Below are positions 1 through 64,000 of a DNA stretch of 64,000 bases, one piece after another (the first letter of the stretch is position 1; every line of letters starts with the position of its first letter). This DNA is from Acetobacter aceti. Lineage in GTDB: Bacteria > Pseudomonadota > Alphaproteobacteria > Acetobacterales > Acetobacteraceae. The notes under the pieces were generated by a model. The model did no database searches. It was not told where the DNA came from and worked only from the letters and a program-made list of their open reading frames with translations. The translations under genes were made by a program, and so were the position numbers. The DNA is taken from contig NZ_CP014692.1 of the NCBI RefSeq assembly GCF_002005445.1, forward strand, positions 2,356,001 through 2,420,000. The letters run 5' to 3'.

Positions 1-52
1 AAAGCCGAAAAAATATTGTGTGAAAACGGTATGTTAAGTGGCCTAGCGTTTA

Positions 53-98
53 ACTGAAAATCGCAGTGTCACTGGTTCGATCCCGGTCTTGGGCACCA
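53..98 (+). other. tRNA-Phe(GAA) 3' fragment, probable attachment site
   Basis: Bases 54-60 read CTGAAAA, a Phe anticodon loop with GAA. They are followed by the 3' anticodon strand TCGCA, a variable loop, a T-arm (ACTGG, TTCGATC, CCGGT; five pairs with one G-T) and the 3' acceptor strand CTTGGGC-ACCA. The 5' half is missing: upstream bases hold no D-arm and no GCCCAAG acceptor strand. Such 3' tRNA pieces are left at the distal end of elements integrated by tyrosine recombinases. The orientation puts the intact tRNA and the element to the left of the window. Fragment certain; att role inferred. Confidence 0.75.
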
Positions 99-237
99 TT
101 TTTCCAAAACATGAATATACTCTCTTAAGATTATATAGTATTTTCGGTAAGTCTCTGATCAATCCTGCGTTCACTCCTTTTTTGGCCGCAGTTAGATCAC
201 AAAAATATTTTAAAGAACCCTCATCTGGCAGGTCTGG

Positions 238-957
238 CTATTCCTTATCCGGATAGGCGTGACTGACAACATAGTCGGCAATATCTGCCACACTCGCAGC
301 TCGAGCGACTGCTGCATTTGCAAACACAGCCAGCAGCATCACCATAACCAGAATAATCCCTGCTCCCAGCACAATGCCAGTAAAGGCTGATCCCAGTCCT
401 TTGGTTGTCAGAGCAAAGATTGATGACAGCGCCGCCATCAACATCACAATGAAACCGCTCCTGGACAGATCACCGACCATGATCGTTGCAGGCGAGATTT
501 CACATGACAGATGCTGCCGGAATAAGAGAACTGCGAACTCAAGCTCCGCTTTGGGGAAGAGTCTCAATTCATTATATAATGCAACGTTCGCCTCAGTATT
601 CCGATTTGCAGCGTAATAGACGGACTGCAGAGGCAAAACAGAAGAACATTGACTGACAACAGACACAAAAACACCAGCCCAGTATGCCGGAACAGCAATC
701 CTCAGCACCATGTGCTGCATTTCAGGCTTTAAGGGAGACCAGTGCGGATCGCACAGCACGGTCGCAAGCAAACCCAGAAGAACCACAGCAAGACCGCCAG
801 CAAAAAAATACTGGTTGATCGAATTCTTGAGAGAGGGAAAACGGATAGGCTTTTTTCTGCTCAAAGCCGCTTTCAACACCTCAATGATACGGGAAACCGT
901 TTCTTCCTCGATCACTGAAGGCTGCACCGTCATCATCGCTGGTTTCAAGCTGACCAT
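238..957 (-). CDS. Hypothetical multi-pass membrane protein
   Basis: 239 residues, family not recognised. A cytoplasmic N-terminus of about 45 residues with basic RKK patches precedes hydrophobic segments at roughly 50-70, 85-105, 165-185 and 190-215. The C-terminal 20 residues are polar. The gene starts 5 bases after the moaC stop on the same strand, so the two are probably co-transcribed, but nothing links it to molybdenum cofactor synthesis. It lies just inside the putative tRNA-Phe island border, so it may be the first chromosomal gene after an island. Confidence 0.6.
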   Translation of the reverse strand: MVSLKPAMMTVQPSVIEEETVSRIIEVLKAALSRKKPIRFPSLKNSINQYFFAGGLAVVLLGLLATVLCDPHWSPLKPEMQHMVLRIAVPAYWAGVFVSVVSQCSSVLPLQSVYYAANRNTEANVALYNELRLFPKAELEFAVLLFRQHLSCEISPATIMVGDLSRSGFIVMLMAALSSIFALTTKGLGSAFTGIVLGAGIILVMVMLLAVFANAAVARAASVADIADYVVSHAYPDKE

Positions 958-962
958 ACTGG

Positions 963-1484
963 TTATGTACCAGAATCCGGTTTGACTTTTTCAGTCATGA
1001 GCGTGCCGAAATCCCGTTTTCCACCGACCTTGCCCAGCAATCCGACACTGTGAATCACCATATCGTGGCTGAGCGCCTTACACATGTCGTAGATCGTCAA
1101 GGCCGCGACAGTCGCACCCGTCAGCGCTTCCATCTCCACACCCGTCTGCCCGACGCAGGCGACACGACAGTCAATGACGGCATCCTGATCCTTGACCATG
1201 ATTTCGATCTTGCAGCCACTGATGGAAAGAGGGTGGCACATCGGGATCAGGGTGGATGTCGCCTTGACGCCCATGATCCCGGCGATCTGAGCAACTGTCA
1301 GCACGGCCCCTTTTTTTGTGACAAATCCGGCTTCACGTAGAGTTGCAATGACAGCTTCCGGAAAACGGAGACGAGCCTGAGCATGAGCTTCCCTCTTCGT
1401 AACGGCCTTGTCGCTGACTTCCACCATACGCGGCTGTTCACCGGTTTCATCGACGTGGGAAAGGATCGGCGCGGTTTCGGTCAT
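963..1484 (-). CDS. moaC: Cyclic pyranopterin monophosphate synthase MoaC
   Basis: 173 residues, close to the family's usual 160. MoaC works with MoaA in the first step of molybdenum cofactor synthesis, converting the GTP-derived 3',8-cyclo intermediate to cyclic pyranopterin monophosphate in the cytoplasm. Family blocks visible are MVEVSDKAVTKREA near residue 20, the IPMCHPL block near 80, and the GVEMEALTGATVAALTIYD block near 115 with the following DMCKA. No other moa gene lies nearby. It is divergent from petB across a 351-base gap. Confidence 0.93.
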   Translation of the reverse strand: MTETAPILSHVDETGEQPRMVEVSDKAVTKREAHAQARLRFPEAVIATLREAGFVTKKGAVLTVAQIAGIMGVKATSTLIPMCHPLSISGCKIEIMVKDQDAVIDCRVACVGQTGVEMEALTGATVAALTIYDMCKALSHDMVIHSVGLLGKVGGKRDFGTLMTEKVKPDSGT

Positions 1485-1835
1485 GACAAGTCCAGATCAG
1501 TAAAAAGCTCACTCTCTGTTAGGACAGATATCCCGGACCATACCAGTGGAAATCAGTTCATGCTGAGACCTGAACAGTTTTACCTCTCCCGCATGGCGCC
1601 AGCACAGACCGAATCACTCCTGCCGACCGCTCCAGCCTTACGGATCACGCCACCATTCTCATGGTCCTAACGGCCTTCAGTTCTTCATCTGCTTCATGAC
1701 TGCCGCCCGGTCACCAGTTTTCGGCGTCTCGAACTGCGTTTTTATTCAATCACATGTCTTTTCCGTAACAACATGCTAGTCTGGAGGTAATGTGCAACCA
1801 CAAGCAGGCCTGAACGTGAACTCTGGATTTCCGTC
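1485..1835. other. Divergent intergenic region, moaC/petB
   Basis: No gene was recognised in these 351 bases. The region must carry the promoters of moaC (leftward) and of the bc1 operon (rightward). An AT-rich stretch about 60-100 bases before petB is the likely promoter area for petB, but no box is convincing enough to name. Confidence 0.4.
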
Positions 1836-3077
1836 ATGAAAATACCCGAAAATACGGGTGACCATTCTGCGAATACGCCACCAGCTACCGGCCTCGCAGG
1901 CTGGATCGATCAGCGTCTTCCAGTCATTTCAGCCTTTCGCGCCGAATATGTTGATTTCCGCCTTCCCCGCAATCTCAACTGGCTGTGGAACTTCGGCGCC
2001 ATCCTGACGGTTGTGCTGGTTCTCATGCTGGCGACCGGCATCTTCCTCGCCATGAACTATACGGCGACGGACGCGGGTGCCTTCCTTTCGGTCGAGGCCA
2101 TCGACAGGCAACTTTCAGGCGGCTGGCTCCTGCGGGCCATGCACATGACGGGCGCAAACCTGTTTATGGCGGCGCTCTATATCCATCTTTTTCGTGGGCT
2201 GTATTACGGCTCCTACAAAGCGCCCCGTGAAATTCTCTGGCTGACCGGCCTTATCCTGCTGGTCATGGTCATGGCGACCGCCTTTGCGGGCTATATGCTG
2301 CCCTGGGGCCAGATGTCCTACTGGGGCGCGGATGTCATCACCAAGGCGGTCGGTGCGGTTCCTGTGATCGGCGGCGCGCTTGAGCACATCATGACCGGCA
2401 GCGATCATCTGGGCGACGTGTTCCTGCATCGCTTCTTTGTGCTGCACTTCCTGATGGCGTTTCTGGTTGTGGTTGTTGTCGGGCTGCATGTGACGACCGT
2501 GCATATCAGCGGCGCCAACAATCCGTTAGGCATCGAACCAAAGAGCAGGAAAGACACACTGACCTTTCATCCTTACTACACCAGCAAGGATCTGGTCGGG
2601 CTGATTATTTTCGCGCTGATCTTTACGGCCCTGATGTTCTTCTGGCCCAACCTGCTGACCGAGCCTGCGAACTATGCGCCCGCCGACCCGATGCATACCC
2701 CCGCCGACATCGAGCCGGAATGGTATTTCCTGCCGTTCTACGGCCTCCTTCAGTCGGTGCCGTCCAAGTTTGGCGGTCTCCTCGCCGCTGCCGGATCAAT
2801 TGTCGTGCTGTTCTTCCTGCCCTGGCTGGACCGCTCGCCCATCCGTTCGGCGCGGTTCCGTCCGATGTGTCGCGTGGGTCTGCTTGGCCTTGTCGTGGCC
2901 TTCGTGCTGCTGGCTGTCGCAGGCAAGCATCATGGTGAAGGTTTGTGGATGATCGTCGCCCGTCTGGCCGGTCTCTACTATTTCGGCTACTTCCTCGTGC
3001 TGCTGCCGCTGGCCGCCCGCATGGAAAAGACCCGCCCCCTGCCCTCGTCCATTGCTGCCGCAGAGGGAGACGCATGA
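1836..3077 (+). CDS. petB: Ubiquinol-cytochrome c reductase cytochrome b subunit
   Basis: 413 residues. It is the membrane core of the bc1 complex, carrying two b haems and the quinol oxidation and quinone reduction sites. A haem-ligand His pair lies in helix B (MHMTGANLFMAALYIH, 14 residues apart) and another in helix D (VLH to GLHVTTVH). The Qo-site PEWY motif is seen as IEPEWYFLPFYG near residue 295. At least eight hydrophobic helices are visible. The length fits the short cytochrome b form. The stop overlaps the cytochrome c1 start, showing tight co-translation. An N-terminal extension of about 35 polar residues precedes the conserved region. Confidence 0.96.
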   Translation: MKIPENTGDHSANTPPATGLAGWIDQRLPVISAFRAEYVDFRLPRNLNWLWNFGAILTVVLVLMLATGIFLAMNYTATDAGAFLSVEAIDRQLSGGWLLRAMHMTGANLFMAALYIHLFRGLYYGSYKAPREILWLTGLILLVMVMATAFAGYMLPWGQMSYWGADVITKAVGAVPVIGGALEHIMTGSDHLGDVFLHRFFVLHFLMAFLVVVVVGLHVTTVHISGANNPLGIEPKSRKDTLTFHPYYTSKDLVGLIIFALIFTALMFFWPNLLTEPANYAPADPMHTPADIEPEWYFLPFYGLLQSVPSKFGGLLAAAGSIVVLFFLPWLDRSPIRSARFRPMCRVGLLGLVVAFVLLAVAGKHHGEGLWMIVARLAGLYYFGYFLVLLPLAARMEKTRPLPSSIAAAEGDA

Positions 3078-3853
3078 TGAAAAACATACGTTTCCTCGCA
3101 CTCGCCGCCGCCGCTTTTCTTTCCACTCCTCTAACGGCTCTGGCGGCTGTTCCGGAACCGCTGGTTCCACCACACCAGAAATGGGATTTCGACGGTCCCT
3201 TCGGACAGTTTGACCAGAAAGCACTGCAACGCGGTTTCATGGTCTATGACCGGATCTGCTCCACATGCCACGGCATGAAGGCGCTGACCTACAATGACCT
3301 CAGCGGCATCGGGATGAGCGAACAGGCCATTCTGGATCTGGCGCATTCCAAGATGATTGCCGGTCCGCCCGATGTGTCCGGTCAGCCGACCTCCCGCCCC
3401 GGTCGCCCTGACGATCATTTCCGCTCGCCATTCCCGAGTGACGAGGCCGCGGCAGCCATGATGGGCGGCGTTGCCCCGCCTGACCAGTCGCGTCTGGCCC
3501 TAATCCAGCCGCATGGTGCGGACTGGCTTTATGCCTTTCTGACCGGCTACAGGATGCCGCCGCCTGCTGATGCGCCTGTCGTGCCGGGCAAGTTCTACAA
3601 TGACTGGGTCGATGGGCACCTGATCGGCATGCCGCCTCCGCTGATGAACGGCATGATCCAGTATCCGGACGGCACACCCGCGACTGTCGAACAGCAGGCG
3701 CGCGATGTGACCAGTTTTCTGGTCTGGGCCGCCGATCCGCATCGCAACGCCCGCCATCGGACGGGGCTGTGGGTGGCGCTTTATCTTATCGGACTTCTTG
3801 TTCTGGCGATCGCATGGAAGAAGAAGACATGGAAACGCGTGAAGTCGCAGTAA
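3074..3853 (+). CDS. petC: Ubiquinol-cytochrome c reductase cytochrome c1
   Basis: 259 residues from the ATG at 3074, which overlaps the petB stop; a second ATG follows at 3077. The N-terminus is a Sec signal peptide ending near LTALA-AVPEP. The single c-type haem site is CSTCH near residue 60, and a Met haem ligand is likely in IGMPPPLMNGM near residue 190. A C-terminal anchor helix (WVALYLIGLLVLAIAW) is followed by basic residues, as in known c1 proteins. It carries electrons from the Rieske centre to soluble cytochromes. Upstream in-frame sequence inside petB is not part of the gene. Confidence 0.95.
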   Translation: MMKNIRFLALAAAAFLSTPLTALAAVPEPLVPPHQKWDFDGPFGQFDQKALQRGFMVYDRICSTCHGMKALTYNDLSGIGMSEQAILDLAHSKMIAGPPDVSGQPTSRPGRPDDHFRSPFPSDEAAAAMMGGVAPPDQSRLALIQPHGADWLYAFLTGYRMPPPADAPVVPGKFYNDWVDGHLIGMPPPLMNGMIQYPDGTPATVEQQARDVTSFLVWAADPHRNARHRTGLWVALYLIGLLVLAIAWKKKTWKRVKSQ

Positions 3854-3869
3854 ACGGGACGTGCAATCA

Positions 3870-4496
3870 ATGACCGATCATTCTGACACCACGGACAGCA
3901 CGGAACCCGGCCGTCGGGACTTCCTCGGCATGGTGACGACGGCGGGTGTGGCGGCTGGCGCCTGCGCCTGCGCTGTTCCTTTCGTGCAGAGCCTTGCGCC
4001 GCAGGACAGCGCTTCCGCGCATCTGCCCGTGGATGTGGACATTTCCAAACTTGCACCCGGTCAACAAATGACCGCCGTGTGGCAGGGCAAGCCGGTATTC
4101 ATCCTGCGTCGCACGCCTGAAGATCTGAAGCAGCTTCAGGATGCCGCTCTCGTGGCCGATCTCCGCGATCCGGACTCTTCCGTACTCCAGCAGCCGTCCT
4201 ACGCGAAGAACTGGCATCGCTCGCTTGTGCCGGAATATGGCGTGTATGTCGGTGTCTGCACGCATCTGGGCTGCGTGCCGGTCTACGAAGCCACCACGGG
4301 AGGCGACAACAAGGGCCGCTATAACTGCCCGTGTCATGGCTCGAAGTTCGATCTGGCCGGGCGCGTGCGTAAAGGGGTTCCGGCTCCTTACAACCTGCCG
4401 GTTCCACCGCATGTGCTGGTCAGTCCTACCCAGCTTCGGCTGGGGGAAAGCCCTAAAGGCGAGAGTTTCGATTTTTCGAGTATTGTTCAGATCTGA
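3870..4496 (+). CDS. petA: Ubiquinol-cytochrome c reductase Rieske iron-sulfur subunit
   Basis: 208 residues from the ATG at 3870; a GTG at 3861 is in frame but less likely. The N-terminus carries a twin-arginine motif (GRRDFLGMV) followed by a hydrophobic anchor. The [2Fe-2S] ligands lie in CTHLGC and CPCHGS, separated by about 20 residues. It accepts one electron from quinol and passes it to cytochrome c1. It starts 16 bases after petC and closes the operon, just before a strong terminator. In most alphaproteobacteria the Rieske gene is first in the operon; here it is last. Confidence 0.96.
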   Translation: MTDHSDTTDSTEPGRRDFLGMVTTAGVAAGACACAVPFVQSLAPQDSASAHLPVDVDISKLAPGQQMTAVWQGKPVFILRRTPEDLKQLQDAALVADLRDPDSSVLQQPSYAKNWHRSLVPEYGVYVGVCTHLGCVPVYEATTGGDNKGRYNCPCHGSKFDLAGRVRKGVPAPYNLPVPPHVLVSPTQLRLGESPKGESFDFSSIVQI

Positions 4497-4502
4497 TGGA
4501 AG

Positions 4503-4528
4503 GCCCCGTGAATAGCGGGGCTTTTTTG
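4503..4528 (+). terminator. Rho-independent terminator of the bc1 operon
   Basis: A GC-rich stem (GCCCCG at 4503-4508 with CGGGGC at 4516-4521) has a 7-base loop and is followed directly by six T residues. It begins 6 bases after the petA stop. Confidence 0.88.
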
Positions 4529-4623
4529 TGAGAATGCTGCCATATATAAACTATGGTGGTTTTCGTCTCTACGAAGACGCGCAGCATATCACCCCAAAAC
4601 AAAGCAGATAGCAGTTCTGTCAA

Positions 4624-5427
4624 TCACGACAGGATCCGGCCTTTCGTTTTCTCATGGTTTTTCAAAAGCTCACAAACATGCTGGTAAGCTGCTTCAATCT
4701 CGGAAGGAACGTCAACGTGCGGGATAAAGCCATGCCCGCACGGACCGTAGCCATTCTCATCGTCACGCAATCTTGGAATTTCTCCCAAAATCAAAGATAG
4801 AAACCGTTCCGGACTCCATAGTCCGGAAGGTAATCCTTCAGCATATGTTATGATCCCGTCCCGCATTTGAAGACGAGGAACAAAAGTCGGGGAACTATAG
4901 AAAACCGTTGCACAAGATGCTTCCTGAAAGGCTTTCTGGAAGGTTACGACAGTTCTTAACTGCATGGCCGGATCCTGAAACAGGATCGCCGTTCGAATAT
5001 TCAGATCCAGCTTCAGGAGGAGTGATTGCGTAAAGCTCGCGTTTTCACCGCAGTTGGTGGAACGTGTTTCCAGAATCAGTTTTTCTTTTGGAAATTTCCA
5101 GAATTTCGACGCCAGATCAGCAAATATCTCAGCTTCGGATCTGTCTTTCACCTGTATTTCTGGCAGCAGATTTTCCGCTCTGACAGCTTCCACCAGAAGA
5201 GAGGTCGAATGTCCGATCCCACCTGAAAAAAGCAGGGGGCAATTGGCTTCAAGCGCTGCTCCGGAAGCCGCATGAGCCGTTTCAAGGATGGCATTTCCAG
5301 CGTGAATGACCAGATCCACGGGAGGACTGCCAATCTGCGGCATATTACTGAAAGCCAGAAATGCCGCTATTGCATTGACTGCATCAACATCCTTCTGGGT
5401 TTTCAGCCACGCATTGAACTCGGACAT
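4624..5427 (-). CDS. YdcF-like DUF218 protein
   Basis: 267 residues, the size of E. coli YdcF. A central DUF218 domain is suggested by the DLVIHAGNAI strand, the LLFSGGIGHST turn near residue 70, the EAEIFADLA block and the LETRSTNCGENA block near residue 120. No signal peptide is visible, so it is probably cytoplasmic like YdcF; its reaction is unknown. It is isolated, with a beta-lactamase remnant upstream on the same strand. The base composition is less GC-rich than the neighbouring bc1 operon, which hints at a different history. Confidence 0.7.
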   Translation of the reverse strand: MSEFNAWLKTQKDVDAVNAIAAFLAFSNMPQIGSPPVDLVIHAGNAILETAHAASGAALEANCPLLFSGGIGHSTSLLVEAVRAENLLPEIQVKDRSEAEIFADLASKFWKFPKEKLILETRSTNCGENASFTQSLLLKLDLNIRTAILFQDPAMQLRTVVTFQKAFQEASCATVFYSSPTFVPRLQMRDGIITYAEGLPSGLWSPERFLSLILGEIPRLRDDENGYGPCGHGFIPHVDVPSEIEAAYQHVCELLKNHEKTKGRILS

Positions 5428-5442
5428 GTTATTTTTCTTTTC

Positions 5443-5830
5443 TTATTGAAAGCTGCGCTCCGCAGGACATAACGTCTCTGCCACAAAGCCCGCAATGTCG
5501 GAAAAAGCTTCGAAAAGCTGCTTTTCATCAGATTGGCCGCCACGGGTAGATGTGCAGACGACGACGGCCGTTTTTCGTCCTGCCCATGCAACGCAAACAT
5601 CTCCGGCCGCGTGCTTCCCGTTGTTACCAGTTTTATCGCCCACAGTCCAAAGGGCGGAAAACCTGATCGCAATCTTTTACCGCCTGTCCGACAGTCTTTC
5701 ATCCATCCCAACAGCAATGAGCAGGATGCGACAGACAGCGCCCAACCAGAAATCAACTGTCGCAGTATATCGGCCATCGCTGTCGGTGTCGTTGATTTCA
5801 GTCCAGATCATCCTGATCTCATCAGGTTCT
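5443..5830 (-). pseudogene. Class A beta-lactamase, C-terminal remnant
   Basis: Reading leftward, one frame gives STTPTAMADILRQLISG and LLLGWMKDCRTGGKRLRSG, which match the region before the KTG motif of class A serine beta-lactamases. A second frame then gives GDKTGNNGKHAAGDVCVAW and TAVVVCTSTRGG, the KTG box and the two strands after it. The frame changes near 5640, and another stop lies near 5798. The SxxK and SDN parts are absent. It is a broken, N-terminally truncated gene and cannot make an active enzyme. Confidence 0.72.
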
Positions 5831-5887
5831 CGCAAACTCATTAAGCATAACATACTGAAATCATTAAAATCATTTCAGGTCAGACAC

Positions 5888-6381
5888 TCAGGTGATATGG
5901 CGCAAGTGGTCAGCTATAGCCTTCGCCATCTGAAACCTGCCGATATTCATGCCATGGTTGTGTATCTGCGTGACGTAAAGCCTCAGTCATCCAGTCATGG
6001 CGCTGCGTCGGTCCGTCAATCGCCTTCCGCTGACACCACCCTGCCCCAGCAGACAAAACGGAGGACGGCTGTTTACATCAGCCTGTAGCGGCTGCCATCT
6101 CCCTGACGGCAGCGGTCGTCAGTCCACTTTCGCCAACATTGCCTGAGCCCGCAGTCTCAGCCCACAGTCTGAGCGCGGACAATGGCCGTAACCTGCTCCA
6201 CGTCATCATGAAGGGCTCGAACCTGATGACGGACAAAGGAAATCAGACGATGCCCGGCTTCTCAGGCGGCAATTACAGCCAGAAAGACCTGAACGGTATT
6301 GCTGCTTTTGTCATGACGCATTTTACGGAAGGGAATCCCTCCGAACATGTCTTCAGCGAGTTTGCAAACAAACCCGGCTAA
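5888..6381 (+). pseudogene. Multihaem cytochrome c subunit, C-terminal remnant
   Basis: Three frames each carry part of one protein. The first gives GDMAQVVSYSLRHLKPADIHAMVVYL, split here as GDMAQVVSYSLRHL and KPADIHAMVVYL. The second gives GGRLFTSACSGCH with a haem motif at about 6084-6098. The third gives GRNLLHVIMKGSNLM and a typical C-terminus ending at 6381. The order matches the last third of three-haem cytochrome c subunits of membrane dehydrogenases common in acetic acid bacteria. Frameshifts lie near 6055 and 6140, and the first two haem domains are absent. It is a decayed gene, not a sequencing oddity at one point. Confidence 0.68.
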
Positions 6382-6466
6382 ACCTCTGCTCTCCGAAAGT
6401 TTCTCTTCCGGAGAGCAGAGGGCCTGTCATTCTTTTCTGGCAGAAACAGGCGTCAGAAAAGAGCGA

Positions 6467-7066
6467 TCAGGCCGTCTCAATTTTCTGCTGTTTACGGTGC
6501 GTGATGTAATCCTGCACCGTTGTAAAACCGCTCTCCCAGGCATTGAGAAGACTTTCCAGATGTTCACGACTGTTTACCAGACCACGGGACAGGATGACGC
6601 CTTCTGAAGAAAGCAGGAAGGCGGCTGGAAGTTTATCCACCTCCAGCACCCGTCCAAGGACAGGATCATTAATAAAACGATCCGTCCTGATCCCGACGTT
6701 CTTTGCAAAGCGCTCCTGAATCCCGATAGCATCATCTCCGGCGAAAACCAGACTGACATGTTCTTTTCGACAGAAATCCTGTGCGATCGGAATGATCTTT
6801 CTCGATACCGGGCACGTTGCAGAGACAAACAGCAGCAGCGTCGTTTCCCGCCTGTCTGACGGACTGAAAGCATCTCCATTCAGCAAACGGAATGGCCCTG
6901 TAGGGCAGGTATCACCCGGCTGGAGACCTTTTGATCCTGTCAGTGCTCCCGCCGGCGCGACCTCGCGGAAAAGCTGCCTGACCTGACGGGTCAGACGCCA
7001 TGTCACAAGAAGCGTAGCCAGCAGAACACCTGTCAGCAGCACATTGACGCAAACCAGCTCTGTCAT
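6467..7066 (-). CDS. MauD-like thioredoxin-fold protein, second copy
   Basis: 199 residues, about the length of MauD. An N-terminal membrane anchor (LLTGVLLATLLVTWRLT) is followed by a redoxin domain. The active site reads ATCPVSRK where the other copy (10119-10724) has CPVC: the second cysteine is a serine here. MauD is thought to assist disulfide formation in the amine dehydrogenase light chain. With one cysteine this copy could act as an isomerase or a binding protein rather than a dithiol oxidase; that is inference. It is the last gene of the amine dehydrogenase operon, 24 bases after the porin gene. Confidence 0.72.
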   Translation of the reverse strand: MTELVCVNVLLTGVLLATLLVTWRLTRQVRQLFREVAPAGALTGSKGLQPGDTCPTGPFRLLNGDAFSPSDRRETTLLLFVSATCPVSRKIIPIAQDFCRKEHVSLVFAGDDAIGIQERFAKNVGIRTDRFINDPVLGRVLEVDKLPAAFLLSSEGVILSRGLVNSREHLESLLNAWESGFTTVQDYITHRKQQKIETA

Positions 7067-7090
7067 CGTTCCTGCTCCAGCCTAAAGACT

Positions 7091-8452
7091 TCAGAATGCC
7101 CAGATTGCGTCACAACTGAACCAGAACATGTTGTTGGTGCCATTGTTCGCATATTTGATGGTCGGATCGTCTGTGGATGAGACGCGATTGAAAGGGCGCG
7201 TCCCGTTCAGCGACTTGTCCAGACGCAGTTCCGGCCGGATGGTCAGGCTACCTTTGGGGAGGTGAAGGAATTGCGGACGATAAGCCACACCCACAGTCAA
7301 CTCACCATAGGTGGTGCCTGCGGCGTAATTATAAGGGTAAGGGCGTCCACGCAACTCGTTGATATAGGACATTGTCGAAGTATTGCTGCCGATAACACCA
7401 CCATTATTGTCGCGAAAAATTTCCCCACGAGCATTGAATGTCAGCCACGGATAGAAATCATGGGCGAAATAGGCTGTCACGCCATACACATCGTCCTGAA
7501 GATAATCATCGTGAAAATACGTGCCGTTGAGAGTAAAGGTGGTCGTCTCGTTGATTTTGTAAGAAGCGATGATGTCACCGATATATTCCATCGCATGATT
7601 GGCGTCACGACCAATGGCGTACACGCTCTGCTGTGGTCCTACATAGGCAAGGGCGGACAGATCCAGCTTTCCGTCCAGAAGGCCATTGGACTGGAAACCA
7701 AAATACCCTTTGGGACGATTGTTGTTTTTCGCACCGCCGAAGGTCGTCGAATTTCCGGCGTTCACGCCGAGGATCCAGTCAAGATGCTCGGTAAGGTGGA
7801 CAGTCGCCGTTACGCCCACCACTTCGAACGGCACGATGAAGTCCGATGAATAATTGTAGCTGTAGAAAGGCCGCTCCAGAGCATCCGTGCCTTCCACGCC
7901 CTGCATGCCGTACATCTGCCCGATCTGAAGATCGAGACCATCCTTGGTGAACCAGGGAAGATGCGCATCAATGTGCGCCTGTGTCGGCGCGAACTGATAC
8001 ATGCCTGTGATCGCCCCGTCGGCCATACCGATAGTCGGGTTGAACCGGGCGTCCGAGCCGTAGAGGACTTCAAGCGTGAATCCGAGACCGTAACCGGCGC
8101 CAATCTCTGAAACCGGATGAGAAAGCGTGCCTGTGATCTGGTTGAGTGTCGCGGTATTGGCGCGATCAACATAGGACTGCGCCCAGTTGCGTCCGGTATG
8201 CGTCCAGGGATTGCCGTTGACGCCTGCCTCGACAACGATATGACCTTCAAGATCGTCAAACCAGCTGTGGCTTCCGGGTGGCTGGAGATTGACATCCACC
8301 TTGGCTGCGTCAGCTTTTTCCGCTGCCGTTTCCTCACTGACCAGAGGACGTCCCGACTGTTCCGGTGTCAATCTCTCCTGCGCAAAAGCCGGCAAGGAAA
8401 CGAGCTGAAGCGCAAAATACGCCCCAACGGAGAGACGGGGACGAGAGATCAT
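7091..8452 (-). CDS. Outer-membrane porin, beta-barrel porin-2 (OmpL-like) type
   Basis: 453 residues with a Sec signal peptide ending near LPAFA-QERL. The mature protein has alternating aromatic and polar strands and ends in IWAF, a C-terminal Phe signature of outer-membrane barrels. Blocks such as GYGLGFTLEVLYGSDA, FIVPFEVVGVTATVHLTEHL and YFGFQSNGLLDGKLDLSALAY (given here in part) fit the putative beta-barrel porin-2 family. It lies between the cytochrome and the second MauD-like gene in the amine dehydrogenase operon, so it may admit amine substrates to the periplasm. Substrate unproven. Confidence 0.7.
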   Translation of the reverse strand: MISRPRLSVGAYFALQLVSLPAFAQERLTPEQSGRPLVSEETAAEKADAAKVDVNLQPPGSHSWFDDLEGHIVVEAGVNGNPWTHTGRNWAQSYVDRANTATLNQITGTLSHPVSEIGAGYGLGFTLEVLYGSDARFNPTIGMADGAITGMYQFAPTQAHIDAHLPWFTKDGLDLQIGQMYGMQGVEGTDALERPFYSYNYSSDFIVPFEVVGVTATVHLTEHLDWILGVNAGNSTTFGGAKNNNRPKGYFGFQSNGLLDGKLDLSALAYVGPQQSVYAIGRDANHAMEYIGDIIASYKINETTTFTLNGTYFHDDYLQDDVYGVTAYFAHDFYPWLTFNARGEIFRDNNGGVIGSNTSTMSYINELRGRPYPYNYAAGTTYGELTVGVAYRPQFLHLPKGSLTIRPELRLDKSLNGTRPFNRVSSTDDPTIKYANNGTNNMFWFSCDAIWAF

Positions 8453-8542
8453 GCACGGAACACTCCTTGTCTGGCATCATGCAAACTGGCCAATGACATC
8501 CCGGTATCCAGAAGATTACAGAGATCAGCGACCGTTTTCTTT

Positions 8543-9046
8543 TTACAGTTTCTTTGCAGTCTTCTCTGCACAGGCTGCCAGAGAACGCCCGAGGGTCTGA
8601 CCGCGCTGCGCCATGAAATCGGGAACGGATAAAGGCTCTTTCCGCCATGCATGAATCTCGGCTGCCGTATAAGGCCGGAACCCTTGCGGCAGACTGGTTC
8701 CAGCCAGCCGGAACATGACAAAATTCATGACATCCGCGAGGGTCTGATCGTCCCGGACGAGAGACATCGACACACCGGGCACACGGATCAGATAGGCCCG
8801 CCCCTCATCTGTGCAGGCGAATCCGCCAACAGCATTGCGTAAAGTCGGCACAAAACTGCTCCCGGATACGCCCTCTATGCCGTGACAACCACCGCAATGA
8901 GACAGATAGGTCACACTGGTGTGGTCAAGCACGGTGGCGTGCGACACGGAATCCGCAGCCTGTGAAACGCCGGACAGAAAGCACACACTTCCCGCAATCA
9001 GAATCAGAGCCGGAACGACCCGCATCAGAAGAGCCGTTCCGGGCAT
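8543..9046 (-). CDS. Monohaem cytochrome c, amine dehydrogenase operon
   Basis: 167 residues from the ATG at 9046, chosen for its GGAAGG-like ribosome site; an upstream ATG at 9091 would overlap the preceding gene and lacks one. A signal peptide ends near GVSQA-ADSVS. The haem site is CGGCH (HCGGCHGIEGVSG). A possible Met ligand lies in GVSMSLVRD. The domain is small and followed by a 45-residue basic tail. It probably carries electrons between the TTQ enzyme and the respiratory chain, together with the cytochrome at 9069-9545. It is not a dihaem MauG. Confidence 0.75.
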   Translation of the reverse strand: MPGTALLMRVVPALILIAGSVCFLSGVSQAADSVSHATVLDHTSVTYLSHCGGCHGIEGVSGSSFVPTLRNAVGGFACTDEGRAYLIRVPGVSMSLVRDDQTLADVMNFVMFRLAGTSLPQGFRPYTAAEIHAWRKEPLSVPDFMAQRGQTLGRSLAACAEKTAKKL

Positions 9047-9068
9047 CGAAGACCGCCTTCCCGCTTTC

Positions 9069-9545
9069 TCAGGGGATCGGGTGCACAGCATTCAACTTGT
9101 TTCGCTCTTCAAGAACCGCTGGAGGCGTCAGCGTGGACGCACGCTCTTTCTTCACATCATCAGCAGTGAAGGTCGGCGCGGGCTTTACGTCACTGAGAGA
9201 TGCAACATAGGTGAGAATAGCTGCAATATTCTCATCGCTCTGGGCACCGAAGGACGGCATGTAACCCATATAGGTGCCGCCACCAGCCTTGATCATACCC
9301 GACAGACCATTGAGCAGTACATGCGTCACATACGCTTTGCCTTCCGGTGTGGACGCAATCGCACCGATACGTCCCTTGAGCGGCGGAAACTGACCGACGA
9401 CGCCTGCTGCGCTGACCTGATGGCAAAGGCTGCAATTACCTGTGTAAAGCTGCTGACCGTCCGCCGCAGCGTGAGCCTTGCCCGAAGCGGTCACCCCGCT
9501 GGCAAGAAGGGCTGCGGCACTCAGGGAAAAGAGAATTTTCTTCAT
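9069..9545 (-). CDS. Monohaem cytochrome c, probable amine dehydrogenase electron acceptor
   Basis: 158 residues from the ATG at 9545 (MKKILFSLSAAALL, a clear signal peptide cleaved near KAHA-AADG). The haem motif is CSLCH near residue 38. Likely Met ligands lie in YMGYMPSFG, as in class I cytochromes. It begins 26 bases after mauA, the position where methylotrophs often encode amicyanin or a cytochrome that takes electrons from the TTQ enzyme. An in-frame extension back into mauA is not credible as part of the protein. Role inferred from context. Confidence 0.78.
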   Translation of the reverse strand: MKKILFSLSAAALLASGVTASGKAHAAADGQQLYTGNCSLCHQVSAAGVVGQFPPLKGRIGAIASTPEGKAYVTHVLLNGLSGMIKAGGGTYMGYMPSFGAQSDENIAAILTYVASLSDVKPAPTFTADDVKKERASTLTPPAVLEERNKLNAVHPIP

Positions 9546-9571
9546 TATCACTACAATCTGCTTCTGATGAC

Positions 9572-10132
9572 TTATGATGCCCTGCCGACCACGGCTGCGG
9601 TCGAGCAATTGTACATCTCCGATGTTCCCGTTCCGAAACACCAGATGATGTCGTTATTGGCCATCGGACGATAGGACGGCTGGTCACCATCCGTATTAAG
9701 GCACGTCACCTCGTTACACGAATCCTGACCACAGCAGTCGCGATAGGCAATCATATAGGAATTGCCGTCCTGCGGGTTGTAACAGCTACCGATCCACGAG
9801 GTGGGAGACGGCGCCGTTCCCGGCGGGCATGTATGGGTGCCGCCACCGCAGGCCGTGCACAGATTGCCGTCGATGGCGCAGTAACGCCAGTAATCGCAGG
9901 CAAGATCGTCTTTCGCCTGCGCTTTCGCAGCGAACGGTGACTGGGGCTTGGGCTTTGCTGTTGCGGCGTCAGCCCGGCTGACCGGCAGCAGCATGAAGGC
10001 CGGAGCCGCCACAACCGCACCACCGACTTTTGTCAGCATATCACGGCGCGAGGTATGGCCAGCGATCCGCCGCAGAACGCTCTCTGTCAGACGATCCAGC
10101 ATCGAACCCTGTTTCTTTTCAGACGGCAGCAT
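9572..10132 (-). CDS. mauA: TTQ amine dehydrogenase light chain (MauA/AauA type)
   Basis: 186 residues. The catalytic small subunit of a periplasmic methylamine- or aralkylamine-type dehydrogenase. A twin-arginine signal (SRRDMLTK) leads to a cleavage near SRADA. The two tryptophans that become tryptophan tryptophylquinone sit in SWIGSCYNP and NDIIWCFG; the catalytic Asp is in IAYRDCCG. Twelve cysteines follow the signal, enough for the six disulfides of the family. SPTSWIGSC resembles aromatic amine dehydrogenase, while the NDIIWCFG end resembles methylamine dehydrogenase, so the substrate class is open. The ATG at 10132 overlaps mauD and has an AGGAG site. Confidence 0.93.
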   Translation of the reverse strand: MLPSEKKQGSMLDRLTESVLRRIAGHTSRRDMLTKVGGAVVAAPAFMLLPVSRADAATAKPKPQSPFAAKAQAKDDLACDYWRYCAIDGNLCTACGGGTHTCPPGTAPSPTSWIGSCYNPQDGNSYMIAYRDCCGQDSCNEVTCLNTDGDQPSYRPMANNDIIWCFGTGTSEMYNCSTAAVVGRAS

Positions 10133-10724
10133 GAGAAATCACTCCTGTCTTCACCCGATCAACCTTCGGAGCCACTGGAACAGTGTCCAGCAACTCTTCG
10201 ATCTGACGGCGTGTATTCACAATATCCTTGGCCCGAATGACGCCGCGCTCATCCAGCAGCACCAAAGCAGGCAGACGGTTAATCTGAAGGACCAGCCCAA
10301 GCTCCACTCCCGTCAGAAGCGGAACATCCTGCATCTCAGGGCGACTGGCCACCATGTCCTGAAGTTCCGGAACCGGTCCGTCCCCGACGAACAAAAACTC
10401 GAATCCTCTGCTGGCAGCCACTTCACGCGCAACGGGAATAACGCGTTTGCAGACCGGACATTCCGGCGCCACGAACAGAAGCATCTGGTAGTGGCCCGGT
10501 TGCAGGGCATCACCGATCATGACCGGCCTGTCTTCCAGTGTGCGCAGAACCAGCCTCGGGACTGTCTGCCCGACATCCAGCCCCGGACGCGCTTCCTGAG
10601 CGCCAATCGGCGCTATCCGTTCATGCAGCACGCCGATCTGACGTGCGAGCGCCAGCAATGTCACAGCAAGAACCAGAACCAGAACTGTCAGAAAGCCCTG
10701 CCAGATAAGAAGAGCGACCATCAT
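10119..10724 (-). CDS. mauD: MauD, thiol-disulfide protein for light-chain maturation
   Basis: 201 residues. An N-terminal membrane segment (LLIWQGFLTVLVLVLAVTLL) is followed by a periplasmic redoxin domain with an intact active site, APECPVCKRVIP near residue 95. In Paracoccus MauD is needed for stable light chain, probably by handling its six disulfides. It overlaps mauE by 4 bases and mauA by 14 bases, so the proteins are likely made together. A paralogue with a changed active site lies at 6467-7066. Confidence 0.88.
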   Translation of the reverse strand: MMVALLIWQGFLTVLVLVLAVTLLALARQIGVLHERIAPIGAQEARPGLDVGQTVPRLVLRTLEDRPVMIGDALQPGHYQMLLFVAPECPVCKRVIPVAREVAASRGFEFLFVGDGPVPELQDMVASRPEMQDVPLLTGVELGLVLQINRLPALVLLDERGVIRAKDIVNTRRQIEELLDTVPVAPKVDRVKTGVISHAAV

Positions 10725-11266
10725 GCCTGCTCTCCTGACGCATCACTGAGGGAGAGATCCGGCAATACGCGCAGCGCCTGCCAGAGCACCCAGAGCGCCA
10801 CGCCACACGCGGCACCCTCGATCCGGATGCCAACCGAAGAAACCTCCCCTCCCACGACAGGCAGCAAGGCAGGCACACCACACGCCAGCGTACGGAAAAC
10901 CAGCGACCAGGAAAGCGCCTCGCCTTTCTGTCCGGGTGTGCAGCCACAGGACAGGTCAGTGCGGCCCCGCATGACGTTGATACCCATCGCCAGAGCGAAG
11001 GTCACCATCAGACCAGCGGCGGCAACACCTCCGACACCCTGCCCGATACCGGACAGCAGCATCAGACCGACAAGCACCTCCACCGCGCCAAGCCCCCACG
11101 CCGCAGTCTCAAGAAACGATGCGGGAAGAAGCCGGTAGGACGAAAGCGTCCCGAGAAAGAGGTCATGTTCCCGTAGCTTGGAAACTCCAGCCACAAGAAA
11201 CATGATCCCCACACCTCCGGCGCAGAGGGCTGAAAGACCACCCATCATGAGAGAGGCGGCATTCAT
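10721..11266 (-). CDS. mauE: MauE, membrane protein for amine dehydrogenase maturation
   Basis: 181 residues with about four to five transmembrane helices: near 5-28, 45-70, 75-95, 115-140 and 145-165. The DoxX/MauE-type signature is seen in FLVAGVSKLREHD and in SCGCTPGQKGEALSW near residue 105. MauE is proposed to pass redox equivalents with MauD during disulfide formation in the light chain. Start and stop both overlap the neighbours by 4 bases. Confidence 0.85.
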   Translation of the reverse strand: MNAASLMMGGLSALCAGGVGIMFLVAGVSKLREHDLFLGTLSSYRLLPASFLETAAWGLGAVEVLVGLMLLSGIGQGVGGVAAAGLMVTFALAMGINVMRGRTDLSCGCTPGQKGEALSWSLVFRTLACGVPALLPVVGGEVSSVGIRIEGAACGVALWVLWQALRVLPDLSLSDASGEQA

Positions 11267-12492
11267 CCTTCACCGGGCGCAACCGTGAAGATCAGCGAAC
11301 TGCCGAGCGCCTTCATCTTGTGCGCCTGTTTGCCGGTTTTCGCATCGAGGATATAAAAATCACTGATATCTTCATTCGTTGTGAACATCAGAGGATGTTC
11401 ATCCTGCGTCACACCGACCATAGGGCTGGGAGTCGGCAGAGCCATACGACGGATGCGCTTATGCGTAGCCGTATCGTAAACCCAGACTTCCGAACCGGCC
11501 TCCTTGTGACTCCAGAACGGCCCCTTGTGCATCAGCACGTACAGTTCATGACTGCTTTTATGCAGAGCGGACATCTGCCAGCCACCGGGACGCCACGTCA
11601 CCTCGAAAGGCTTCGACGAGTCTGGCGCCACCTTCATTCCGGCGCCTTCCTGCAGAGACCAGGGCTTGCTGACGACAGAATCAGCACCAAGCCCGGTTTC
11701 GTAAACCTTGCCGGTATAGCTGATGAACCACGCCTTGCCGTCCTTGGCCGAGGAAGGACTCTGCTCAAAGATGCCGTCGTGATCAGGCTCGAAGAACGCC
11801 GCGCTGTGCGTCATGGACGGCTTGCCATCAGCGCCGATGCTGACATTGGCCAGCGTGCCGTCAGCGCAGAGCGAGGAGAAACCGCTGTTACCCCAAGGGT
11901 AAATCAACGCACATCCCGGCACATCAACCGTCTGCGTGATCTTGTGGGATGCCGTATCCACCACTTCGACCGCGCTGCCGGGGCTCATCTGGTAAACATA
12001 GACAAGAGAGCCGTCGGCGCTGATGGCGAGGTTATTGCGCTTGGGTGTGACCAGCGCACGGGACGGAAGCTTTTCGTCGGCGACGATCTTCAGTGTGCTG
12101 CTTTCATATTCAGCCAGCAGATCATTGCGCTCACCGCGATTGCCGCGTTCCCACGTCGTTTCACCAACAAAGAAATGGCTGGCGTCAGGCGACAGAACGA
12201 CATTCGGATTGTATGCGGCCTGCACCATCCCCAGCAGACGCCCCTTGTCGGCATCCACCACGTAGGCACGACCATCCTTGCCATGCTGATACACGGCGTC
12301 CACGACCAGAATCGTATGAGGCGACCATGGCGCCAGCGTTACAATATCGCTTTGTTCCGTCTGAGGAATAGGTTCATCCGCCCGCGCCGAGGCTGTTGCT
12401 GCAATAAGAACAACACCGCCCAGTAAAGAACGGAGAAAAGCAGCGCGACTACTCTTCTTATTAGGCAAATGCGGGAACGTCATGAGACTCAT
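11263..12492 (-). CDS. mauB: TTQ amine dehydrogenase heavy chain (MauB/AauB type)
   Basis: 409 residues. The large beta-propeller subunit that forms the substrate channel over the TTQ light chain in the periplasm. A Sec-type signal peptide ends near ASARA-DEPIP. Propeller repeats are visible: VVDADKGRLLGMV, AISADGSLVYVY, GKAWFISYTGKVYE, LYVLMHKGPFWSHKEAG and SEVWVYDTATHKRI. The length fits MauB. It is the first gene of an eight-gene minus-strand operon. Methylamine versus aromatic amine specificity cannot be read from the heavy chain here, so the mau name is provisional and aau is equally possible. Confidence 0.9.
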   Translation of the reverse strand: MSLMTFPHLPNKKSSRAAFLRSLLGGVVLIAATASARADEPIPQTEQSDIVTLAPWSPHTILVVDAVYQHGKDGRAYVVDADKGRLLGMVQAAYNPNVVLSPDASHFFVGETTWERGNRGERNDLLAEYESSTLKIVADEKLPSRALVTPKRNNLAISADGSLVYVYQMSPGSAVEVVDTASHKITQTVDVPGCALIYPWGNSGFSSLCADGTLANVSIGADGKPSMTHSAAFFEPDHDGIFEQSPSSAKDGKAWFISYTGKVYETGLGADSVVSKPWSLQEGAGMKVAPDSSKPFEVTWRPGGWQMSALHKSSHELYVLMHKGPFWSHKEAGSEVWVYDTATHKRIRRMALPTPSPMVGVTQDEHPLMFTTNEDISDFYILDAKTGKQAHKMKALGSSLIFTVAPGEG

Positions 12493-14013
<1,521 letters not shown>

Positions 14014-14032
14014 TCAGGGTTCACAAACGAAT

Positions 14033-14077
14033 CAACGTCTTGGCGGCACGTTCTCCAGTCGCGGAGACGTTGGTTTT
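14033..14077 (+). terminator. Possible terminator after hemB
   Basis: CAACGTCT at 14033-14040 pairs perfectly with AGACGTTG at 14065-14072. The 24-base loop is long but GC-rich and partly self-complementary. GTTTTA follows. It begins 20 bases after the hemB stop. The T run is short. Confidence 0.5.
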
Positions 14078-14256
14078 ACAGTGACGAAACCGCAACACTC
14101 CAGAAATATGATCCCGTTCAAAAAATAGAATATCAATTAAAACAATTACTTAAAAAAATACAATTCATAGGGCTCTTTGAATCGCAATGTAACAGCTTCG
14201 ATAAATGTGACATGCATCTCATCAACGTTCCAACGCTGGTGAAAGCCCTGAACCTG

Positions 14257-15162
14257 ATGCTTCGCAAAACCGCCCTTCTGACCTGCCTGACCACCGCAAC
14301 ACTTGCATTTTCGATGATCGACGCCGCCTGCGCCGCTCCTCCGGCAGTTGTCGCCGTCAACAGGGAGATCGGCCTTTCTGTAACGGGTAACTTCGAGGAT
14401 CTGACACGCAACATTGGACATAATTATAACGTACGTCCTACCTGGTTCTCCGATGACAATTATCAGTCGCAGAGATCAGACCGCATTCATCAAACAGGCT
14501 GGACACCAGGCTTCCGGGCGGATGCACAGTACATGTTTGACACCAGCATCATGAAACATCTTTACGCTGCGGCCACTTTCACACTGGACGACGGCCAGAC
14601 AGAAGACAGCCGGAAAACATATTGGCATGTGCAGCCAGCTTCCGGTTCAGCGTTCAATGATCACGCCCGCTATCAGGCTGGACAAAACCGATCCGGCATC
14701 AATGTAACCGGCGAAATCGGCAAAGGGTTTCTGATACTCAATGACCGACTGCTTATCATGCCGACCATACAGGGCGGTTATCGAGCTGGAGGAGCAAATA
14801 CTTTTACTGCCTATGGTAAAGGTTATATCGGCCTCGCTCTTCATATCGATTACGCCATTACCAACCGCCTTGTCATTCGTGGACGGGCCGGCTGGGCACA
14901 GTTTCTTGACACGCATACCTACTTCGGCAGCAACAACCCTTATGCCCATGACTCCCGTCCCGAATGGAGCGGCGACATCGCCCTTGACTATCGCATGACA
15001 GATCGCGTGCATCTGACAGGAGGCGTACGCTACACTTACCTGAACTACGGCCGGGCACGACAGACCGCCTATACTCCATTCTGGAATGAAACTGACTCAG
15101 CAAACGGTATTAACTGGCGCAACGGCGTTCAGCTCCGCCTCGGCGTGGCGTATCAACTCTGA
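14257..15162 (+). CDS. Outer-membrane beta-barrel protein, unknown function
   Basis: 301 residues from the ATG at 14257, which gives a clean signal peptide (MLRKTALLTCLTTATLAF, cleaved near ACAAP); an in-frame ATG at 14212 adds 15 residues. The mature protein shows amphipathic strands with Tyr/Trp/Gly and ends in LRLGVAYQL. Strand-like blocks include FRADAQYMFD, LALHIDYAITNRLVIRGRAGWAQF (in part) and VHLTGGVRYTYL. It is not a recognised porin family. The gene stands alone between hemB and bpt. Confidence 0.65.
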   Translation: MLRKTALLTCLTTATLAFSMIDAACAAPPAVVAVNREIGLSVTGNFEDLTRNIGHNYNVRPTWFSDDNYQSQRSDRIHQTGWTPGFRADAQYMFDTSIMKHLYAAATFTLDDGQTEDSRKTYWHVQPASGSAFNDHARYQAGQNRSGINVTGEIGKGFLILNDRLLIMPTIQGGYRAGGANTFTAYGKGYIGLALHIDYAITNRLVIRGRAGWAQFLDTHTYFGSNNPYAHDSRPEWSGDIALDYRMTDRVHLTGGVRYTYLNYGRARQTAYTPFWNETDSANGINWRNGVQLRLGVAYQL

Positions 15163-15288
15163 GAAAAGAATGAGGACATAGCCGGTCTTCAATTGACGGC
15201 AGGCCCGACTGTTCGTCATTATCCATCCCCTGTTCCGGATGAACATTCGGGAGCAGGGTGATGCGCCAATGCGGGAGGCTGAAAACTG

Positions 15289-16020
15289 ATGACTTTTTCG
15301 TCTCGCCACCCGCAGTTTTTCTATACGACCGCTCCCCAGCCCTGCCCTTACCTGCCGGACCGGATGGAGCGGAAGGTCGTCACCGATCTGTCTGGTCCCA
15401 ATGCGGAAGCTCTGCACGACCGACTGTCGCGGGCGGGCTTTCGACGCAGTCACGCCATTGCCTACGCGCCCGTCTGCAACGGCTGCACTGCCTGCGTCCC
15501 CATCCGCATTCCCGTCCAGCGATTTGTTCCCAGCCGAACCCAGAAACGAAGCATCAAAGCCAACTCCGATCTGCAGGGGTTCGAGGTTCCGGCAAAAGCC
15601 ACTGCCGAGCAGTTCGTGCTGTTTCGTCAGTACCAGCTTGCCCGACACGCAACGGGCGATATGGCGAGCATGAATTTCGCCGATTACCGGTCAATGGTTG
15701 AAGATACTCCCATTGATACCTTCATGGTGGAGTTCCGGTCGCCGGAGAACCACCTTATGGCGGTCAGTCTGGTCGACGCCCTGAGTGATGGACTCTCGGC
15801 TGTATACAGTTTTTACGACCCCACCGACAGCACACGCTCTCTGGGCAGCTTCGCGGTCCTCTGGCTGGTCCAGCAGGCGAAACGAAGACGCCTGCCATAC
15901 GTCTATCTTGGCTACTGGATCGCCCAGAGTCCCAAGATGGCCTACAAGACCAACTTCCGTCCTGCCGAGATTCTGTCACGAGGGAACTGGCGTGATCTGG
16001 ACGAACACGACCTCGCATGA
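15289..16020 (+). CDS. bpt: Aspartate/glutamate leucyltransferase
   Basis: 243 residues. Bpt transfers Leu from leucyl-tRNA to proteins with N-terminal Asp or Glu, marking them for ClpS/ClpAP degradation. Seen are FFYTTAPQPCPYLPDR with the conserved cysteine near residue 20, the paired cysteines in PVCNGCTACVPIRIPV near 65, and the C-terminal GNAT-like region with SVYSFYDP-type block (AVYSFYDPTDSTRSLG) and YVYLGYWI. Length and motifs fit the bacterial ATE/Bpt family well. Confidence 0.92.
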   Translation: MTFSSRHPQFFYTTAPQPCPYLPDRMERKVVTDLSGPNAEALHDRLSRAGFRRSHAIAYAPVCNGCTACVPIRIPVQRFVPSRTQKRSIKANSDLQGFEVPAKATAEQFVLFRQYQLARHATGDMASMNFADYRSMVEDTPIDTFMVEFRSPENHLMAVSLVDALSDGLSAVYSFYDPTDSTRSLGSFAVLWLVQQAKRRRLPYVYLGYWIAQSPKMAYKTNFRPAEILSRGNWRDLDEHDLA

Positions 16021-16215
16021 AATGCAGTCTGCCACGACGTATGAAATCAACCTCGCCGTTTCATGAATAACCTCTCATGTAAGATCTCTTTTCCGCGGAA
16101 ATCCGCGACTTAGGCGGACAGGCGCCCTGCCCTCCGCGTGACAGGTGCCGCAACTCACTCTAATCTCCTACCGCATTCAGTATGCGATCCGTCGCAATAT
16201 CGGAGATCTCGTTTT

Positions 16216-16896
16216 ATGCGCATACTTCTCGTTGAGGATGATCCGACAGTTCGGGGTTTCGTCGCCAAAGGTCTGAGCGAGACCGGCCACCTCGTCGAGC
16301 AGGCTGACAACGGCAAGGACGGGCTGTTTCTTGCCGTCAGCGAGAAGTTCGATGTCATCATTCTCGACCGCATGCTTCCCGGCGGCATTGATGGCCTCCG
16401 CATCCTGGAGACGCTCCGCTCGCAGGCCAATGCAACGCCGGTGCTGATTCTTTCCGCCCTGGCAGACGTGGATGACCGCGTCGCCGGATTGAAAGCCGGT
16501 GGCGATGATTATCTGACAAAGCCTTTCGCATTCTCGGAACTCCTTGCCCGTGTCGAGGCGCTCGGGCGGCGCGGTCGCAACGAGGCTGCCCCCCAGACCA
16601 GACTGGAAATCAGTGGCCTTGAGATGGATCTGCTTTCCCGGAGCGTGAAGCGTGACGGGCAGAAGATCGATCTCCAGCCACGAGAGTTCCGCCTGCTTGA
16701 ATTTCTGATGCGGCATGCCGGACAGGTCGTTACCCGCACAATGCTGCTTGAAGGCGTGTGGGATTACCATTTCGACCCACAGACGAACGTGATCGATGTC
16801 CACGTGTCACGCCTGCGGCAGAAAGTGGACAAGCCATTCGAAGCGCCGCTTATCCATACCGTCCGGAACGCGGGTTACATGCTCCGCGCTGACTGA
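16216..16896 (+). CDS. OmpR-family response regulator
   Basis: 226 residues from the ATG at 16216. The receiver domain has the acidic pair EDD at 7-9, the phosphoacceptor Asp51 in VIILDRMLPGG, and Lys in YLTKPF near residue 101. The C-terminal winged helix carries LQPREFRLLEFLMRHAGQ and NVIDVHVSRLRQKVD. It is the first of four same-strand genes and the partner of the kinase at 17023. The inducing signal and target genes are not apparent. Confidence 0.92.
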   Translation: MRILLVEDDPTVRGFVAKGLSETGHLVEQADNGKDGLFLAVSEKFDVIILDRMLPGGIDGLRILETLRSQANATPVLILSALADVDDRVAGLKAGGDDYLTKPFAFSELLARVEALGRRGRNEAAPQTRLEISGLEMDLLSRSVKRDGQKIDLQPREFRLLEFLMRHAGQVVTRTMLLEGVWDYHFDPQTNVIDVHVSRLRQKVDKPFEAPLIHTVRNAGYMLRAD

Positions 16897-17022
16897 CCTT
16901 TTCAGCTACCCGGTGATGGGGTTATTTTTTCAACCTGCCCATCATCGGCTTTCGCCAGTCGGGATACTGATAGTGCGTAATGGTCTTTTTCCATTTCTCT
17001 GCTGGCCCGGCGCGGCTGACTT

Positions 17023-18600
17023 ATGACACCCCCCATCTCTCCTGAACCGGCTGAACAGGCAGTTCCCGCAAGGCAACGCGGATTTCGACTATCCCGTCTC
17101 TCACTCAAGGCCCTGCGTTACCATATCGGTGGCCTGAGATCCGCGGGTGTCCGCTTTGCTCTCGGTTATGCGGTTCTGTTCTGGGTTTCCGCCGGGCTTT
17201 TTCTCTCAGTCATCTGGTGGGGAACCGCCAGCCTTCTGCAACGGCAGGTGGAAGCTTCCGTGGCGGCGGATGCGCGCGCCCTTTCCGAACGCTGGTCAGA
17301 TGGAGGCCTCTCGGCGCTTGCGCTCACCATCGAAGACCGACTGGAAGACAATGTTGATGATGACGCCCTGTATCTGCTGGTGGGTCCGCATGGAGAGCGT
17401 ATAGCCGGCAATCTGCCCTCATGGCCGGAGCCCGTGGCCATGAGCAATGTCTGGTATCAGCTCACCATCAAGCGGGCCGGAATCAGAGGGGTTGCCGAAG
17501 TACAGTCTTTCGATCTTCCAAAGAACTATCGATTACTTGTCGGAAGGGACGTGCGTGGACGGTCCACATTGCGCCATCTGCTCACCGACACCCTGTTCTG
17601 GGCATGGGGCATCATCACTGTTCTGACATTTATCGGCGCTTTTTTCGTCCGCAGCATGTTCAGACGCATGATTTCATCCATTGCACGAACCACCTCCGCC
17701 ATTGCGCACGGCGACATGGACCGACGCGTCCCTCTTTCCGGACGTGGTGATGAAATCGATGAAGTTGCCGAAGCGATCAATGAGATGCTCGATCGCATCA
17801 AACGCCTGATGGACGGCGTGAAGCAGGTTTCGAACGCGATTGCCCATGATCTGCGCACTCCGATCACGCGCGCCCGTGCCCAGCTCGAATATGCAGCATT
17901 GCATGCCAGGGATGAGAATTCACTACGCTCGGCCATCGAGGAAGGCGTCAGCGATCTCGACAATATTACAGCCGTATTCGAAGCTCTTCTCAGAATTGCA
18001 CAGATTGAAGCCGGTTCGAGACGATCGGCCTTCGCGTCATTCGACCTGATGCCTGTGCTCAGCGACATTGTAGAACTCTACGAACCGTTGGCCGATGATC
18101 AGGGCAGCAGAATCATGTTGCGCGCACCGGAACATCTCCAGTTCTATGGCGATCGTTCCATGATCCAGCAGGCTGTTTCGAATCTGATCGATAACGCCAT
18201 CAAGTTTTCGCCTCACAACGGAACGATCACCGTCGCTGTCGCCACCGGCTTCAATCCTGTCCCCGCCGACCGGGCGGGTGGGCGCATCGTTACCCTTGAA
18301 GTCAGTGATCAGGGGCCGGGTATGACAGCAGCCGACATGGAAAGAGCATCAGAGCGCTTCTTCCGTGCAGACGCCGCCCGCAATACGCCCGGTTCCGGTC
18401 TTGGTCTTTCTCTGGTCCAGGCCATTGTCCACCTTCACGGTGGTATTCTGCAGTTTCAGTCCCGTAGTCCCGGCCTCTGCGTAAGAATGTATCTGCCGCT
18501 CCCGGAAGATGACGGCAAAAAACAGGGTACAGATATGACGGAGGATTCACACACTTACCATCCGCAAGACAGACCGGATCTGCTAGTGTCTCAATCATGA
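17023..18600 (+). CDS. Sensor histidine kinase, HAMP type
   Basis: 525 residues. Transmembrane helices at about 44-66 and 190-209 enclose a periplasmic sensor of about 120 residues. A HAMP domain (about 210-263) precedes the phosphoacceptor His275 in NAIAHDLRTPITR. ATPase boxes follow: N box QAVSNLIDNAIKFS, G1 SDQGPGM, and G2 GSGLGLSLV. It should phosphorylate the regulator encoded 126 bases upstream. A 35-residue tail with no known domain ends in a 4-base overlap with the next gene. Confidence 0.92.
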   Translation: MTPPISPEPAEQAVPARQRGFRLSRLSLKALRYHIGGLRSAGVRFALGYAVLFWVSAGLFLSVIWWGTASLLQRQVEASVAADARALSERWSDGGLSALALTIEDRLEDNVDDDALYLLVGPHGERIAGNLPSWPEPVAMSNVWYQLTIKRAGIRGVAEVQSFDLPKNYRLLVGRDVRGRSTLRHLLTDTLFWAWGIITVLTFIGAFFVRSMFRRMISSIARTTSAIAHGDMDRRVPLSGRGDEIDEVAEAINEMLDRIKRLMDGVKQVSNAIAHDLRTPITRARAQLEYAALHARDENSLRSAIEEGVSDLDNITAVFEALLRIAQIEAGSRRSAFASFDLMPVLSDIVELYEPLADDQGSRIMLRAPEHLQFYGDRSMIQQAVSNLIDNAIKFSPHNGTITVAVATGFNPVPADRAGGRIVTLEVSDQGPGMTAADMERASERFFRADAARNTPGSGLGLSLVQAIVHLHGGILQFQSRSPGLCVRMYLPLPEDDGKKQGTDMTEDSHTYHPQDRPDLLVSQS

Positions 18601-19001
18601 TACGTGTGATGTTTCTGATTGCAGCACCGATTCTGCTCTTAGCCCTGTGTGGGGTGGCAGAAGCCGAAACTGGTGACAGTTCAGTCCGAATGCTGTTTGC
18701 CCGTGAACCCGTGAATGGCGGAGCATCACCGGTCGCACAGCCCGTCGCCATGGTGAGGACGATGGATGGAAGCGACACTTCTCCCTCTGAACGCAGCATG
18801 GAAGTCACCTCCGACAGCCGGGATTACTGCTCGCGCCTGATGCGCACGATTGATGAGCATGACAGGCAGATACGATCCGAAGATGTTGTCGCTCTCAGAA
18901 AAGAAGGCCAACGTCTTTGTAGTCAGGGCTATGTCCGGCTGGGTGTCACGCGGCTGAGGGAAGCCCTCGCCATTCTTAAAGGCAGGAATATACATCCATG
19001 A
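18597..19001 (+). CDS. Small exported protein of the kinase/SIMPL operon
   Basis: 134 residues, no family recognised. A signal peptide (MIRVMFLIAAPILLLALCGV, cleaved near AEA-ETGD) leads to a Ser/Met-rich linker and a helical C-terminal half with two cysteines (DYCSRL and RLCSQG) that could form a disulfide in the periplasm. Its ATG overlaps the kinase stop and its stop overlaps the next ATG, both by 4 bases, so it is very likely translated with them. It may be a periplasmic accessory to the sensor; that is inference. Confidence 0.72.
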   Translation: MIRVMFLIAAPILLLALCGVAEAETGDSSVRMLFAREPVNGGASPVAQPVAMVRTMDGSDTSPSERSMEVTSDSRDYCSRLMRTIDEHDRQIRSEDVVALRKEGQRLCSQGYVRLGVTRLREALAILKGRNIHP

Positions 19002-19705
19002 GTCATTCGAAGTCGTCTTATATCGCAGTATCTGGTCTGGCGCTGCTCGCCGGTCTCGCTCATGGCACAGTGGCATCTGCGGCTGATCCCGAAATTCATG
19101 ACGGGTCGACACGTCTGAATGTTACCGGAACCGGTTCGGTTGATGCTGCTCCTGATCTGTTGACAGCCACATTGCTGATTCAGAATGAAGCGGTGAAAGC
19201 TGTTGATGCACAGGCGAAAACCAACGATGCCGCCCATGCTGCCGTGACCAAAGCTGAAAAGGTTGCAGGCGTTACGGTTCTGACCGATTCGTACGACGTG
19301 TCGGAAAACCGCAAAGACAACAAACCCTCCAGTTGGACAGCCCGGCAGACCATTCAGATCAAGGCCAAAGATGCTTCAGCTCTGCTGGATCTGGTCGGCA
19401 GGCTTCAGGCCAACGGATTGTTGCTGGAAGGCGTATCCTGGTCTCTGTCGCCTGAACATCAGAAGGAACTGCATCGTCAGGCCGAGAAAAAGGCGGTGGA
19501 TGATCTCCGCAGCCGCTCCAGCGAAATAGCTAATGACCTTGGTCTGAAAGTGTCTTCAATTGCTTCAATCTCGGTCGATGAGCCGCTGACTGTTCGCCCA
19601 GTCGCCTTCATGGCCCGCGCTGCGATGGCTGCTCCGACGATGCGTTCGGAAGATCAGACGGTTACAGCCAATATTCAGGCTACAGTAATCCTGAAGCCAC
19701 AATAG
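18998..19705 (+). CDS. SIMPL-domain (DUF541, YggE-like) periplasmic protein
   Basis: 235 residues. The signal peptide runs to about residue 27 (GTVASA-ADP). The domain starts with LNVTGTGSVDAAPDLLTATL, the typical opening of SIMPL proteins, and includes the VLTDSYDVSENRKDN and RQTIQIKAKDASALLDLV blocks and the central KKAVDDLRSRSSEIANDLG helix. YggE-type proteins are linked to oxidative stress tolerance, but their activity is unknown. It closes the operon. Confidence 0.85.
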   Translation: MSHSKSSYIAVSGLALLAGLAHGTVASAADPEIHDGSTRLNVTGTGSVDAAPDLLTATLLIQNEAVKAVDAQAKTNDAAHAAVTKAEKVAGVTVLTDSYDVSENRKDNKPSSWTARQTIQIKAKDASALLDLVGRLQANGLLLEGVSWSLSPEHQKELHRQAEKKAVDDLRSRSSEIANDLGLKVSSIASISVDEPLTVRPVAFMARAAMAAPTMRSEDQTVTANIQATVILKPQ

Positions 19706-20106
19706 TTATGGGGCGTATTTTCTTCCATTACCAAAGGCTACCTTTGTTTTTATTAGAGGATTAACACAAAACACACTCCAGCTCCGACTGAAGAAGCAAT
19801 TACTTATGATATAAATATAATATTATTAATCTTCTATGTGAATTTTTTACATAATAGTATTCAAAAAAATCTCTCTTCGGTTAATGGAAATCACAACTCA
19901 GTGGTATTCCTGCAGACAAAAGCATTCAGATAATTTTCAAACCCGTCGCCTTAAATCTTTTAAAGCCGTGATCGCAGACATTCAAAACTATCTTTCGTGA
20001 TTCAAGGAGGATCTTCAGGCCGTTCCAATCATTGATCCGGACAGGTTGCATAGAAAAGCGCGTCACCGCGCAACATTCAGCCTGGCAAATTCAGGCTCTG
20101 GAGCGT
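19706..20106. other. AT-rich convergent intergenic region
   Basis: 401 bases between the SIMPL gene and the glycosyltransferase remnant. Apart from a weak terminator at 19732-19753 I see only AT-rich sequence (notably 19790-19880) and no gene. It marks the boundary between the sensor operon and the polysaccharide genes. Confidence 0.45.
19732..19753 (+). terminator. Weak terminator after the SIMPL gene
   Basis: CAAAGG (19732-19737) pairs with CCTTTG (19741-19746) over a 3-base loop and is followed by a T-rich run. The stem is only 6 pairs. Confidence 0.4.
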
Positions 20107-21154
20107 TTACGGTCTGACTACGCTATTCTCTCCCAACCCGGAAAGGACTGTATCACGTGCTGCCGCAACGTCGATAATCTCATTATCTCCGCGATCGACC
20201 GACGCCACCTTTCCCAGCCCCAGAAGAGCCATTTCTGTGCCCGGTATGGCGCGAAGCTGTTCAGGACGATATCCTGCCTTGGTAAATGCCCACACTGTCA
20301 TGCAGGCCGATTTGAAGACCGCTCTCGCAGGGTTTTTCACTCGTCGGGCCATCCATAAAAGCGCGATAGCATTGCGAATACGCGTTTCAAAATCCCCCAC
20401 CCGTCGTCCGTTTGTCAGCCACCCTCCGTAAACATGCTTGGTCTTCGGATGATTATCAAAGCAACTCGTCAGGAACTTGATTTCCTGATGTGGATCGATG
20501 CCATCCTTGACGAAATTCACATAGATGGGACCACTGTAAAGCGGGCGGACATGAACCATCGGAACCTCATCGACGACCGCTGCACGGAAGGCGGGATCTT
20601 CCATCAGCATTGTCCAGATGAGATCAGTCCCCCAGCCCGTGAAATGCCGCTCGAACATCGGCAGGATCGTGCGGAGATAGGACGATTTGATGCAGCAGGC
20701 CATTGATTCGAGAAAATTACTGTAACGCAGCCGAAAGCCAGGCACACGTAGAAGAATGTCGTGAGAGACATAGCTGTCATGTGTCATGTGTCATGGCCGG
20801 CTGCGCCATCGTCAGATCGTATTCCACCGCTATATCGAACAACTTGCTGATATCAGAAGATTTCATCCGCAAGTCATCATCCGGCAGCATGATATATTCA
20901 TAACGATCAAGCAGTTCAGGATGCGCTTTGAAATGGCGGGCTATACTGTCCCATTTCGTTCCATAATCGAATACAGGAGGCAGATCACCATCGAAAGAGA
21001 GCGACTGATCTTTTGCATAGACATTCAGCTGAAGATCCCAGTTGCGTGGTGTTGCATCATTCGCAATCCATTCGCGATGAAGCGACTCATCGCCGACACG
21101 CGCCAGAACAAGAAAACGTCTTTTTCCAGACTGGAACCCTTCTTCGTTTTTCAT
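20107..21154 (-). pseudogene. DUF707-like glycosyltransferase, frameshifted by a 7-bp repeat
   Basis: Two adjoining reading frames encode one protein. The N-terminal part (21154-20777, 125 residues) starts MKNEEGFQSGKRRFLVLARVG and has the acidic EYIMLPDDDLRM motif; it ends at TMAQPAMTHDT. The C-terminal part (to 20107) resumes with MTHDSYVSHDILLR and has ERHFTGWGTDLIW. The break is a third tandem copy of TGTCATG at 20775-20795. Two copies would give a continuous protein of about 346 residues. The family resembles DUF707 putative glycosyltransferases. It ends the nucleotide-sugar cluster. It may be dead, or switched on and off by slippage. Confidence 0.75.
20775..20795 (+). repeat. Three tandem copies of a 7-bp unit
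   Basis: TGTCATG occurs three times head to tail without mismatch, inside the glycosyltransferase gene. A unit of seven bases shifts the frame with each gain or loss; two copies would keep the gene open. Confidence 0.92.
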
Positions 21155-21335
21155 CCCAAACTCCTAGCATCAGAAATAGAAGATATTTAAAGACTTCATT
21201 CCCTAAACCTAACGCATTTAAACGGACACATCTTACAAGAATCTATAGCAGAAACTGGAAGTATCCGGGTTATTCACATCACCGTGTTCCCTTCAGATTC
21301 CAGACGGAAGAAGAAAGTCCACTACAGAAAACACA

Positions 21336-21884
21336 TTAAAAAATTGGAGACTGCCCTTGCCGCAAAAGCGGCCATGCCGCGTCTTTTGTTGATAGATCAA
21401 TAACTTCCAGAGGCCATGTAATCCGCAGCAGTGGATCATCGTAACGCAACCCGCCTTCAGCGCCGGGTGTATAGGCAGCGCTCACAGGATAAAAAACCTC
21501 TGTATTATCAAGAAGGGTCTGAAATCCGTGAGCGAATCCGGGCGGCACGTACAGCATACGATGATTCTCTGCACTCAGAACAAAAGACTCATGTTTCAGA
21601 TAGGTCACGGAATCCCCGCGAAGATCCACAATGACGTCCACAATACTCCCTCTGGTGCATCGCATGAGTTTGGCTTCAGCATGAACACCACGCTGGAAAT
21701 GCAGCCCACGAACCGTGCCCTTGTTACGTGAAAACGACATATTATGTTGTACAAAATCGGAAATCAGACCATGTTGCGTGAATTCATCCCGACACATCAT
21801 CCTGGAGAAGAAACCACGATTATCCTCTACCAGTTCTGGCTCGATAATCATGGCATCCTTCAGCGTGGTTTCACGAAAGATCAC
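21336..21884 (-). CDS. dTDP-4-dehydrorhamnose 3,5-epimerase-like protein (RmlC family)
   Basis: 182 residues from a GTG at 21884 that overlaps the upstream gene by 14 bases; further upstream in-frame ATGs lie inside that gene. Cupin epimerase motifs are IEPELVEDNRGFFSR, the base His in GTVRGLHFQ, Lys in EAKLMRC, Tyr in TEVFYPVSAAY and GLRYDDPLL. RmlC-type enzymes epimerise C3 and/or C5 of 4-keto-6-deoxy sugars. With a cytidylyltransferase nearby the substrate may be a CDP sugar rather than dTDP; inference only. Confidence 0.85.
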   Translation of the reverse strand: MIFRETTLKDAMIIEPELVEDNRGFFSRMMCRDEFTQHGLISDFVQHNMSFSRNKGTVRGLHFQRGVHAEAKLMRCTRGSIVDVIVDLRGDSVTYLKHESFVLSAENHRMLYVPPGFAHGFQTLLDNTEVFYPVSAAYTPGAEGGLRYDDPLLRITWPLEVIDLSTKDAAWPLLRQGQSPIF

Positions 21885-23229
21885 AGGCAACCTCCTTGAT
21901 CGTCTCGCCTGGTGAAAAAGCTCTTTCCTGCTCGGCATAAAGACGATCGATGACTCTTCCTTCCGGCAGATCGATATCTGCAAAGGTCAAAGGACGGTCA
22001 CGTGGAATGTGTCTGCGAACCGTCGAACCTATGGCAAGTCCCAGAGGAATAAGGTTTTCCTCTCTGATGGTTTCGATATTTTCAATCATTCCGTAAACTT
22101 CGAAACCACCGAGTTCGGCGATTGTCTCTCCCGGCTCGAGGTCTTTCTTGGCTAGCGCAATAACACCGACAACCGGTCCAGAAAGCGGGGCAAGAGTCGC
22201 GTCTCCAAACAGAACGGCACGGGCCACAGAGCCGGGAACTTCAAAATGGCACAGATGAAACGGGGTATAGAAACAGTAATAAGGGCCCGGTCCCATCTTG
22301 TAATAATTCAGAAAATGTCGCTGTTTTACGTCATCCATCGTCCCAAGCACAAAAACTCCCGGCCCTGGCCTCGCTCCGATCACGTAATCGACAACGCCGG
22401 GACCTCCTTCCGCGAGATGTGCATCCAGAAACGGGGAGAAGGCTGTCGCCACGTCTTCCAGAGGTACCAAGGGTGTATCCGGATTTCCACCCGAGAAATC
22501 AGGACCGAGCATGCCTCGCCGAGCCACCTTCATACCCGTGCCATTGGCAATCACTGTCTGCTCAAAGGAAATTTTGGTTCCGTCAGCGAAGGATGCAGCC
22601 ATAGCCGGCTGCAAACTCCATTTTTCCGCAAAGGATATCTGCGTGTCTGGAGTGCGATAAGGATCGTAAAGGCCCTTGATACTGCCGCACAAAACCGGGC
22701 GCACACCAATACCTGTCATGAAGCGAACCAGATTCATCATGACGCCCGGCTGATCTCCATCGCCTGCGGTATAGACGACGTTGGCGAGGTCAGCTTTCTT
22801 TTTCAGGATGGGGCCAACCGTTCCATCAAGCTCCGCGTTCACCTGAATCAGATGTTTTCCGCCTTCGATCGCTGCCAGCGCTGCTCTGGCAGCGTGCTCC
22901 ATGGAGCCAGTTGCCTCGATAATCGCATCGATTCCACTGGCCTGAGCCAGAAGCACCGGATCACTGGTCACGACCCGCTGCCCTGATGCAAGGACACGTT
23001 CAACTGACTGAGCATCCGGACACCACACCGGTTCAAGGCCCAGTTCTTCAAACAGGACTTCACCATGAGCGCGTGTACGGTTGCAAACAGCCACTACGCG
23101 CATCCCGGGTGTAGCTGTTTCAATGGTGCGCGCGATGGCCTTCGCCTGTGTCCCTGCACCAATCAGGGCCACTGTCACTGGCCGCCCTTCGGTTTCGCGA
23201 CGCTTCAATGCCGTATCGACAATAATCAT
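21871..23229 (-). CDS. COG4091-type NAD(P)-dependent dehydrogenase with SAF domain
   Basis: 452 residues. The N-terminal Rossmann fold begins TVALIGAGTQAKAIART. The middle holds DAIIEATGSMEHAARAAL and the GDGDQPGVMMNLVRF block. A C-terminal SAF-like region (IALAKKDLEPGETIAELGGF, about 345-440) follows. This architecture is annotated as 'predicted homoserine dehydrogenase', but it recurs in surface-sugar clusters, and here it sits between a glucose-1-phosphate cytidylyltransferase and an RmlC-like epimerase. A role in making an unusual sugar is therefore more likely than amino acid synthesis. The actual reaction is unknown. Confidence 0.75.
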   Translation of the reverse strand: MIIVDTALKRRETEGRPVTVALIGAGTQAKAIARTIETATPGMRVVAVCNRTRAHGEVLFEELGLEPVWCPDAQSVERVLASGQRVVTSDPVLLAQASGIDAIIEATGSMEHAARAALAAIEGGKHLIQVNAELDGTVGPILKKKADLANVVYTAGDGDQPGVMMNLVRFMTGIGVRPVLCGSIKGLYDPYRTPDTQISFAEKWSLQPAMAASFADGTKISFEQTVIANGTGMKVARRGMLGPDFSGGNPDTPLVPLEDVATAFSPFLDAHLAEGGPGVVDYVIGARPGPGVFVLGTMDDVKQRHFLNYYKMGPGPYYCFYTPFHLCHFEVPGSVARAVLFGDATLAPLSGPVVGVIALAKKDLEPGETIAELGGFEVYGMIENIETIREENLIPLGLAIGSTVRRHIPRDRPLTFADIDLPEGRVIDRLYAEQERAFSPGETIKEVACDLS

Positions 23230-23291
23230 GTTCCGGCTCCAGATTTATTACCATGAAGTTCGAGGACAGGACGGTTTCCGTCAGGACACTC

Positions 23292-24071
23292 TCAGTCAGC
23301 CCAGACTTTCCACGGGGCAGCCCCCGTTGCCCATGTGGCCTCCAGAACCTGCTTGTCACGCAGGGTGTCCATATTTTGCCAGTACCGATCATGCACGAAG
23401 CTCGACAGCTTGCCTCGTTCGATCAGTCTGCTCATCGGTTCCGCTTCCCATGTCGTCAGATCGTCATCGATCAGGTCGAGGACCTGCGGTTCACACACGA
23501 AAAAACCGCCATTGATCAACCCACCGTCACCGGCGCGTTTCTCACCGAAGCCACTTACGGACATCGCATTATCGGTAAGCTCCAGCGCACCAAAGCGACC
23601 CGGCTGCACGACGGCTGTCAACGTGCACCAGGCTGCACGCGATCGATGAAATGCCAGAAGATCGGCTATATTCACGTCACTTACACCGTCGCCGTAGGTG
23701 AGACAGAACGTGCTGTCCTCAAGATAACGACGCGCTCGAAGAATGCGACCGCCCGTCAGGGATTCCTGTCCTGTATCCAGAACGGTAACACGCCAGTTGT
23801 CTGTCTGGGCTTCCAGCCAGCGCACATCCCCCGTGCCGAGGTCTATGGTGAAATCGCGACGCGCGTAACGGTAACGCATAAAATAGTCTCGTATGAATTC
23901 GATACGATAACCACCGAGAATGACAAAATCAGAGAACCCATAATGGGCGTATATCTTCATGATATGCCAGAGTATTGGTCGTCCGCCGATTTCGGCCATA
24001 GGCTTTGGGCGGATCATTGTCTCTTCACTAAGTCTGGTGCCAAAGCCTCCGGCGAGAATTGCGACCTTCAT
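23292..24071 (-). CDS. rfbF: Glucose-1-phosphate cytidylyltransferase
   Basis: 259 residues, the usual length. RfbF makes CDP-glucose from CTP and glucose-1-phosphate, the entry to CDP-linked 3,6-dideoxy and branched sugars. The nucleotide-binding start is KVAILAGGFGTRLSEET, followed by RPKPMAEIGGRPILWHIM, and LTYGDGVSDVNI carries the metal-binding Asp. GGFFVCEP and WEAEPMSRLIERGKLSSF fit the sugar-binding half. No CDP-glucose 4,6-dehydratase (rfbG) is encoded beside it. Confidence 0.93.
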   Translation of the reverse strand: MKVAILAGGFGTRLSEETMIRPKPMAEIGGRPILWHIMKIYAHYGFSDFVILGGYRIEFIRDYFMRYRYARRDFTIDLGTGDVRWLEAQTDNWRVTVLDTGQESLTGGRILRARRYLEDSTFCLTYGDGVSDVNIADLLAFHRSRAAWCTLTAVVQPGRFGALELTDNAMSVSGFGEKRAGDGGLINGGFFVCEPQVLDLIDDDLTTWEAEPMSRLIERGKLSSFVHDRYWQNMDTLRDKQVLEATWATGAAPWKVWAD

Positions 24072-24168
24072 TTATTTTTTCCTTATGCCGCAAAGCATTG
24101 TTAAAACGATTACCTTGAAGACAGAGCTGTTTTCTTCTACTGCCTATCAGAGATAAGAATATTCAAAC

Positions 24169-25233
24169 TCAGAGATTGTATCCCCCTTCCTCGCATCGCC
24201 AGACAAGAGAACGGTTAAGCCGCCCTGACGCCATATGGCTCTCAAGCACCTTGAGTCGTATCAACGATGAATTACGAAACTCACTGTCTTCAAAACCCAT
24301 TCCAGCCAGACCGGACTTAAGATGAGAAATCGAATCCTCAAGAGTCACCTGAGGCTGGTGATTCGGCGCCAGTGACTTGTACAGGCCGAAATCAACCTGA
24401 TAGGACCGGCTATCCACTGCTGAATTGGTGTTTATACTTATCTCGGTTCCTGGAAGGGCTTTGGCTACAGCCTCAGCAATCTGATGGACCTGATAATTTC
24501 GCTCATCGCTGCCTACGTTCACGACCAGATAACGCCCACCATTATCTGGCGAACGGCTCACCGCCCACTCCACCGCACGGGCCATATCGTGCGTATCGAT
24601 CAGCGGTCGCCAAGGTGTGCCGTCCGAAAGCACGCTGAGTTTTCCAGTCACCATCGCGGAAGCGACAAAGTCGTTCAGCACAAGATCCAGTCGAAGGCGA
24701 TCAGACATACCGCAGGCTGTAGCAAAACGCAGACAGGTAATTGTCATGGCGCCATCAATCTGTTCCAGCGCCTTTTCCGCGCCAATCTTGGATTGTGCGT
24801 AGGTAGTCACTGGATTGAGTGGATCCGTCTCCCTACGGGGACCACCCTCGGCAACTCCATAAATACTGCAACTGGATGCAAAGACGAAATGTTTTACACC
24901 AGCCGCAGATGCCGCCTGAGCCAGAGCCACGGTTGCATTTTGATTGATGTCGAGTGTGACATCCTGAAACCTGTCCCCCATGGGATCGTTCGAAATCGCC
25001 GCAAGCTGGACAACGGCATCATAACCAGCCAGCAATCCATCAGAAAAAGCCCTCACATCCCCAAAAAACTGAGCATCAAGGACTCTTTCGGGTAGACACG
25101 CAACTCCTGTGAGGCAATGCGCGAAGTAAGCATTGTCAAAACCATGTAATACACTTTGTGGGCATGCCTTCTTTAGCTGCGCCGAGACGGCCGGTCCCAC
25201 GTAACCCATATTTCCGACGATCAGAATTCGCAT
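24169..25233 (-). CDS. NAD-dependent epimerase/dehydratase (extended SDR)
   Basis: 354 residues. The cofactor motif GNMGYVG is at 7-13 and the catalytic Tyr-Lys pair in TYAQSKIGAEKAL near residue 145, with the serine strand FVFASSCSIYG before it. Substrate-domain blocks WRPLIDTHDMARAVEWA and NVGSDERNYQVHQIAE are typical of NDP-sugar epimerases and reductases. It is the first gene of the cluster (before rfbF, with a 97-base gap). It lacks close signs of a 4,6-dehydratase (no TDE triad was seen), so epimerase or reductase is more likely. Confidence 0.82.
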   Translation of the reverse strand: MRILIVGNMGYVGPAVSAQLKKACPQSVLHGFDNAYFAHCLTGVACLPERVLDAQFFGDVRAFSDGLLAGYDAVVQLAAISNDPMGDRFQDVTLDINQNATVALAQAASAAGVKHFVFASSCSIYGVAEGGPRRETDPLNPVTTYAQSKIGAEKALEQIDGAMTITCLRFATACGMSDRLRLDLVLNDFVASAMVTGKLSVLSDGTPWRPLIDTHDMARAVEWAVSRSPDNGGRYLVVNVGSDERNYQVHQIAEAVAKALPGTEISINTNSAVDSRSYQVDFGLYKSLAPNHQPQVTLEDSISHLKSGLAGMGFEDSEFRNSSLIRLKVLESHMASGRLNRSLVWRCEEGGYNL

Positions 25234-26887
25234 GTTGGTCTTCTTTCACTCGTATCCAAAGAGTCGAAATTCAATCCGTTACGTCAGCAGATCTGCATCT
25301 TTGCAACGACATTCTTGACCTCTCAAAAATATGTTTGCTGCGGCACATGAGAACTCAAAAAAAATTGAGACACGTTTTTCTGTAAGCAACAAACCAAAGT
25401 TCGATATTTTCTCCAAATAAATATCCACACTCACTATCTAATTAACAAAACAAATAAAACATATTATTGAAATTTTAAAGCAAATGATTATAATTGTATT
25501 ATTATATATACTCAATACAATAAAATATATTCCATCAGAAACTGATATCTATTTCTGTTGCATTGTTTTCGTTTATTGCCTGATTTAGAAAACCAGCCAC
25601 TTCTTCCCCACCTTTAATTTTTTTATTTATTTTTAAATATAACCTGATACGGGGCTACATTACACATAAAATAGAAAGCATGTCATCAAAAAAAACACAT
25701 CATCAAAAATACAGCAAATGGCACTGCAAAATGACATCGCGTAGTATGTTGCGCTATTTTCTAACCCATTAATATTATTGAATAATAAGACTTGAACGAG
25801 TTGAATTTACTAAAAAACTTATTTTTTGCAAAATTGATCTTATATCAACATGGATTCTTGTGGTTACGCTCTCAATTTCGTGATCATTTGATCGCATTAT
25901 CGATATTACCCTTTAAATACAATCACGCAGCTTCAGGAACAAGAGCCCTTATTGGAAAAGGCTTAGAGTCCCGATATGGAATGAAATCAATTCTCTGCAT
26001 CAATGAAAAACAGCGAAAAACCGGCCTTTTCGGGGGTATCTATGTGCTCCGTAAGCCCGACTCACCGTCAGATGATGAATTTCCAAAAGGGCTCTAACAT
26101 TCGATTGAAATGCTGTCTTTATAGGTGGACTATTCATTCTTCTTTCTTTGAAAAACGGCGATGATGATAACCGCTACGTGTGACACGATATGTCACACAC
26201 TTTCCTTTGGTTGATCTTGCTTTTTTTGTAACAATACTTGATCCGGAAACAATAATGACCACTCATATGATCGGAACAGCGACGTGCATGCAAGAGCCAT
26301 GCAATCCTTGCCACGTATTGTATGGCTTGTTTTCTATGCGTATCGGGGCCGGCATCATGGGTTGCGACACGCTGCTGTGTTAGCGTTGTCCGAGACCTGC
26401 GCTATGAGCACACTGTCTCCAGAAAGCTGTTACGAATTACGTAAATAAGCCGTTCACTCACGGATTATTTTTACATCAAGCTTTGAATTTCTGCCATCTT
26501 GTCTTCACATGAATGAGCAATCATGGCAGCAGGATTTTATACGGCGAGACTGATGGCCGAGACAGGAATTTCCGAATCGAGGTTACGAAAACAGTAAAGG
26601 CAGGAATAATGTGACAACAGTTACCGTTACCGTTAGACTATATATTGTCTATATCCCTTGCTGATACTGGCATTCCCGTCAAACACGTCAGCTTCCATGA
26701 GACCGATAAGACATGAGAGAGTCGATTTCCTCCCCGCTCGTGGACCAGCATGACAATGTTCGGCTTGTCAGAAGCGGGCAGGATGAGACTGATGCCACCA
26801 TCAGTGTCAGATATTCGTAGTGGGAAAGAATGAGTCAAAAGTAATCCTGATACACTACCACAGTCCGATCATACGGTTCGTCAGCCC
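25234..26887. other. Long AT-rich region without recognisable genes
   Basis: 1,654 bases. From 25380 to 25790 the DNA is extremely AT-rich with many homopolymer runs. Beyond 25790 the composition rises slightly and open frames of 50-100 codons occur (25792-26097, 26299-26448 on the plus strand), but none has a good ribosome site or a known family. Short peptide-like stretches near 26520-26590 may be gene debris. The nucleotide-sugar operon promoter should lie near 25240-25400. Probably an old insertion or deletion scar. Confidence 0.5.
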
Positions 26888-27955
26888 ATGATAGCTGCAG
26901 ATGTTTCGTTAACGAGCGAAAAAGACAAAAGCTACCCGATGCTTCAACTGCTGCGCATGCTCGTCGCGCTCAGTATTTTTACCGGTCACTGGGGGGAACC
27001 CTATGTGGGACGGTTATGGCCTCAGGGGCAGATCGCCATCGACATCTTCTTCATGATCGAAGGCTTCCTCGCAATGGGCTCTCTATCACAGCCTGCTGTT
27101 ATCAGTATGACCAGGCAGCAGATTATCGGCAGCCGCCTCGCTCATATCTATCCGGTTTATGCCATCGCACTCGTAGCCAGCTTCTGTGCCTTCGCTCCTC
27201 TGGCGCTCACCAATGCGGAGGGATGGACCGTCACAAACTGGATCGGCGCTTTCATTTCCGGCCTTGTCCTGCTGCCTTTCTTCTCCACACTCGTTGACGG
27301 CTCGGTCTTCCCGCTCAATCCACCCAGCTGGGCTATAGTGCTGGAGTTATTCGGCTTTGCCCTTCTGGTCTGTCTACGTGTTCATGATACTCCCAGACGG
27401 TTACTCGCTCTATGGATTGGCGCAGCTTTCACCTACTTCACGCTAAGCATGATGTGGCGCGATCTCAATGCGGGCTGGTCATCAATGCATTACTGGGGTG
27501 GATGGCCGCGCATGATTCTGAGTTTCTCCGGCGGCGCGTGGCTGCGCCATCTGCATGGGGAGCATGAGGTGCGCACCCCGAAAATCCATCCAGTCATCGT
27601 TCTCGCGCTATTCGTTGGTATGCACCTGCCGAAAATTCACCTCATCGGCGCGCCATTACTGGGCATCGGCGTCCCTGTGCTGGTGTGGCTAGGAGCTTCA
27701 TGCCCGCGTCCAGTCTGGCTCGAAACAGTCGCAGCCTTTTCCAAAAGAAACACGCTCGCACTCTATCTGCTCGGCTATCCCGTCATGATGGTCTGGCGAT
27801 ACGTCAATACCATATTCATGGTGCCTCCTTCTTTCGCCGGAAGTCTCGCAGGATTGGCCCTAGTTCTTGGCAGTTTGCTGGTGGCAAGTATGGTTCTGAC
27901 TTACACAATGAAATATCTAAACCATGGGGACACACAAATTCAGAAATCACCATAA
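26888..27955 (+). CDS. Acyltransferase 3 family membrane protein
   Basis: 355 residues with about ten hydrophobic helices. The N-terminal RMLVALSIFTGH holds the conserved Arg and, 11 residues on, the catalytic-type His of acyltransferase 3 proteins. This family O-acylates sugars of lipopolysaccharide, exopolysaccharide or capsule from the cytoplasmic membrane. It lies near, but is divergent from, the nucleotide-sugar cluster, so it probably modifies the same surface glycan. The start at 26888 (ATGATAGCTGC) lies after a region without genes. Confidence 0.85.
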   Translation: MIAADVSLTSEKDKSYPMLQLLRMLVALSIFTGHWGEPYVGRLWPQGQIAIDIFFMIEGFLAMGSLSQPAVISMTRQQIIGSRLAHIYPVYAIALVASFCAFAPLALTNAEGWTVTNWIGAFISGLVLLPFFSTLVDGSVFPLNPPSWAIVLELFGFALLVCLRVHDTPRRLLALWIGAAFTYFTLSMMWRDLNAGWSSMHYWGGWPRMILSFSGGAWLRHLHGEHEVRTPKIHPVIVLALFVGMHLPKIHLIGAPLLGIGVPVLVWLGASCPRPVWLETVAAFSKRNTLALYLLGYPVMMVWRYVNTIFMVPPSFAGSLAGLALVLGSLLVASMVLTYTMKYLNHGDTQIQKSP

Positions 27956-28093
27956 ATACATGGAGGGATCGAAGAACCGTTGGTTGATGCCCTTGGCTCG
28001 TAATTTCAGGATTTTGGCGATTTGATTGACGGTTCCTGAAGTAGCATTCGATCTGCGTTTTGAGCAGATTGGGGGCTATCACCCGCTGGATGG

Positions 28094-28445
28094 CTACGCG
28101 CTCGCGCTGATCTGTTCCAGGAAGAGAAAGCGACGCATATTACAGACGATATTGGCCAGCCCGATCCTCATAGTGGCTCGCGCGATGCCGACTGTTCGGA
28201 CGACCAGCCCGGTCTGTGATTTCTGGTCGGCAAAGACATGCTCGACACGCGAGCGGATCGAATGTCGGTCGTCCGCCTTTGCTCCCGTCAGAATACGCCA
28301 GCGCCAGCTCCAAATCAGGGCGAAACACTTCAAAATCTACAGTTCGCGAAAACGCTTCGAGCCGATCACCAAGCCTGCTCAATCGCGCAAGCCGCTCATC
28401 AACATCAAAGAAACCGGGTTGCTTCATCTTCCATCCCCCAATCAA
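28094..28445 (-). pseudogene. IS5-family transposase remnant with internal deletion
   Basis: Leftward, the frame from 28445 gives MKQPGFFDVDERLARLS, RTVDFEVFRPDLELALAY and DGSKGGRPTFD, the N-terminus of IS5-type transposases from acetic acid bacteria. Near 28285 it meets, in another frame, IRSRVEHVFADQKSQ, VRTVGIARATMRIGLANIV and RRFLFLEQIS, the C-terminus. The DDE catalytic core between them is missing. The remnant lies between the acyltransferase gene and glpK; terminal inverted repeats were not identified. Confidence 0.85.
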
Positions 28446-28502
28446 CGTACGGGAAAATGGAATTACAGAGAAAGCCTCAAAACCAGAGGGTTTTCAGAAC
28501 AG

Positions 28503-28550
28503 AAAAAAGGGGGCCTTATCCGCAACCCAGCGGGAAACGGACAAGACCCC
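28503..28550 (-). terminator. Rho-independent terminator of the glp operon
   Basis: On the minus strand, 28550-28538 pairs with 28522-28510 in a 13-bp stem (two G-T pairs), followed by a run of six T residues (28508-28503). It starts 20 bases after the glpK stop. Confidence 0.85.
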
Positions 28551-28569
28551 GATACAAAGTCAAAGAATG

Positions 28570-30060
28570 TCAGGCTTGAATCAGCGTCCGGCGCACAGCG
28601 ACATGCCAACCGTCGATCATATCCTTACGGGTCGAAGCTTCCATTTTCGGCTCGAACAGCGCGCCACGCTGCCATTCAGATGCGACTTCTTCCAGATCGT
28701 TCCACAGACCGACGCCAACACCTGCAAGGAATGCGGCGCCGAGAGCCGTCGTCTCGATCTGCTTGGGACGCTCGACCTTTGCCTGCAACATGTCGGACAG
28801 GAACTGACAGAACCAGTCATTGGCCGCCATGCCACCGTCGATACGCAGTGTGTCGGCCGTGCCGCCACCGTCCTGCGTCATCGCAGCCACGAGGTCGAGC
28901 GTCTGGTAAGCCACGGATTCCAGAGCCGCACGGGCGATGTGCGCCTCGGTGGCATCAAGCGTCAGACCACAGATCAGACCACGCGCATTCGGGTCCCAGT
29001 GCGGTGCGCCGAGACCGACAAAGCCCGGCACCATATAGACGCCGTGACTGTGCGGTATGCGCGTCGCCATGTCGTCAGTCTGGGAAGCATGGGTGATCAG
29101 GTGCAGGCCGTCACGCAGCCACTTGATCGCCGCACCCGCGACGAAGATGGAACCTTCCAGAGCGTAGGCGGTCTTGCCCTTCACGCGGTAGGCGATGGTC
29201 GTGAGCATCCGGTTCTGGGAGATGACCGGCTTCTCACCGGTGTTCAGCAGAACGAAACAGCCCGTGCCATATGTAGCCTTGGCCATTCCCGGCTTGAAGC
29301 AGGTCTGACCAACAACGGCGGCCTGCTGATCACCGGCAATACCGGCAATCGGCACGGCGCGACCAAACAGATCAGGAACACTTTCTCCAAAGATACCGCT
29401 GCTGTCTTTGACTTCCGGAAGCAGCGCCACAGGGATGTTGAAGAGCGCAAGAAGCTCGTCATCCCACTGCTGACGATGGATATCGAACAGCAGTGTACGG
29501 GAAGCATTGGTCACGTCCGTCGCATGAACCTTGCCGTCCGTCAGACGCCACAGCAGGAAGCAGTCGATCGTGCCACAGGCCAGTTCGCCTTTTTCAGCCC
29601 GTGTGCGCGCGCCTTCCACATTATCAAGAATCCAGGCGAGCTTCGTGGCTGTGAAATACGGATCGAGCAGCAGGCCGGTACGGCTGGCGACCAGTTCTTC
29701 CTTGCCCTGCTTCTTGAGTTCGGCACACAGCTTGGCAGTCCGGCGGTCCTGCCAGACGATGGCGTTGTGTACCGCTTTGCCGGTCTTGCGATCCCACACG
29801 ACGATGGTTTCACGCTGGTTGGTGATTCCGATCGCCGCGATGCGGTCAACACCACCGGAGCGCTCGACTGCTTCCTGCGCCGTCGTTTTCGCATCACGCC
29901 AGATATCTTCAGGATCGTGCTCAACCCATCCCAGTTGCGGATAGTACTGGGGAAACTCCCGTCGTGCGACCGAGATTTCCTGCCCGTTCATGTCAAAGAC
30001 AATACTACGGGTAGAGGTGGTTCCCTGGTCAATCGCCAGAATACGATCCTGTTTGATCAT
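28570..30060 (-). CDS. glpK: Glycerol kinase
   Basis: 496 residues, full length for the FGGY kinase family. It phosphorylates glycerol to glycerol-3-phosphate in the cytoplasm. The phosphate loop [14 protein letters not shown] is at the N-terminus, [10 protein letters not shown] near residue 45, and C-terminal ATP-domain blocks [15 protein letters not shown] and [17 protein letters not shown] are intact. It is the last gene of the glp operon, 19 bases after glpF. Confidence 0.97.
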
Positions 30061-30079
30061 GATGGCTGCTCCTTAACGG

Positions 30080-30901
30080 TCAGACAGATGTTTCGATCGA
30101 GGAAGCCGCGGCAGCGGGCTTCGGCATGAACGGCTGGATAAGCGCGCGGTAAAGGCCGGCTCCGATAACGCCACCACAAATCGGGCCTAAAATGGGCACC
30201 CACCAGTAATTACCAGGGGACGGCAGAGCCTGCGGCCCCCATCCGGCGAGATAACAGAAAAGACGCGGGCCGAAATCGCGCGCCGGGTTGATGGCCCAGG
30301 CGTCGAGATATCCGGCGGAAGCACCAATGGTCGCCACGAGAAGACCAATGATCAACGCACCTGAATTCGCCTGAGGCGCCATGGTGTTATGCTCATAGGT
30401 GATCGCAAAGATCCCGAATAGCAGCATGGCGGTCAGAATGATTTCGACCAGAAAAGCGTGCATCGGCGTGACGAAATCGCCCGGATGCGTGAAGAATACA
30501 CCTGCCGCCGCGCCGTCATGTATCCGATCCAGACCATGCGAGACGGCAAAGTGATCAATAACGGGCGAGAACAGCGTATAAACGACCACCGCTCCAAGAA
30601 AACCACCCAGAATCTGCGCCACGCAGTATGGCGCGACCTTCGCCCATGAGAATCCACGATACACGGCGAGCGCCACCGTCACCGCCGGATTGGCGTGCGT
30701 GCCGGAAACCGCGCCCGTCGCATAAATAGCGATCGTGACGCCGAGGCCCCAGACGATACACACGCCCCAGTAAGCCGTCTTGTAGGGGCTCGGGTCATAG
30801 AGAGAATACATGGCGGCAACAGAATCACCGAACAGGATGATTATGAAAACCGCAATACATTCGGCGATAAGTTCGCCGATCAGTTTTTTCCGGGCTGTCA
30901 T
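30080..30901 (-). CDS. glpF: Glycerol uptake facilitator (aquaglyceroporin)
   Basis: 273 residues, six transmembrane helices with two half-helices. Both NPA motifs are present: THANPAVTVAL near residue 70 and AINPARDFGPRL near 205, the second with the selectivity-filter Arg. The Asp after the second NPAR marks the glycerol-conducting branch. It lets glycerol diffuse in, to be trapped by GlpK. It sits between glpD and glpK with short gaps. Confidence 0.95.
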   Translation of the reverse strand: MTARKKLIGELIAECIAVFIIILFGDSVAAMYSLYDPSPYKTAYWGVCIVWGLGVTIAIYATGAVSGTHANPAVTVALAVYRGFSWAKVAPYCVAQILGGFLGAVVVYTLFSPVIDHFAVSHGLDRIHDGAAAGVFFTHPGDFVTPMHAFLVEIILTAMLLFGIFAITYEHNTMAPQANSGALIIGLLVATIGASAGYLDAWAINPARDFGPRLFCYLAGWGPQALPSPGNYWWVPILGPICGGVIGAGLYRALIQPFMPKPAAAASSIETSV

Positions 30902-30917
30902 GGTGCTCCGATAGTCG

Positions 30918-32441
30918 TTAGCCGACTTTTTGTTTTATATATGCGCCCACACGCTGACGCTGCTCTTCGGTCATATGCAGACCGATCTTGGTACGCCGCC
31001 AGAGTACGTCCTCCGGTGCGCGTGCCCATTCGTTCGCGATCAGATAATCGACTTCGTTGGCCGTCATCCCCTGACCGAAATCCTCGCCCATATCGGAAAG
31101 CGACTTTGCTGTTCCGATAACATCGTAAGCCCGCATGCCATAAGTCCGCATCAGACGCCACGCCAGAGGCAGCGACAGGAAAGGTGCAGCATCACGGAAA
31201 CGGTTCAGGGCAGCTTCAAAGCCACCCGTTCCCAGATCACCACCGGGCAATGCCGCATCCGCCGTCCAGGAATAGCCTCCCACGGCAGGCAGAACCGGTG
31301 CAAGCTTTTCAAGCGCATGTTCAGCCAGCTTACGGAACGTCGTGATTTTGCCGCCAAAAATGGAAAGCAGCGGTGCGCCATCTGTATTATCGAGATCCAG
31401 CACATAGTCACGTGTCACAGCAGAAGCATTGGCTGCGGCGTCATCATAGAGCGGACGCAGACCAGCATAGCTCCATACGACATCACCCGGCTTGACGTCC
31501 TCCTTGAAATAGCGGTTCACGCTTTCGCAAAGATACTTGATTTCGTCCTGAGAAATCTGAACCAGACCCGGCTCTTCATTCCAGGTCACATCGGTCGTGC
31601 CGATCAGGGTGAAACGCTGCTCGTAAGGAATGGCGAACACGATACGCTTGTCGGGATTCTGGAAAATATAGCACTGCGGACCGTCGAAGATCTGCGGCAC
31701 AACAATGTGACTGCCCTTGACCAGACGCACGGATTTCGAATTCGGCAGATCAAGCTGGTTGGACAGCAAACGCGCGACCCACGGGCCGGCTGCGTTCACG
31801 ACACCTTTGGCACGCACTGTTTTGGTGCCGCCCTTACGCATGTCCTCGATCTCGGCTTCCCAGACGCCGTTGACACGACGGGCGGAAACCAGCCGCGTGC
31901 GGGTGCGGATATCCGCGCCGCGATTGGCGGCGTCCATGGCGTTCAGCACGACAAGGCGGCTGTCCTGCACCCAGCCGTCGGAATAGACGAAGCCCTTCCT
32001 GTACTGATCCTGAAGCGGCTGACCGGCGGAATGCGTGTTCAGATTGAGCGCCCGTGACTTGGGCAGCTTCATCTTCGGGGCAAGATGATCGTACAGGAAC
32101 AGACCCAGACGGATCATCCAGACCGGACGCTGCTCCGGAGAATGCGGCAGCACGAAACGCAGCGGCCACATGATATGCGGCGCGATGGACAGCAGCCGGT
32201 CACGCTCGATCAGAGCCTCGCGCACAAGGCGGAATTCGTAATATTCCAGATAGCGCAAGCCGCCATGGATCAGCTTGGTGCTGGCTGAAGAGGTGTAGCT
32301 GGCAAGGTCATCCTGCTCGACCAGCAACACGGACGCGCCGCGACCGGACGCATCACGCGCAATGCCCGTTCCGTTAACACCGCCGCCAACAATAAGCAGG
32401 TCATATACGGTGGAGGAGTCGTCGGCTGCAGCCATCTTCAT
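30918..32441 (-). CDS. glpD: Aerobic glycerol-3-phosphate dehydrogenase
   Basis: 507 residues from the ATG at 32441. FAD-linked membrane-associated enzyme that oxidises glycerol-3-phosphate to dihydroxyacetone phosphate and reduces ubiquinone. The FAD motif is DLLIVGGGVNGTGIARDASGRG (in part) near the N-terminus; TKLIHGGLRYLEYYEF and FGGKITTFRKLAEHAL are family signatures. An in-frame ATG at 32507 would place the putative operator inside the gene, so the later start is preferred; 32435 is also possible. Confidence 0.94.
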   Translation of the reverse strand: MKMAAADDSSTVYDLLIVGGGVNGTGIARDASGRGASVLLVEQDDLASYTSSASTKLIHGGLRYLEYYEFRLVREALIERDRLLSIAPHIMWPLRFVLPHSPEQRPVWMIRLGLFLYDHLAPKMKLPKSRALNLNTHSAGQPLQDQYRKGFVYSDGWVQDSRLVVLNAMDAANRGADIRTRTRLVSARRVNGVWEAEIEDMRKGGTKTVRAKGVVNAAGPWVARLLSNQLDLPNSKSVRLVKGSHIVVPQIFDGPQCYIFQNPDKRIVFAIPYEQRFTLIGTTDVTWNEEPGLVQISQDEIKYLCESVNRYFKEDVKPGDVVWSYAGLRPLYDDAAANASAVTRDYVLDLDNTDGAPLLSIFGGKITTFRKLAEHALEKLAPVLPAVGGYSWTADAALPGGDLGTGGFEAALNRFRDAAPFLSLPLAWRLMRTYGMRAYDVIGTAKSLSDMGEDFGQGMTANEVDYLIANEWARAPEDVLWRRTKIGLHMTEEQRQRVGAYIKQKVG

Positions 32442-32456
32442 CGGTCCCGTCTGTTG

Positions 32457-32489
32457 TTCGAAAAATATATCGGAATTTTCGTATCCGAA
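32457..32489. promoter_or_regulatory. Putative GlpR operator upstream of glpD
   Basis: TTCG/CGAA half-sites are clustered: TTCG at 32457-32460, CGGAA at 32471-32475, and the palindrome TTCGTATCCGAA at 32478-32489. E. coli GlpR binds TTCG-type half-sites. The cluster lies 16-48 bases before the chosen glpD start and the regulator gene is adjacent. Confidence 0.5.
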
Positions 32490-32571
32490 CATGAACCTCT
32501 TTGGCAATGGAAAAATAGCGACAGGACTCTGCCAAAAGTCGCCACAATTCCATTACACGTTGACTGAACCT

Positions 32572-33402
32572 CTAAATAGTTCGTTTCCGAACATCGTCAC
32601 CAACCAGCACAAGCGCGACATCGTGAGCCGTCAGCATCTCGCAGATTGGCGCAGGTGGTGTTCTGTCCGTGAAAAAGGCCGTCACACCGGCAATACTGCC
32701 CGCATTCATGAGGGGCCTGCGTCCAAATTTGGTGTGATCCGCCAGAAGAAAAATCTTGCGGGAGTTGGCGCGGATAAGTTCGGATGCGCGAATTTCCTCG
32801 GCATCATAGTCCAGAAGAGTGCCGTCTTCATCGATTCCGCTGATGCCGATCACGCCATAATCGGCGCGATACCGGCTGAGCATGGTCAGGGAATCCGGCC
32901 CCAGAATCCCCCCATCCCGCACACGCACCGTGCCGCCGGTGAGCACAACCCGGCAGTCCTCGCTCCCCGCCAGCAGGGTGGCGACATGCAGATTGTTCGT
33001 GATGACCTGCAAACCCTTGTGACCCGCCAGAGCACGCGCGAACGCTTCCGTCGTGGTGCCTATATTCACGAACAGGGACGCCCCATCGGGAATGGCGGCG
33101 GCGGCGAGTTCGCCAATAGCGTCCTTCTCGCCGCGATTGCGAATCTGTCTCTGTGGATAGGCAATATTTTCCACCGAAGACGGTGCGCTGGCTCCGCCGT
33201 GATGACGCAACACCTCTCCGGCAGCGTCCAGCGTGCGGATATCGCGCCGGATGGTCTGCACGGCCACATCGAACAGACGGGCCAGTTCCTCATTCGAAGC
33301 ATAGCCCTGCCGCTTCACCGTCGCGATGATCGCCTGATGACGCGCCTGCGTGCGGGAACCCTCTCCTCCAGCATCGCCACGAGACTCAGGCATAAGACTC
33401 AC
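32572..33402 (-). CDS. glpR: DeoR-family repressor of glycerol genes
   Basis: 276 residues. An N-terminal helix-turn-helix (YASNEELARLFDVAVQTIRRDI) is followed by a sugar-phosphate sensor domain with VFVNIGTTTEAFARAL, VVLTGGTVR and KIFLLADHTKFGRR, as in GlpR. Glycerol-3-phosphate should release it from DNA. The GTG start at 33402 overlaps the recQ stop; ATG at 33393 is an alternative. It lies just before glpD on the same strand. Confidence 0.9.
   Translation of the reverse strand: MSLMPESRGDAGGEGSRTQARHQAIIATVKRQGYASNEELARLFDVAVQTIRRDIRTLDAAGEVLRHHGGASAPSSVENIAYPQRQIRNRGEKDAIGELAAAAIPDGASLFVNIGTTTEAFARALAGHKGLQVITNNLHVATLLAGSEDCRVVLTGGTVRVRDGGILGPDSLTMLSRYRADYGVIGISGIDEDGTLLDYDAEEIRASELIRANSRKIFLLADHTKFGRRPLMNAGSIAGVTAFFTDRTPPAPICEMLTAHDVALVLVGDDVRKRTI
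32579..32592. promoter_or_regulatory. Second GlpR-like palindrome at the 3' end of glpR
   Basis: GTTCGTTTCCGAAC is a perfect inverted repeat of two 5-base arms with a 4-base spacer. It matches the glpD-proximal site and overlaps the last codons of glpR, about 140 bases before the glpD start. Confidence 0.42.
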
Positions 33403-35312
33403 TTTCTGACCTCAATATCCTCAAGCACTTCCAGAACCGCCTCGCCATAGCGACCGAGCTTGGAGCTTCCAACGCCTTTGACATCGCCCAGTTCATCAAG
33501 TGTGCCGGGACATTCCAGCGCGATATCCCGCAATGTCGCATCATGGAAAATGACGTATGGCGGAATTTCCTGTTCACGCGCCTCAGCCAATCGCCAGCGT
33601 TTGAGCGCGTTGAACCGCTCCCGGGCGTCCTCGGTGAGCTGATCCGCGATCGAGTCGCCCTGCCCCGTGGATCGGCTGTTTCGGACAGAAGCTTCGACCG
33701 CATCCTCTCTCAGCCGCACTTCTTCTTCACCGCGCAGGATCGGACGCGCAACCTCTTCATTCAGACGTAGACCACCGTGCTCGTCGCCGGTCATCAGGGC
33801 GCCACGGGCGATCAACTGCCGGACCACGCTCCGCCAGAACGTCTCGGTTTTATCCTTGCCTATCCCCCAGACCGAGAGGCGATCGTGGCCTGCCCGTGAA
33901 ATATTGTCCGAAGGCCTGCCGCGCAGAACAGCGATTACATGCAGCGCGCCATAACGCTGGCCAGTGCGATAGATGGCGGACAGCAACATCCGCGCCGCCT
34001 GCGTGCCGTCGAAAGTCGGCACCGGCGCGCGGCAGTTGTCGCAATGCCCGCACGGCTCGGTCATGGTCTCGCCAAAGCAGGCCAGAAGCGCGCGGGTCCG
34101 GCAGGACGTGCTTTCCGTGAAGGCGATCATCGCCTCCAGCCGCCCGCGCATGATGCGTTTTTCGCTGTCCGGCGCGTTGGACTGGTCCAGCCAGTAACGG
34201 GCGCGGCTCATATCCTCGCCGCCATAAAGCAGCAGCACGTCGGATGGCAGTCCGTCACGTCCGGCACGACCGATCTGCTGGTAATAGGCTTCGGGCGACG
34301 AGGGCATGTCGAGGTGGATCACCGTCCGCACATCGGGACGATCAATCCCCATGCCGAATGCGATGGTGGCGACGATGACAATCGGTTCGCCTGAGCGAAA
34401 CCGATGCAGGGCCGCGCGTTTTTCCTGCGGTGACAGGCCGGCGTGGAAGGCGCAGGCGGGATAGTCTTTCTCACGCAGCGAAGCGGCGATCCGCTCGGTG
34501 CGCGCACGCGACCCGCAATAGACAATGCAGGCATCATTGCGATGCTTCTGCAGCGCATCGACAAGCTGCCGCATCTCGCCGCCTTTGGGGCGCGCGGCGA
34601 TCATCAGATTCGAGCGATGAAAACTGGCGGACAGAACCTCCGCTTCCGGCATCGCCAACGCGGTGAGGATGTCATTGCGAGTCCGCGGGTCTGCCGTCGC
34701 CGTAAGCGCGATACGCGGCACACCCGGGAAATGTTCCGGCAAGGTCTGAAGCGCACGATATTCCGGGCGAAACTCATGTCCCCATGCGGAAATGCAGTGG
34801 GCCTCATCAATCGCGATGACAGAAATCCGCTGGCGGGACAGACGATCCAGCGTTCCGGGAGACAGCAGCCGCTCCGGCGAGACATAGAGGATATCGACCC
34901 GTCCGTTGAACAGTTCGCCCCGGATACGGGAGGCCTCGTCTCCTTCCAGTTCCGAGTGCAGAGCCGCTGCATTGACGCCAAGCTGGCGCAGGGCCGCGAC
35001 CTGATCGTCCATCAGGGCGATCAGCGGGGAAACCACCAGTCCCATACCGGCACGACAGAGCGCAGGCACCTGATAACAGACGCTTTTTCCGCCACCTGTC
35101 GGCATGAGGACAAGCGTGTCCTCGCCGACCATCACCCGGTCGACAGCCTGTTCCTGCAACCCTCGAAAAGCCGGAAAACCGAACACACGATGAAGGACTT
35201 CACGTGGTGACAAACCGACGAAACGGTCACGTCCTCCCTCAGGAGCAGACGGCTCCACACATGGGCCGTCTACTCTGTCATCTTGGCCTGACAAGAATGG
35301 TCTTTCCAGCAT
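33399..35312 (-). CDS. recQ: ATP-dependent DNA helicase RecQ
   Basis: 637 residues. Superfamily 2 3'-5' helicase for recombination repair. Walker A is LMPTGGGKSVCYQ near residue 75 and the DEAH box IDEAHCISAWGHEFRPEY near 175. Helicase C motifs IAFGMGIDRPDVRTV and QQIGRAGRDG follow, then the zinc-binding cysteines (CRTRALLACFGE, CGHCDNC), the RQC winged helix and a C-terminal HRDC domain (LKRWRLAEAREQEIPPYVIF in part). The 40 N-terminal residues are not conserved, so the true start could be downstream. Confidence 0.93.
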   Translation of the reverse strand: MLERPFLSGQDDRVDGPCVEPSAPEGGRDRFVGLSPREVLHRVFGFPAFRGLQEQAVDRVMVGEDTLVLMPTGGGKSVCYQVPALCRAGMGLVVSPLIALMDDQVAALRQLGVNAAALHSELEGDEASRIRGELFNGRVDILYVSPERLLSPGTLDRLSRQRISVIAIDEAHCISAWGHEFRPEYRALQTLPEHFPGVPRIALTATADPRTRNDILTALAMPEAEVLSASFHRSNLMIAARPKGGEMRQLVDALQKHRNDACIVYCGSRARTERIAASLREKDYPACAFHAGLSPQEKRAALHRFRSGEPIVIVATIAFGMGIDRPDVRTVIHLDMPSSPEAYYQQIGRAGRDGLPSDVLLLYGGEDMSRARYWLDQSNAPDSEKRIMRGRLEAMIAFTESTSCRTRALLACFGETMTEPCGHCDNCRAPVPTFDGTQAARMLLSAIYRTGQRYGALHVIAVLRGRPSDNISRAGHDRLSVWGIGKDKTETFWRSVVRQLIARGALMTGDEHGGLRLNEEVARPILRGEEEVRLREDAVEASVRNSRSTGQGDSIADQLTEDARERFNALKRWRLAEAREQEIPPYVIFHDATLRDIALECPGTLDELGDVKGVGSSKLGRYGEAVLEVLEDIEVRK

Positions 35313-35321
35313 CAGGTAAGA

Positions 35322-35705
35322 TTACTGGGCGAGCAGTTCTATCTCGACGCGACGGGAGCCTACGATACCTTGCGCGTTGGAAGGAGGCCGGGTCGTTTCA
35401 CGAATGCGCTTCGGAGAAACGCCGTCCGCCACAAGCTGTTGCGACACGGCTTTTGCCCGCCTGATAGCGAGAAGGGATTCCGTGGAGAGATCCCCATCCT
35501 GTCGTGCATAGCCTTCAACAACGACAGTTCTGCCAGAATAATGCCGTGCTTTTTCAGCAACTTCTGTCACCACGGAAAGCGACGCCTCATCCAGAACCGA
35601 TGATCCCTCGCTGAAGAAGACGACATACTGCCGCCCCGGCCCGGTGCCGTTACTGGCGCAGGCGGAAAGCAGGCAGAGAGTGGCAACAGAAACAAGACGA
35701 CGCAT
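35322..35705 (-). CDS. OmpA-like lipoprotein
   Basis: 127 residues from the ATG at 35705. A lipobox (VATLCLLSAC) is followed by a short OmpA-C-like domain: YVVFFSEGSSVLDEAS, VVVEGYARQDGD and LAIRRAKAVSQQLVADGV, ending RRVEIELLAQ. Such proteins sit in the outer membrane and contact peptidoglycan. The domain is compact and the usual NxxLSxxRA motif is altered to STESLLAIRRA. The gene ends 9 bases before recQ's neighbour start and stands apart from cydC. Confidence 0.8.
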   Translation of the reverse strand: MRRLVSVATLCLLSACASNGTGPGRQYVVFFSEGSSVLDEASLSVVTEVAEKARHYSGRTVVVEGYARQDGDLSTESLLAIRRAKAVSQQLVADGVSPKRIRETTRPPSNAQGIVGSRRVEIELLAQ

Positions 35706-35855
35706 GACCCAATTCCCTATGACGCACCGGATCCGACGCAGATTGATGTCAAACCAAGCTGAACACACTTTGTCGTGCCTGCGCAGCGAAGGAAGGTCAA
35801 CAAAAGAGAGGCGAAGCCCCACCCCGTTGCGCGCAGGAATTGCAGACGCCACCCT

Positions 35856-37547
35856 TTAAACGGGCAGCGCCGTGCCGCCGGAAAGACGCCAGACCTGATC
35901 CAGTTGTTCCACACCGGTGAGACGATGCGCAATCAGAACAACCGTGCGCCCCTGCGCCACACGGTTCAGGGTGAGGAAGAAATCCTGCTCCGTCTGGGCA
36001 TCCAGACCGGTCGCAGGCTCATCCAGCACCAGAATCGGCGCTTCGGAGAGCAATGTCCGCGCCAATGCAATGCGTCGCCCCTGCCCGCCTGAAACCTTGA
36101 CGCCGCCTTCACCGAGCCAGGTGTCGAGCGTCTCGGGGAGCGTGCGCACGAAGTCACCGACAGCCGCTTCATCCAGCGCTTTCCACAGCGCCGCCTCGTC
36201 CGCGTCCGGCCTGCCGAGCAGCAGGTTATTGCGGATCGTATCGTCAAACAGATGCGTCGCCTGTGACAGCCAGGCAATATGCTGACGCAACCACACATCC
36301 GGGAGAGAAGCGATATCCACACCGCCGATAAGCAGCCGTCCTTCCTGCGGAAAGGCCGCCTTGAGAAGCAGCGCCGCCAGCGTTGATTTTCCCGCCCCGG
36401 ACGGCCCAAGCAGGGCGATACGGTTGCCTGCCGGAATGTTCAGCGAGAAGTCGCTGAACACGGCGGGACGATCAGCCCGCCACTGAAACGCGATATGCTC
36501 GAAAGCAATGTCAAAGTGGGTCGGCATTGTCGCCGCTGGCGGCACAGTCCGCACAGGAGAAGGGTGTTCGTCGGCAATCGCCACAACCCGATGAGCCGCC
36601 GCCCCCATGTTGCCGGCCAGCATGCCTGCACGGGTCAGACCTGACACCCCCTCGAAACAGGCAAAGGTCAGGAACATCAGGCCCACACCCTGCACGGCGG
36701 GAATCCGATCAAATCCGATACCCGCAATCGCAGCAAGCAGCAGAAGCAGGGCCGTCTGCGTGCAGAGGCTGGAAAGCGCCCCCACAAACGCCATCCGACG
36801 CGACATCCGGGCCTGACGCGCCAGCAGGCGGCTGTTCGCCCTGTTGACCTGATCAATAATTCTCGGACCTGCGCCAAAGGCCCGGATCTCGCGCATGCCG
36901 CTGACAAGATCCAGCACGCCGACACGTAGCGCGGCCTGCGCGTGACTGAGACCTGCGCCTTCCCTGCGGCTCAGCCGGGCCGCAGCCAAAGGCATGATAA
37001 AGGCTGATGACACAAAGAGAATACCGATCAGAACACCCAGCAAGGAATTGGCGCTACTGATGACCAGCACCAGAATGGGGAACGTCAGGCAGGCTCCGGC
37101 CAGTGGCAGCAGCAGCCGGAGATAAAGCCCGTCCAGAGTTTCGATGTCCGAGACTAGCCGCGAGAGCAGATCGCCCGCCCGCCGGAAACCGAGGCCGGCG
37201 GCAGCGCCCTGCGCCAGTGAGCGGAAGAACCAGACTCTCAGCGTCGCAAGTGCCCCGAACATGGCGTCATGAGCATAAAGACGCTCGGAATAGCGCAGGA
37301 CGATACGGCCCAGACCAAGAACACGGAGCGATGCGGCCGTGACAAGCACCATACCCAGCGCCGCGCCGGCAAAACGCAGACCGGCGCTGCTCATCAGGGC
37401 CAGTCCGGCCAGAACGGCCAGCAGCGAGAGGACGAGACCGATGGTCAGACGCAGGGCATGCGGACGCCAGACCTCGACGATACGGATCAAAGCGTCACGA
37501 TCGGCCCGTTCACGCTCGGCCACATCCCGGGAAGAAGGTCTGCTCAT
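35856..37547 (-). CDS. cydC: Thiol reductant ABC exporter subunit CydC
   Basis: 563 residues: six-helix transporter domain (about 25-310) and ATPase domain (about 345-555). Walker A GPSGAGKSTLAALL, signature VSGGQGRRIALAR and Walker B ILVLDEPATGLD are intact. With CydD it exports cysteine and glutathione to the periplasm, which supports bd-oxidase and cytochrome c assembly. It follows cydD by 43 bases. No cydAB genes lie here, so the heterodimer may mainly serve cytochrome c maturation. Confidence 0.9.
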   Translation of the reverse strand: MSRPSSRDVAERERADRDALIRIVEVWRPHALRLTIGLVLSLLAVLAGLALMSSAGLRFAGAALGMVLVTAASLRVLGLGRIVLRYSERLYAHDAMFGALATLRVWFFRSLAQGAAAGLGFRRAGDLLSRLVSDIETLDGLYLRLLLPLAGACLTFPILVLVISSANSLLGVLIGILFVSSAFIMPLAAARLSRREGAGLSHAQAALRVGVLDLVSGMREIRAFGAGPRIIDQVNRANSRLLARQARMSRRMAFVGALSSLCTQTALLLLLAAIAGIGFDRIPAVQGVGLMFLTFACFEGVSGLTRAGMLAGNMGAAAHRVVAIADEHPSPVRTVPPAATMPTHFDIAFEHIAFQWRADRPAVFSDFSLNIPAGNRIALLGPSGAGKSTLAALLLKAAFPQEGRLLIGGVDIASLPDVWLRQHIAWLSQATHLFDDTIRNNLLLGRPDADEAALWKALDEAAVGDFVRTLPETLDTWLGEGGVKVSGGQGRRIALARTLLSEAPILVLDEPATGLDAQTEQDFFLTLNRVAQGRTVVLIAHRLTGVEQLDQVWRLSGGTALPV

Positions 37548-37590
37548 GAACGGTCCTCCCGCATGCCGGTTTCAGGTGCTGGAGAACAGT

Positions 37591-39321
37591 TCATCCCGCC
37601 TCTCCTCCGGCAATCCGGCCGTCGGCCAGTTCGATCCTCTGCCCCTGAAACGCCTGAAGCGCTGTCGAATGGCTGGCGAGAATCACGGTACGGTTCCGGG
37701 CCAGCGTCTCAAGACTTTCGAACACGTCACCTTCCGTCACCGGGTCAAGATAGGCCGTCGGCTCATCCAGCAGCAGAACCGGAGCATTCTTGAGATAGGC
37801 TCGTGCAATGGCGATCCGCTGCGCCTGTCCACCAGACAGGCCAAACCCGCCCTCACCGATCATGGTTTCAATTCCATCCGGCAGACTGCCCAGGAAACGA
37901 TCCACTGAAGCCGCACAGATAGCCTGCTCCAGTTCTTCCTCCGAGGCGTCCGGTCGGGCGAAGAGAATATTTTCCCGCAATGAACCCGCGAACAGGATCG
38001 GACGCTGCCCGATCCAGGAAATCAGATGCATCAGGCTGGTCGGTGCGATCGTCTGCATATCGACGCCATTGAACGTGATCCGTCCCGAGGTCGGTCTGAT
38101 GAAACCGAGCAGGAGTTCCATCACCGTGGATTTACCAGCGCCGGACGGACCGAAAAGGATCACGGTTTCTCCGGCGGCAACCGAGAACGAAACATCGTCA
38201 AGCGCCCGCCCGCGCGCTTCATCCCAGACGAACGAAACATTTTCAAACGCGATCGCGATGCCTTCATTTGGTGCCACACGAAGCTGCCGGGTCTCGCCTG
38301 ATGAAGCCGCCTCTTCCGGAAGCGCCAGAATATCTGCGGCAGCGCCCTGCACCAGCGCGCGATCCTGATAAGCGAGAGCCAGCCCACGCAAAGGCACGAA
38401 AAACTCTGGCACGATCAGCAGGGCAAAGAGGCTGGACGTCACCATTGTGCGGAACGTCGCGGCGTCAGTCGTATGGATGGCGGCCTGCACATGCCGCCCA
38501 TCAATCAGGGCGATCAGGATCAGCGCGACAATCATGGCGCAATCGATGGCAGCGGAAGACAGAAAGGCCACCCGCAGGATTTTCATCGTCCGCTTGCGCA
38601 GATCGTCCGCCGCCTGCCCGAGACGCTGCGCCTCGTCATCCGCCCGGCCCGCCAGCACGATGGTGGCTATGCCGCGCATACGATCCAGAAAGCGCGCCTG
38701 GAGTCGTGTCATGGCGAGGAACTGCTTGCGGGAGGCCACCGCTGCGCCAATACCGAACAAGGCCTGTGAAAACGGCACGAAGAGACCGCAGAGCGCCAGA
38801 ATAAGAGCCGCTCCGGGCTGCACGAGCGCTGTCAGAACGACCAGCACGGCTGGCGACGCCACCCACAGCACGGACGCCGGCGCCCAGCGGGTGAAATATC
38901 CATCCAGCGCCTCAATCCGATCCACGACCAAAGCAGCCAGCGCGCCGCTGTGCGCATGACGCAGAACCGCAGGTCCGGCGCCAACGATGGAGCCAAGCAC
39001 TTCGTTCCGCAGTCGGCTGCGGGCGCGTCGTCCTGCCGTGGCGGACGCGTTTTCACTCAGGAAACTGATGGCGATACGGGCAAGGGCGATGAGGACAAAA
39101 GCGGGCAGAGGCCACACAGGAACCGGCGTGCCTGCGCCATGGCCTGATGGTGTCACGAAGTCTGTCAGCGCAGGCCCAAGAATATTGGCCACGCACCAGA
39201 ATTGCGCCGCTCCCGCCAGACTGGAAACAATGCCCAGCATAATGGACGGACGCACCGCACGCAGTCCCAGACGCGCCTGCGCCCTGGTCCAGACCTTTAT
39301 GGCTGCCTTACTCTCATTCAT
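37591..39321 (-). CDS. cydD: Thiol reductant ABC exporter subunit CydD
   Basis: 576 residues, fused membrane and ATPase domains. Walker A is GPSGAGKSTVMELLLG near residue 390, the signature LSGGQAQRIAIARAYL and Walker B VLLLDEPTAYLDP near 510. The N-terminal half has six hydrophobic helices with the VDRIEALDGYFTRWAPA region typical of CydD. It is first of the two-gene operon, facing away from the kinase at 39373 by 51 bases on the same strand, so co-transcription with the stress locus is possible. Confidence 0.9.
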   Translation of the reverse strand: MNESKAAIKVWTRAQARLGLRAVRPSIMLGIVSSLAGAAQFWCVANILGPALTDFVTPSGHGAGTPVPVWPLPAFVLIALARIAISFLSENASATAGRRARSRLRNEVLGSIVGAGPAVLRHAHSGALAALVVDRIEALDGYFTRWAPASVLWVASPAVLVVLTALVQPGAALILALCGLFVPFSQALFGIGAAVASRKQFLAMTRLQARFLDRMRGIATIVLAGRADDEAQRLGQAADDLRKRTMKILRVAFLSSAAIDCAMIVALILIALIDGRHVQAAIHTTDAATFRTMVTSSLFALLIVPEFFVPLRGLALAYQDRALVQGAAADILALPEEAASSGETRQLRVAPNEGIAIAFENVSFVWDEARGRALDDVSFSVAAGETVILFGPSGAGKSTVMELLLGFIRPTSGRITFNGVDMQTIAPTSLMHLISWIGQRPILFAGSLRENILFARPDASEEELEQAICAASVDRFLGSLPDGIETMIGEGGFGLSGGQAQRIAIARAYLKNAPVLLLDEPTAYLDPVTEGDVFESLETLARNRTVILASHSTALQAFQGQRIELADGRIAGGEAG

Positions 39322-39372
39322 GCCGCCCCTATAGCGAAGACTCGGCTCTGGAAACAGAGGGCATCTGTCGTG

Positions 39373-41172
39373 TCAGCTTCGCATTTCGCGAATTGGAAGC
39401 AGCTCTCCTCCCTCATCCCGGCGACTGCCTTTCACGGGACAGGTTACAACCACACGCAGGCCCGCTCCCTCCTCGATACGAAGCTTTCCACCTATCTGTC
39501 TGACAAATCCTCGAACAAGCTGCAACCCGAACTCTCCTTCGTCTCCTCCCCCCTGCAACGCGGTAGTGCTGTCATCATCACCTTCGATTGTCAGTGTCAT
39601 GACGTCATTCGCCTGGGAAAGAGAGACGCGCACTGTCCCGCTCCGCTCGTCGGGAAACCCGTGATTCAACGCATTCAACAGCACTTCGGCGATAATCAGC
39701 ACAACCGGAGTCGCAATATCGGGGGACAGCATGACACCTCCCGCGTCCTCCTCAATTGTCACCCGACGCCTGACGTCCTCAGGCGCAGACCGTTGTATCT
39801 GTTGCGTCAGGGCGGGAAGAAACTCTGTCATGCTCAGATCTGCAAGCTCGTCACCCACATACAGCAGGCGTTGCAGCATTGAGAGAATTCTTACCCGGTT
39901 GCGGGCGGCCAGGAGCGCCATGCGCACATCGCTTCCGGAAGCCCTGTTGGCCTGCAGGCTGAGGAGGGAACCGACAATCTGAAGATTGTTTTTCACTCGG
40001 TGATGGATTTCAGCAACCAGTCGCTTCTGGTGCATCAGCGCCGCTTCAAGCTCCGCTTCGCGATGGGCCAGTCGCCATGTCGCCGTGCCGAATGCGCCGG
40101 AAAGCTTGCGAAACTCCTGTGGCATGCGTGAGTCTGCGATATTTTCGTACTTGCCTTTCCGCATCCAGGTCTCGACGTCATGGGTCAACTGATTCAAGGG
40201 CTCGATCACAAGCCTCCGCCCGGCGACCATAACCCCCGACAGCCCGGCGGCCAGCAGGATGCCGACCATCATGATCCATCCGATCAGCAGGAAAAGTGCA
40301 CGTCTTTCCTCCGGCAACTGCCTCACCTCGATCAGTGCGGAATCACCGTAACCAAGAGAACCGTAAACATAGGATCGGCTGCCTATACGCTCTTCAATGC
40401 GCATACGATCATAATGGTTGCGGGCAGCCTTTCTGGCTTTGGCGACCATCTCCGCTGCTGGCGAAGCCCAGACACAGCGTGGGCATACTGACACAAGCGA
40501 TCCGTCTTCCATGACGAACCAGGCGGACAGGGATTTTGAAGAGACCTTTTCTGCTCCTTCATGGAACGAGGAAGCGCTGTCGAACGCACTCGGATCCCAC
40601 GCGACTGACTGCACCGCGACAATAAAACGCTTTCCGTTTCCTTCTTCAGCAGCAGGAAATTCCTGCACGATCCTCAGATAGGGGCGATCCTGATACATCC
40701 AGAGATGCGCGGGAGCGGTAGCGGGTCTGATATCACGTGCAGCGACAAAGCAGTTGGTGTCGTCGGCGCCGGTCAAAGCATCCAGTAAATTTCCGGCTTC
40801 ATCGACGACGGCGAGAAGGCAGTACCGCCCCTTGCTGGCTGCCTGCGCCAGCAGCAGGAAGCGCCTGAGAGAAGCGTTATCGGCCGTCTGGTCGATCTGC
40901 CCCAGCATCGACTCTGTACGAAAAGCCTCACTTTCCAGATATTTTCCAAGCTCTGAGAGCGCGAATTCACCGCGCTGGGTGCCTGTCTCGTTCAGGCGGA
41001 CATAATCCTGCCAGATGAGCAAAGCCTCAAGAGCTGCAACAGGCAGCACGGAGCCCATGATGACAATCGCCATCCGGCTTCGGACAGAATCGAACAGACT
41101 TCTGATTTCGATCAGGAAAGAAACCACAAAGCGGCAGGATCGCCAGCCGTATTGAGGATCACGTCGCCTCAT
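39373..41172 (-). CDS. HisKA_2-family sensor kinase of the general stress locus
   Basis: 599 residues. Membrane helices at about 34-54 and 291-316 enclose a periplasmic sensor of about 235 residues. A HAMP-like linker is followed by the HisKA_2 motif EIHHRVKNNLQIVGSLLSLQ with the phosphoacceptor at about His391. The ATPase part has LIIAEVLLNALNHGF and GEFGLQLVRGFVRQIGG. Kinases of this class feed the PhyR response regulator in alphaproteobacteria. It lies directly downstream of ecfG-nepR on the same strand, but no PhyR gene is present in the window. Confidence 0.87.
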   Translation of the reverse strand: MRRRDPQYGWRSCRFVVSFLIEIRSLFDSVRSRMAIVIMGSVLPVAALEALLIWQDYVRLNETGTQRGEFALSELGKYLESEAFRTESMLGQIDQTADNASLRRFLLLAQAASKGRYCLLAVVDEAGNLLDALTGADDTNCFVAARDIRPATAPAHLWMYQDRPYLRIVQEFPAAEEGNGKRFIVAVQSVAWDPSAFDSASSFHEGAEKVSSKSLSAWFVMEDGSLVSVCPRCVWASPAAEMVAKARKAARNHYDRMRIEERIGSRSYVYGSLGYGDSALIEVRQLPEERRALFLLIGWIMMVGILLAAGLSGVMVAGRRLVIEPLNQLTHDVETWMRKGKYENIADSRMPQEFRKLSGAFGTATWRLAHREAELEAALMHQKRLVAEIHHRVKNNLQIVGSLLSLQANRASGSDVRMALLAARNRVRILSMLQRLLYVGDELADLSMTEFLPALTQQIQRSAPEDVRRRVTIEEDAGGVMLSPDIATPVVLIIAEVLLNALNHGFPDERSGTVRVSLSQANDVMTLTIEGDDDSTTALQGGGDEGEFGLQLVRGFVRQIGGKLRIEEGAGLRVVVTCPVKGSRRDEGGELLPIREMRS

Positions 41173-41319
41173 CTTGCCGCCAACGACGAGGCATCAGATG
41201 GCAGTGTCACAGACCAGATCATGCGAACTACCCGACAGACCCCGGCCTGAAGACGAAAACACCGGGCGCATTCCAGTCAGCCCATAGACAGTGAAAGGCA
41301 GAAAACAGACCAATCTTCT

Positions 41320-41559
41320 TCACTGACCTTCATCACGCTCTTCAAGAAGCCGCAGAAGTTCTTCAGGGATTGGCTCTTTGGCAACATCATCGAAAAGCTG
41401 ATGAAGGCCACGCTTCAACCAGATATCGAACGCATCATCCTCTTTCTTTCCGCTTTTCGCGGAAGAACTGGGCTTTCGGTCTCTGGCCGACATCGACAAC
41501 CACCCCGGCAGACATTCAGACAGTTCCGGGCGCGATTCCGGGAAGCAATGGCCATTCAT
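41320..41559 (-). CDS. nepR: NepR-like anti-sigma factor
   Basis: 79 residues. The core DIWLKRGLHQLFDDVAKEPIP matches NepR, which sequesters EcfG and is itself bound by phosphorylated PhyR. The ATG at 41559 has a GGGAGGG site 9 bases upstream. A start at 41493 (MSARDRK) would give a protein nearer the usual 60 residues but has a poorer ribosome site. It lies 54 bases after ecfG and before the sensor kinase. Confidence 0.85.
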   Translation of the reverse strand: MNGHCFPESRPELSECLPGWLSMSARDRKPSSSAKSGKKEDDAFDIWLKRGLHQLFDDVAKEPIPEELLRLLEERDEGQ

Positions 41560-41613
41560 ACTGCGGAACCCTCCCGGCTTAACATTTCATTTTTCGAAAC
41601 ACCAGTCAGTTTC

Positions 41614-42204
41614 TTACCTGAAGGCCGAATTTGTTGCCGCGTCATGGTGACCGGACTGTTTACGACGCTGCTCAACTTCCTGGCGCAGCGCCATTGCCTG
41701 CTGACGCAGACGGTCACTCTCGGGCAATTCACCCATCATCCATGCCTCAAGCTGACGGCGAGCGCGGAATACGCGACTTTTGGCTGTCCCCACCGCACAG
41801 CCTGTCGCCTCAGCAAGTTCCTGATAGCTCATGCCCTGCAGCACGACCAGAACCAGCGCCTCACGCTGATCAGCCGGCAGCCGCGCAAGGGCAAAACTCA
41901 GATCCTTGACGGCCAGACGGTCCTCGTGATCCGGCTTGGTCGCTAGCATGTCGCCTGGCAGATCATCGATGTCTGTCGTTGCTCTGCGCTTGCGCAGATC
42001 GGAGATGAAACGGTTCCGCAGGATGCGATGCATCCATGCCGGAAAGTTGGTTCCAGGAATAAAGCTGTCTCGTGCACCGAGTGCATTGCACACGGCATCC
42101 TGCACCAGATCCTCCGCCTGAGCACGATTGCGCGTGAGCGCAAGTGCCTGAACGCGAAGCTTGGGCAGGATAGCAACGATCTGGGTCTGGAAGGTATCAG
42201 CCAT
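41614..42204 (-). CDS. ecfG: EcfG-type extracytoplasmic-function sigma factor
   Basis: 196 residues. Region 2 (ALTRNRAQAEDLVQDAVCNAL and MHRILRNRFISDLRKRR, given in part) and region 4 (LPADQREALVLVVLQGMSYQ with CAVGTAKSRVFRARRQL) are clear. EcfG drives the alphaproteobacterial general stress response (heat, desiccation, oxidation, and probably ethanol or acid in acetic acid bacteria). It is transcribed toward nepR and the kinase. A GGAAC box about 70 bases upstream has no good -10 partner. Confidence 0.9.
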   Translation of the reverse strand: MADTFQTQIVAILPKLRVQALALTRNRAQAEDLVQDAVCNALGARDSFIPGTNFPAWMHRILRNRFISDLRKRRATTDIDDLPGDMLATKPDHEDRLAVKDLSFALARLPADQREALVLVVLQGMSYQELAEATGCAVGTAKSRVFRARRQLEAWMMGELPESDRLRQQAMALRQEVEQRRKQSGHHDAATNSAFR

Positions 42205-43046
42205 CTTTATTTCCCCTTGTTCTTACCGGAGCAATGAATGGCGACACCAGTTCGTTCCATCAGACGCATATTTTTTCGATCACGAAAAAGCGAGCCCGTT
42301 TTCCATGAAGGACTGAAGCTTATCCGCCCGCTCCACAAACAAACCGTTCGCGACGGGATACTTCCGTTGTCTGAAGGATATTACGCACCGGCCTGAAAAA
42401 TGTTGCGAAACAAATGAATAATTTCCATCAGAAACCTCATTCGGCTGGGTGACAGTCGCTCTCTCCCGTCTGCCCGGACGTGACCTCGACTCATCGCAGA
42501 CCTGTCGCGCCAGCCACAGAGGCCATGGATTTTGGAGCAGTCATGCCTTGATTATCGGAGGGATCATGACGCCTTTCGTTCAAGGCATCGCCTGTGCTGA
42601 TGAGCCCCCACACATGACTGTGATTCTAGAGCAATTCCACTGAACTCTGGCCCAGTGGAATTGCTCTAATTCATTGTTTATCGAGCATATTCACCAGTTC
42701 GAATGTGTCCATTCAAACTGGATATGCTCTAGCGGGAAGTTCCACCCCGGCACTCCACGCGTCACCCTCTGTCCTGCCAGCAACCAGAACGGATGGATGC
42801 TCATCTGCACAGAACACCGCAAAAGCTGCCGATGCCATCATCCGAAGATGATCGCCAACACCTTCGCTTTTAGACGGAGGGCTCTTGCGTCATCTTCTTA
42901 TGGATGAAGCCAAAAGACCCTGCTGTGTCCGGGCTGTCTCCCGAACACGTCGAGAGGCGACCAGAACAGGCCATCAGATCGTGAAACACATACAGTCCCG
43001 GAAGCTGGATTTCCCAGACACGGCAGAACGGTCGCCATACAGGACT
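42205..43046. other. Intergenic region, ecfG/oprB, carrying a palindromic repeat
   Basis: 842 bases without a gene. It holds the ecfG promoter (near 42205-42420) and one full copy of a MITE-like repeat at 42626-42732. The rest is ordinary-composition DNA with small open frames lacking support. Confidence 0.5.
42626..42732 (+). repeat. MITE-like palindromic repeat, copy 1
   Basis: 107 bases. A perfect 15-bp hairpin (AGAGCAATTCCACTG at 42628-42642 with CAGTGGAATTGCTCT at 42653-42667) is followed by a 15-base spacer and a second inverted repeat (GAGCATAT... to ...ATATGCTC, 42683-42729). Both ends read CTAG, and the outer ends are inverted repeats of one another (CTAGAGCA). Compared with copy 2 it has three extra bases (TCA) and one substitution. 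Same orientation as copy 2. Confidence 0.88.
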
Positions 43047-44609
43047 TCAGAGAGTGAAGCTGAATGCCGAACTGAAGACTGCGGCATTCTTGAAGACTGT
43101 GCTGCCACCAGGACGCTGGATGTACTGGAAGTCAGGCTGAACATTGATGCCGGGAATGACCTGAATTGTGTAGAAAAGCTCGTAAATGTTTTCGTGAGAC
43201 TGAATGCCGTAAGGAACGCCGAAATTCGCTCCCTGAAACGGCAGTCCCGCAGCCTGCGAGGCCTCCTGCTGCCGAATGGCCGAACGGCTGAACTCTGCCC
43301 ACTGGAAAGCAAAACCCACCATGTCTTTCGGTCGTGACCACCAGTGGCCGGTATCCATGATTACGCCGACAAGGTGATTTTTCATCGCCGAAGTCTGACC
43401 GGAGGCGTAGCTGTACTGGCCGCCGATGATCAGGCCATTCATTGGTCCGTCGCCATGGCGCACCAGCATCTGATCGATCATGACCCACATGGAGGTCTGT
43501 CCGCTCTGACGACGTGCCGGCTCTCCGGATGTCACCCAGGCGTGACCATAGATATCTTTGTACAGGTCATTATATTTTGAATTATCGTACATCACGCCGA
43601 CCTTGTAATGGCCGATCAGATGATTTTTCCCGAACTCCGGAATCCAGCCCAGTTCAACTTCGGTCGAAAGTTTCCCAAGCCCAGACTGAGCCCATGACCA
43701 GCCGGAGATACCGCCATTATAGGAATGCGGTGACACCGCAAAAAGACCGCCCATGATGTAGATATGCTTCGTCGGCATCAGACGCAGCACCGTCCCGATA
43801 TTGCCCGACGGCCAGTCGCGACCACCATTCAGATATTTTGTCGGTGTGACGTTGCCGCACATCCACACGTTCATGAATGAGCACCCCCAGGGGGAGTTGT
43901 TGAAAAACGTTCCTGTCGGAATCCACCCCATGGCCCAGTCGACCTTGTTGTGGTACATCGACTTTTCAAAATATGCCCAGACCAGATGCGCCACGACGTT
44001 ACCACGCGCACCGTAAATCTGCTGGACCTGGTTGCCATTATCACCGAATTCGGAACTCAGGTTTCGACCATGACCGTTAACTGCCAGCATGTGCAGCCAC
44101 AGGTTGTCCGACCAGTGACCGGCATTCAGGATTTTCTGCCAGTCGATATCCAGCGTCACACCAACCTGACCGGCATCCGTCACTGTCTGCTTCTTGCCGC
44201 CGATCGGATTGCCGGAAAGACTCTCATATACGTTCACAGCCACGTAGACACCGTGCTTCTGCAGCCACGGCTGCACACCGCCCCAGTCACCAAAAAGATG
44301 AGAGGTGCCATAGGGTGGTCCAAATGACGGCGGCCCATAGGGAGCCTGAAGAAAGCCCGGTATCGACTGGTAGAGTGGAACGATCTCCTGTCCTTCACCA
44401 TACATGGGAGGGTTCGAGACGTCCGGCGAAGGATCGTAAAATGCGTCGCTTTTCCGGGGCTGATTCGTCTCATTGGTGTACGGAGATCGCGCGGAGGCGT
44501 CCTCAACAAAACCGACAGTTAAAAAGCACGCAAGCACACCGGCGACAGCCTTGCGGATATCGAACCGGAACATCGGACTGGTTTTCAACATGACGGCCTG
44601 TCGTGACAT
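43047..44609 (-). CDS. oprB: OprB-family carbohydrate porin
   Basis: 520 residues from an ATG with an AAGGA site 6 bases upstream. The signal peptide ends near VEDASA-RSPY. A proline-rich linker (about 45-95) precedes the barrel. Family blocks are LFGDWGGVQPWLQKHGVYV, VTLDIDWQKILN, GRNLSSEFGDN, KVDWAMGWIPTG and SHENIYELFYTIQVIPG; the C-terminus ends in FSFTL with aromatic strand features. OprB porins admit glucose and other sugars or polyols. It is bracketed by two direct copies of the palindromic repeat. Confidence 0.9.
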   Translation of the reverse strand: MSRQAVMLKTSPMFRFDIRKAVAGVLACFLTVGFVEDASARSPYTNETNQPRKSDAFYDPSPDVSNPPMYGEGQEIVPLYQSIPGFLQAPYGPPSFGPPYGTSHLFGDWGGVQPWLQKHGVYVAVNVYESLSGNPIGGKKQTVTDAGQVGVTLDIDWQKILNAGHWSDNLWLHMLAVNGHGRNLSSEFGDNGNQVQQIYGARGNVVAHLVWAYFEKSMYHNKVDWAMGWIPTGTFFNNSPWGCSFMNVWMCGNVTPTKYLNGGRDWPSGNIGTVLRLMPTKHIYIMGGLFAVSPHSYNGGISGWSWAQSGLGKLSTEVELGWIPEFGKNHLIGHYKVGVMYDNSKYNDLYKDIYGHAWVTSGEPARRQSGQTSMWVMIDQMLVRHGDGPMNGLIIGGQYSYASGQTSAMKNHLVGVIMDTGHWWSRPKDMVGFAFQWAEFSRSAIRQQEASQAAGLPFQGANFGVPYGIQSHENIYELFYTIQVIPGINVQPDFQYIQRPGGSTVFKNAAVFSSAFSFTL

Positions 44610-45163
44610 AATTTTTCCTTGTTATGGCCTAAACTGCTCCGCCACAAAAAAATGACAAAACATTTCTACACAAAAACATTTCCGCAGGGAGACTCAGCGA
44701 AAGTCCATAAAGCGCCTGTTTTTGTCTGTGTAGTGCCCAGAGAAGAAGAGTTTGAACTGTGTCTTAAGTGTCACGCAGCTTTCGCAGCCTCGAGCGCGAC
44801 GGGGCACACTAGAGCAATTCCACTGAACTCTGGCCCAGTGGAATTGCTCTAATTCATTGTTTATCGAGCATATCCAGTTCGAATGTGTCCGTTCAAACTG
44901 GATATGCTCTAGAAAACCAGCGAAATACAGCCGGAATATATAAAACAACCCGCCAGAGGGTAAAAAACGCCTCCAGTCAGACCGCTACAAGAGAGCCTGT
45001 TTACAGGACAGCCCACTTTCCACCTGCACCCACCATCTCCGAAAAAATGGTTTTTATATTATTGCTACGGATACGGTCGCACGAGGCAGATCAGAAACAT
45101 TACCATTCACTTTTCATAACATGAAATCAGCTTCACCCATCAACGAAATGGCTGCGTAAAAGT
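44610..45163. other. Intergenic region upstream of oprB
   Basis: 554 bases with no gene. It contains the oprB promoter (near 44620-44800) and the second full repeat copy (44809-44912). The stretch from 44990 to 45120 is unremarkable and precedes the 3' end of cobU. Confidence 0.45.
44809..44912 (+). repeat. MITE-like palindromic repeat, copy 2
   Basis: 104 bases, nearly identical to copy 1 (42626-42732) and in the same orientation. The 15-bp hairpin arms are at 44811-44825 and 44836-44850, the spacer at 44851-44865, and the second inverted repeat at 44866-44909. Both ends read CTAG. It lies about 200 bases before the oprB start. Confidence 0.9.
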
Positions 45164-45685
45164 TCAGTCACCCGCAGCGCCCGAAACATTTTTAATAACA
45201 CAAGGAATTCCGGCCACACTGAGAACAACTTTCTGCGCCTGGCTGGCGATAGCCTGATGCAGCCAACCCGCCTCATCCCTGAAACGACGCGCCAACGCAT
45301 TCTCTGGCACAATACCAAGACCAACTTCATTGCCGACGAGCACAGTCAGGGCCTTGCGGCAGGACAGCACATCCAGCAACTGCTTTTTTGCAACTGAAAT
45401 ATCCCGCCCTTCCATCAGAAGATTGGTCAGCCAGAGTGTGAGGCAATCGACCAGAACGGGCGCCTCGCCCGCCGCGACCAGTGCATCCGCCAGTTCCAGC
45501 GGCTCTTCAACCGTGCGCCAGCCTTCTCCACGGTCAGCCTGATGGCGGGTAATGCGTTCCTGCATCTCCGCGTCCCATGCCCGCCCCGTGGCAAGATAAA
45601 CCCATGGTGCCGGAAATTGCTTCACCACGCTCTCGGCATAGTGACTTTTGCCGGACCGGACGCCCCCCAGAACCAGTTCAATCAT
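45164..45685 (-). CDS. cobU: Adenosylcobinamide kinase / guanylyltransferase
   Basis: 173 residues, full length. It phosphorylates adenosylcobinamide and then adds GMP, giving adenosyl-GDP-cobinamide. The P-loop is ELVLGGVRSGKSHYAE at the N-terminus. PWVYLATGRAWDAEMQERI (in part), the His in RHQADRGEGWRTVEEP, LVDCLTLWLTNLL and VLVGNEVGLGIVPENALARR are all family signatures. Divergent from cobT, the 24-base gap leaving almost no room for separate promoters beyond the ends. Confidence 0.94.
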   Translation of the reverse strand: MIELVLGGVRSGKSHYAESVVKQFPAPWVYLATGRAWDAEMQERITRHQADRGEGWRTVEEPLELADALVAAGEAPVLVDCLTLWLTNLLMEGRDISVAKKQLLDVLSCRKALTVLVGNEVGLGIVPENALARRFRDEAGWLHQAIASQAQKVVLSVAGIPCVIKNVSGAAGD

Positions 45686-45708
45686 TGCTCTTGCCCTCCG
45701 AAAACGGC

Positions 45709-46752
45709 ATGTCTGTGTTCATGAGCACGTCCCCTTTTACAGCCCCCCTTTTTACAGACATAGACAGTCTGCGCACCCTGTGCCGCGAACCCGCATCCAG
45801 CGATGCAGTCGCCATAAACCAGATTGCCGAACGTGAGGCCACACTCACCAAACCGGCTGGCAGTCTGGGGCGCCTGGAAGAACTGACGTCATGGCTTGGC
45901 GCGTGGCAACGGCGAAGCACTCCGCAACTTGAACGTGTGCAGACGATCATCTTTGCAGGCAATCATGGCGTTGCAGCGCAGGGCGTCTCGGCATGGCCTT
46001 CGGATGTAACGGCCCTCATGGTGCAGAATTTCCATAATGGCGGCGCGGCCATCAACCAGCTTTCCCGATATGCAGACACGACGCTGACCATAGAAACGCT
46101 GGAAGATCTCCGCCCGACGGAGGATTTCACGCAGACCCCCGCCATGGATGAAGAGATTTTTCTTCGCACCCTTACGCGCGGTTACAACGCTGTTTCACCC
46201 GATACCGACCTGCTCTGCCTGGGTGAAATGGGCATCGGCAACACCACGCCGGCCGCCGCACTTTCGGCAGCGTTGTTCGGTGGAGACGGCAAGGAATGGG
46301 CCGGGCGGGGAGCGGGGAATGACGATGCCGCCATGGCTCGCAAGATTTCCGCCATTGACCGGGCTCTGGATCTCCATCGCGCCTCTCTGGCAGACCCGCT
46401 TCAGGTTGCCCGGCGACTGGGAGGGCATGAACTCGCCGCCATCATGGGAGCCGTCATAGCCGCCCGCATCCACGGAATTCCGGTGCTTCTGGATGGTTTC
46501 GTCTGCACGGCCGCAGTCGCTCCTCTTCACATCCTGCATGCGGAAGGTCTGGCCCACTGCCGCATTTCACACTGCTCCGCCGAGACCGGCCACACCCGGC
46601 TGGCGGCCCACCTGAAACAAAAGCCCCTTCTGGATTTTGATCTCCGGCTGGGAGAGGCATCCGGCGCCACCCTTGCGGTTCCCCTGCTCCGGGCGGCACT
46701 CGCCTGCCATACCGGCATGCATACCTTTGCCGAGGCCGGGATTGCCGGATAA
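45709..46752 (+). CDS. cobT: Nicotinate-nucleotide--dimethylbenzimidazole phosphoribosyltransferase
   Basis: 347 residues from the ATG at 45709; another ATG at 45721 is possible. CobT activates the lower ligand by making alpha-ribazole phosphate. Seen are TKPAGSLGRLEELTSWLG, FAGNHGVAAQGVSAWP, MVQNFHNGGAAINQL, LLCLGEMGIGNTTPAAAL and the C-terminal LDFDLRLGEASGATLAVPLL with the catalytic-type Glu. In-frame sequence upstream inside cobU is not coding. It overlaps the cobS start region. Confidence 0.95.
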   Translation: MSVFMSTSPFTAPLFTDIDSLRTLCREPASSDAVAINQIAEREATLTKPAGSLGRLEELTSWLGAWQRRSTPQLERVQTIIFAGNHGVAAQGVSAWPSDVTALMVQNFHNGGAAINQLSRYADTTLTIETLEDLRPTEDFTQTPAMDEEIFLRTLTRGYNAVSPDTDLLCLGEMGIGNTTPAAALSAALFGGDGKEWAGRGAGNDDAAMARKISAIDRALDLHRASLADPLQVARRLGGHELAAIMGAVIAARIHGIPVLLDGFVCTAAVAPLHILHAEGLAHCRISHCSAETGHTRLAAHLKQKPLLDFDLRLGEASGATLAVPLLRAALACHTGMHTFAEAGIAG

Positions 46753-47524
46753 TCGACACAGGTCAGCTTCGGGACGTATCGCCGCGGATTGTCTCGCGGC
46801 TCTTGGCATGTTCACCCGCCTGCCCCTGCAATGGCTCGAAAAACATGCGGCGGATGTCGATCTTCGGCGCTCGATCTGGGTCTGGCCGCTCGCGGGCGCG
46901 CTGGTCGGTTGCCTGACAGCCTGCGCCATGTGGATCGGTTATGCCGCACATCTTCCTCCTGTGGTCTCGGCTATCTGCGCCGTAATGGCGCAACTTCTCG
47001 TCACCGGTGGTCTTCATGAAGACGGACTTGCTGACAGTGCTGACGGGCTGGTTGGCGGCGGAACAGTGGAGCGCCGTCTGGAGATCATGCGGGACAGCCG
47101 CATTGGTTCCTATGGGGCGCTGGCGCTGGGCACCTCCGTTGCACTGCGTTGCGCCTGTATGGCTTCCCTTCCCGCATCCTGCCTGTTCCCGTCATTGATT
47201 CTGGCTGGCAGCGTCTCTCGTGCCGCCATGCTGCTGGAACTGAAATGGGGAAAACCCGCGCGACAGGACGGACTGGCCAGCGCCCTGTTTTCTCTTGCGC
47301 CCCGCCCTCTTGCCGTAGCGCTCCTTACACCTCTTCTACTGGCGGCGCTTCTGATCCCTGCTGATGAAATCATTGCTCCTTTCGCAATCGCGCTTCTGGT
47401 GACTTTCCTGATGCATCGTTTCAGCATGAAAAAGATTGGCGGATTTACAGGAGATATTCTTGGAGCCGAAGCCGTGCTTGCGGAACTTACCGTGCTTGTC
47501 AGTCTGACCGGACTGAACGGATAA
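46742..47524 (+). CDS. cobS: Adenosylcobinamide-GDP ribazoletransferase
   Basis: 260 residues from a TTG at 46742 overlapping the cobT stop; an ATG at 46808 would remove 22 residues. Integral membrane enzyme that joins adenosyl-GDP-cobinamide and alpha-ribazole (phosphate). LGMFTRLPLQWL, VTGGLHEDGLADSADGLVGG and RLEIMRDSRIGSYGALAL are the family's catalytic signature region; hydrophobic helices cover the rest. It completes cobalamin with CobU, CobT and CobC. Start codon uncertain. Confidence 0.92.
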   Translation: MPDNRHRSASGRIAADCLAALGMFTRLPLQWLEKHAADVDLRRSIWVWPLAGALVGCLTACAMWIGYAAHLPPVVSAICAVMAQLLVTGGLHEDGLADSADGLVGGGTVERRLEIMRDSRIGSYGALALGTSVALRCACMASLPASCLFPSLILAGSVSRAAMLLELKWGKPARQDGLASALFSLAPRPLAVALLTPLLLAALLIPADEIIAPFAIALLVTFLMHRFSMKKIGGFTGDILGAEAVLAELTVLVSLTGLNG

Positions 47525-47615
47525 ATTTCCGTCCAGGAACGATGCAGAAAAATTCAATAAAAATAACAAATTTTACGAAAACACTTTCCTTGATTCACAA
47601 GGACATTCGTGATGA

Positions 47616-48188
47616 TTATTCTTCAAAAATCTTCTCTGAAACCATCTTTATCGATCCTAACGGCACTGCCTCAACCGCCAGATCAATGTTCTTTCCCGAA
47701 ACAAGAGCATCCAGAATACGTAATGGGCCTCCGTGCGAGAGGACAGCACAAGACGGGCCTGCATTAAATTCGCTCCAGACGGCTGTGACCCGAGAGATCA
47801 GTTCCTGACCGCTTTCTCCTTGCGGAGAGGAAAATCCGAGCAGATCAAGAGCCCATTCATCCAGAGCGCTTGGAGGAACATCGTCCCATGGACGCATTTC
47901 CCAGTCACCAAAGCTGATCTCTTTCAGACGCGGCTCCAGAAGCAGCTCACACTGCGTATGTGCGGCCACCCATTCCGCAGGCATCCGGCATCGCATGAGC
48001 GGAGAAGCGACCAGCATCCGAATACCTGTTTTCCGGATGCAGTCCGCCAGCTGGGAGGCGAAGACCTCCCACCCTGTCGTCAGCGCCACATCAGACTGAC
48101 CATAACAGACACCTCGCGGCACCTGTACTGCAGGATGTCGGGCCAGGCATCGAATGGTCATGGCTCTGTCTGATGCGCCTTCCGTCAA
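47616..48188 (-). CDS. cobC: Histidine phosphatase, probable alpha-ribazole phosphatase
   Basis: 190 residues (181 if started at MTIRCLARHP, 48161). The phosphohistidine motif is LARHPAVQVPRGVCYGQSDV, where RHP replaces the common RHG, as in CobC. FGDWEMRPWDDVP and VLSHGGPLRILDAL complete the active site. It should remove the phosphate in the last step of lower-loop assembly. It faces cobS and overlaps by 4 bases with the upstream exported-protein gene. Confidence 0.82.
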   Translation of the reverse strand: MTEGASDRAMTIRCLARHPAVQVPRGVCYGQSDVALTTGWEVFASQLADCIRKTGIRMLVASPLMRCRMPAEWVAAHTQCELLLEPRLKEISFGDWEMRPWDDVPPSALDEWALDLLGFSSPQGESGQELISRVTAVWSEFNAGPSCAVLSHGGPLRILDALVSGKNIDLAVEAVPLGSIKMVSEKIFEE

Positions 48189-48586
48189 ATACGGGACAGC
48201 GGCATTTCGAAATGGTGGTCAGGCTTGTCGCCGACCATCGACAGGATACCAAAATTATCTGACACAAGTTTGAAGGAGAGCGTCACATTATCCCGGGTTC
48301 CGCTCCATTCATCACTGCTTTTCTGTGACAGGGAGAAGGTATCCTGCCCAGACTTCTGCAGATTTTGCGGCAGATGTACGATGATACGGCTTGCCGGACC
48401 AGCAGCCCGATTGGCGACCATGTCAACAACAGTACCCATGGAAGACCACTGACCGGCAATAAATGTTGCTGAATGAGAGGAATGGGCTGCGGTCTCGGAT
48501 TTTGGCGCGCCGTATGCGGGCACATGCCATCCGAAGGAGAAACTGCAGATGACTGCCGAGCAGACAGCGGCAAAACGTAAACGCAT
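48185..48586 (-). CDS. Small exported protein, unknown function
   Basis: 133 residues from the ATG at 48586 (MRLRFAAVCSAVICSFSFGW, a signal peptide cleaved near AYGA). The mature part has strand-like blocks (TFIAGQWSSMGTVVDMVANR, VTLSFKLVSDNFGILSMVG) and no cysteines or known motif. It could be a small beta-rich periplasmic protein. Its stop overlaps the cobC start by 4 bases, but a role in cobalamin synthesis has no support beyond that. Confidence 0.6.
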   Translation of the reverse strand: MRLRFAAVCSAVICSFSFGWHVPAYGAPKSETAAHSSHSATFIAGQWSSMGTVVDMVANRAAGPASRIIVHLPQNLQKSGQDTFSLSQKSSDEWSGTRDNVTLSFKLVSDNFGILSMVGDKPDHHFEMPLSRI

Positions 48587-48842
48587 GATGATACATCCTT
48601 GTTTGTCCGGACATCCAAAAACAAACAGGTTTCTACAGGACATCCCGACCTGATTCAGTTCACAGCAGGAGATGTGCCCCAGCTCTCCCGCCACGTTCAC
48701 CCTGCCCGGCGCACGCGTTCCTCCCGGAAAACGCACATCGACAATCCGGTCAGACACCAGAACAGAAAAACACCTGCAGACACCGGATTATTCCCGGTTT
48801 GCCTTACCGTATTTTCTGCCCTGAAAAGATTGTGATCGCAGA

Positions 48843-48861
48843 AACCCGAAGCATCCGGGTT
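48843..48861 (-). terminator. Possible weak terminator
   Basis: AACCCG at 48843-48848 and CGGGTT at 48856-48861 form a 6-bp stem with a 7-base loop, 12 bases after the stop of the minus-strand gene at 48874. Only a short pyrimidine run follows. Confidence 0.35.
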
Positions 48862-48873
48862 CACGTCGTCAAA

Positions 48874-49341
48874 TCAGGGAAGCTGATGAAACTGCCCGGG
48901 CGTGCCCTGATCCGTTTCCACACGGGCGGCCACACGGTCCACACGAAGGCTGAACAGTTTCGGCAGGGACGTATCAGGGTTTGGGCAGGTTCCGGAATGC
49001 TTTTCCATCACGTCAATCATCGTGGCGGTCGGAGGGCTGTTACCGTTAACAATGAACAGCAGGCAGTCCGCACGATCGCCTGTCATGCCGTTATGGGTCA
49101 CCGTCTGACGCAGATGCCTCACCAGCGCCGTGTCATCGAACCAGCTTGTCTGTTTGAAAGTATACTGATCGACAAGACGATCCATAACTCCTGATTTAGC
49201 CAGAACAATCATCAAAAGACTGAGCGGGAGGACCAGTATCAGACGGCGCAGGATATGCTGCTTCAGGGAGCGCCCCTTGAAAGGCCCACTTTTGAAGCGG
49301 CGCGGGCCTTTCGCTGAATCGGATGTGACAGGCGGCGTCAT
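48874..49341 (-). CDS. Small single-pass membrane protein downstream of zwf
   Basis: 155 residues. A basic N-terminus (residues 1-32, many Lys/Arg) precedes one transmembrane helix (LILVLPLSLLMIVLAKSGV); the rest should be periplasmic, with two cysteines (DCLLF and GTCPNP). No family recognised. It overlaps the zwf stop by 4 bases, so it is probably co-translated with zwf. Any link to the pentose phosphate route is inference. Confidence 0.6.
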   Translation of the reverse strand: MTPPVTSDSAKGPRRFKSGPFKGRSLKQHILRRLILVLPLSLLMIVLAKSGVMDRLVDQYTFKQTSWFDDTALVRHLRQTVTHNGMTGDRADCLLFIVNGNSPPTATMIDVMEKHSGTCPNPDTSLPKLFSLRVDRVAARVETDQGTPGQFHQLP

Positions 49342-50873
49342 TGAATATTTTCTTTCCAGACAAAGCCGTCACGCGCCAGCAACTGATCTGACGAGGCCGG
49401 TCCCTGCGTCCCGGCCGGGTATGTTTCGAGAGGTCGGATATTCTTTTCCCAGCCACGAAGAATCGGCTCGATCCAGCGCCAGGAAGCCTCAACCTCGTCC
49501 CGTCGGATAAACAGAACCTGATCGCCACGTACGGCGGCCATCAACAGGTCTTCGTAGGAATCCGGATAACGGGTGTTGAAAGCCTTCACATAATCCACAT
49601 CAAGCACGGCTTCTTTCAGACGATACTGTTCTGAAGCAGGGTCCTTGCTGGCCAGCGAGAGGGAAACACCCTCATTCGGCTGAATGCGCAACACCAGTTG
49701 GCTGGGTTCAGGATTGTCTGCAAAAATAGCCCATGGCTGAGGACGAAATTCAACGACGACTGTCGTTTCCTTGCTGGCCATCCGTTTGCCAGTGCGAATA
49801 TAGAATGGCACGCCTGCCCAGCGTGCCGTCCGGATTTCCGCCCTGATGGCAAGATAGGTCTCCGTGGTGCTCGTCGGTGCGCCAAGATCCTCAAGATATC
49901 CCGGCGCCAGCTTACCATTTGGGTGACCCTCGCCATACTGGGCCCGCACCGTATCAGTTGCTATGTCATGGTCAGACATAGGCTTCAGCGCCCGGAGAAT
50001 CTTCAGTTTTTCGTCTCTGAGGTCCATGGCCGAAAAGGCCGTCGGCGGCTCCATTGCAACAAGGCTCAGAACCTGCAGCAGATGGTTCTGCACCATGTCC
50101 CGCAGAGCGCCCGCATTGTCATAATACGGTCCCCGCTTCCCTACTCCAACCGTTTCAGCAGCGGTAATCTGCACGTGCGCAATGGAATCAGTGTTCCACA
50201 CGCGCTCAAGGATAGGGTTGGCGAACCGGAGCGCCAGAATGTTCTGCACGGTCTGTTTGCCGAGATAGTGGTCTATCCGGAAGATCTGCTCTTCCGTGAA
50301 ATACCGGCCAACGCCGTCATTGATCTCGGCAGCGGTAGCCTGATCCGTACCGATCGGCTTTTCCAGAACGATCCGCGTGCTTTCGGTGATCAGCTTGTTA
50401 TGCCCGATCGCATCCGCGGTCGGAACGTAGAGCCTCGGAGCTGTCGCAACGTAGAAGACCCGTGGACGGCCCCCGTTCGTGGAAAGCAGACTGATCAGTC
50501 CGCTCCAGTCCGTGGCCCTGTCCGACATATCAAGTGAAACATAGTGCACGAGGCCCAGAAAGTCCCTGACTGTGACGTCATCATATGAGTCTGCCGCCAC
50601 AAAGTCTCTCAGAGCCTCTTCAGCCTTGACCCGATAGTCCTGGATACTCAGGTCGGACCGGGCAACACCGATAATTTTCGTGGTCCTGTCGATCTGCCCG
50701 CGACGGAAACACTCATAAAAAGCGGGAAGAAGCTTGCGCATCGTCAGATCGCCAGTTGCCCCAACGATCACGAAATCGAAGGCGACAGCTTCCGAATCAG
50801 CTCGTTTTCCATCGGCCTGAATCTTGCTGGATGAACCAGCAGCATCCATTCGTTCAGCCATCGCGATCTCCAT
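49338..50873 (-). CDS. zwf: Glucose-6-phosphate 1-dehydrogenase
   Basis: 511 residues. First step of the oxidative pentose phosphate and Entner-Doudoroff routes, the main sugar routes of acetic acid bacteria. The nucleotide motif FVIVGATGDLTMRKLLP lies near residue 35, the substrate signature RIDHYLGKQTVQNILALRF (RIDHYLGK with the catalytic His) near 200, and VRGDQVLFIRRDEVEASW near the C-terminus. About 30 N-terminal residues are not conserved and the true start could be 50861. The usual neighbour pgl was not seen. Confidence 0.96.
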   Translation of the reverse strand: MEIAMAERMDAAGSSSKIQADGKRADSEAVAFDFVIVGATGDLTMRKLLPAFYECFRRGQIDRTTKIIGVARSDLSIQDYRVKAEEALRDFVAADSYDDVTVRDFLGLVHYVSLDMSDRATDWSGLISLLSTNGGRPRVFYVATAPRLYVPTADAIGHNKLITESTRIVLEKPIGTDQATAAEINDGVGRYFTEEQIFRIDHYLGKQTVQNILALRFANPILERVWNTDSIAHVQITAAETVGVGKRGPYYDNAGALRDMVQNHLLQVLSLVAMEPPTAFSAMDLRDEKLKILRALKPMSDHDIATDTVRAQYGEGHPNGKLAPGYLEDLGAPTSTTETYLAIRAEIRTARWAGVPFYIRTGKRMASKETTVVVEFRPQPWAIFADNPEPSQLVLRIQPNEGVSLSLASKDPASEQYRLKEAVLDVDYVKAFNTRYPDSYEDLLMAAVRGDQVLFIRRDEVEASWRWIEPILRGWEKNIRPLETYPAGTQGPASSDQLLARDGFVWKENIQ

Positions 50874-51242
50874 TACAGTCTATCATCCATGATGTGTGTC
50901 CACGCATTCAGGGAGACAACAGGTCAACCCCTCACTGGTTCATCCGTGAGGGTTCATTAGCCTCAGGTTGACCAGCAAACCTCACCGAAAGCAATCCGTC
51001 GTAAGTCCTGAACTGCGTCAGTCCCTTTTTCCCATGAGGTCATCCCTTTCCTGAAAAACCTGATTTTTCAAGTCCGGACAAACATCTTCTTATTATTTTC
51101 CATCCATAAAACAGTCAGTCAGGTGCATCCAACCCGTGTTCCGCCATAATTCCGGACTACCGCAGCTTGCCCACTGACCATATAAGGGCCGCTATCTGTG
51201 GCTACCCAGCCGCTCCGGCCCATTAAGACTATCGAGGAAATC
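50874..51242. other. Divergent intergenic region, zwf/gapR
   Basis: 369 bases with no gene. It should contain the promoters of zwf and gapR. An AT-rich segment near 51060-51110 is the likely promoter area of gapR. Open frames here lack conserved sequence. Confidence 0.4.
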
Positions 51243-51554
51243 ATGTCTGACGTCCCTTTTGATATTGACGACGATGCCGCTGCCAGCCGTGCTCGCCAGG
51301 CCGCTGACCCGGAATCAAATGTCGGTGGCATTGCTGCCGATCGACTGCGCAGCATTATCGAGCGCGTCGAACGTCTTGAAGAAGAGCGCAAAGCTCTTGC
51401 CGGCGATATTAAAGATATTTTCAGTGAAGCGAAATCCGCCGGATTTGATGTGGCGACCATCAAGCAGATTCTGAGACTGAGAAAGAAAGAACCTTCCGAA
51501 ATTGAAGAGCAGGAAACGCTTCTCGATATCTACAAAAGAGCCTTGGGAATGTAA
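51243..51554 (+). CDS. gapR: GapR nucleoid-associated protein (DUF2312)
   Basis: 103 residues from the ATG at 51243; the earlier ATG at 51198 adds non-conserved sequence. GapR binds AT-rich, overtwisted DNA and supports chromosome replication and segregation in Caulobacter. The conserved core GIAADRLRSIIERVERLEEE forms a coiled coil, followed by IKDIFSEAKSAGFDVATIKQ and LRLRKKEP. Very common in alphaproteobacteria. Single-gene unit with its own terminator. Confidence 0.93.
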   Translation: MSDVPFDIDDDAAASRARQAADPESNVGGIAADRLRSIIERVERLEEERKALAGDIKDIFSEAKSAGFDVATIKQILRLRKKEPSEIEEQETLLDIYKRALGM

Positions 51555-51617
51555 TCCCGGAGCGGGATCGAATATATAGACAATGTGATTTAATTATCCG
51601 ATCACTTCGGCAGGCAG

Positions 51618-51661
51618 CCCCCATGCAGCACATATCTCTGTCGTGCCAGCATGGGGTTTTT
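51618..51661 (+). terminator. Rho-independent terminator after gapR
   Basis: CCCCATGC (51619-51626) pairs with GCATGGGG (51649-51656); inside it GCAC (51628-51631) pairs with GTGC (51643-51646). Five T residues follow. It lies 64 bases after the gapR stop. Confidence 0.78.
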
Positions 51662-51711
51662 CACAACATTACAAAATAAACCCAGTCAAATGACTTTTAT
51701 CCAGAAAAACG

Positions 51712-53124
51712 TTATTCTGGAGGGTCAAGGCTGACCAGTTCATCTTCATTATACTCAAGAAGACTCTGAAGGTGCCTCTCACCATCTTCCACAAACAGAT
51801 CGCGACCAATTGCAAACGTCAACTTCTCGACGCCAAAGCGCATTGCGCTCACGGAAGATCCGGACAGCCCCATGCTGGGCGTGGCTGAAAAGGTGAAATT
51901 GTGGATTGCGGACATCATCGGGGCCAGAGGGTCGTTTTCATCTTTCGGTAGAAACTGGAAACTCTTTCCGAGATAAGGATAACTTCCCAGGACCGGGCTT
52001 TCCTGCCCTTCCGGCGGGATAAAATGGTCCCGCCACAGGACCACACGCGAAGCGAACGCCTTCATCTCCGGACGAAGCGTGAGATCCATCAGAAAACCTG
52101 TTCCGATAATCAGGAAATCAAACCGCATTTCCTTGTCGGGCGTTGTCACGACAACCTCTCCTCCTTCCTCCCTGACAGCCAGCCATGGGCAAGCCGTGTG
52201 AAAGGAAAAATTCTGATGTTTGCGGCAACGCCAGAACGTGTCCTGCGGTGGAGGCTGGTTAAGATCATAGATCCTGTGCATGAAACGCCATCGGATCACA
52301 TCAGGAAGTTCCGAAAAATAACTCAGAAATCCTGCATTCTCCATCCAGCGGTAGGGATTGACGGAGGGAATAGTCTTGCGGCGCAGACAGAGATCAACGC
52401 TCAGAGCCCCGGCTTCCAGAGCCGTTGCCGCGTTATCAAACGCTGACGCTCCTGCTCCCAGAACGCCAATTCTCTTTCCACGCAGTTGATCGAAATCCAT
52501 CGGATCGGAAGTGTGAGCATAACGATCCGGTGACACCACCGAGGAAATGAACGCTGGAATATGCCATTTCCCACCGCCCTGAATGCCGGTCGCCAGCACG
52601 ACCTTACGAGCCCACACATATTTCCGGACGTCATCTTTGCAGGCGAATGTCAGCCTCACAAGGCCGTCCTGCCAGTCCATATCTCTGAGATGATGCTCAT
52701 TCTGGACCGGCAGCGCCAGAATGTCGCGAACCCAGTCCAGATAGGCCTGCCAGTCCTGCCGTGGAATCTTGTGCAGCTTTTCCCACGCTTCTTTGCCATA
52801 TCTGGCTTCATACCAGGACTGCGGTGTCAGACTTGGTATCCCGAGGTCTGGCCCTGTGACGTATTTTGGCGTCCGGAGAGTAAGCATCCGCGCAAAGGTA
52901 ATCCATGGTCCCTCGCCTCCCTGAGGAGCCATGTCAAACATGCAGACATTGGAAATTCCCCGGCGCATCAGACCGAAACAGGTGGCGATTCCTCCTTGCC
53001 CGGCGCCGATAATCGCGACATCAAGTACTTTCTCGTCCCCCTTCTGGCGAGGGAAACTCCAGTCCTTTGTTGCATACTGAATTTTCTGAAGGTCCGAGCG
53101 AACACGCCTGTTGAGTTCTTCCAT
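51712..53124 (-). CDS. FAD/NAD(P)-binding monooxygenase-like flavoprotein
   Basis: 470 residues. The FAD motif VAIIGAGQGGIATCFGLMRRG is near residue 38 (in part) and a second dinucleotide motif IGVLGAGASAFDNAA near residue 215, as in flavin monooxygenases and N-hydroxylases. FDFLIIGTGFLMDLTLRP near 345 is the late FAD contact. The FxGxxxH motif of true FMOs is not clear. It lies beside, but opposite to, the purine catabolic operon. It differs from HpxO-type urate hydroxylases in size and layout, so a role there is only a hypothesis. Confidence 0.78.
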   Translation of the reverse strand: MEELNRRVRSDLQKIQYATKDWSFPRQKGDEKVLDVAIIGAGQGGIATCFGLMRRGISNVCMFDMAPQGGEGPWITFARMLTLRTPKYVTGPDLGIPSLTPQSWYEARYGKEAWEKLHKIPRQDWQAYLDWVRDILALPVQNEHHLRDMDWQDGLVRLTFACKDDVRKYVWARKVVLATGIQGGGKWHIPAFISSVVSPDRYAHTSDPMDFDQLRGKRIGVLGAGASAFDNAATALEAGALSVDLCLRRKTIPSVNPYRWMENAGFLSYFSELPDVIRWRFMHRIYDLNQPPPQDTFWRCRKHQNFSFHTACPWLAVREEGGEVVVTTPDKEMRFDFLIIGTGFLMDLTLRPEMKAFASRVVLWRDHFIPPEGQESPVLGSYPYLGKSFQFLPKDENDPLAPMMSAIHNFTFSATPSMGLSGSSVSAMRFGVEKLTFAIGRDLFVEDGERHLQSLLEYNEDELVSLDPPE

Positions 53125-53321
53125 ACCTGCATCTCAATCCAAAATGGACGCCAAGAAAAGCAACCGGATGTCGTTTACCAAAGCGCCTGAAAAAATCCGT
53201 CCAGTTTTCATATACAAGATCTTTGCGTATGTCCCCCAGACCTTTAGCGCCACAAGGTGATGCAGCGTCGCCTTCGTGCACGTGACGGAAAGACTTGTTG
53301 GAAAGAGGCATCTGAGCCACA

Positions 53322-53720
53322 TCAAAACCATCCGTGCAAGCTGACATGCCGGCATTCCACACTTCCCACGATGTTTGCGACCCGGAACGAAGCTCCGTAC
53401 TTCCTTCTGCAAACATCGAACGGTTTCCTGCTATCCAGACAACTTTCCTTCAGGGTGTCATTGGTCCAGATCACTGCATGTTCTGCGGTTTCAATGTGAA
53501 AATAGTCGCAACTGATGGAGGTGCGATCGTAAAAAATACTCTGACCGTTAACTATCATCCGTGCCGGGATGAATTTGTTCTCAAAAAACAGGCAATACTC
53601 GGCGTCATCAGAAGATCCTGGCTGGACACTCCATCAGCAATCGCATCACACAGGATACGGACCGGATATCTACCAACGTCATTACCACAGAACGGTCACT
53701 TCAAATACATTTCGTGACAG
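53322..53720 (-). pseudogene. Hint_2 (Hedgehog/intein-type) domain gene remnant
   Basis: Leftward, one frame gives VGRYPVRILCDAIADGVSSQ and DLLMTP; after a frame change near 53600 another gives EYCLFFENKFIPARMIVNGQ, then YFHIETAEHAVIW and LKESCLDSRK. These match in order the Hint_2 domain of surface proteins common in acetic acid bacteria (the 'HxxLFxxxxxIPARxLVNG' and 'YxHxExxxHxVxxA' blocks). The start and the large repeat region of such proteins are missing. The gene is broken. Confidence 0.62.
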
Positions 53721-53921
53721 AAACACAAAAATCCGGATATTTCCAAAAAAGCAAATCCAGAAAAAGCACTCAGGCAAGATCTGACACATTTTGTTTGCAA
53801 TTGCTGATAATTGCCATAAATCGACGCTGCGGGATTGCAACAACTGGAAAAGAGCATCTTTTCCGGTTACATCCCTTTCCTGAAATGCTGACACACACGC
53901 AACAGGAAAGGTGATTGCAGG

Positions 53922-55517
53922 ATGCTGCATACAGCCCGTTCATTACGCGGCATGGTTACCGCACCGCATCATCTGGCTTCACAGGCAGGTCTTGCCATTC
54001 TTCGCAACGGCGGCTCGGCTATCGAAGCCATTGTGGCCACGGCTGCCACCCTTGCTGTCGTCTACCCCCATATGACCGCCATTGGCGGTGATGCCTTCTG
54101 GCTCATTTCATGGCCCGACGGACGCACGGAGACGATCGACGCCTGTGGAGGCGCAGCAGCCGCAGCCAATCTCGACCTGTACCGCAAAGCCGGTCACACA
54201 AACATTCCATGGCGCGGGCCACTGGCCGCCAATACCGTTGCAGGCACCGTTTCCGGCTGGGCAAAAGCTCTTGAACTGGCCGAGAAAGCTTACGGCTCCA
54301 CCCTGCCTCTGGAACAGATCTTAGCCGAAGCCATTCACCACGCTGAAGCCGGCGTGGCTGTCACCGCAGGAGGCGCCGCGCTCGCCCGTGAAAAATCCGC
54401 GGAACTCACACAGGCTCCCGGTTACGCCACCGTATTCGAACCGGAAGGACATCCTCTGCGAGAAGGGGATATCCTGAGGAACCCGGCTCTCGGCGCGACT
54501 CTCCGTGAACTTGCCGCTTCCGGTCTACAGGATTTCTATACCGGCTCTCTCGCCCGCCGTATCGCCATTGATCTTGAAAACGCTGGTAGCCCCGTCAGTG
54601 CGGAGGATCTTGCGACCCATCAGGCGCAGGTCCGGCCACCCTTATCCGTGCCGGTAAAGGGTGCAACGCTCTATAATATGGCCCCTCCGACACAGGGCGT
54701 CGCGTCTCTGCTCATCCTCGCGCTCTTTGACAGGCTGAAAGCGGACCAAGGCGAAAGTTTCGCGCATATTCACGGGCTGATCGAAGCGACCAAACAGGCA
54801 TTCCGCTATCGCGATACGCATGTGGGTGACCCGACCTATATGACGGTCGAAGCGCAGCATCTGCTGGATGATCCTTCGGCGCTGGACGCCATGGCCGCCG
54901 CCATCGACTCGCAACGCGCCGCCCCGTGGCCGCATCCGTCGCAGGCGGGCGATACCGTGTGGATGGGCGCCATCGATGCCAGAGGTCTCGCCGTCAGCAT
55001 GATTCAGAGTACCTATTTCGAGTTCGGATCGGGCGTCGTGCTGCCGCAAACCGGCATCGTCTGGCAGAACCGTGGCGCGAGTTTCCGTCTTGCGGAAGAT
55101 GGCTGGAACGCCCTGAAGCCCGGACGCAAACCGTTTCATACACTGAACCCCGCCGCAGCCCGCTTCGACGACGGGCGCGTGATGGTTTACGGCACGATGG
55201 GCGGTGAAGGACAGCCGCAGACGCAGGCCGCGGTGTTCTCGCGATACGCCCGTTACGGCATGGGGCTTCAGGCCGCCGTCACCGCGCCACGCTGGTTGCT
55301 GGGGCGCACTTGGGGGCAGGAAAGCGTCACCCTGAAATATGAGGACCGGTTTGATCCGACGCTGATCGCGCAGCTCGGTGCGGCGGGACATGCCATCGAA
55401 CGGGTCGCACCTTTCACGTCCATGATGGGGCATGCCGGAGCGCTGGTCCGCCATGCGGATGGCGTGATTGAAGGTGCGGCCGATCCGCGCAGTGATGGCG
55501 GTGTCGCGGCGTGGTAG
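53922..55517 (+). CDS. Gamma-glutamyltransferase-family amidohydrolase, HpxW-like
   Basis: 531 residues, an Ntn-hydrolase that normally self-cleaves. The N-terminal half has MVTAPHHLASQAGLAILRNGG and GGDAFWLISWPDG; the putative nucleophile Thr is in AGDTVWMGAIDARGLAVSMI near residue 347, and GTMGGEGQPQTQ near 425 fits the substrate loop. There is no signal peptide, unlike periplasmic gamma-glutamyltransferases. As first gene of a purine operon it most resembles HpxW, the oxamate amidohydrolase of Klebsiella. The assignment rests on family and context. Confidence 0.72.
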   Translation: MLHTARSLRGMVTAPHHLASQAGLAILRNGGSAIEAIVATAATLAVVYPHMTAIGGDAFWLISWPDGRTETIDACGGAAAAANLDLYRKAGHTNIPWRGPLAANTVAGTVSGWAKALELAEKAYGSTLPLEQILAEAIHHAEAGVAVTAGGAALAREKSAELTQAPGYATVFEPEGHPLREGDILRNPALGATLRELAASGLQDFYTGSLARRIAIDLENAGSPVSAEDLATHQAQVRPPLSVPVKGATLYNMAPPTQGVASLLILALFDRLKADQGESFAHIHGLIEATKQAFRYRDTHVGDPTYMTVEAQHLLDDPSALDAMAAAIDSQRAAPWPHPSQAGDTVWMGAIDARGLAVSMIQSTYFEFGSGVVLPQTGIVWQNRGASFRLAEDGWNALKPGRKPFHTLNPAAARFDDGRVMVYGTMGGEGQPQTQAAVFSRYARYGMGLQAAVTAPRWLLGRTWGQESVTLKYEDRFDPTLIAQLGAAGHAIERVAPFTSMMGHAGALVRHADGVIEGAADPRSDGGVAAW

Positions 55518-56812
55518 AGGCTGAAACCACGCCGGGGGAACGTGCTGTTGCACGCTGCGATATGCTCGGCGAACCGCCATTCAGCGACGATGTGGGGCTG
55601 CTCTATCGTCCGTGGCTTGGGCCGGGCTTCATCGCCACGGTGGAAGCCATTTCGAACTGGATGCGTCAGGCGGGCATGACGGTGCGGCAGGATGCCGCCG
55701 CCAATCTGATCGGACGCTATGAGGGCAGCACGCCGGATGCGCCTGCTCTTCTTTTCGGCTCGCATCTGGACTCGGTGCGCGATGGCGGTCGCTATGACGG
55801 AATGCTCGGCGTGATCGCGGCGCTGGAAGTGGTGGCCGGATTTCATGAGCGGAGCGAGCGCTTTCCGTTCGCGATCGAAATCGTCGGTTTCGGAGACGAG
55901 GAAGGATCGCGCTTTCCCGTCACCATGCTGACAACGCGCGCCATCGCCGGTGTTCTGGAAGAAGATGATCCTGTCGCCGCTTTTGCGGAACTACGGGATG
56001 TCGACGGCGTCACTGTGGAGCAGGCGCTGGCACGTGCGGGGCTGACGCCACGCGGCATGACTGCGGCGAAACGTTCCAGAAACGACATACTGGCCTATGT
56101 CGAAGCGCATATCGAACAGGGTCCGGTTCTGGAGGCCGAAGGACTGGCGCTCGGCGTGGTGAGCGGCATTGCGGCGCAGAGACGGTTCGAGATCAGACTG
56201 CATGGCATGGCGGGTCACGCCGGCACGATGGCCATGTCGCTGCGGCGGGATGCGCTGACAGCGGCGGCGGAGATGGTTCTGGCCATTGAACGCATTGGCG
56301 TGGCTGGTGGAGATCGCGACGGCCTTGTGACGACGGTCGGCTCGTTGCGCACATGGCCGGGTGTAACGAATGTCGTGCCGGGAAATGTGACGTTCACCAT
56401 CGACGCCCGCGCAGGCACCCTTGCGACACGAGACAGGGCAGTCGAGGAAATTCTTGCGGCGCTAAAGGAGATTTCTGAACGTCGCAACGTAGGGATCGAA
56501 ATCATACCACGCGAGAATCTCAATCCGTCACCCTGCGATCCGGGCCTCATGGCGCTGATGGAAACAGCCGTTGAGGACGTAACCGGCCAGCCTGCGCGCG
56601 TGCTGGTCAGTGGCGCGGGGCATGATGCCATGATCATGGCACGGTTTGCGCCCATAGTGATGCTGTTCATCCGTTGCGAGAAGGGCATCAGCCACAATCC
56701 GGCGGAAGCGGTTCTATCCGCCGATGTGGACGCAACCATCAGCGCGCTGGGTCGTTTTGTTCGATTGTTTGCCGAAGATCACAGCAGGACTCAGGGGAGC
56801 CAGTTTTCATGA
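55511..56812 (+). CDS. Allantoate amidohydrolase (M20 family)
   Basis: 433 residues from a GTG at 55511 that overlaps the previous stop by 7 bases. It should hydrolyse allantoate to ureidoglycine, CO2 and ammonia. The metal site is seen in LLFGSHLDSVRDGGRYDG and GFGDEEGSRFPVTML; the dimerisation domain in EAHIEQGPVLEAEG and MAGHAGTMAMSLRRDALTAA; and the C-terminal metal His in SGAGHDAMIMA. HpxK-type or AllC-type. Beta-ureidopropionase is the main alternative, but context favours allantoate. Confidence 0.82.
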   Translation: MVEAETTPGERAVARCDMLGEPPFSDDVGLLYRPWLGPGFIATVEAISNWMRQAGMTVRQDAAANLIGRYEGSTPDAPALLFGSHLDSVRDGGRYDGMLGVIAALEVVAGFHERSERFPFAIEIVGFGDEEGSRFPVTMLTTRAIAGVLEEDDPVAAFAELRDVDGVTVEQALARAGLTPRGMTAAKRSRNDILAYVEAHIEQGPVLEAEGLALGVVSGIAAQRRFEIRLHGMAGHAGTMAMSLRRDALTAAAEMVLAIERIGVAGGDRDGLVTTVGSLRTWPGVTNVVPGNVTFTIDARAGTLATRDRAVEEILAALKEISERRNVGIEIIPRENLNPSPCDPGLMALMETAVEDVTGQPARVLVSGAGHDAMIMARFAPIVMLFIRCEKGISHNPAEAVLSADVDATISALGRFVRLFAEDHSRTQGSQFS

Positions 56813-58062
56813 CCGTGCCCGTTTTCGGCCAGATCGATCCGCCGCAACGCCTGTTGATGGGGCCGGGACCGGTCAACGTCCATCCGCGTGTGCTGCGGGC
56901 GATGAGCGCGGACATGCTCGGTCAGTTCGACCCCGAGATGACCACCTACATGAACGAGACGATGCAGCTTTATCGCGAAGTGTTCATGACGCGGAACCGC
57001 TGGACGTTCCTGATCGACGGCACGGCGCGCGCGGGCATCGAAGCGGCGCTGGTGTCGCTGCTGCAACCCGGCATGACGGTGCTGATCGTACGCGCCGGGC
57101 GGTTCGGGCTACTGTTGTCCGAAATCGCGGAACGGATTGGCGCTGACATCCGCACGATCGATCTGGAATGGGGCGAAGTCGCTTCTCTGGACACCATCGA
57201 GGCCGCCTTCAGGGAACACAAGCCGCGCGTGTTCGCCTGCATCCACGGCGACACCTCCACCACGACGGCGCAGCCTCTCGAAGGGCTGGGCGACCTCTGC
57301 CGCAAATATGATGTGCTGTCCTATGTCGACGCGACCGCCACGCTTGGCGGCATGCCGGTCGATGTGGATGGCTGCGGTCTGGATATCGTCACGGCGGGCT
57401 TGCAGAAATGCATGGGCGGCCCTCCGGGTTCCTCTCCCGTCACCATTTCCGATCGCGCCGCCGAACATATCTTCAGTCGCCGTCATGTGGAGAAAGGTAT
57501 TCGCGGCGCGGACGCCGAGGATGGGTATGGGACGCGGATCAGCTCCAATTATTTCGATCTGGCCATGGTCATGGATTACTGGTCGGAGCGCCGCCTGAAC
57601 CATCATACCGAGGCGACCACCATGCTTTACGGGGCACGCGAATGTGGTCGGATCATGCTGGAAGAAGGCCTGAAAAACCGGTTCAACCGTCATCGTGCCG
57701 CTGGAGCCGCCATGACGGCGGGGCTTCGGGCTCTGGGTCTCGAAGTGTATGGTCATGACGCATACCGCATGACCAACGTAACCGGTGTATGGATTCCGGG
57801 TGGCGTGAACGGTGAAGCCGTGCGCCGTCGGATGCGTGAGGACTTCGAGATCGAAATCGGCACGGCGTTCGGACCGCTGGCCGGCAGGATCTGGCGGATC
57901 GGCGCGATGGGCTACAACGCCATGAAACATAAAGTATTGCTCACGCTCGGCGCACTGGAAAGCGTGCTCGCTGCGGAGGGCTATGCCACTCCGCGTGGGG
58001 CCGGGGTGGATGCAGCATTGGTCGTCTGGAACCAGGTGCTGCCTGAGGCCCTGAAGGACTGA
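56809..58062 (+). CDS. Ureidoglycine--glyoxylate aminotransferase (PucG/HpxJ type)
   Basis: 417 residues from the ATG at 56809, overlapping the previous stop by 4 bases. A class V PLP enzyme of the alanine-glyoxylate aminotransferase family: LMGPGPVNVHPRVLRAMS at the N-terminus, LIDGTARAGIEAALVSLL, the Asp-containing strand SYVDATATLGGMPVDVDGCG and the PLP Lys in TAGLQKCMGGPPG near residue 202. In this context it should move the amino group of ureidoglycine to glyoxylate, forming oxalurate and glycine. Confidence 0.84.
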   Translation: MTVPVFGQIDPPQRLLMGPGPVNVHPRVLRAMSADMLGQFDPEMTTYMNETMQLYREVFMTRNRWTFLIDGTARAGIEAALVSLLQPGMTVLIVRAGRFGLLLSEIAERIGADIRTIDLEWGEVASLDTIEAAFREHKPRVFACIHGDTSTTTAQPLEGLGDLCRKYDVLSYVDATATLGGMPVDVDGCGLDIVTAGLQKCMGGPPGSSPVTISDRAAEHIFSRRHVEKGIRGADAEDGYGTRISSNYFDLAMVMDYWSERRLNHHTEATTMLYGARECGRIMLEEGLKNRFNRHRAAGAAMTAGLRALGLEVYGHDAYRMTNVTGVWIPGGVNGEAVRRRMREDFEIEIGTAFGPLAGRIWRIGAMGYNAMKHKVLLTLGALESVLAAEGYATPRGAGVDAALVVWNQVLPEALKD

Positions 58063-58068
58063 CTGTTT

Positions 58069-58983
58069 ATGACGACTTATCCCCGTGACATGGTGGGTTA
58101 CGGAGCGAACCCACCTGATCCGGAATGGCCTGGCAAAGCTCGTATCGCCTTACAATTCGTCATCAATTACGAAGAAGGCGCCGAAAATTCGGTCCTGCAT
58201 GGAGACGAAGGCTCGGAAGCGTTTCTCTCCGAGATGGTCGGCGCACGCTCCATTCCCGGCGCACGCGCCATGGCGATGGAAAGCCTTTATGAATACGGCT
58301 CGCGCGCCGGTTTCTGGCGTCTGCACCGCCTGTTCACAAAGCGGAGGCTGCCGGTCACGGTATTCGGTGTCGCCGAAGCGATGGCGCGTAACCCGGAAGC
58401 GGTGTTCGCCATGATGAAGGCAGACTGGGAAATCGCCTCGCATGGACTGCGCTGGATCGATTATCAGGATGTGCCGGAAGAGATTGAGCGGCATCATATC
58501 CAGCGCGCCATCGGCCTGCAGAAAGCCCTGACCGGCCAGCGTCCGCTGGGCTGGTATCAGGGTCGCACGAGCCCGAATACGGCGCGGCTGATCGCGGAGG
58601 AAGGCGGCTTCATCTACGATGCCGATTCCTACGCTGATGATCTCCCTTATTACGATCACACATGGGCTTCCGTCACCGGCCGTCCACAACTGATCGTGCC
58701 TTACACGCTCGACGTCAATGACATGAAGTTCGTGGCCTATAACGGCTTTTCCGAAGGTGAGGAGTTTTTCCGTTATCTGCGCGATACATTTGATCAGCTA
58801 TGGGATGAAGGCGCGACCCAGCCCCGGATGATGTCGGTCGGGCTTCACTGCCGTATTGCCGGCCGTCCCGGACGGGCCCGGGCCGTGGCGCGGTTCCTCG
58901 ATCATGTGATGCGGCATGACCGGGTCTGGGTGGCCAGACGTATCGACATTGCGCGGCACTGGCTTAAAACATTCCCAGAATGA
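58069..58983 (+). CDS. puuE: Allantoinase PuuE (polysaccharide-deacetylase fold)
   Basis: 304 residues, the usual size. A metal-independent allantoinase that opens allantoin to allantoate. DMVGYGANPPDPEWPGKARI at the start and ALQFVINYEEGAENSVLHGD with the GDEGSEAFLSE block are characteristic. VTVFGVAEAMARNPEAV, WEIASHGLRWIDYQ and LGWYQGRTSPNTARLI follow the NodB-like barrel. It starts 6 bases after the aminotransferase and overlaps uraD by 4. Confidence 0.92.
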   Translation: MTTYPRDMVGYGANPPDPEWPGKARIALQFVINYEEGAENSVLHGDEGSEAFLSEMVGARSIPGARAMAMESLYEYGSRAGFWRLHRLFTKRRLPVTVFGVAEAMARNPEAVFAMMKADWEIASHGLRWIDYQDVPEEIERHHIQRAIGLQKALTGQRPLGWYQGRTSPNTARLIAEEGGFIYDADSYADDLPYYDHTWASVTGRPQLIVPYTLDVNDMKFVAYNGFSEGEEFFRYLRDTFDQLWDEGATQPRMMSVGLHCRIAGRPGRARAVARFLDHVMRHDRVWVARRIDIARHWLKTFPE

Positions 58984-59507
58984 AAACCGTATTCTCACAC
59001 CTCAACGCGCTGGATCAGGCCGGTTTCACGGCGTTGTTCGGCACACTTTACGAACATTCTCCATGGATTGCAGAGGCTGCATGGCTCTCTCGTCCTTTCC
59101 AGGACAACGAGGCCCTGCTGGCCGCTTTCCGCGCAGTCGTGGCGAACGCTTCATCAGATGCCCAGATGAGGCTGATTCGCGAGCACCCGGAACTGGCGCG
59201 TCGGGTCGGGATTGATGAGACACTGACCAACGCATCCCGGAACGAACAGGCTTCCGCAGGGCTGGACCGCCTGACACAAGCAGAGCATGCCCGGTTCACA
59301 GCCAGCAATGACGCTTACAGGACGAAATTCGCCATGCCTTTCATCATCTGTGTCCGGCTCAGCGAAAAAGATCGTATCCTGAGCGAGATGGAGCGTCGGA
59401 CGCGGAACACTCCTGACGAGGAACGCCAAACCGCCTTGGTGGAAATCGACAAAATCGCCGCGATACGCTGTCACGACATTCTCAAGGGACTGGAGACGGA
59501 AGCATGA
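58980..59507 (+). CDS. uraD: OHCU decarboxylase
   Basis: 175 residues. It decarboxylates 2-oxo-4-hydroxy-4-carboxy-5-ureidoimidazoline to S-allantoin. FTALFGTLYEHSPWIAEAAW near the start, the catalytic His in LIREHPELARRVG near residue 61 and the Glu in the following helix (TNASRNEQASAGLDRL) fit UraD/PucL. The C-terminal FIICVRLSEKDRILSEMERR is also typical. Both ends overlap neighbours by 4 bases. Confidence 0.93.
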   Translation: MKTVFSHLNALDQAGFTALFGTLYEHSPWIAEAAWLSRPFQDNEALLAAFRAVVANASSDAQMRLIREHPELARRVGIDETLTNASRNEQASAGLDRLTQAEHARFTASNDAYRTKFAMPFIICVRLSEKDRILSEMERRTRNTPDEERQTALVEIDKIAAIRCHDILKGLETEA

Positions 59508-59857
59508 GCACTCTTTCAACCCACGTTCTGGATCAGGTCAGCGGCAAGCCCGCTGAAGGCATGTCCGTCACCCTCTGGCGCGGGGAGACCGTGCTGTTCG
59601 CAGGGGTCACCAACGCGGACGGGCGCTGCCCTGAAATGGCGTCAGCTGGAGATCTGGAGCCCGGCTCCTACCGGCTGGAATTTGCTGTCGCGCCCTATTT
59701 CCGGCGGGCGGGTGCCGAACTGAGCGACCCTCCGTTTCTTGATACCGTGCCCATCGCTTTCGGCATCTCCACTCCCATGGAAGGAGAGGCTGGCCGTCAT
59801 TACCACGTCCCTCTTCTGGTCGCGCCGTTCGCCTATTCAACCTACCGGGGCAGCTGA
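59504..59857 (+). CDS. uraH: 5-hydroxyisourate hydrolase
   Basis: 117 residues of the transthyretin-like family. It hydrolyses 5-hydroxyisourate to OHCU. The start STLSTHVLDQVSGKPAEGMS holds the conserved His, RGETVLFAGVTNADGRC the central Arg region, and the C-terminal tetrapeptide YRGS is the enzyme's signature. No signal peptide is present. It closes the six-gene operon. Confidence 0.95.
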   Translation: MSTLSTHVLDQVSGKPAEGMSVTLWRGETVLFAGVTNADGRCPEMASAGDLEPGSYRLEFAVAPYFRRAGAELSDPPFLDTVPIAFGISTPMEGEAGRHYHVPLLVAPFAYSTYRGS

Positions 59858-60037
59858 CCTTTTCCGAAAACAAATGTCACCAAAAACCGCTTCCGGATTG
59901 ACAGAAAATTCTACAAACAGACCTTCAAAGCAGCCTCGTTTGCCGTGGCGTCACTGACCAAATTACGCGATGATGCCAAGTCGGGCGTCCTGACGTAAGG
60001 GGACGCCAGAAATGTTTTCCGGAGCGTTTGTCTGATA

Positions 60038-60820
60038 ATGTCTCTTGCTATTCCCGACTGGATGCCACTCTGGGCGCAGATTCTGCTGCTCGGGTTCGGA
60101 ATCATTGTCCTCGTGGCGTTTCTGCTGATGCCTTTCGCCGTTTACGGAGTGAAGGGAAGACTCTCTGAAATCGCGTTACAGCTTGAGGATGCAAGGGCCG
60201 ATCTCCGCGTCCTGACCATGCGTGTCGGCGCGCTCGTTCCTGAACAGGCGGCGTCACGGAGAAAACCGGAAATGTCAGCACCGCAGGAGGAATGGACGCC
60301 GCCGACTGCGACGCCCCTCTCAGCGCCGGAATTTCAGCCGCCATCCGCACCGCGTTCGCGTTCAACCGGCATGGCTCCCTCGCCGCTCCTGCCACCAGAT
60401 ATTGTTCGACCCCAGCAGGAAGCCGGGCCGCGTTCTCCGGCTCCATCTCCGGCCCCATCTCCCGATGATCTTTCCGGTGACGTTTCGTCTTCGGTTGAGA
60501 AATCCTTTTCCATGCGGCGGGAACGGAATGTTCCTCCGGTTGGCTCGTCCTCCCCGTCGCGCACCTCCGATGCTTACGAACCCGGGCCACCACGCCCACC
60601 GGAACTCCGTGCGATCCGCACCGAACGGGAGGCGTTCTCCACACCGCCGATGGAACGGATGCCGTGGCATAACGCTTCCAGTCCGGAGGAGCCTGTCTTC
60701 TCGCGACAATCGCCTAAAACGACCGGGGCAGGAAGCAGATCGACTGCTGACGGTCGTAATGAGCCTGTCTTGCGCTGGCCATCCCGTCCTTCGGCAGAAC
60801 CTCCTCACAGCGACCGATAA
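60038..60820 (+). CDS. Membrane-anchored proline-rich protein, unknown function
   Basis: 260 residues. One N-terminal transmembrane helix (about 13-35, LWAQILLLGFGIIVLVAFLL) and a short coiled coil (LSEIALQLEDARADLRVLTM) are followed by about 170 residues rich in Pro, Ser, Arg and Glu with no predicted fold. The shape recalls small regulators tied to the membrane, but no family was recognised. It may belong with the polysaccharide genes downstream or stand alone. Composition makes long open frames easy here, so reality is likely but not certain. Confidence 0.62.
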   Translation: MSLAIPDWMPLWAQILLLGFGIIVLVAFLLMPFAVYGVKGRLSEIALQLEDARADLRVLTMRVGALVPEQAASRRKPEMSAPQEEWTPPTATPLSAPEFQPPSAPRSRSTGMAPSPLLPPDIVRPQQEAGPRSPAPSPAPSPDDLSGDVSSSVEKSFSMRRERNVPPVGSSSPSRTSDAYEPGPPRPPELRAIRTEREAFSTPPMERMPWHNASSPEEPVFSRQSPKTTGAGSRSTADGRNEPVLRWPSRPSAEPPHSDR

Positions 60821-60914
60821 CAAACAACATTTTTCTGTTACAATCCCGGGTGTATGATTGATGACAAAGAACGCTACTCATTCTGAACAGCGTTAAGGGA
60901 CATATTGCTGCCTT

Positions 60915-61631
60915 ATGGCGATCTCAGGCATCATCATCGCTGTCGTCGGTTCGGACGGGAGCGGCAAATCGACTGTTGGTACAGAGTTGCTGGCATGGAT
61001 GCGCAAGACGCAGCCAACCGCCCTCTGCCATCTCGGCAAGCAGAGCGGGGAACTGGGGCGGGCAATCGCGCGCCTCCCGTTTGTCGGAAAGAAAGCAGAC
61101 CGCAGAATCGTCAAGGTCACCAACGGCACCCGTCAGAACCGAAAGATCGGGTTTTTCCCGGCTGCGGTCATGTTTGCGCTCTCCATGCGTCGCGTCATAC
61201 GTTTCCGCCGCATGCTCAGGCTACACCGGCAGGGTGTCTGCATCCTGACGGATCGCTATCCGCAGGTCGCCGTGCCGGGACCGATGGATGGACCAAGCCT
61301 GACCTTTTCTCCACGCAACAGTTCTGTCGTGCAGTTCCTGACGATGCAGGAAAGAGGTCTTTATGACTGGATGGCCAGCTACGTACCCGATCTGGTGATC
61401 CGGCTGAACGTCGATCTTGAGACCGCCATCTCCCGCAAACCCGACCATAGACAGGCCTCGCTGGAACGCAAGATCGCCGATGTTCCCAGACTGAGTTTCA
61501 ACGGCGCGCCAATTCTGGATCTGGATGCGACCGAGCCTCTGGACGTTGTGCTCGAAAAAGCCAGAAACGGCATCAGGGAGGCCATCATCAGACATCAGGC
61601 GCAGGCTATGGATGGGCAGCCAGCATGTTGA
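60915..61631 (+). CDS. Thymidylate-kinase-like P-loop protein, copy 1
   Basis: 238 residues. The P-loop is AVVGSDGSGKSTVGTELL; a later DRYPQ motif (ILTDRYPQVAVPG near residue 112) matches the DR(Y/F) motif of dTMP kinases. LVIRLNVDLETAISRKPDH near 175 resembles the lid region. It is longer than ordinary Tmk and lies before a polysaccharide flippase, so it may phosphorylate something other than dTMP. Strikingly similar to the next gene; the pair looks like a tandem duplication. Confidence 0.75.
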   Translation: MAISGIIIAVVGSDGSGKSTVGTELLAWMRKTQPTALCHLGKQSGELGRAIARLPFVGKKADRRIVKVTNGTRQNRKIGFFPAAVMFALSMRRVIRFRRMLRLHRQGVCILTDRYPQVAVPGPMDGPSLTFSPRNSSVVQFLTMQERGLYDWMASYVPDLVIRLNVDLETAISRKPDHRQASLERKIADVPRLSFNGAPILDLDATEPLDVVLEKARNGIREAIIRHQAQAMDGQPAC

Positions 61632-62383
61632 GTCAGGCCGACCGGGTCTCACAACACTACGCCGCGCCACGATCCGTTGCCATCTCCCGGAAGCAGTCCC
61701 TTGCTCCTCTCGTAGCCCTGATCGGTTGCGATGGCGCTGGCAAAACCGCCATCTCCAATGAGCTTGCGATCCAGCTTAACCAGACCCGGCCGACACAAGC
61801 CGTCTATCTTGGTCTGGGCTCAGGTGATCTGGGGCGAAGGATCGGCAGCATTCCGCTGATCGGACCGGCACTGGAGAAACTGCTGACCGACAAGGCCAGG
61901 AAAACCCGCTCCAAAGGCGAGAAGATTCCTGGTCTGCTGACTGCGCTGGTGGTTTACGGGTTCTCCCTTCTCCGGTACCGTCGTTTTCTGAAGATGCAGG
62001 ACGCCCGCAGACGCGGCATCGCTGTCATCGCGGATCGGTATCCCCAGACCGAGATTCCAGCGTTCTATGATGGTCCCGGCCTGTCCGCCGCCCGTCCCGG
62101 CAGTCGTTTTGTTGCCGCTCTCGCCCGCAGCGAACTGCGACTCTACGAAAAGATGGCGGCGGTCAAACCGAATCTTGTGATCAAGCTGGATGTCGATCCG
62201 CAGACAGCCCTCAGCAGGAAACCGGATCATGATCTGGCGACGCTTACGGCAAAAGTGGTCGCTACTCAGAAACTGACTTTTGGGGGCGCGCCGATCGTGA
62301 CGATCGACGCCCGCCCTTCCTATGCTCAGGTCAAGGAAGAAGTGACGAAGCTGTGTCGTCCCCTTTTTGTTGAGGCCGTCTGA
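61625..62383 (+). CDS. Thymidylate-kinase-like P-loop protein, copy 2
   Basis: 252 residues, overlapping copy 1 by 7 bases. The P-loop is ALIGCDGAGKTAISNELA after a 28-residue extension. VIADRYPQTEIPAFYDGPGL (in part), LVIKLDVDPQTALSRKPDHD and KLTFGGAPIVTIDA parallel copy 1 almost block by block. Both have the unusual GDLGRRIGSIPLIG or GELGRAIARLPFVG block after the P-loop, not typical of Tmk. A shared, possibly heterodimeric function in glycan synthesis is inference. Confidence 0.75.
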   Translation: MLSQADRVSQHYAAPRSVAISRKQSLAPLVALIGCDGAGKTAISNELAIQLNQTRPTQAVYLGLGSGDLGRRIGSIPLIGPALEKLLTDKARKTRSKGEKIPGLLTALVVYGFSLLRYRRFLKMQDARRRGIAVIADRYPQTEIPAFYDGPGLSAARPGSRFVAALARSELRLYEKMAAVKPNLVIKLDVDPQTALSRKPDHDLATLTAKVVATQKLTFGGAPIVTIDARPSYAQVKEEVTKLCRPLFVEAV

Positions 62384-62518
62384 ATACCGTGCGGTGCCGC
62401 CGAGTGCTCTCGGGCCGCGTTGTCTGTTGCGTGTAAGGCCCTCACCCATCATGAAGCACGAGAATGCCGGAGTTGCAGTGCGCCCGACAAGAGATGAAGC
62501 AGGAAATCGTTCGGGTCA

Positions 62519-63898
62519 TTGGCTGTGAAAAACTGGTTTAATGACGGAATATTACGGTCCATCGTCCGAAAAGCAGGACAACTTGCTTCCACCAAGCTGC
62601 TTGGCGGTATCATCGGGCTTCTCGGGCTGGTCTGCACAGGACGCGGGCTGAGCGCCGATCTGTTCGGCACGGTCATGCTGATTCATGCCTATGCGTTGGG
62701 TGCGTCGGCCCTGACGAAATCCCAGAGCTGGCAGATGATCATCCGCTACGGCGCTCCGGCCCTGACCCAGGGCAACACCTTGCCGGCACGCCTCGCCATC
62801 CGGTTCGCCTGTGCGGTTGACGCCGTGGCGGGCATCATCGGCATGATCGGCGCCATACTGGCGCTGTTCTTTTTCGGCACGAAATTCGGCGTCAGACAGG
62901 AGCATATTCCGCTCGCCATCGCCTACTGCACGCTGATCCCCACCATGTCCTGCGCCACGCCCGCCGGCGTGCTGCGCCTGCTGGATCGCTTTGACCTGCT
63001 CAGCATTCAGCAGATCGCCACCCCTCTGATGCGCTCATTTGGCGCTGTCACGGCGTGGACCCTCGGGTTGGGCATGCCTGCCTATCTTCTGTCCTGGTAT
63101 ATCGCGGATCTTGCCGGTGATCTTGTCCTGTGGGCAATGGCTTTCATTGTGCTTGACCACCACAGAATGCTCGATGCCATGCGGCCCAGTCTTTTTGACG
63201 CTCCACGCCGCCTGCCGAAAGTCTGGAGCTTCATCTGGACGACCAACCTGAACACCACGCTGGCTGTGGGCAAGGAACCGATCAGCAACGTCATCGTCGG
63301 CGGCATGCTGGGGCCGGCAGCGGTTGGCGTCTACAAGATCGCTACTTCCGTAATCAATTCGGCGACCAAACCCGCCACTCTGATGGAGAAGGGCTTCTAT
63401 CCGGAAATCATGCGACTTGATCCGCACAGCACCCGTCCCTGGAAGCTGGCGCTGAAAACCGGATTTCTGGCAGGGTGCATTGGACTGGCTGTTGCCCTTG
63501 CAATCATGCTGCTCGGTCACCCGGTCGTCTCGCTCTTCGGAAAGAAATACCGGGAGTCGGCCAGTCTCCTGATCATGATGGCCCCTGCGCTGGTCATCAC
63601 GCTGAGCGCCTTTCCGATGGAATCCCTACTTTATATGTCAGGCCGCCCGAAAGCCCTGTTTTACTCCCATATCGTCGGCACAGGCGCATACATTGCAGCG
63701 CTGGTCTATATGACCCGGCATTTCGGATTATACGGTGCTGGCGCTGCCTTTATCGTGGGACCGCTGCTGCTGTCGCTCTGCTCGCTGATCCCGACGCTCT
63801 ATTGCTTTTTCAACCGTCGTTCGATCATTCTGCCCACTCCTGTCCAACTTGCTGCTGATGACGCCGAAATGGAAGAGGAGGCTCTCGCGGAAAGCTGA
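62519..63898 (+). CDS. Wzx-like polysaccharide flippase (MOP superfamily)
   Basis: 459 residues with about 12 transmembrane helices spread over the length, as in Wzx/RfbX oligosaccharide flippases. LGGIIGLLGLVCTGRGLSADLFG at the N-terminus (in part), NTTLAVGKEPISNVIVGGML near residue 245 and a polar C-terminal tail rich in Glu are seen. Such proteins move lipid-linked sugar units across the inner membrane. The start is a TTG at 62519 or a GTG at 62525. It probably belongs to a cluster continuing to the right. Confidence 0.8.
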   Translation: MAVKNWFNDGILRSIVRKAGQLASTKLLGGIIGLLGLVCTGRGLSADLFGTVMLIHAYALGASALTKSQSWQMIIRYGAPALTQGNTLPARLAIRFACAVDAVAGIIGMIGAILALFFFGTKFGVRQEHIPLAIAYCTLIPTMSCATPAGVLRLLDRFDLLSIQQIATPLMRSFGAVTAWTLGLGMPAYLLSWYIADLAGDLVLWAMAFIVLDHHRMLDAMRPSLFDAPRRLPKVWSFIWTTNLNTTLAVGKEPISNVIVGGMLGPAAVGVYKIATSVINSATKPATLMEKGFYPEIMRLDPHSTRPWKLALKTGFLAGCIGLAVALAIMLLGHPVVSLFGKKYRESASLLIMMAPALVITLSAFPMESLLYMSGRPKALFYSHIVGTGAYIAALVYMTRHFGLYGAGAAFIVGPLLLSLCSLIPTLYCFFNRRSIILPTPVQLAADDAEMEEEALAES

Positions 63899-63969
63899 GG
63901 CCGCGAAGATTTCTGCCGCAGAACAGAGGGGGGCAGCTTTGCCTTCCATGCCTCTTTCTCGGAGTGGAC

Positions 63970-64000
63970 CTAGAGCATATCCAGTTTGAATGGACACATT
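63970..64000 (-). repeat. MITE-like palindromic repeat, copy 3 (cut by the window end)
   Basis: CTAGAGCATATCCAGTTTGA and the bases after it match the reverse complement of the right end of copy 2. So it is a copy in the opposite orientation, truncated at the window edge, 72 bases after the flippase gene. Confidence 0.8.

What the first reader, a model, noticed from the sequence alone, without database searches (positions are those of the whole stretch)
6467..12492. TTQ amine dehydrogenase operon without mauF or mauG
The operon holds both structural genes and the disulfide factors MauD and MauE, but no MauG (dihaem enzyme that cross-links and oxygenates the two tryptophans) and no MauF. The only cytochromes here have one haem site each. 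Either an unlinked MauG-like protein or another route makes TTQ in this organism.
Basis: partly seen in the sequence, partly recalled or inferred. Interest (0 to 1): 0.72.

Follow-up and report, generated by a model that had tools for sequence, protein, structure and literature searches.

The report
Amine-oxidising operon with substitute cofactor-maker
This acetic acid bacterium has a genuine operon for an amine-oxidising enzyme that carries a two-tryptophan cofactor, and instead of the textbook cofactor-making enzyme MauG it holds a small one-haem protein that accompanies most such operons and was never found beside MauG, which makes it a testable candidate for the missing cofactor-maker.

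Summary
The window's minus strand encodes mauB-mauE-mauD-mauA, two one-haem cytochromes, a porin and a second MauD-like protein, without mauF or mauG. MauF was not found anywhere in the genome; its two CCP_MauG proteins are a tri-haem protein and a di-haem protein beside a phosphoesterase.

This is the rule, not an oddity. Of 131 distinct TTQ small-subunit loci, 118 carry the second cytochrome ("cyt-II"), 7 carry MauF+MauG, none carries both, 6 carry neither (4 bare B-A pairs, 1 contig end, 1 remote homologue). Eleven of 39 TTQ genomes have no CCP_MauG protein. Cyt-II resembles Thermus cytochrome c552, but the axial-methionine loop is deleted (112 of 113 sequences; the other row is half of a fusion). 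MauG loci form one clade nested among cyt-II loci; three of seven lack amicyanin as well as cyt-II.

Best reading: cyt-II, an apparently open-site cytochrome, does MauG's job (inferred, about 50%). Main rival: it is the electron acceptor. MauFG-less aau clusters are known (recalled, Chistoserdov 2001), as is a mauBEDA-cytochrome operon in Methylacidiphilum (PMC2474590). The cyt-II/MauG exclusion was not found in my searches.

The parts
11263..12492 (-). mauB/aauB-like large subunit of a TTQ amine dehydrogenase
   Evidence: PF06433 E 2e-57; TIGR02658 199 bits, below its cut-off of 454
10721..11266 (-). mauE-like membrane protein (maturation of the small subunit, inferred)
   Evidence: PF07291 E 5e-25
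10119..10724 (-). mauD-like thioredoxin-fold protein (maturation of the small subunit, inferred)
   Evidence: TIGR02661 133 bits, cut-off 188.6
9572..10132 (-). mauA/aauA-like small subunit with the two TTQ tryptophans and a twin-arginine leader
   Evidence: PF02975 E 2e-49; TIGR02659 198.0 bits, cut-off 196.85; W113, W164, R29, R30 invariant in 22 of 22
9069..9545 (-). cyt-I: one-haem cytochrome c with a conserved axial-type methionine; candidate electron acceptor
   Evidence: PF00034 E 1e-11; Met96 invariant in 13 of 13 aligned
8543..9046 (-). cyt-II: one-haem c552-like cytochrome whose axial-Met loop is deleted; candidate TTQ-maturation protein in place of MauG. Start codon uncertain (9046 by the length of P0010, 9025 used in my alignments)
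   Evidence: next to mauA in 118 of 131 distinct loci and never with MauG; loop of 21-22 residues in 112 of 113; c552 match with the Met loop skipped
7091..8452 (-). BBP2-type outer-membrane porin, possible uptake channel (inferred)
   Evidence: PF07642 E 1e-40; a homologue at the same place in G169
6467..7066 (-). second MauD-like protein
   Evidence: TIGR02661 106 bits, cut-off 188.6

Best explanation
The operon makes a periplasmic TTQ amine dehydrogenase of the mauFG-less type. MauE and MauD fold and oxidise the Tat-exported small subunit (inferred from the known mau system). Cyt-II, a c552-like one-haem cytochrome whose axial-methionine loop has been lost and whose haem should therefore be open to H2O2 or O2, then carries out the TTQ-forming oxidation that MauG performs in the amicyanin-type methylamine dehydrogenases, possibly helped by the Met-ligated cyt-I where that is present. 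MauF/MauG displaced cyt-II once, on the branch leading to classical mau operons. Shown: the genes, their distribution, the loop deletion, the mutual exclusion, the single MauG clade. Inferred: the open haem, the catalytic role, the direction of the swap.
For: Of 131 distinct TTQ loci 118 have cyt-II, 7 have MauF+MauG, 0 have both. A later draw from another class, taken after the pattern was seen, gave 7 cyt-II only, 1 MauF+MauG only, 2 bare B-A pairs out of 10 loci. In 200 family genomes strong cyt-II hits (140 bits or more) occur in 10 of 10 TTQ genomes and in 1 of the other 190, a 66%-complete bin where cyt-II lies at a contig end. In 72,556 plasmid records a Novosphingobium cyt-II matches 16: 15 of the 16 non-classical mauA records, none of the 15 classical ones, and one weak Thermus hit. 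10 of 31 TTQ genomes have no CCP_MauG protein, and each of these has cyt-II. The axial-Met loop is missing in 112 of 113 sequences. MauG loci form one clade (100/99) inside a clade otherwise of cyt-II or bare loci. 3 of 7 MauG loci lack amicyanin and still lack cyt-II, so cyt-II follows MauG rather than amicyanin. Cyt-I::cyt-II fusions exist.
Against: No biochemical or genetic data. The swap is a single evolutionary event, and several other mau genes (MauF, MauJ, the NapG/NapH-type genes, often amicyanin) came with MauG, so it cannot alone assign cyt-II's function. The window's own cyt-II has a Met (Met87) at a column two residues after the PGV motif, which might ligate the haem; that column is M in 25 and H in 21 of 113. 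A one-haem protein doing the six-electron MauG reaction has no precedent that I know of. This genome also has an unlinked di-haem protein with the MauG-type tyrosine. Five loci keep cyt-I and cyt-II without linked mauE/mauD, so cyt-II does not simply travel with the maturation genes.
Confidence: 0.5

Rival explanations
1. Cyt-II (with cyt-I where present) is the dehydrogenase's electron acceptor, standing in for amicyanin; TTQ is made by something still unidentified.
For: Cyt-II or cyt-I lies directly after mauA, where amicyanin lies in classical operons. It is a small periplasmic c-type cytochrome of the c552 fold.
Against: The conserved Met ligand of electron-transfer cytochromes is lost with its loop. 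Three of 7 MauG loci lack amicyanin and still lack cyt-II. Cyt-I, which keeps the Met, is the facultative one (43 of 131) and cyt-II the constant one (118 of 131).
Confidence: 0.25
2. In this strain the unlinked di-haem CCP_MauG protein at C1:1615009 makes TTQ, as MauG does.
For: It has two haem sites and a Tyr at the column of MauG's axial Tyr294 (residue number recalled). M. infernorum also has a mauBEDA-cytochrome operon with a MauG homologue elsewhere (PMC2474590, passages).
Against: It lies beside a PF04185 phosphoesterase. G169, of the same genus and with the operon, has only a Met-type CCP, and 13 of 31 TTQ genomes have no Tyr-type one. PF03150 proteins also occur in 18 of 40 TTQ-negative family genomes.
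Confidence: 0.12
3. TTQ forms by another route: self-processing helped by MauD/MauE, or an unlinked flavin enzyme like those that make CTQ.
For: In MADH the first hydroxyl is present before MauG acts, and flavoproteins make the related cofactor CTQ (PMC7876137, passages).
Against: Does not explain why cyt-II is nearly universal and exclusive with MauG. QhpG works on its substrate in the cytoplasm, whereas these small subunits carry a twin-arginine leader. I did not search the genomes for such flavoproteins.
Confidence: 0.13

Closest known systems
Aromatic amine dehydrogenase (aau) cluster of Alcaligenes faecalis (Chistoserdov 2001, recalled; paper not held)
   Same: B-E-D-A order, no mauF/mauG, a one-haem cytochrome gene downstream (recalled)
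   Different: The window's small subunit is not in the AADH clade of my tree and scores better against MADH than AADH chains (143 against 128 bits); the operon adds cyt-I, a porin and a second MauD; substrate unknown
Methylacidiphilum infernorum mauBEDA-moxG operon (PMC2474590, passages)
   Same: Five-gene operon with a cytochrome and no linked mauF/mauG
   Different: Other phylum; the paper notes a MauG homologue elsewhere in the genome and reports no growth on methylamine; I did not fetch its sequence, so whether moxG is cyt-II is untested
Methylamine dehydrogenase mau operon (Paracoccus, Methylobacterium)
   Same: B-E-D-A core and conserved TTQ tryptophans
   Different: Has MauF, MauJ and MauG, mostly amicyanin, and no cyt-II (7 of 7 distinct MauG loci)
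MauG (di-haem TTQ synthase)
   Same: Proposed role; periplasmic c-type haem protein with an open haem (open site inferred for cyt-II)
   Different: MauG is a di-haem protein with His/Tyr ligation of one haem; cyt-II has one haem and no CCP_MauG domain
Thermus thermophilus cytochrome c552
   Different: Keeps the loop with the axial Met, which cyt-II lacks

Membership tests
TTQ amine dehydrogenase (MADH/AADH superfamily) | Large and small subunit families together in one operon | tested here: met
   PF06433 and PF02975
TTQ amine dehydrogenase (MADH/AADH superfamily) | Both TTQ-forming tryptophans conserved | tested here: met
   W113 and W164 invariant in 22 of 22
TTQ amine dehydrogenase (MADH/AADH superfamily) | TTQ actually present and amines oxidised | not testable with these tools
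   needs protein
Amicyanin-type methylamine dehydrogenase (mau) | NCBIfam cut-offs for the large subunit and MauD | tested here: not met
   TIGR02658 199 of 454; TIGR02661 133 of 188.6; the small subunit does pass TIGR02659, 198.0 of 196.85
Amicyanin-type methylamine dehydrogenase (mau) | MauF and MauG in the operon | tested here: not met
Aromatic amine dehydrogenase (aau) | Small subunit groups with the A. faecalis AADH | tested here: not met
   tree of 121 rows and 107 columns: AADH lies in a separate clade (97/86)
Aromatic amine dehydrogenase (aau) | B-E-D-A order plus downstream one-haem cytochrome, no mauFG (recalled definition) | tested here: met
MauG family (for cyt-II) | Two haems and a CCP_MauG domain | tested here: not met
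   one CxxCH; PF03150 not among the families matched by the 39 cyt-II sequences scanned
Class I cytochrome c, c552-like (for cyt-II) | Sequence and fold of c552 | tested here: met
Class I cytochrome c, c552-like (for cyt-II) | Axial methionine in its loop | tested here: not met
   loop missing in 112 of 113; the other row is the cyt-I half of a fusion
Open-site (five-coordinate) haem protein (for cyt-II) | Vacant sixth position on the iron | tested here: inconclusive
   no invariant Met, His, Lys or Tyr after CxxCH, but the window's protein has Met87 nearby; no haem geometry available

The most novel reading that the evidence does not exclude
Cyt-II is a one-haem TTQ synthase: the common route to TTQ uses a c552-like cytochrome whose axial-ligand loop was deleted to open the haem, and the much-studied di-haem MauG is a later replacement confined to one clade of methylamine dehydrogenases.
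Probability: 0.42. Interest if true: 0.87.

Novelty: new variant of a known kind. Interest (0 to 1): 0.7.

Why it matters
TTQ formation is known in detail, as far as I am aware, only for the MauG route. If a single-haem cytochrome does it in most TTQ operons, the two-haem chemistry of MauG is one solution rather than a requirement, the gap left by the mauG-less aromatic amine dehydrogenase cluster closes, and a small protein becomes a tool for installing tryptophylquinone cofactors. Even if that is wrong, the cyt-II family is an uncharacterised, TTQ-associated cytochrome that must be explained.

Tried and rejected
Unlinked MauG as the general answer: rejected because 10 of 31 plus 1 of 8 TTQ genomes have no PF03150 protein; kept as a rival for this strain.

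MauF elsewhere: no match in 30 of 31 genomes; the one hit is in the classical operon of G512.

NCBIfam TIGR03791 as a test for MauG: uninformative, since Paracoccus MauG scores 97 and the window genome's tri-haem CCP 145 against a cut-off of 444.

The first gene caller and the first neighbourhood map missed cyt-II in several loci (for example G208, G341, G372, G467) because shadow ORFs were preferred; replaced by six-frame profile searches (on).

Cyt-II as a gene that simply travels with mauE/mauD: not borne out, since five loci keep it without linked mauE/mauD, and in L254 no B, E or D was recognised beside A and cyt-II.

Rows dropped: G122 (frame broken, below cut-off) and G817 (23-position match, over the cut-off only with its neighbours) from the TTQ genome list. 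Loci with identical small-subunit cores were counted once: 123 of 138 kept, 131 of 148. Of 31 plasmid records with mauA I fetched 16 (7 of 15 classical, 9 of 16 others); the rest were judged only from the tblastn tables. In one search at most 19 candidates per genome were scored.

Fold search alone is weak (no hit at E <= 0.001); the c552 link rests on the profile match and on the second-look alignment of Foldseek's own candidates. Distal-pocket geometry could not be measured, as no model coordinates were available to me.

Literature: searches listed no paper that I recognised, from titles and abstract beginnings, as describing a substitute for MauG in TTQ operons. The library lacks most subscription journals, and the key 2001 paper and two reviews are not held, so 'not found' covers those searches only. 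Passages only were seen of PMC7876137, PMC5739008, PMC2474590, PMC4109929 and PMC6405878.
Full report
What is there. The minus strand of window 12492-6467 carries, in order, genes for a TTQ-dehydrogenase large subunit, MauE, MauD and small subunit (with start/stop overlaps), a one-haem cytochrome with a conserved Met (cyt-I), a second one-haem cytochrome (cyt-II), a BBP2 porin and a second MauD-like protein. Both TTQ tryptophans and the twin-arginine pair are invariant in 22 of 22 small subunits aligned. The nearest named relative of the small subunit is in Acetobacter sp. UBA5411 (97%; the tool may leave out the window's own genome), and cyt-II is 91% identical to an Acetobacter aceti protein, so the host is probably an Acetobacter close to A. 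aceti.

Is MauG or MauF elsewhere? MauF from Paracoccus finds nothing in this genome. PF03150 finds two proteins. One, at C1:1526709, is tri-haem with PF14376 and has Met at the column of MauG's axial tyrosine. The other, at C1:1615009, is di-haem with Tyr there but lies beside a PF04185 phosphoesterase. PF03150 proteins are common without TTQ: 18 of 40 TTQ-negative family genomes have one. Of 31 TTQ-positive genomes 21 have PF03150 and 10 have none, among them three single-contig genomes (G208, G627, G745). Three more (G169, G329, G704) have only a Met-type CCP; G169 belongs to the window's genus and has the operon. A later set adds 1 of 8 genomes without PF03150. So an unlinked MauG cannot be the general answer. 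Two genomes (G926, G759) do hold an unlinked protein 60% and 53% identical to Paracoccus MauG, next to genes without evident TTQ links, and also a cyt-II-type operon.

What replaces it? I collected TTQ small-subunit loci from three genome draws (10 of 200, 12 of 385 and 12 of 398 genomes over the cut-off, overlapping), 80 named contigs, 16 plasmid regions and a later draw from another class (10 of 303 genomes, 8 of them new). In 40 of the first 42 loci a cyt-II gene lies just downstream of mauA; the two without it are a classical operon with MauF and MauG (L082) and a bare B-A pair (L077). Among 123 distinct loci, 113 have cyt-II, 6 have MauG and MauF, none has both, 4 have neither (Fisher p 5e-8, which overstates the case because the loci are related and MauG arose once). 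The 10 loci of the later draw served as a test: 7 cyt-II only, 1 MauF+MauG+MauJ only, 2 neither; those two are bare B-A pairs in a genome (G1050) with a B-E-D-A-cyt-II locus elsewhere. Final table of 131 distinct loci: cyt-II 118 (75 without and 43 with cyt-I), MauF+MauG 7 (4 with amicyanin, 3 without), neither 6 (L077, L184, L251, L257 bare B-A without MauE/MauD; L190 contig end; L212 a remote Thermomicrobium homologue).

Wider checks. Searching 200 family genomes with the cyt-II profile gives strong hits (140 bits or more) in 10 of 10 TTQ-positive genomes and in one other, a 66%-complete bin where cyt-II lies at base 210 of its contig; two other genomes and a further place in G123 give weak hits of 44-50 bits. 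Of 72,556 plasmid records a Novosphingobium cyt-II matches 16: 15 of the 16 non-classical mauA records (the missing one is Thermomicrobium) and one weak Thermus hit; none of the 15 classical mau records matches. A second query, from the AADH branch, matches 49 records: the same 15 (14 of them on top) and 34 others at lower score, 23 of them Thermus; again none of the 15 classical records.

Evolution. In a tree of 121 small subunits (only 107 columns, so many forks are weak) the 6 MauG loci form one clade (100/99) inside a 13-row clade (99/96) otherwise made of 5 cyt-II and 2 bare loci; the A. faecalis AADH falls in a different clade of cyt-II loci, most with cyt-I (97/86); the window falls among Acetobacteraceae. 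With the midpoint root, drawn for display only, MauF/MauG replaced cyt-II once. One genome, G512, carries one operon of each type, each with its own factor.

MauG or amicyanin: which does cyt-II replace? Both lie downstream of mauA in classical operons. Three of 7 MauG loci (L082, L200, L256) lack amicyanin by profile search and still lack cyt-II; L256 has another weakly cyt-I-like cytochrome 2.5 kb downstream and L200 a small c-type cytochrome upstream. Methylophilaceae mau clusters are listed as mauFBEDAGLMNO, without mauC (PMC4109929, passages). So the presence of cyt-II follows the absence of MauG. The Met-bearing cyt-I, present in only a third of the loci, is the better electron-carrier candidate. 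Two cyt-I::cyt-II fusions (Ferruginivarius; a metagenomic protein) give a two-haem protein of one closed and one apparently open haem, reminiscent of MauG's arrangement.

Limits. All of this is comparative. The swap is one event, other mau genes appeared with MauG, and five loci (two of them named Gluconacetobacter) keep cyt-I and cyt-II without linked MauE/MauD. The chemistry of a one-haem TTQ synthase is unproven. That TTQ enzymes exist without a linked mauG is not new (A. faecalis aau cluster, recalled; M. infernorum mauBEDA-moxG, whose authors point to a MauG homologue elsewhere, PMC2474590, passages). The exclusive cyt-II/MauG pattern and the loop deletion are what I could not find in my literature searches.

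Noticed in passing
L182 8387-9427; protein P0001: Natural fusions of cyt-I and cyt-II into one two-haem protein (Ferruginivarius sediminum and a metagenomic protein).
   Followed up: partly
L077, L184, L251, L257: Bare B-A pairs without mauE, mauD or any cytochrome. In G430 and G1050 a B-E-D-A-cyt-II locus lies elsewhere in the genome (L078, L252); the genome of L184 was not checked.
   Followed up: partly
window 6467-8452: A porin and a second MauD-like gene end the operon; G169 of the same genus has the same pair, and second MauD-like genes also lie near other operons.
   Followed up: no
window 5979-6381, + strand: Short cytochrome c-like stretch just past the operon (weak cyt-profile hit, E about 4e-4), perhaps the remnant of a cytochrome gene.
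   Followed up: no
L212 (Thermomicrobium roseum plasmid) 2000-10700: Several remote MauA-like proteins (41-50 bits) with MauE- and MauD-like genes and no cyt-II or MauG found; a possible TTQ-like system outside the Pseudomonadota.
   Followed up: no
L235 6219-7370; L236 6528-7661: Unlinked proteins 60% and 53% identical to Paracoccus MauG, beside a tRNA-synthetase gene and beside imelysin, DHOR and ferrochelatase genes, in genomes whose TTQ operon is of the cyt-II type.
   Followed up: partly
public protein records: Many Acetobacter cyt-II proteins are named 'cystathionine beta-lyase', evidently a propagated misannotation of a CxxCH cytochrome.
   Followed up: no
NC_022049.1 80907-81131 (hit H47): Partial cyt-II match (query residues 71-147, 48% identity) in Paracoccus aminophilus, in a record without a mauA match; possibly the remnant of a lost TTQ operon.
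   Followed up: no
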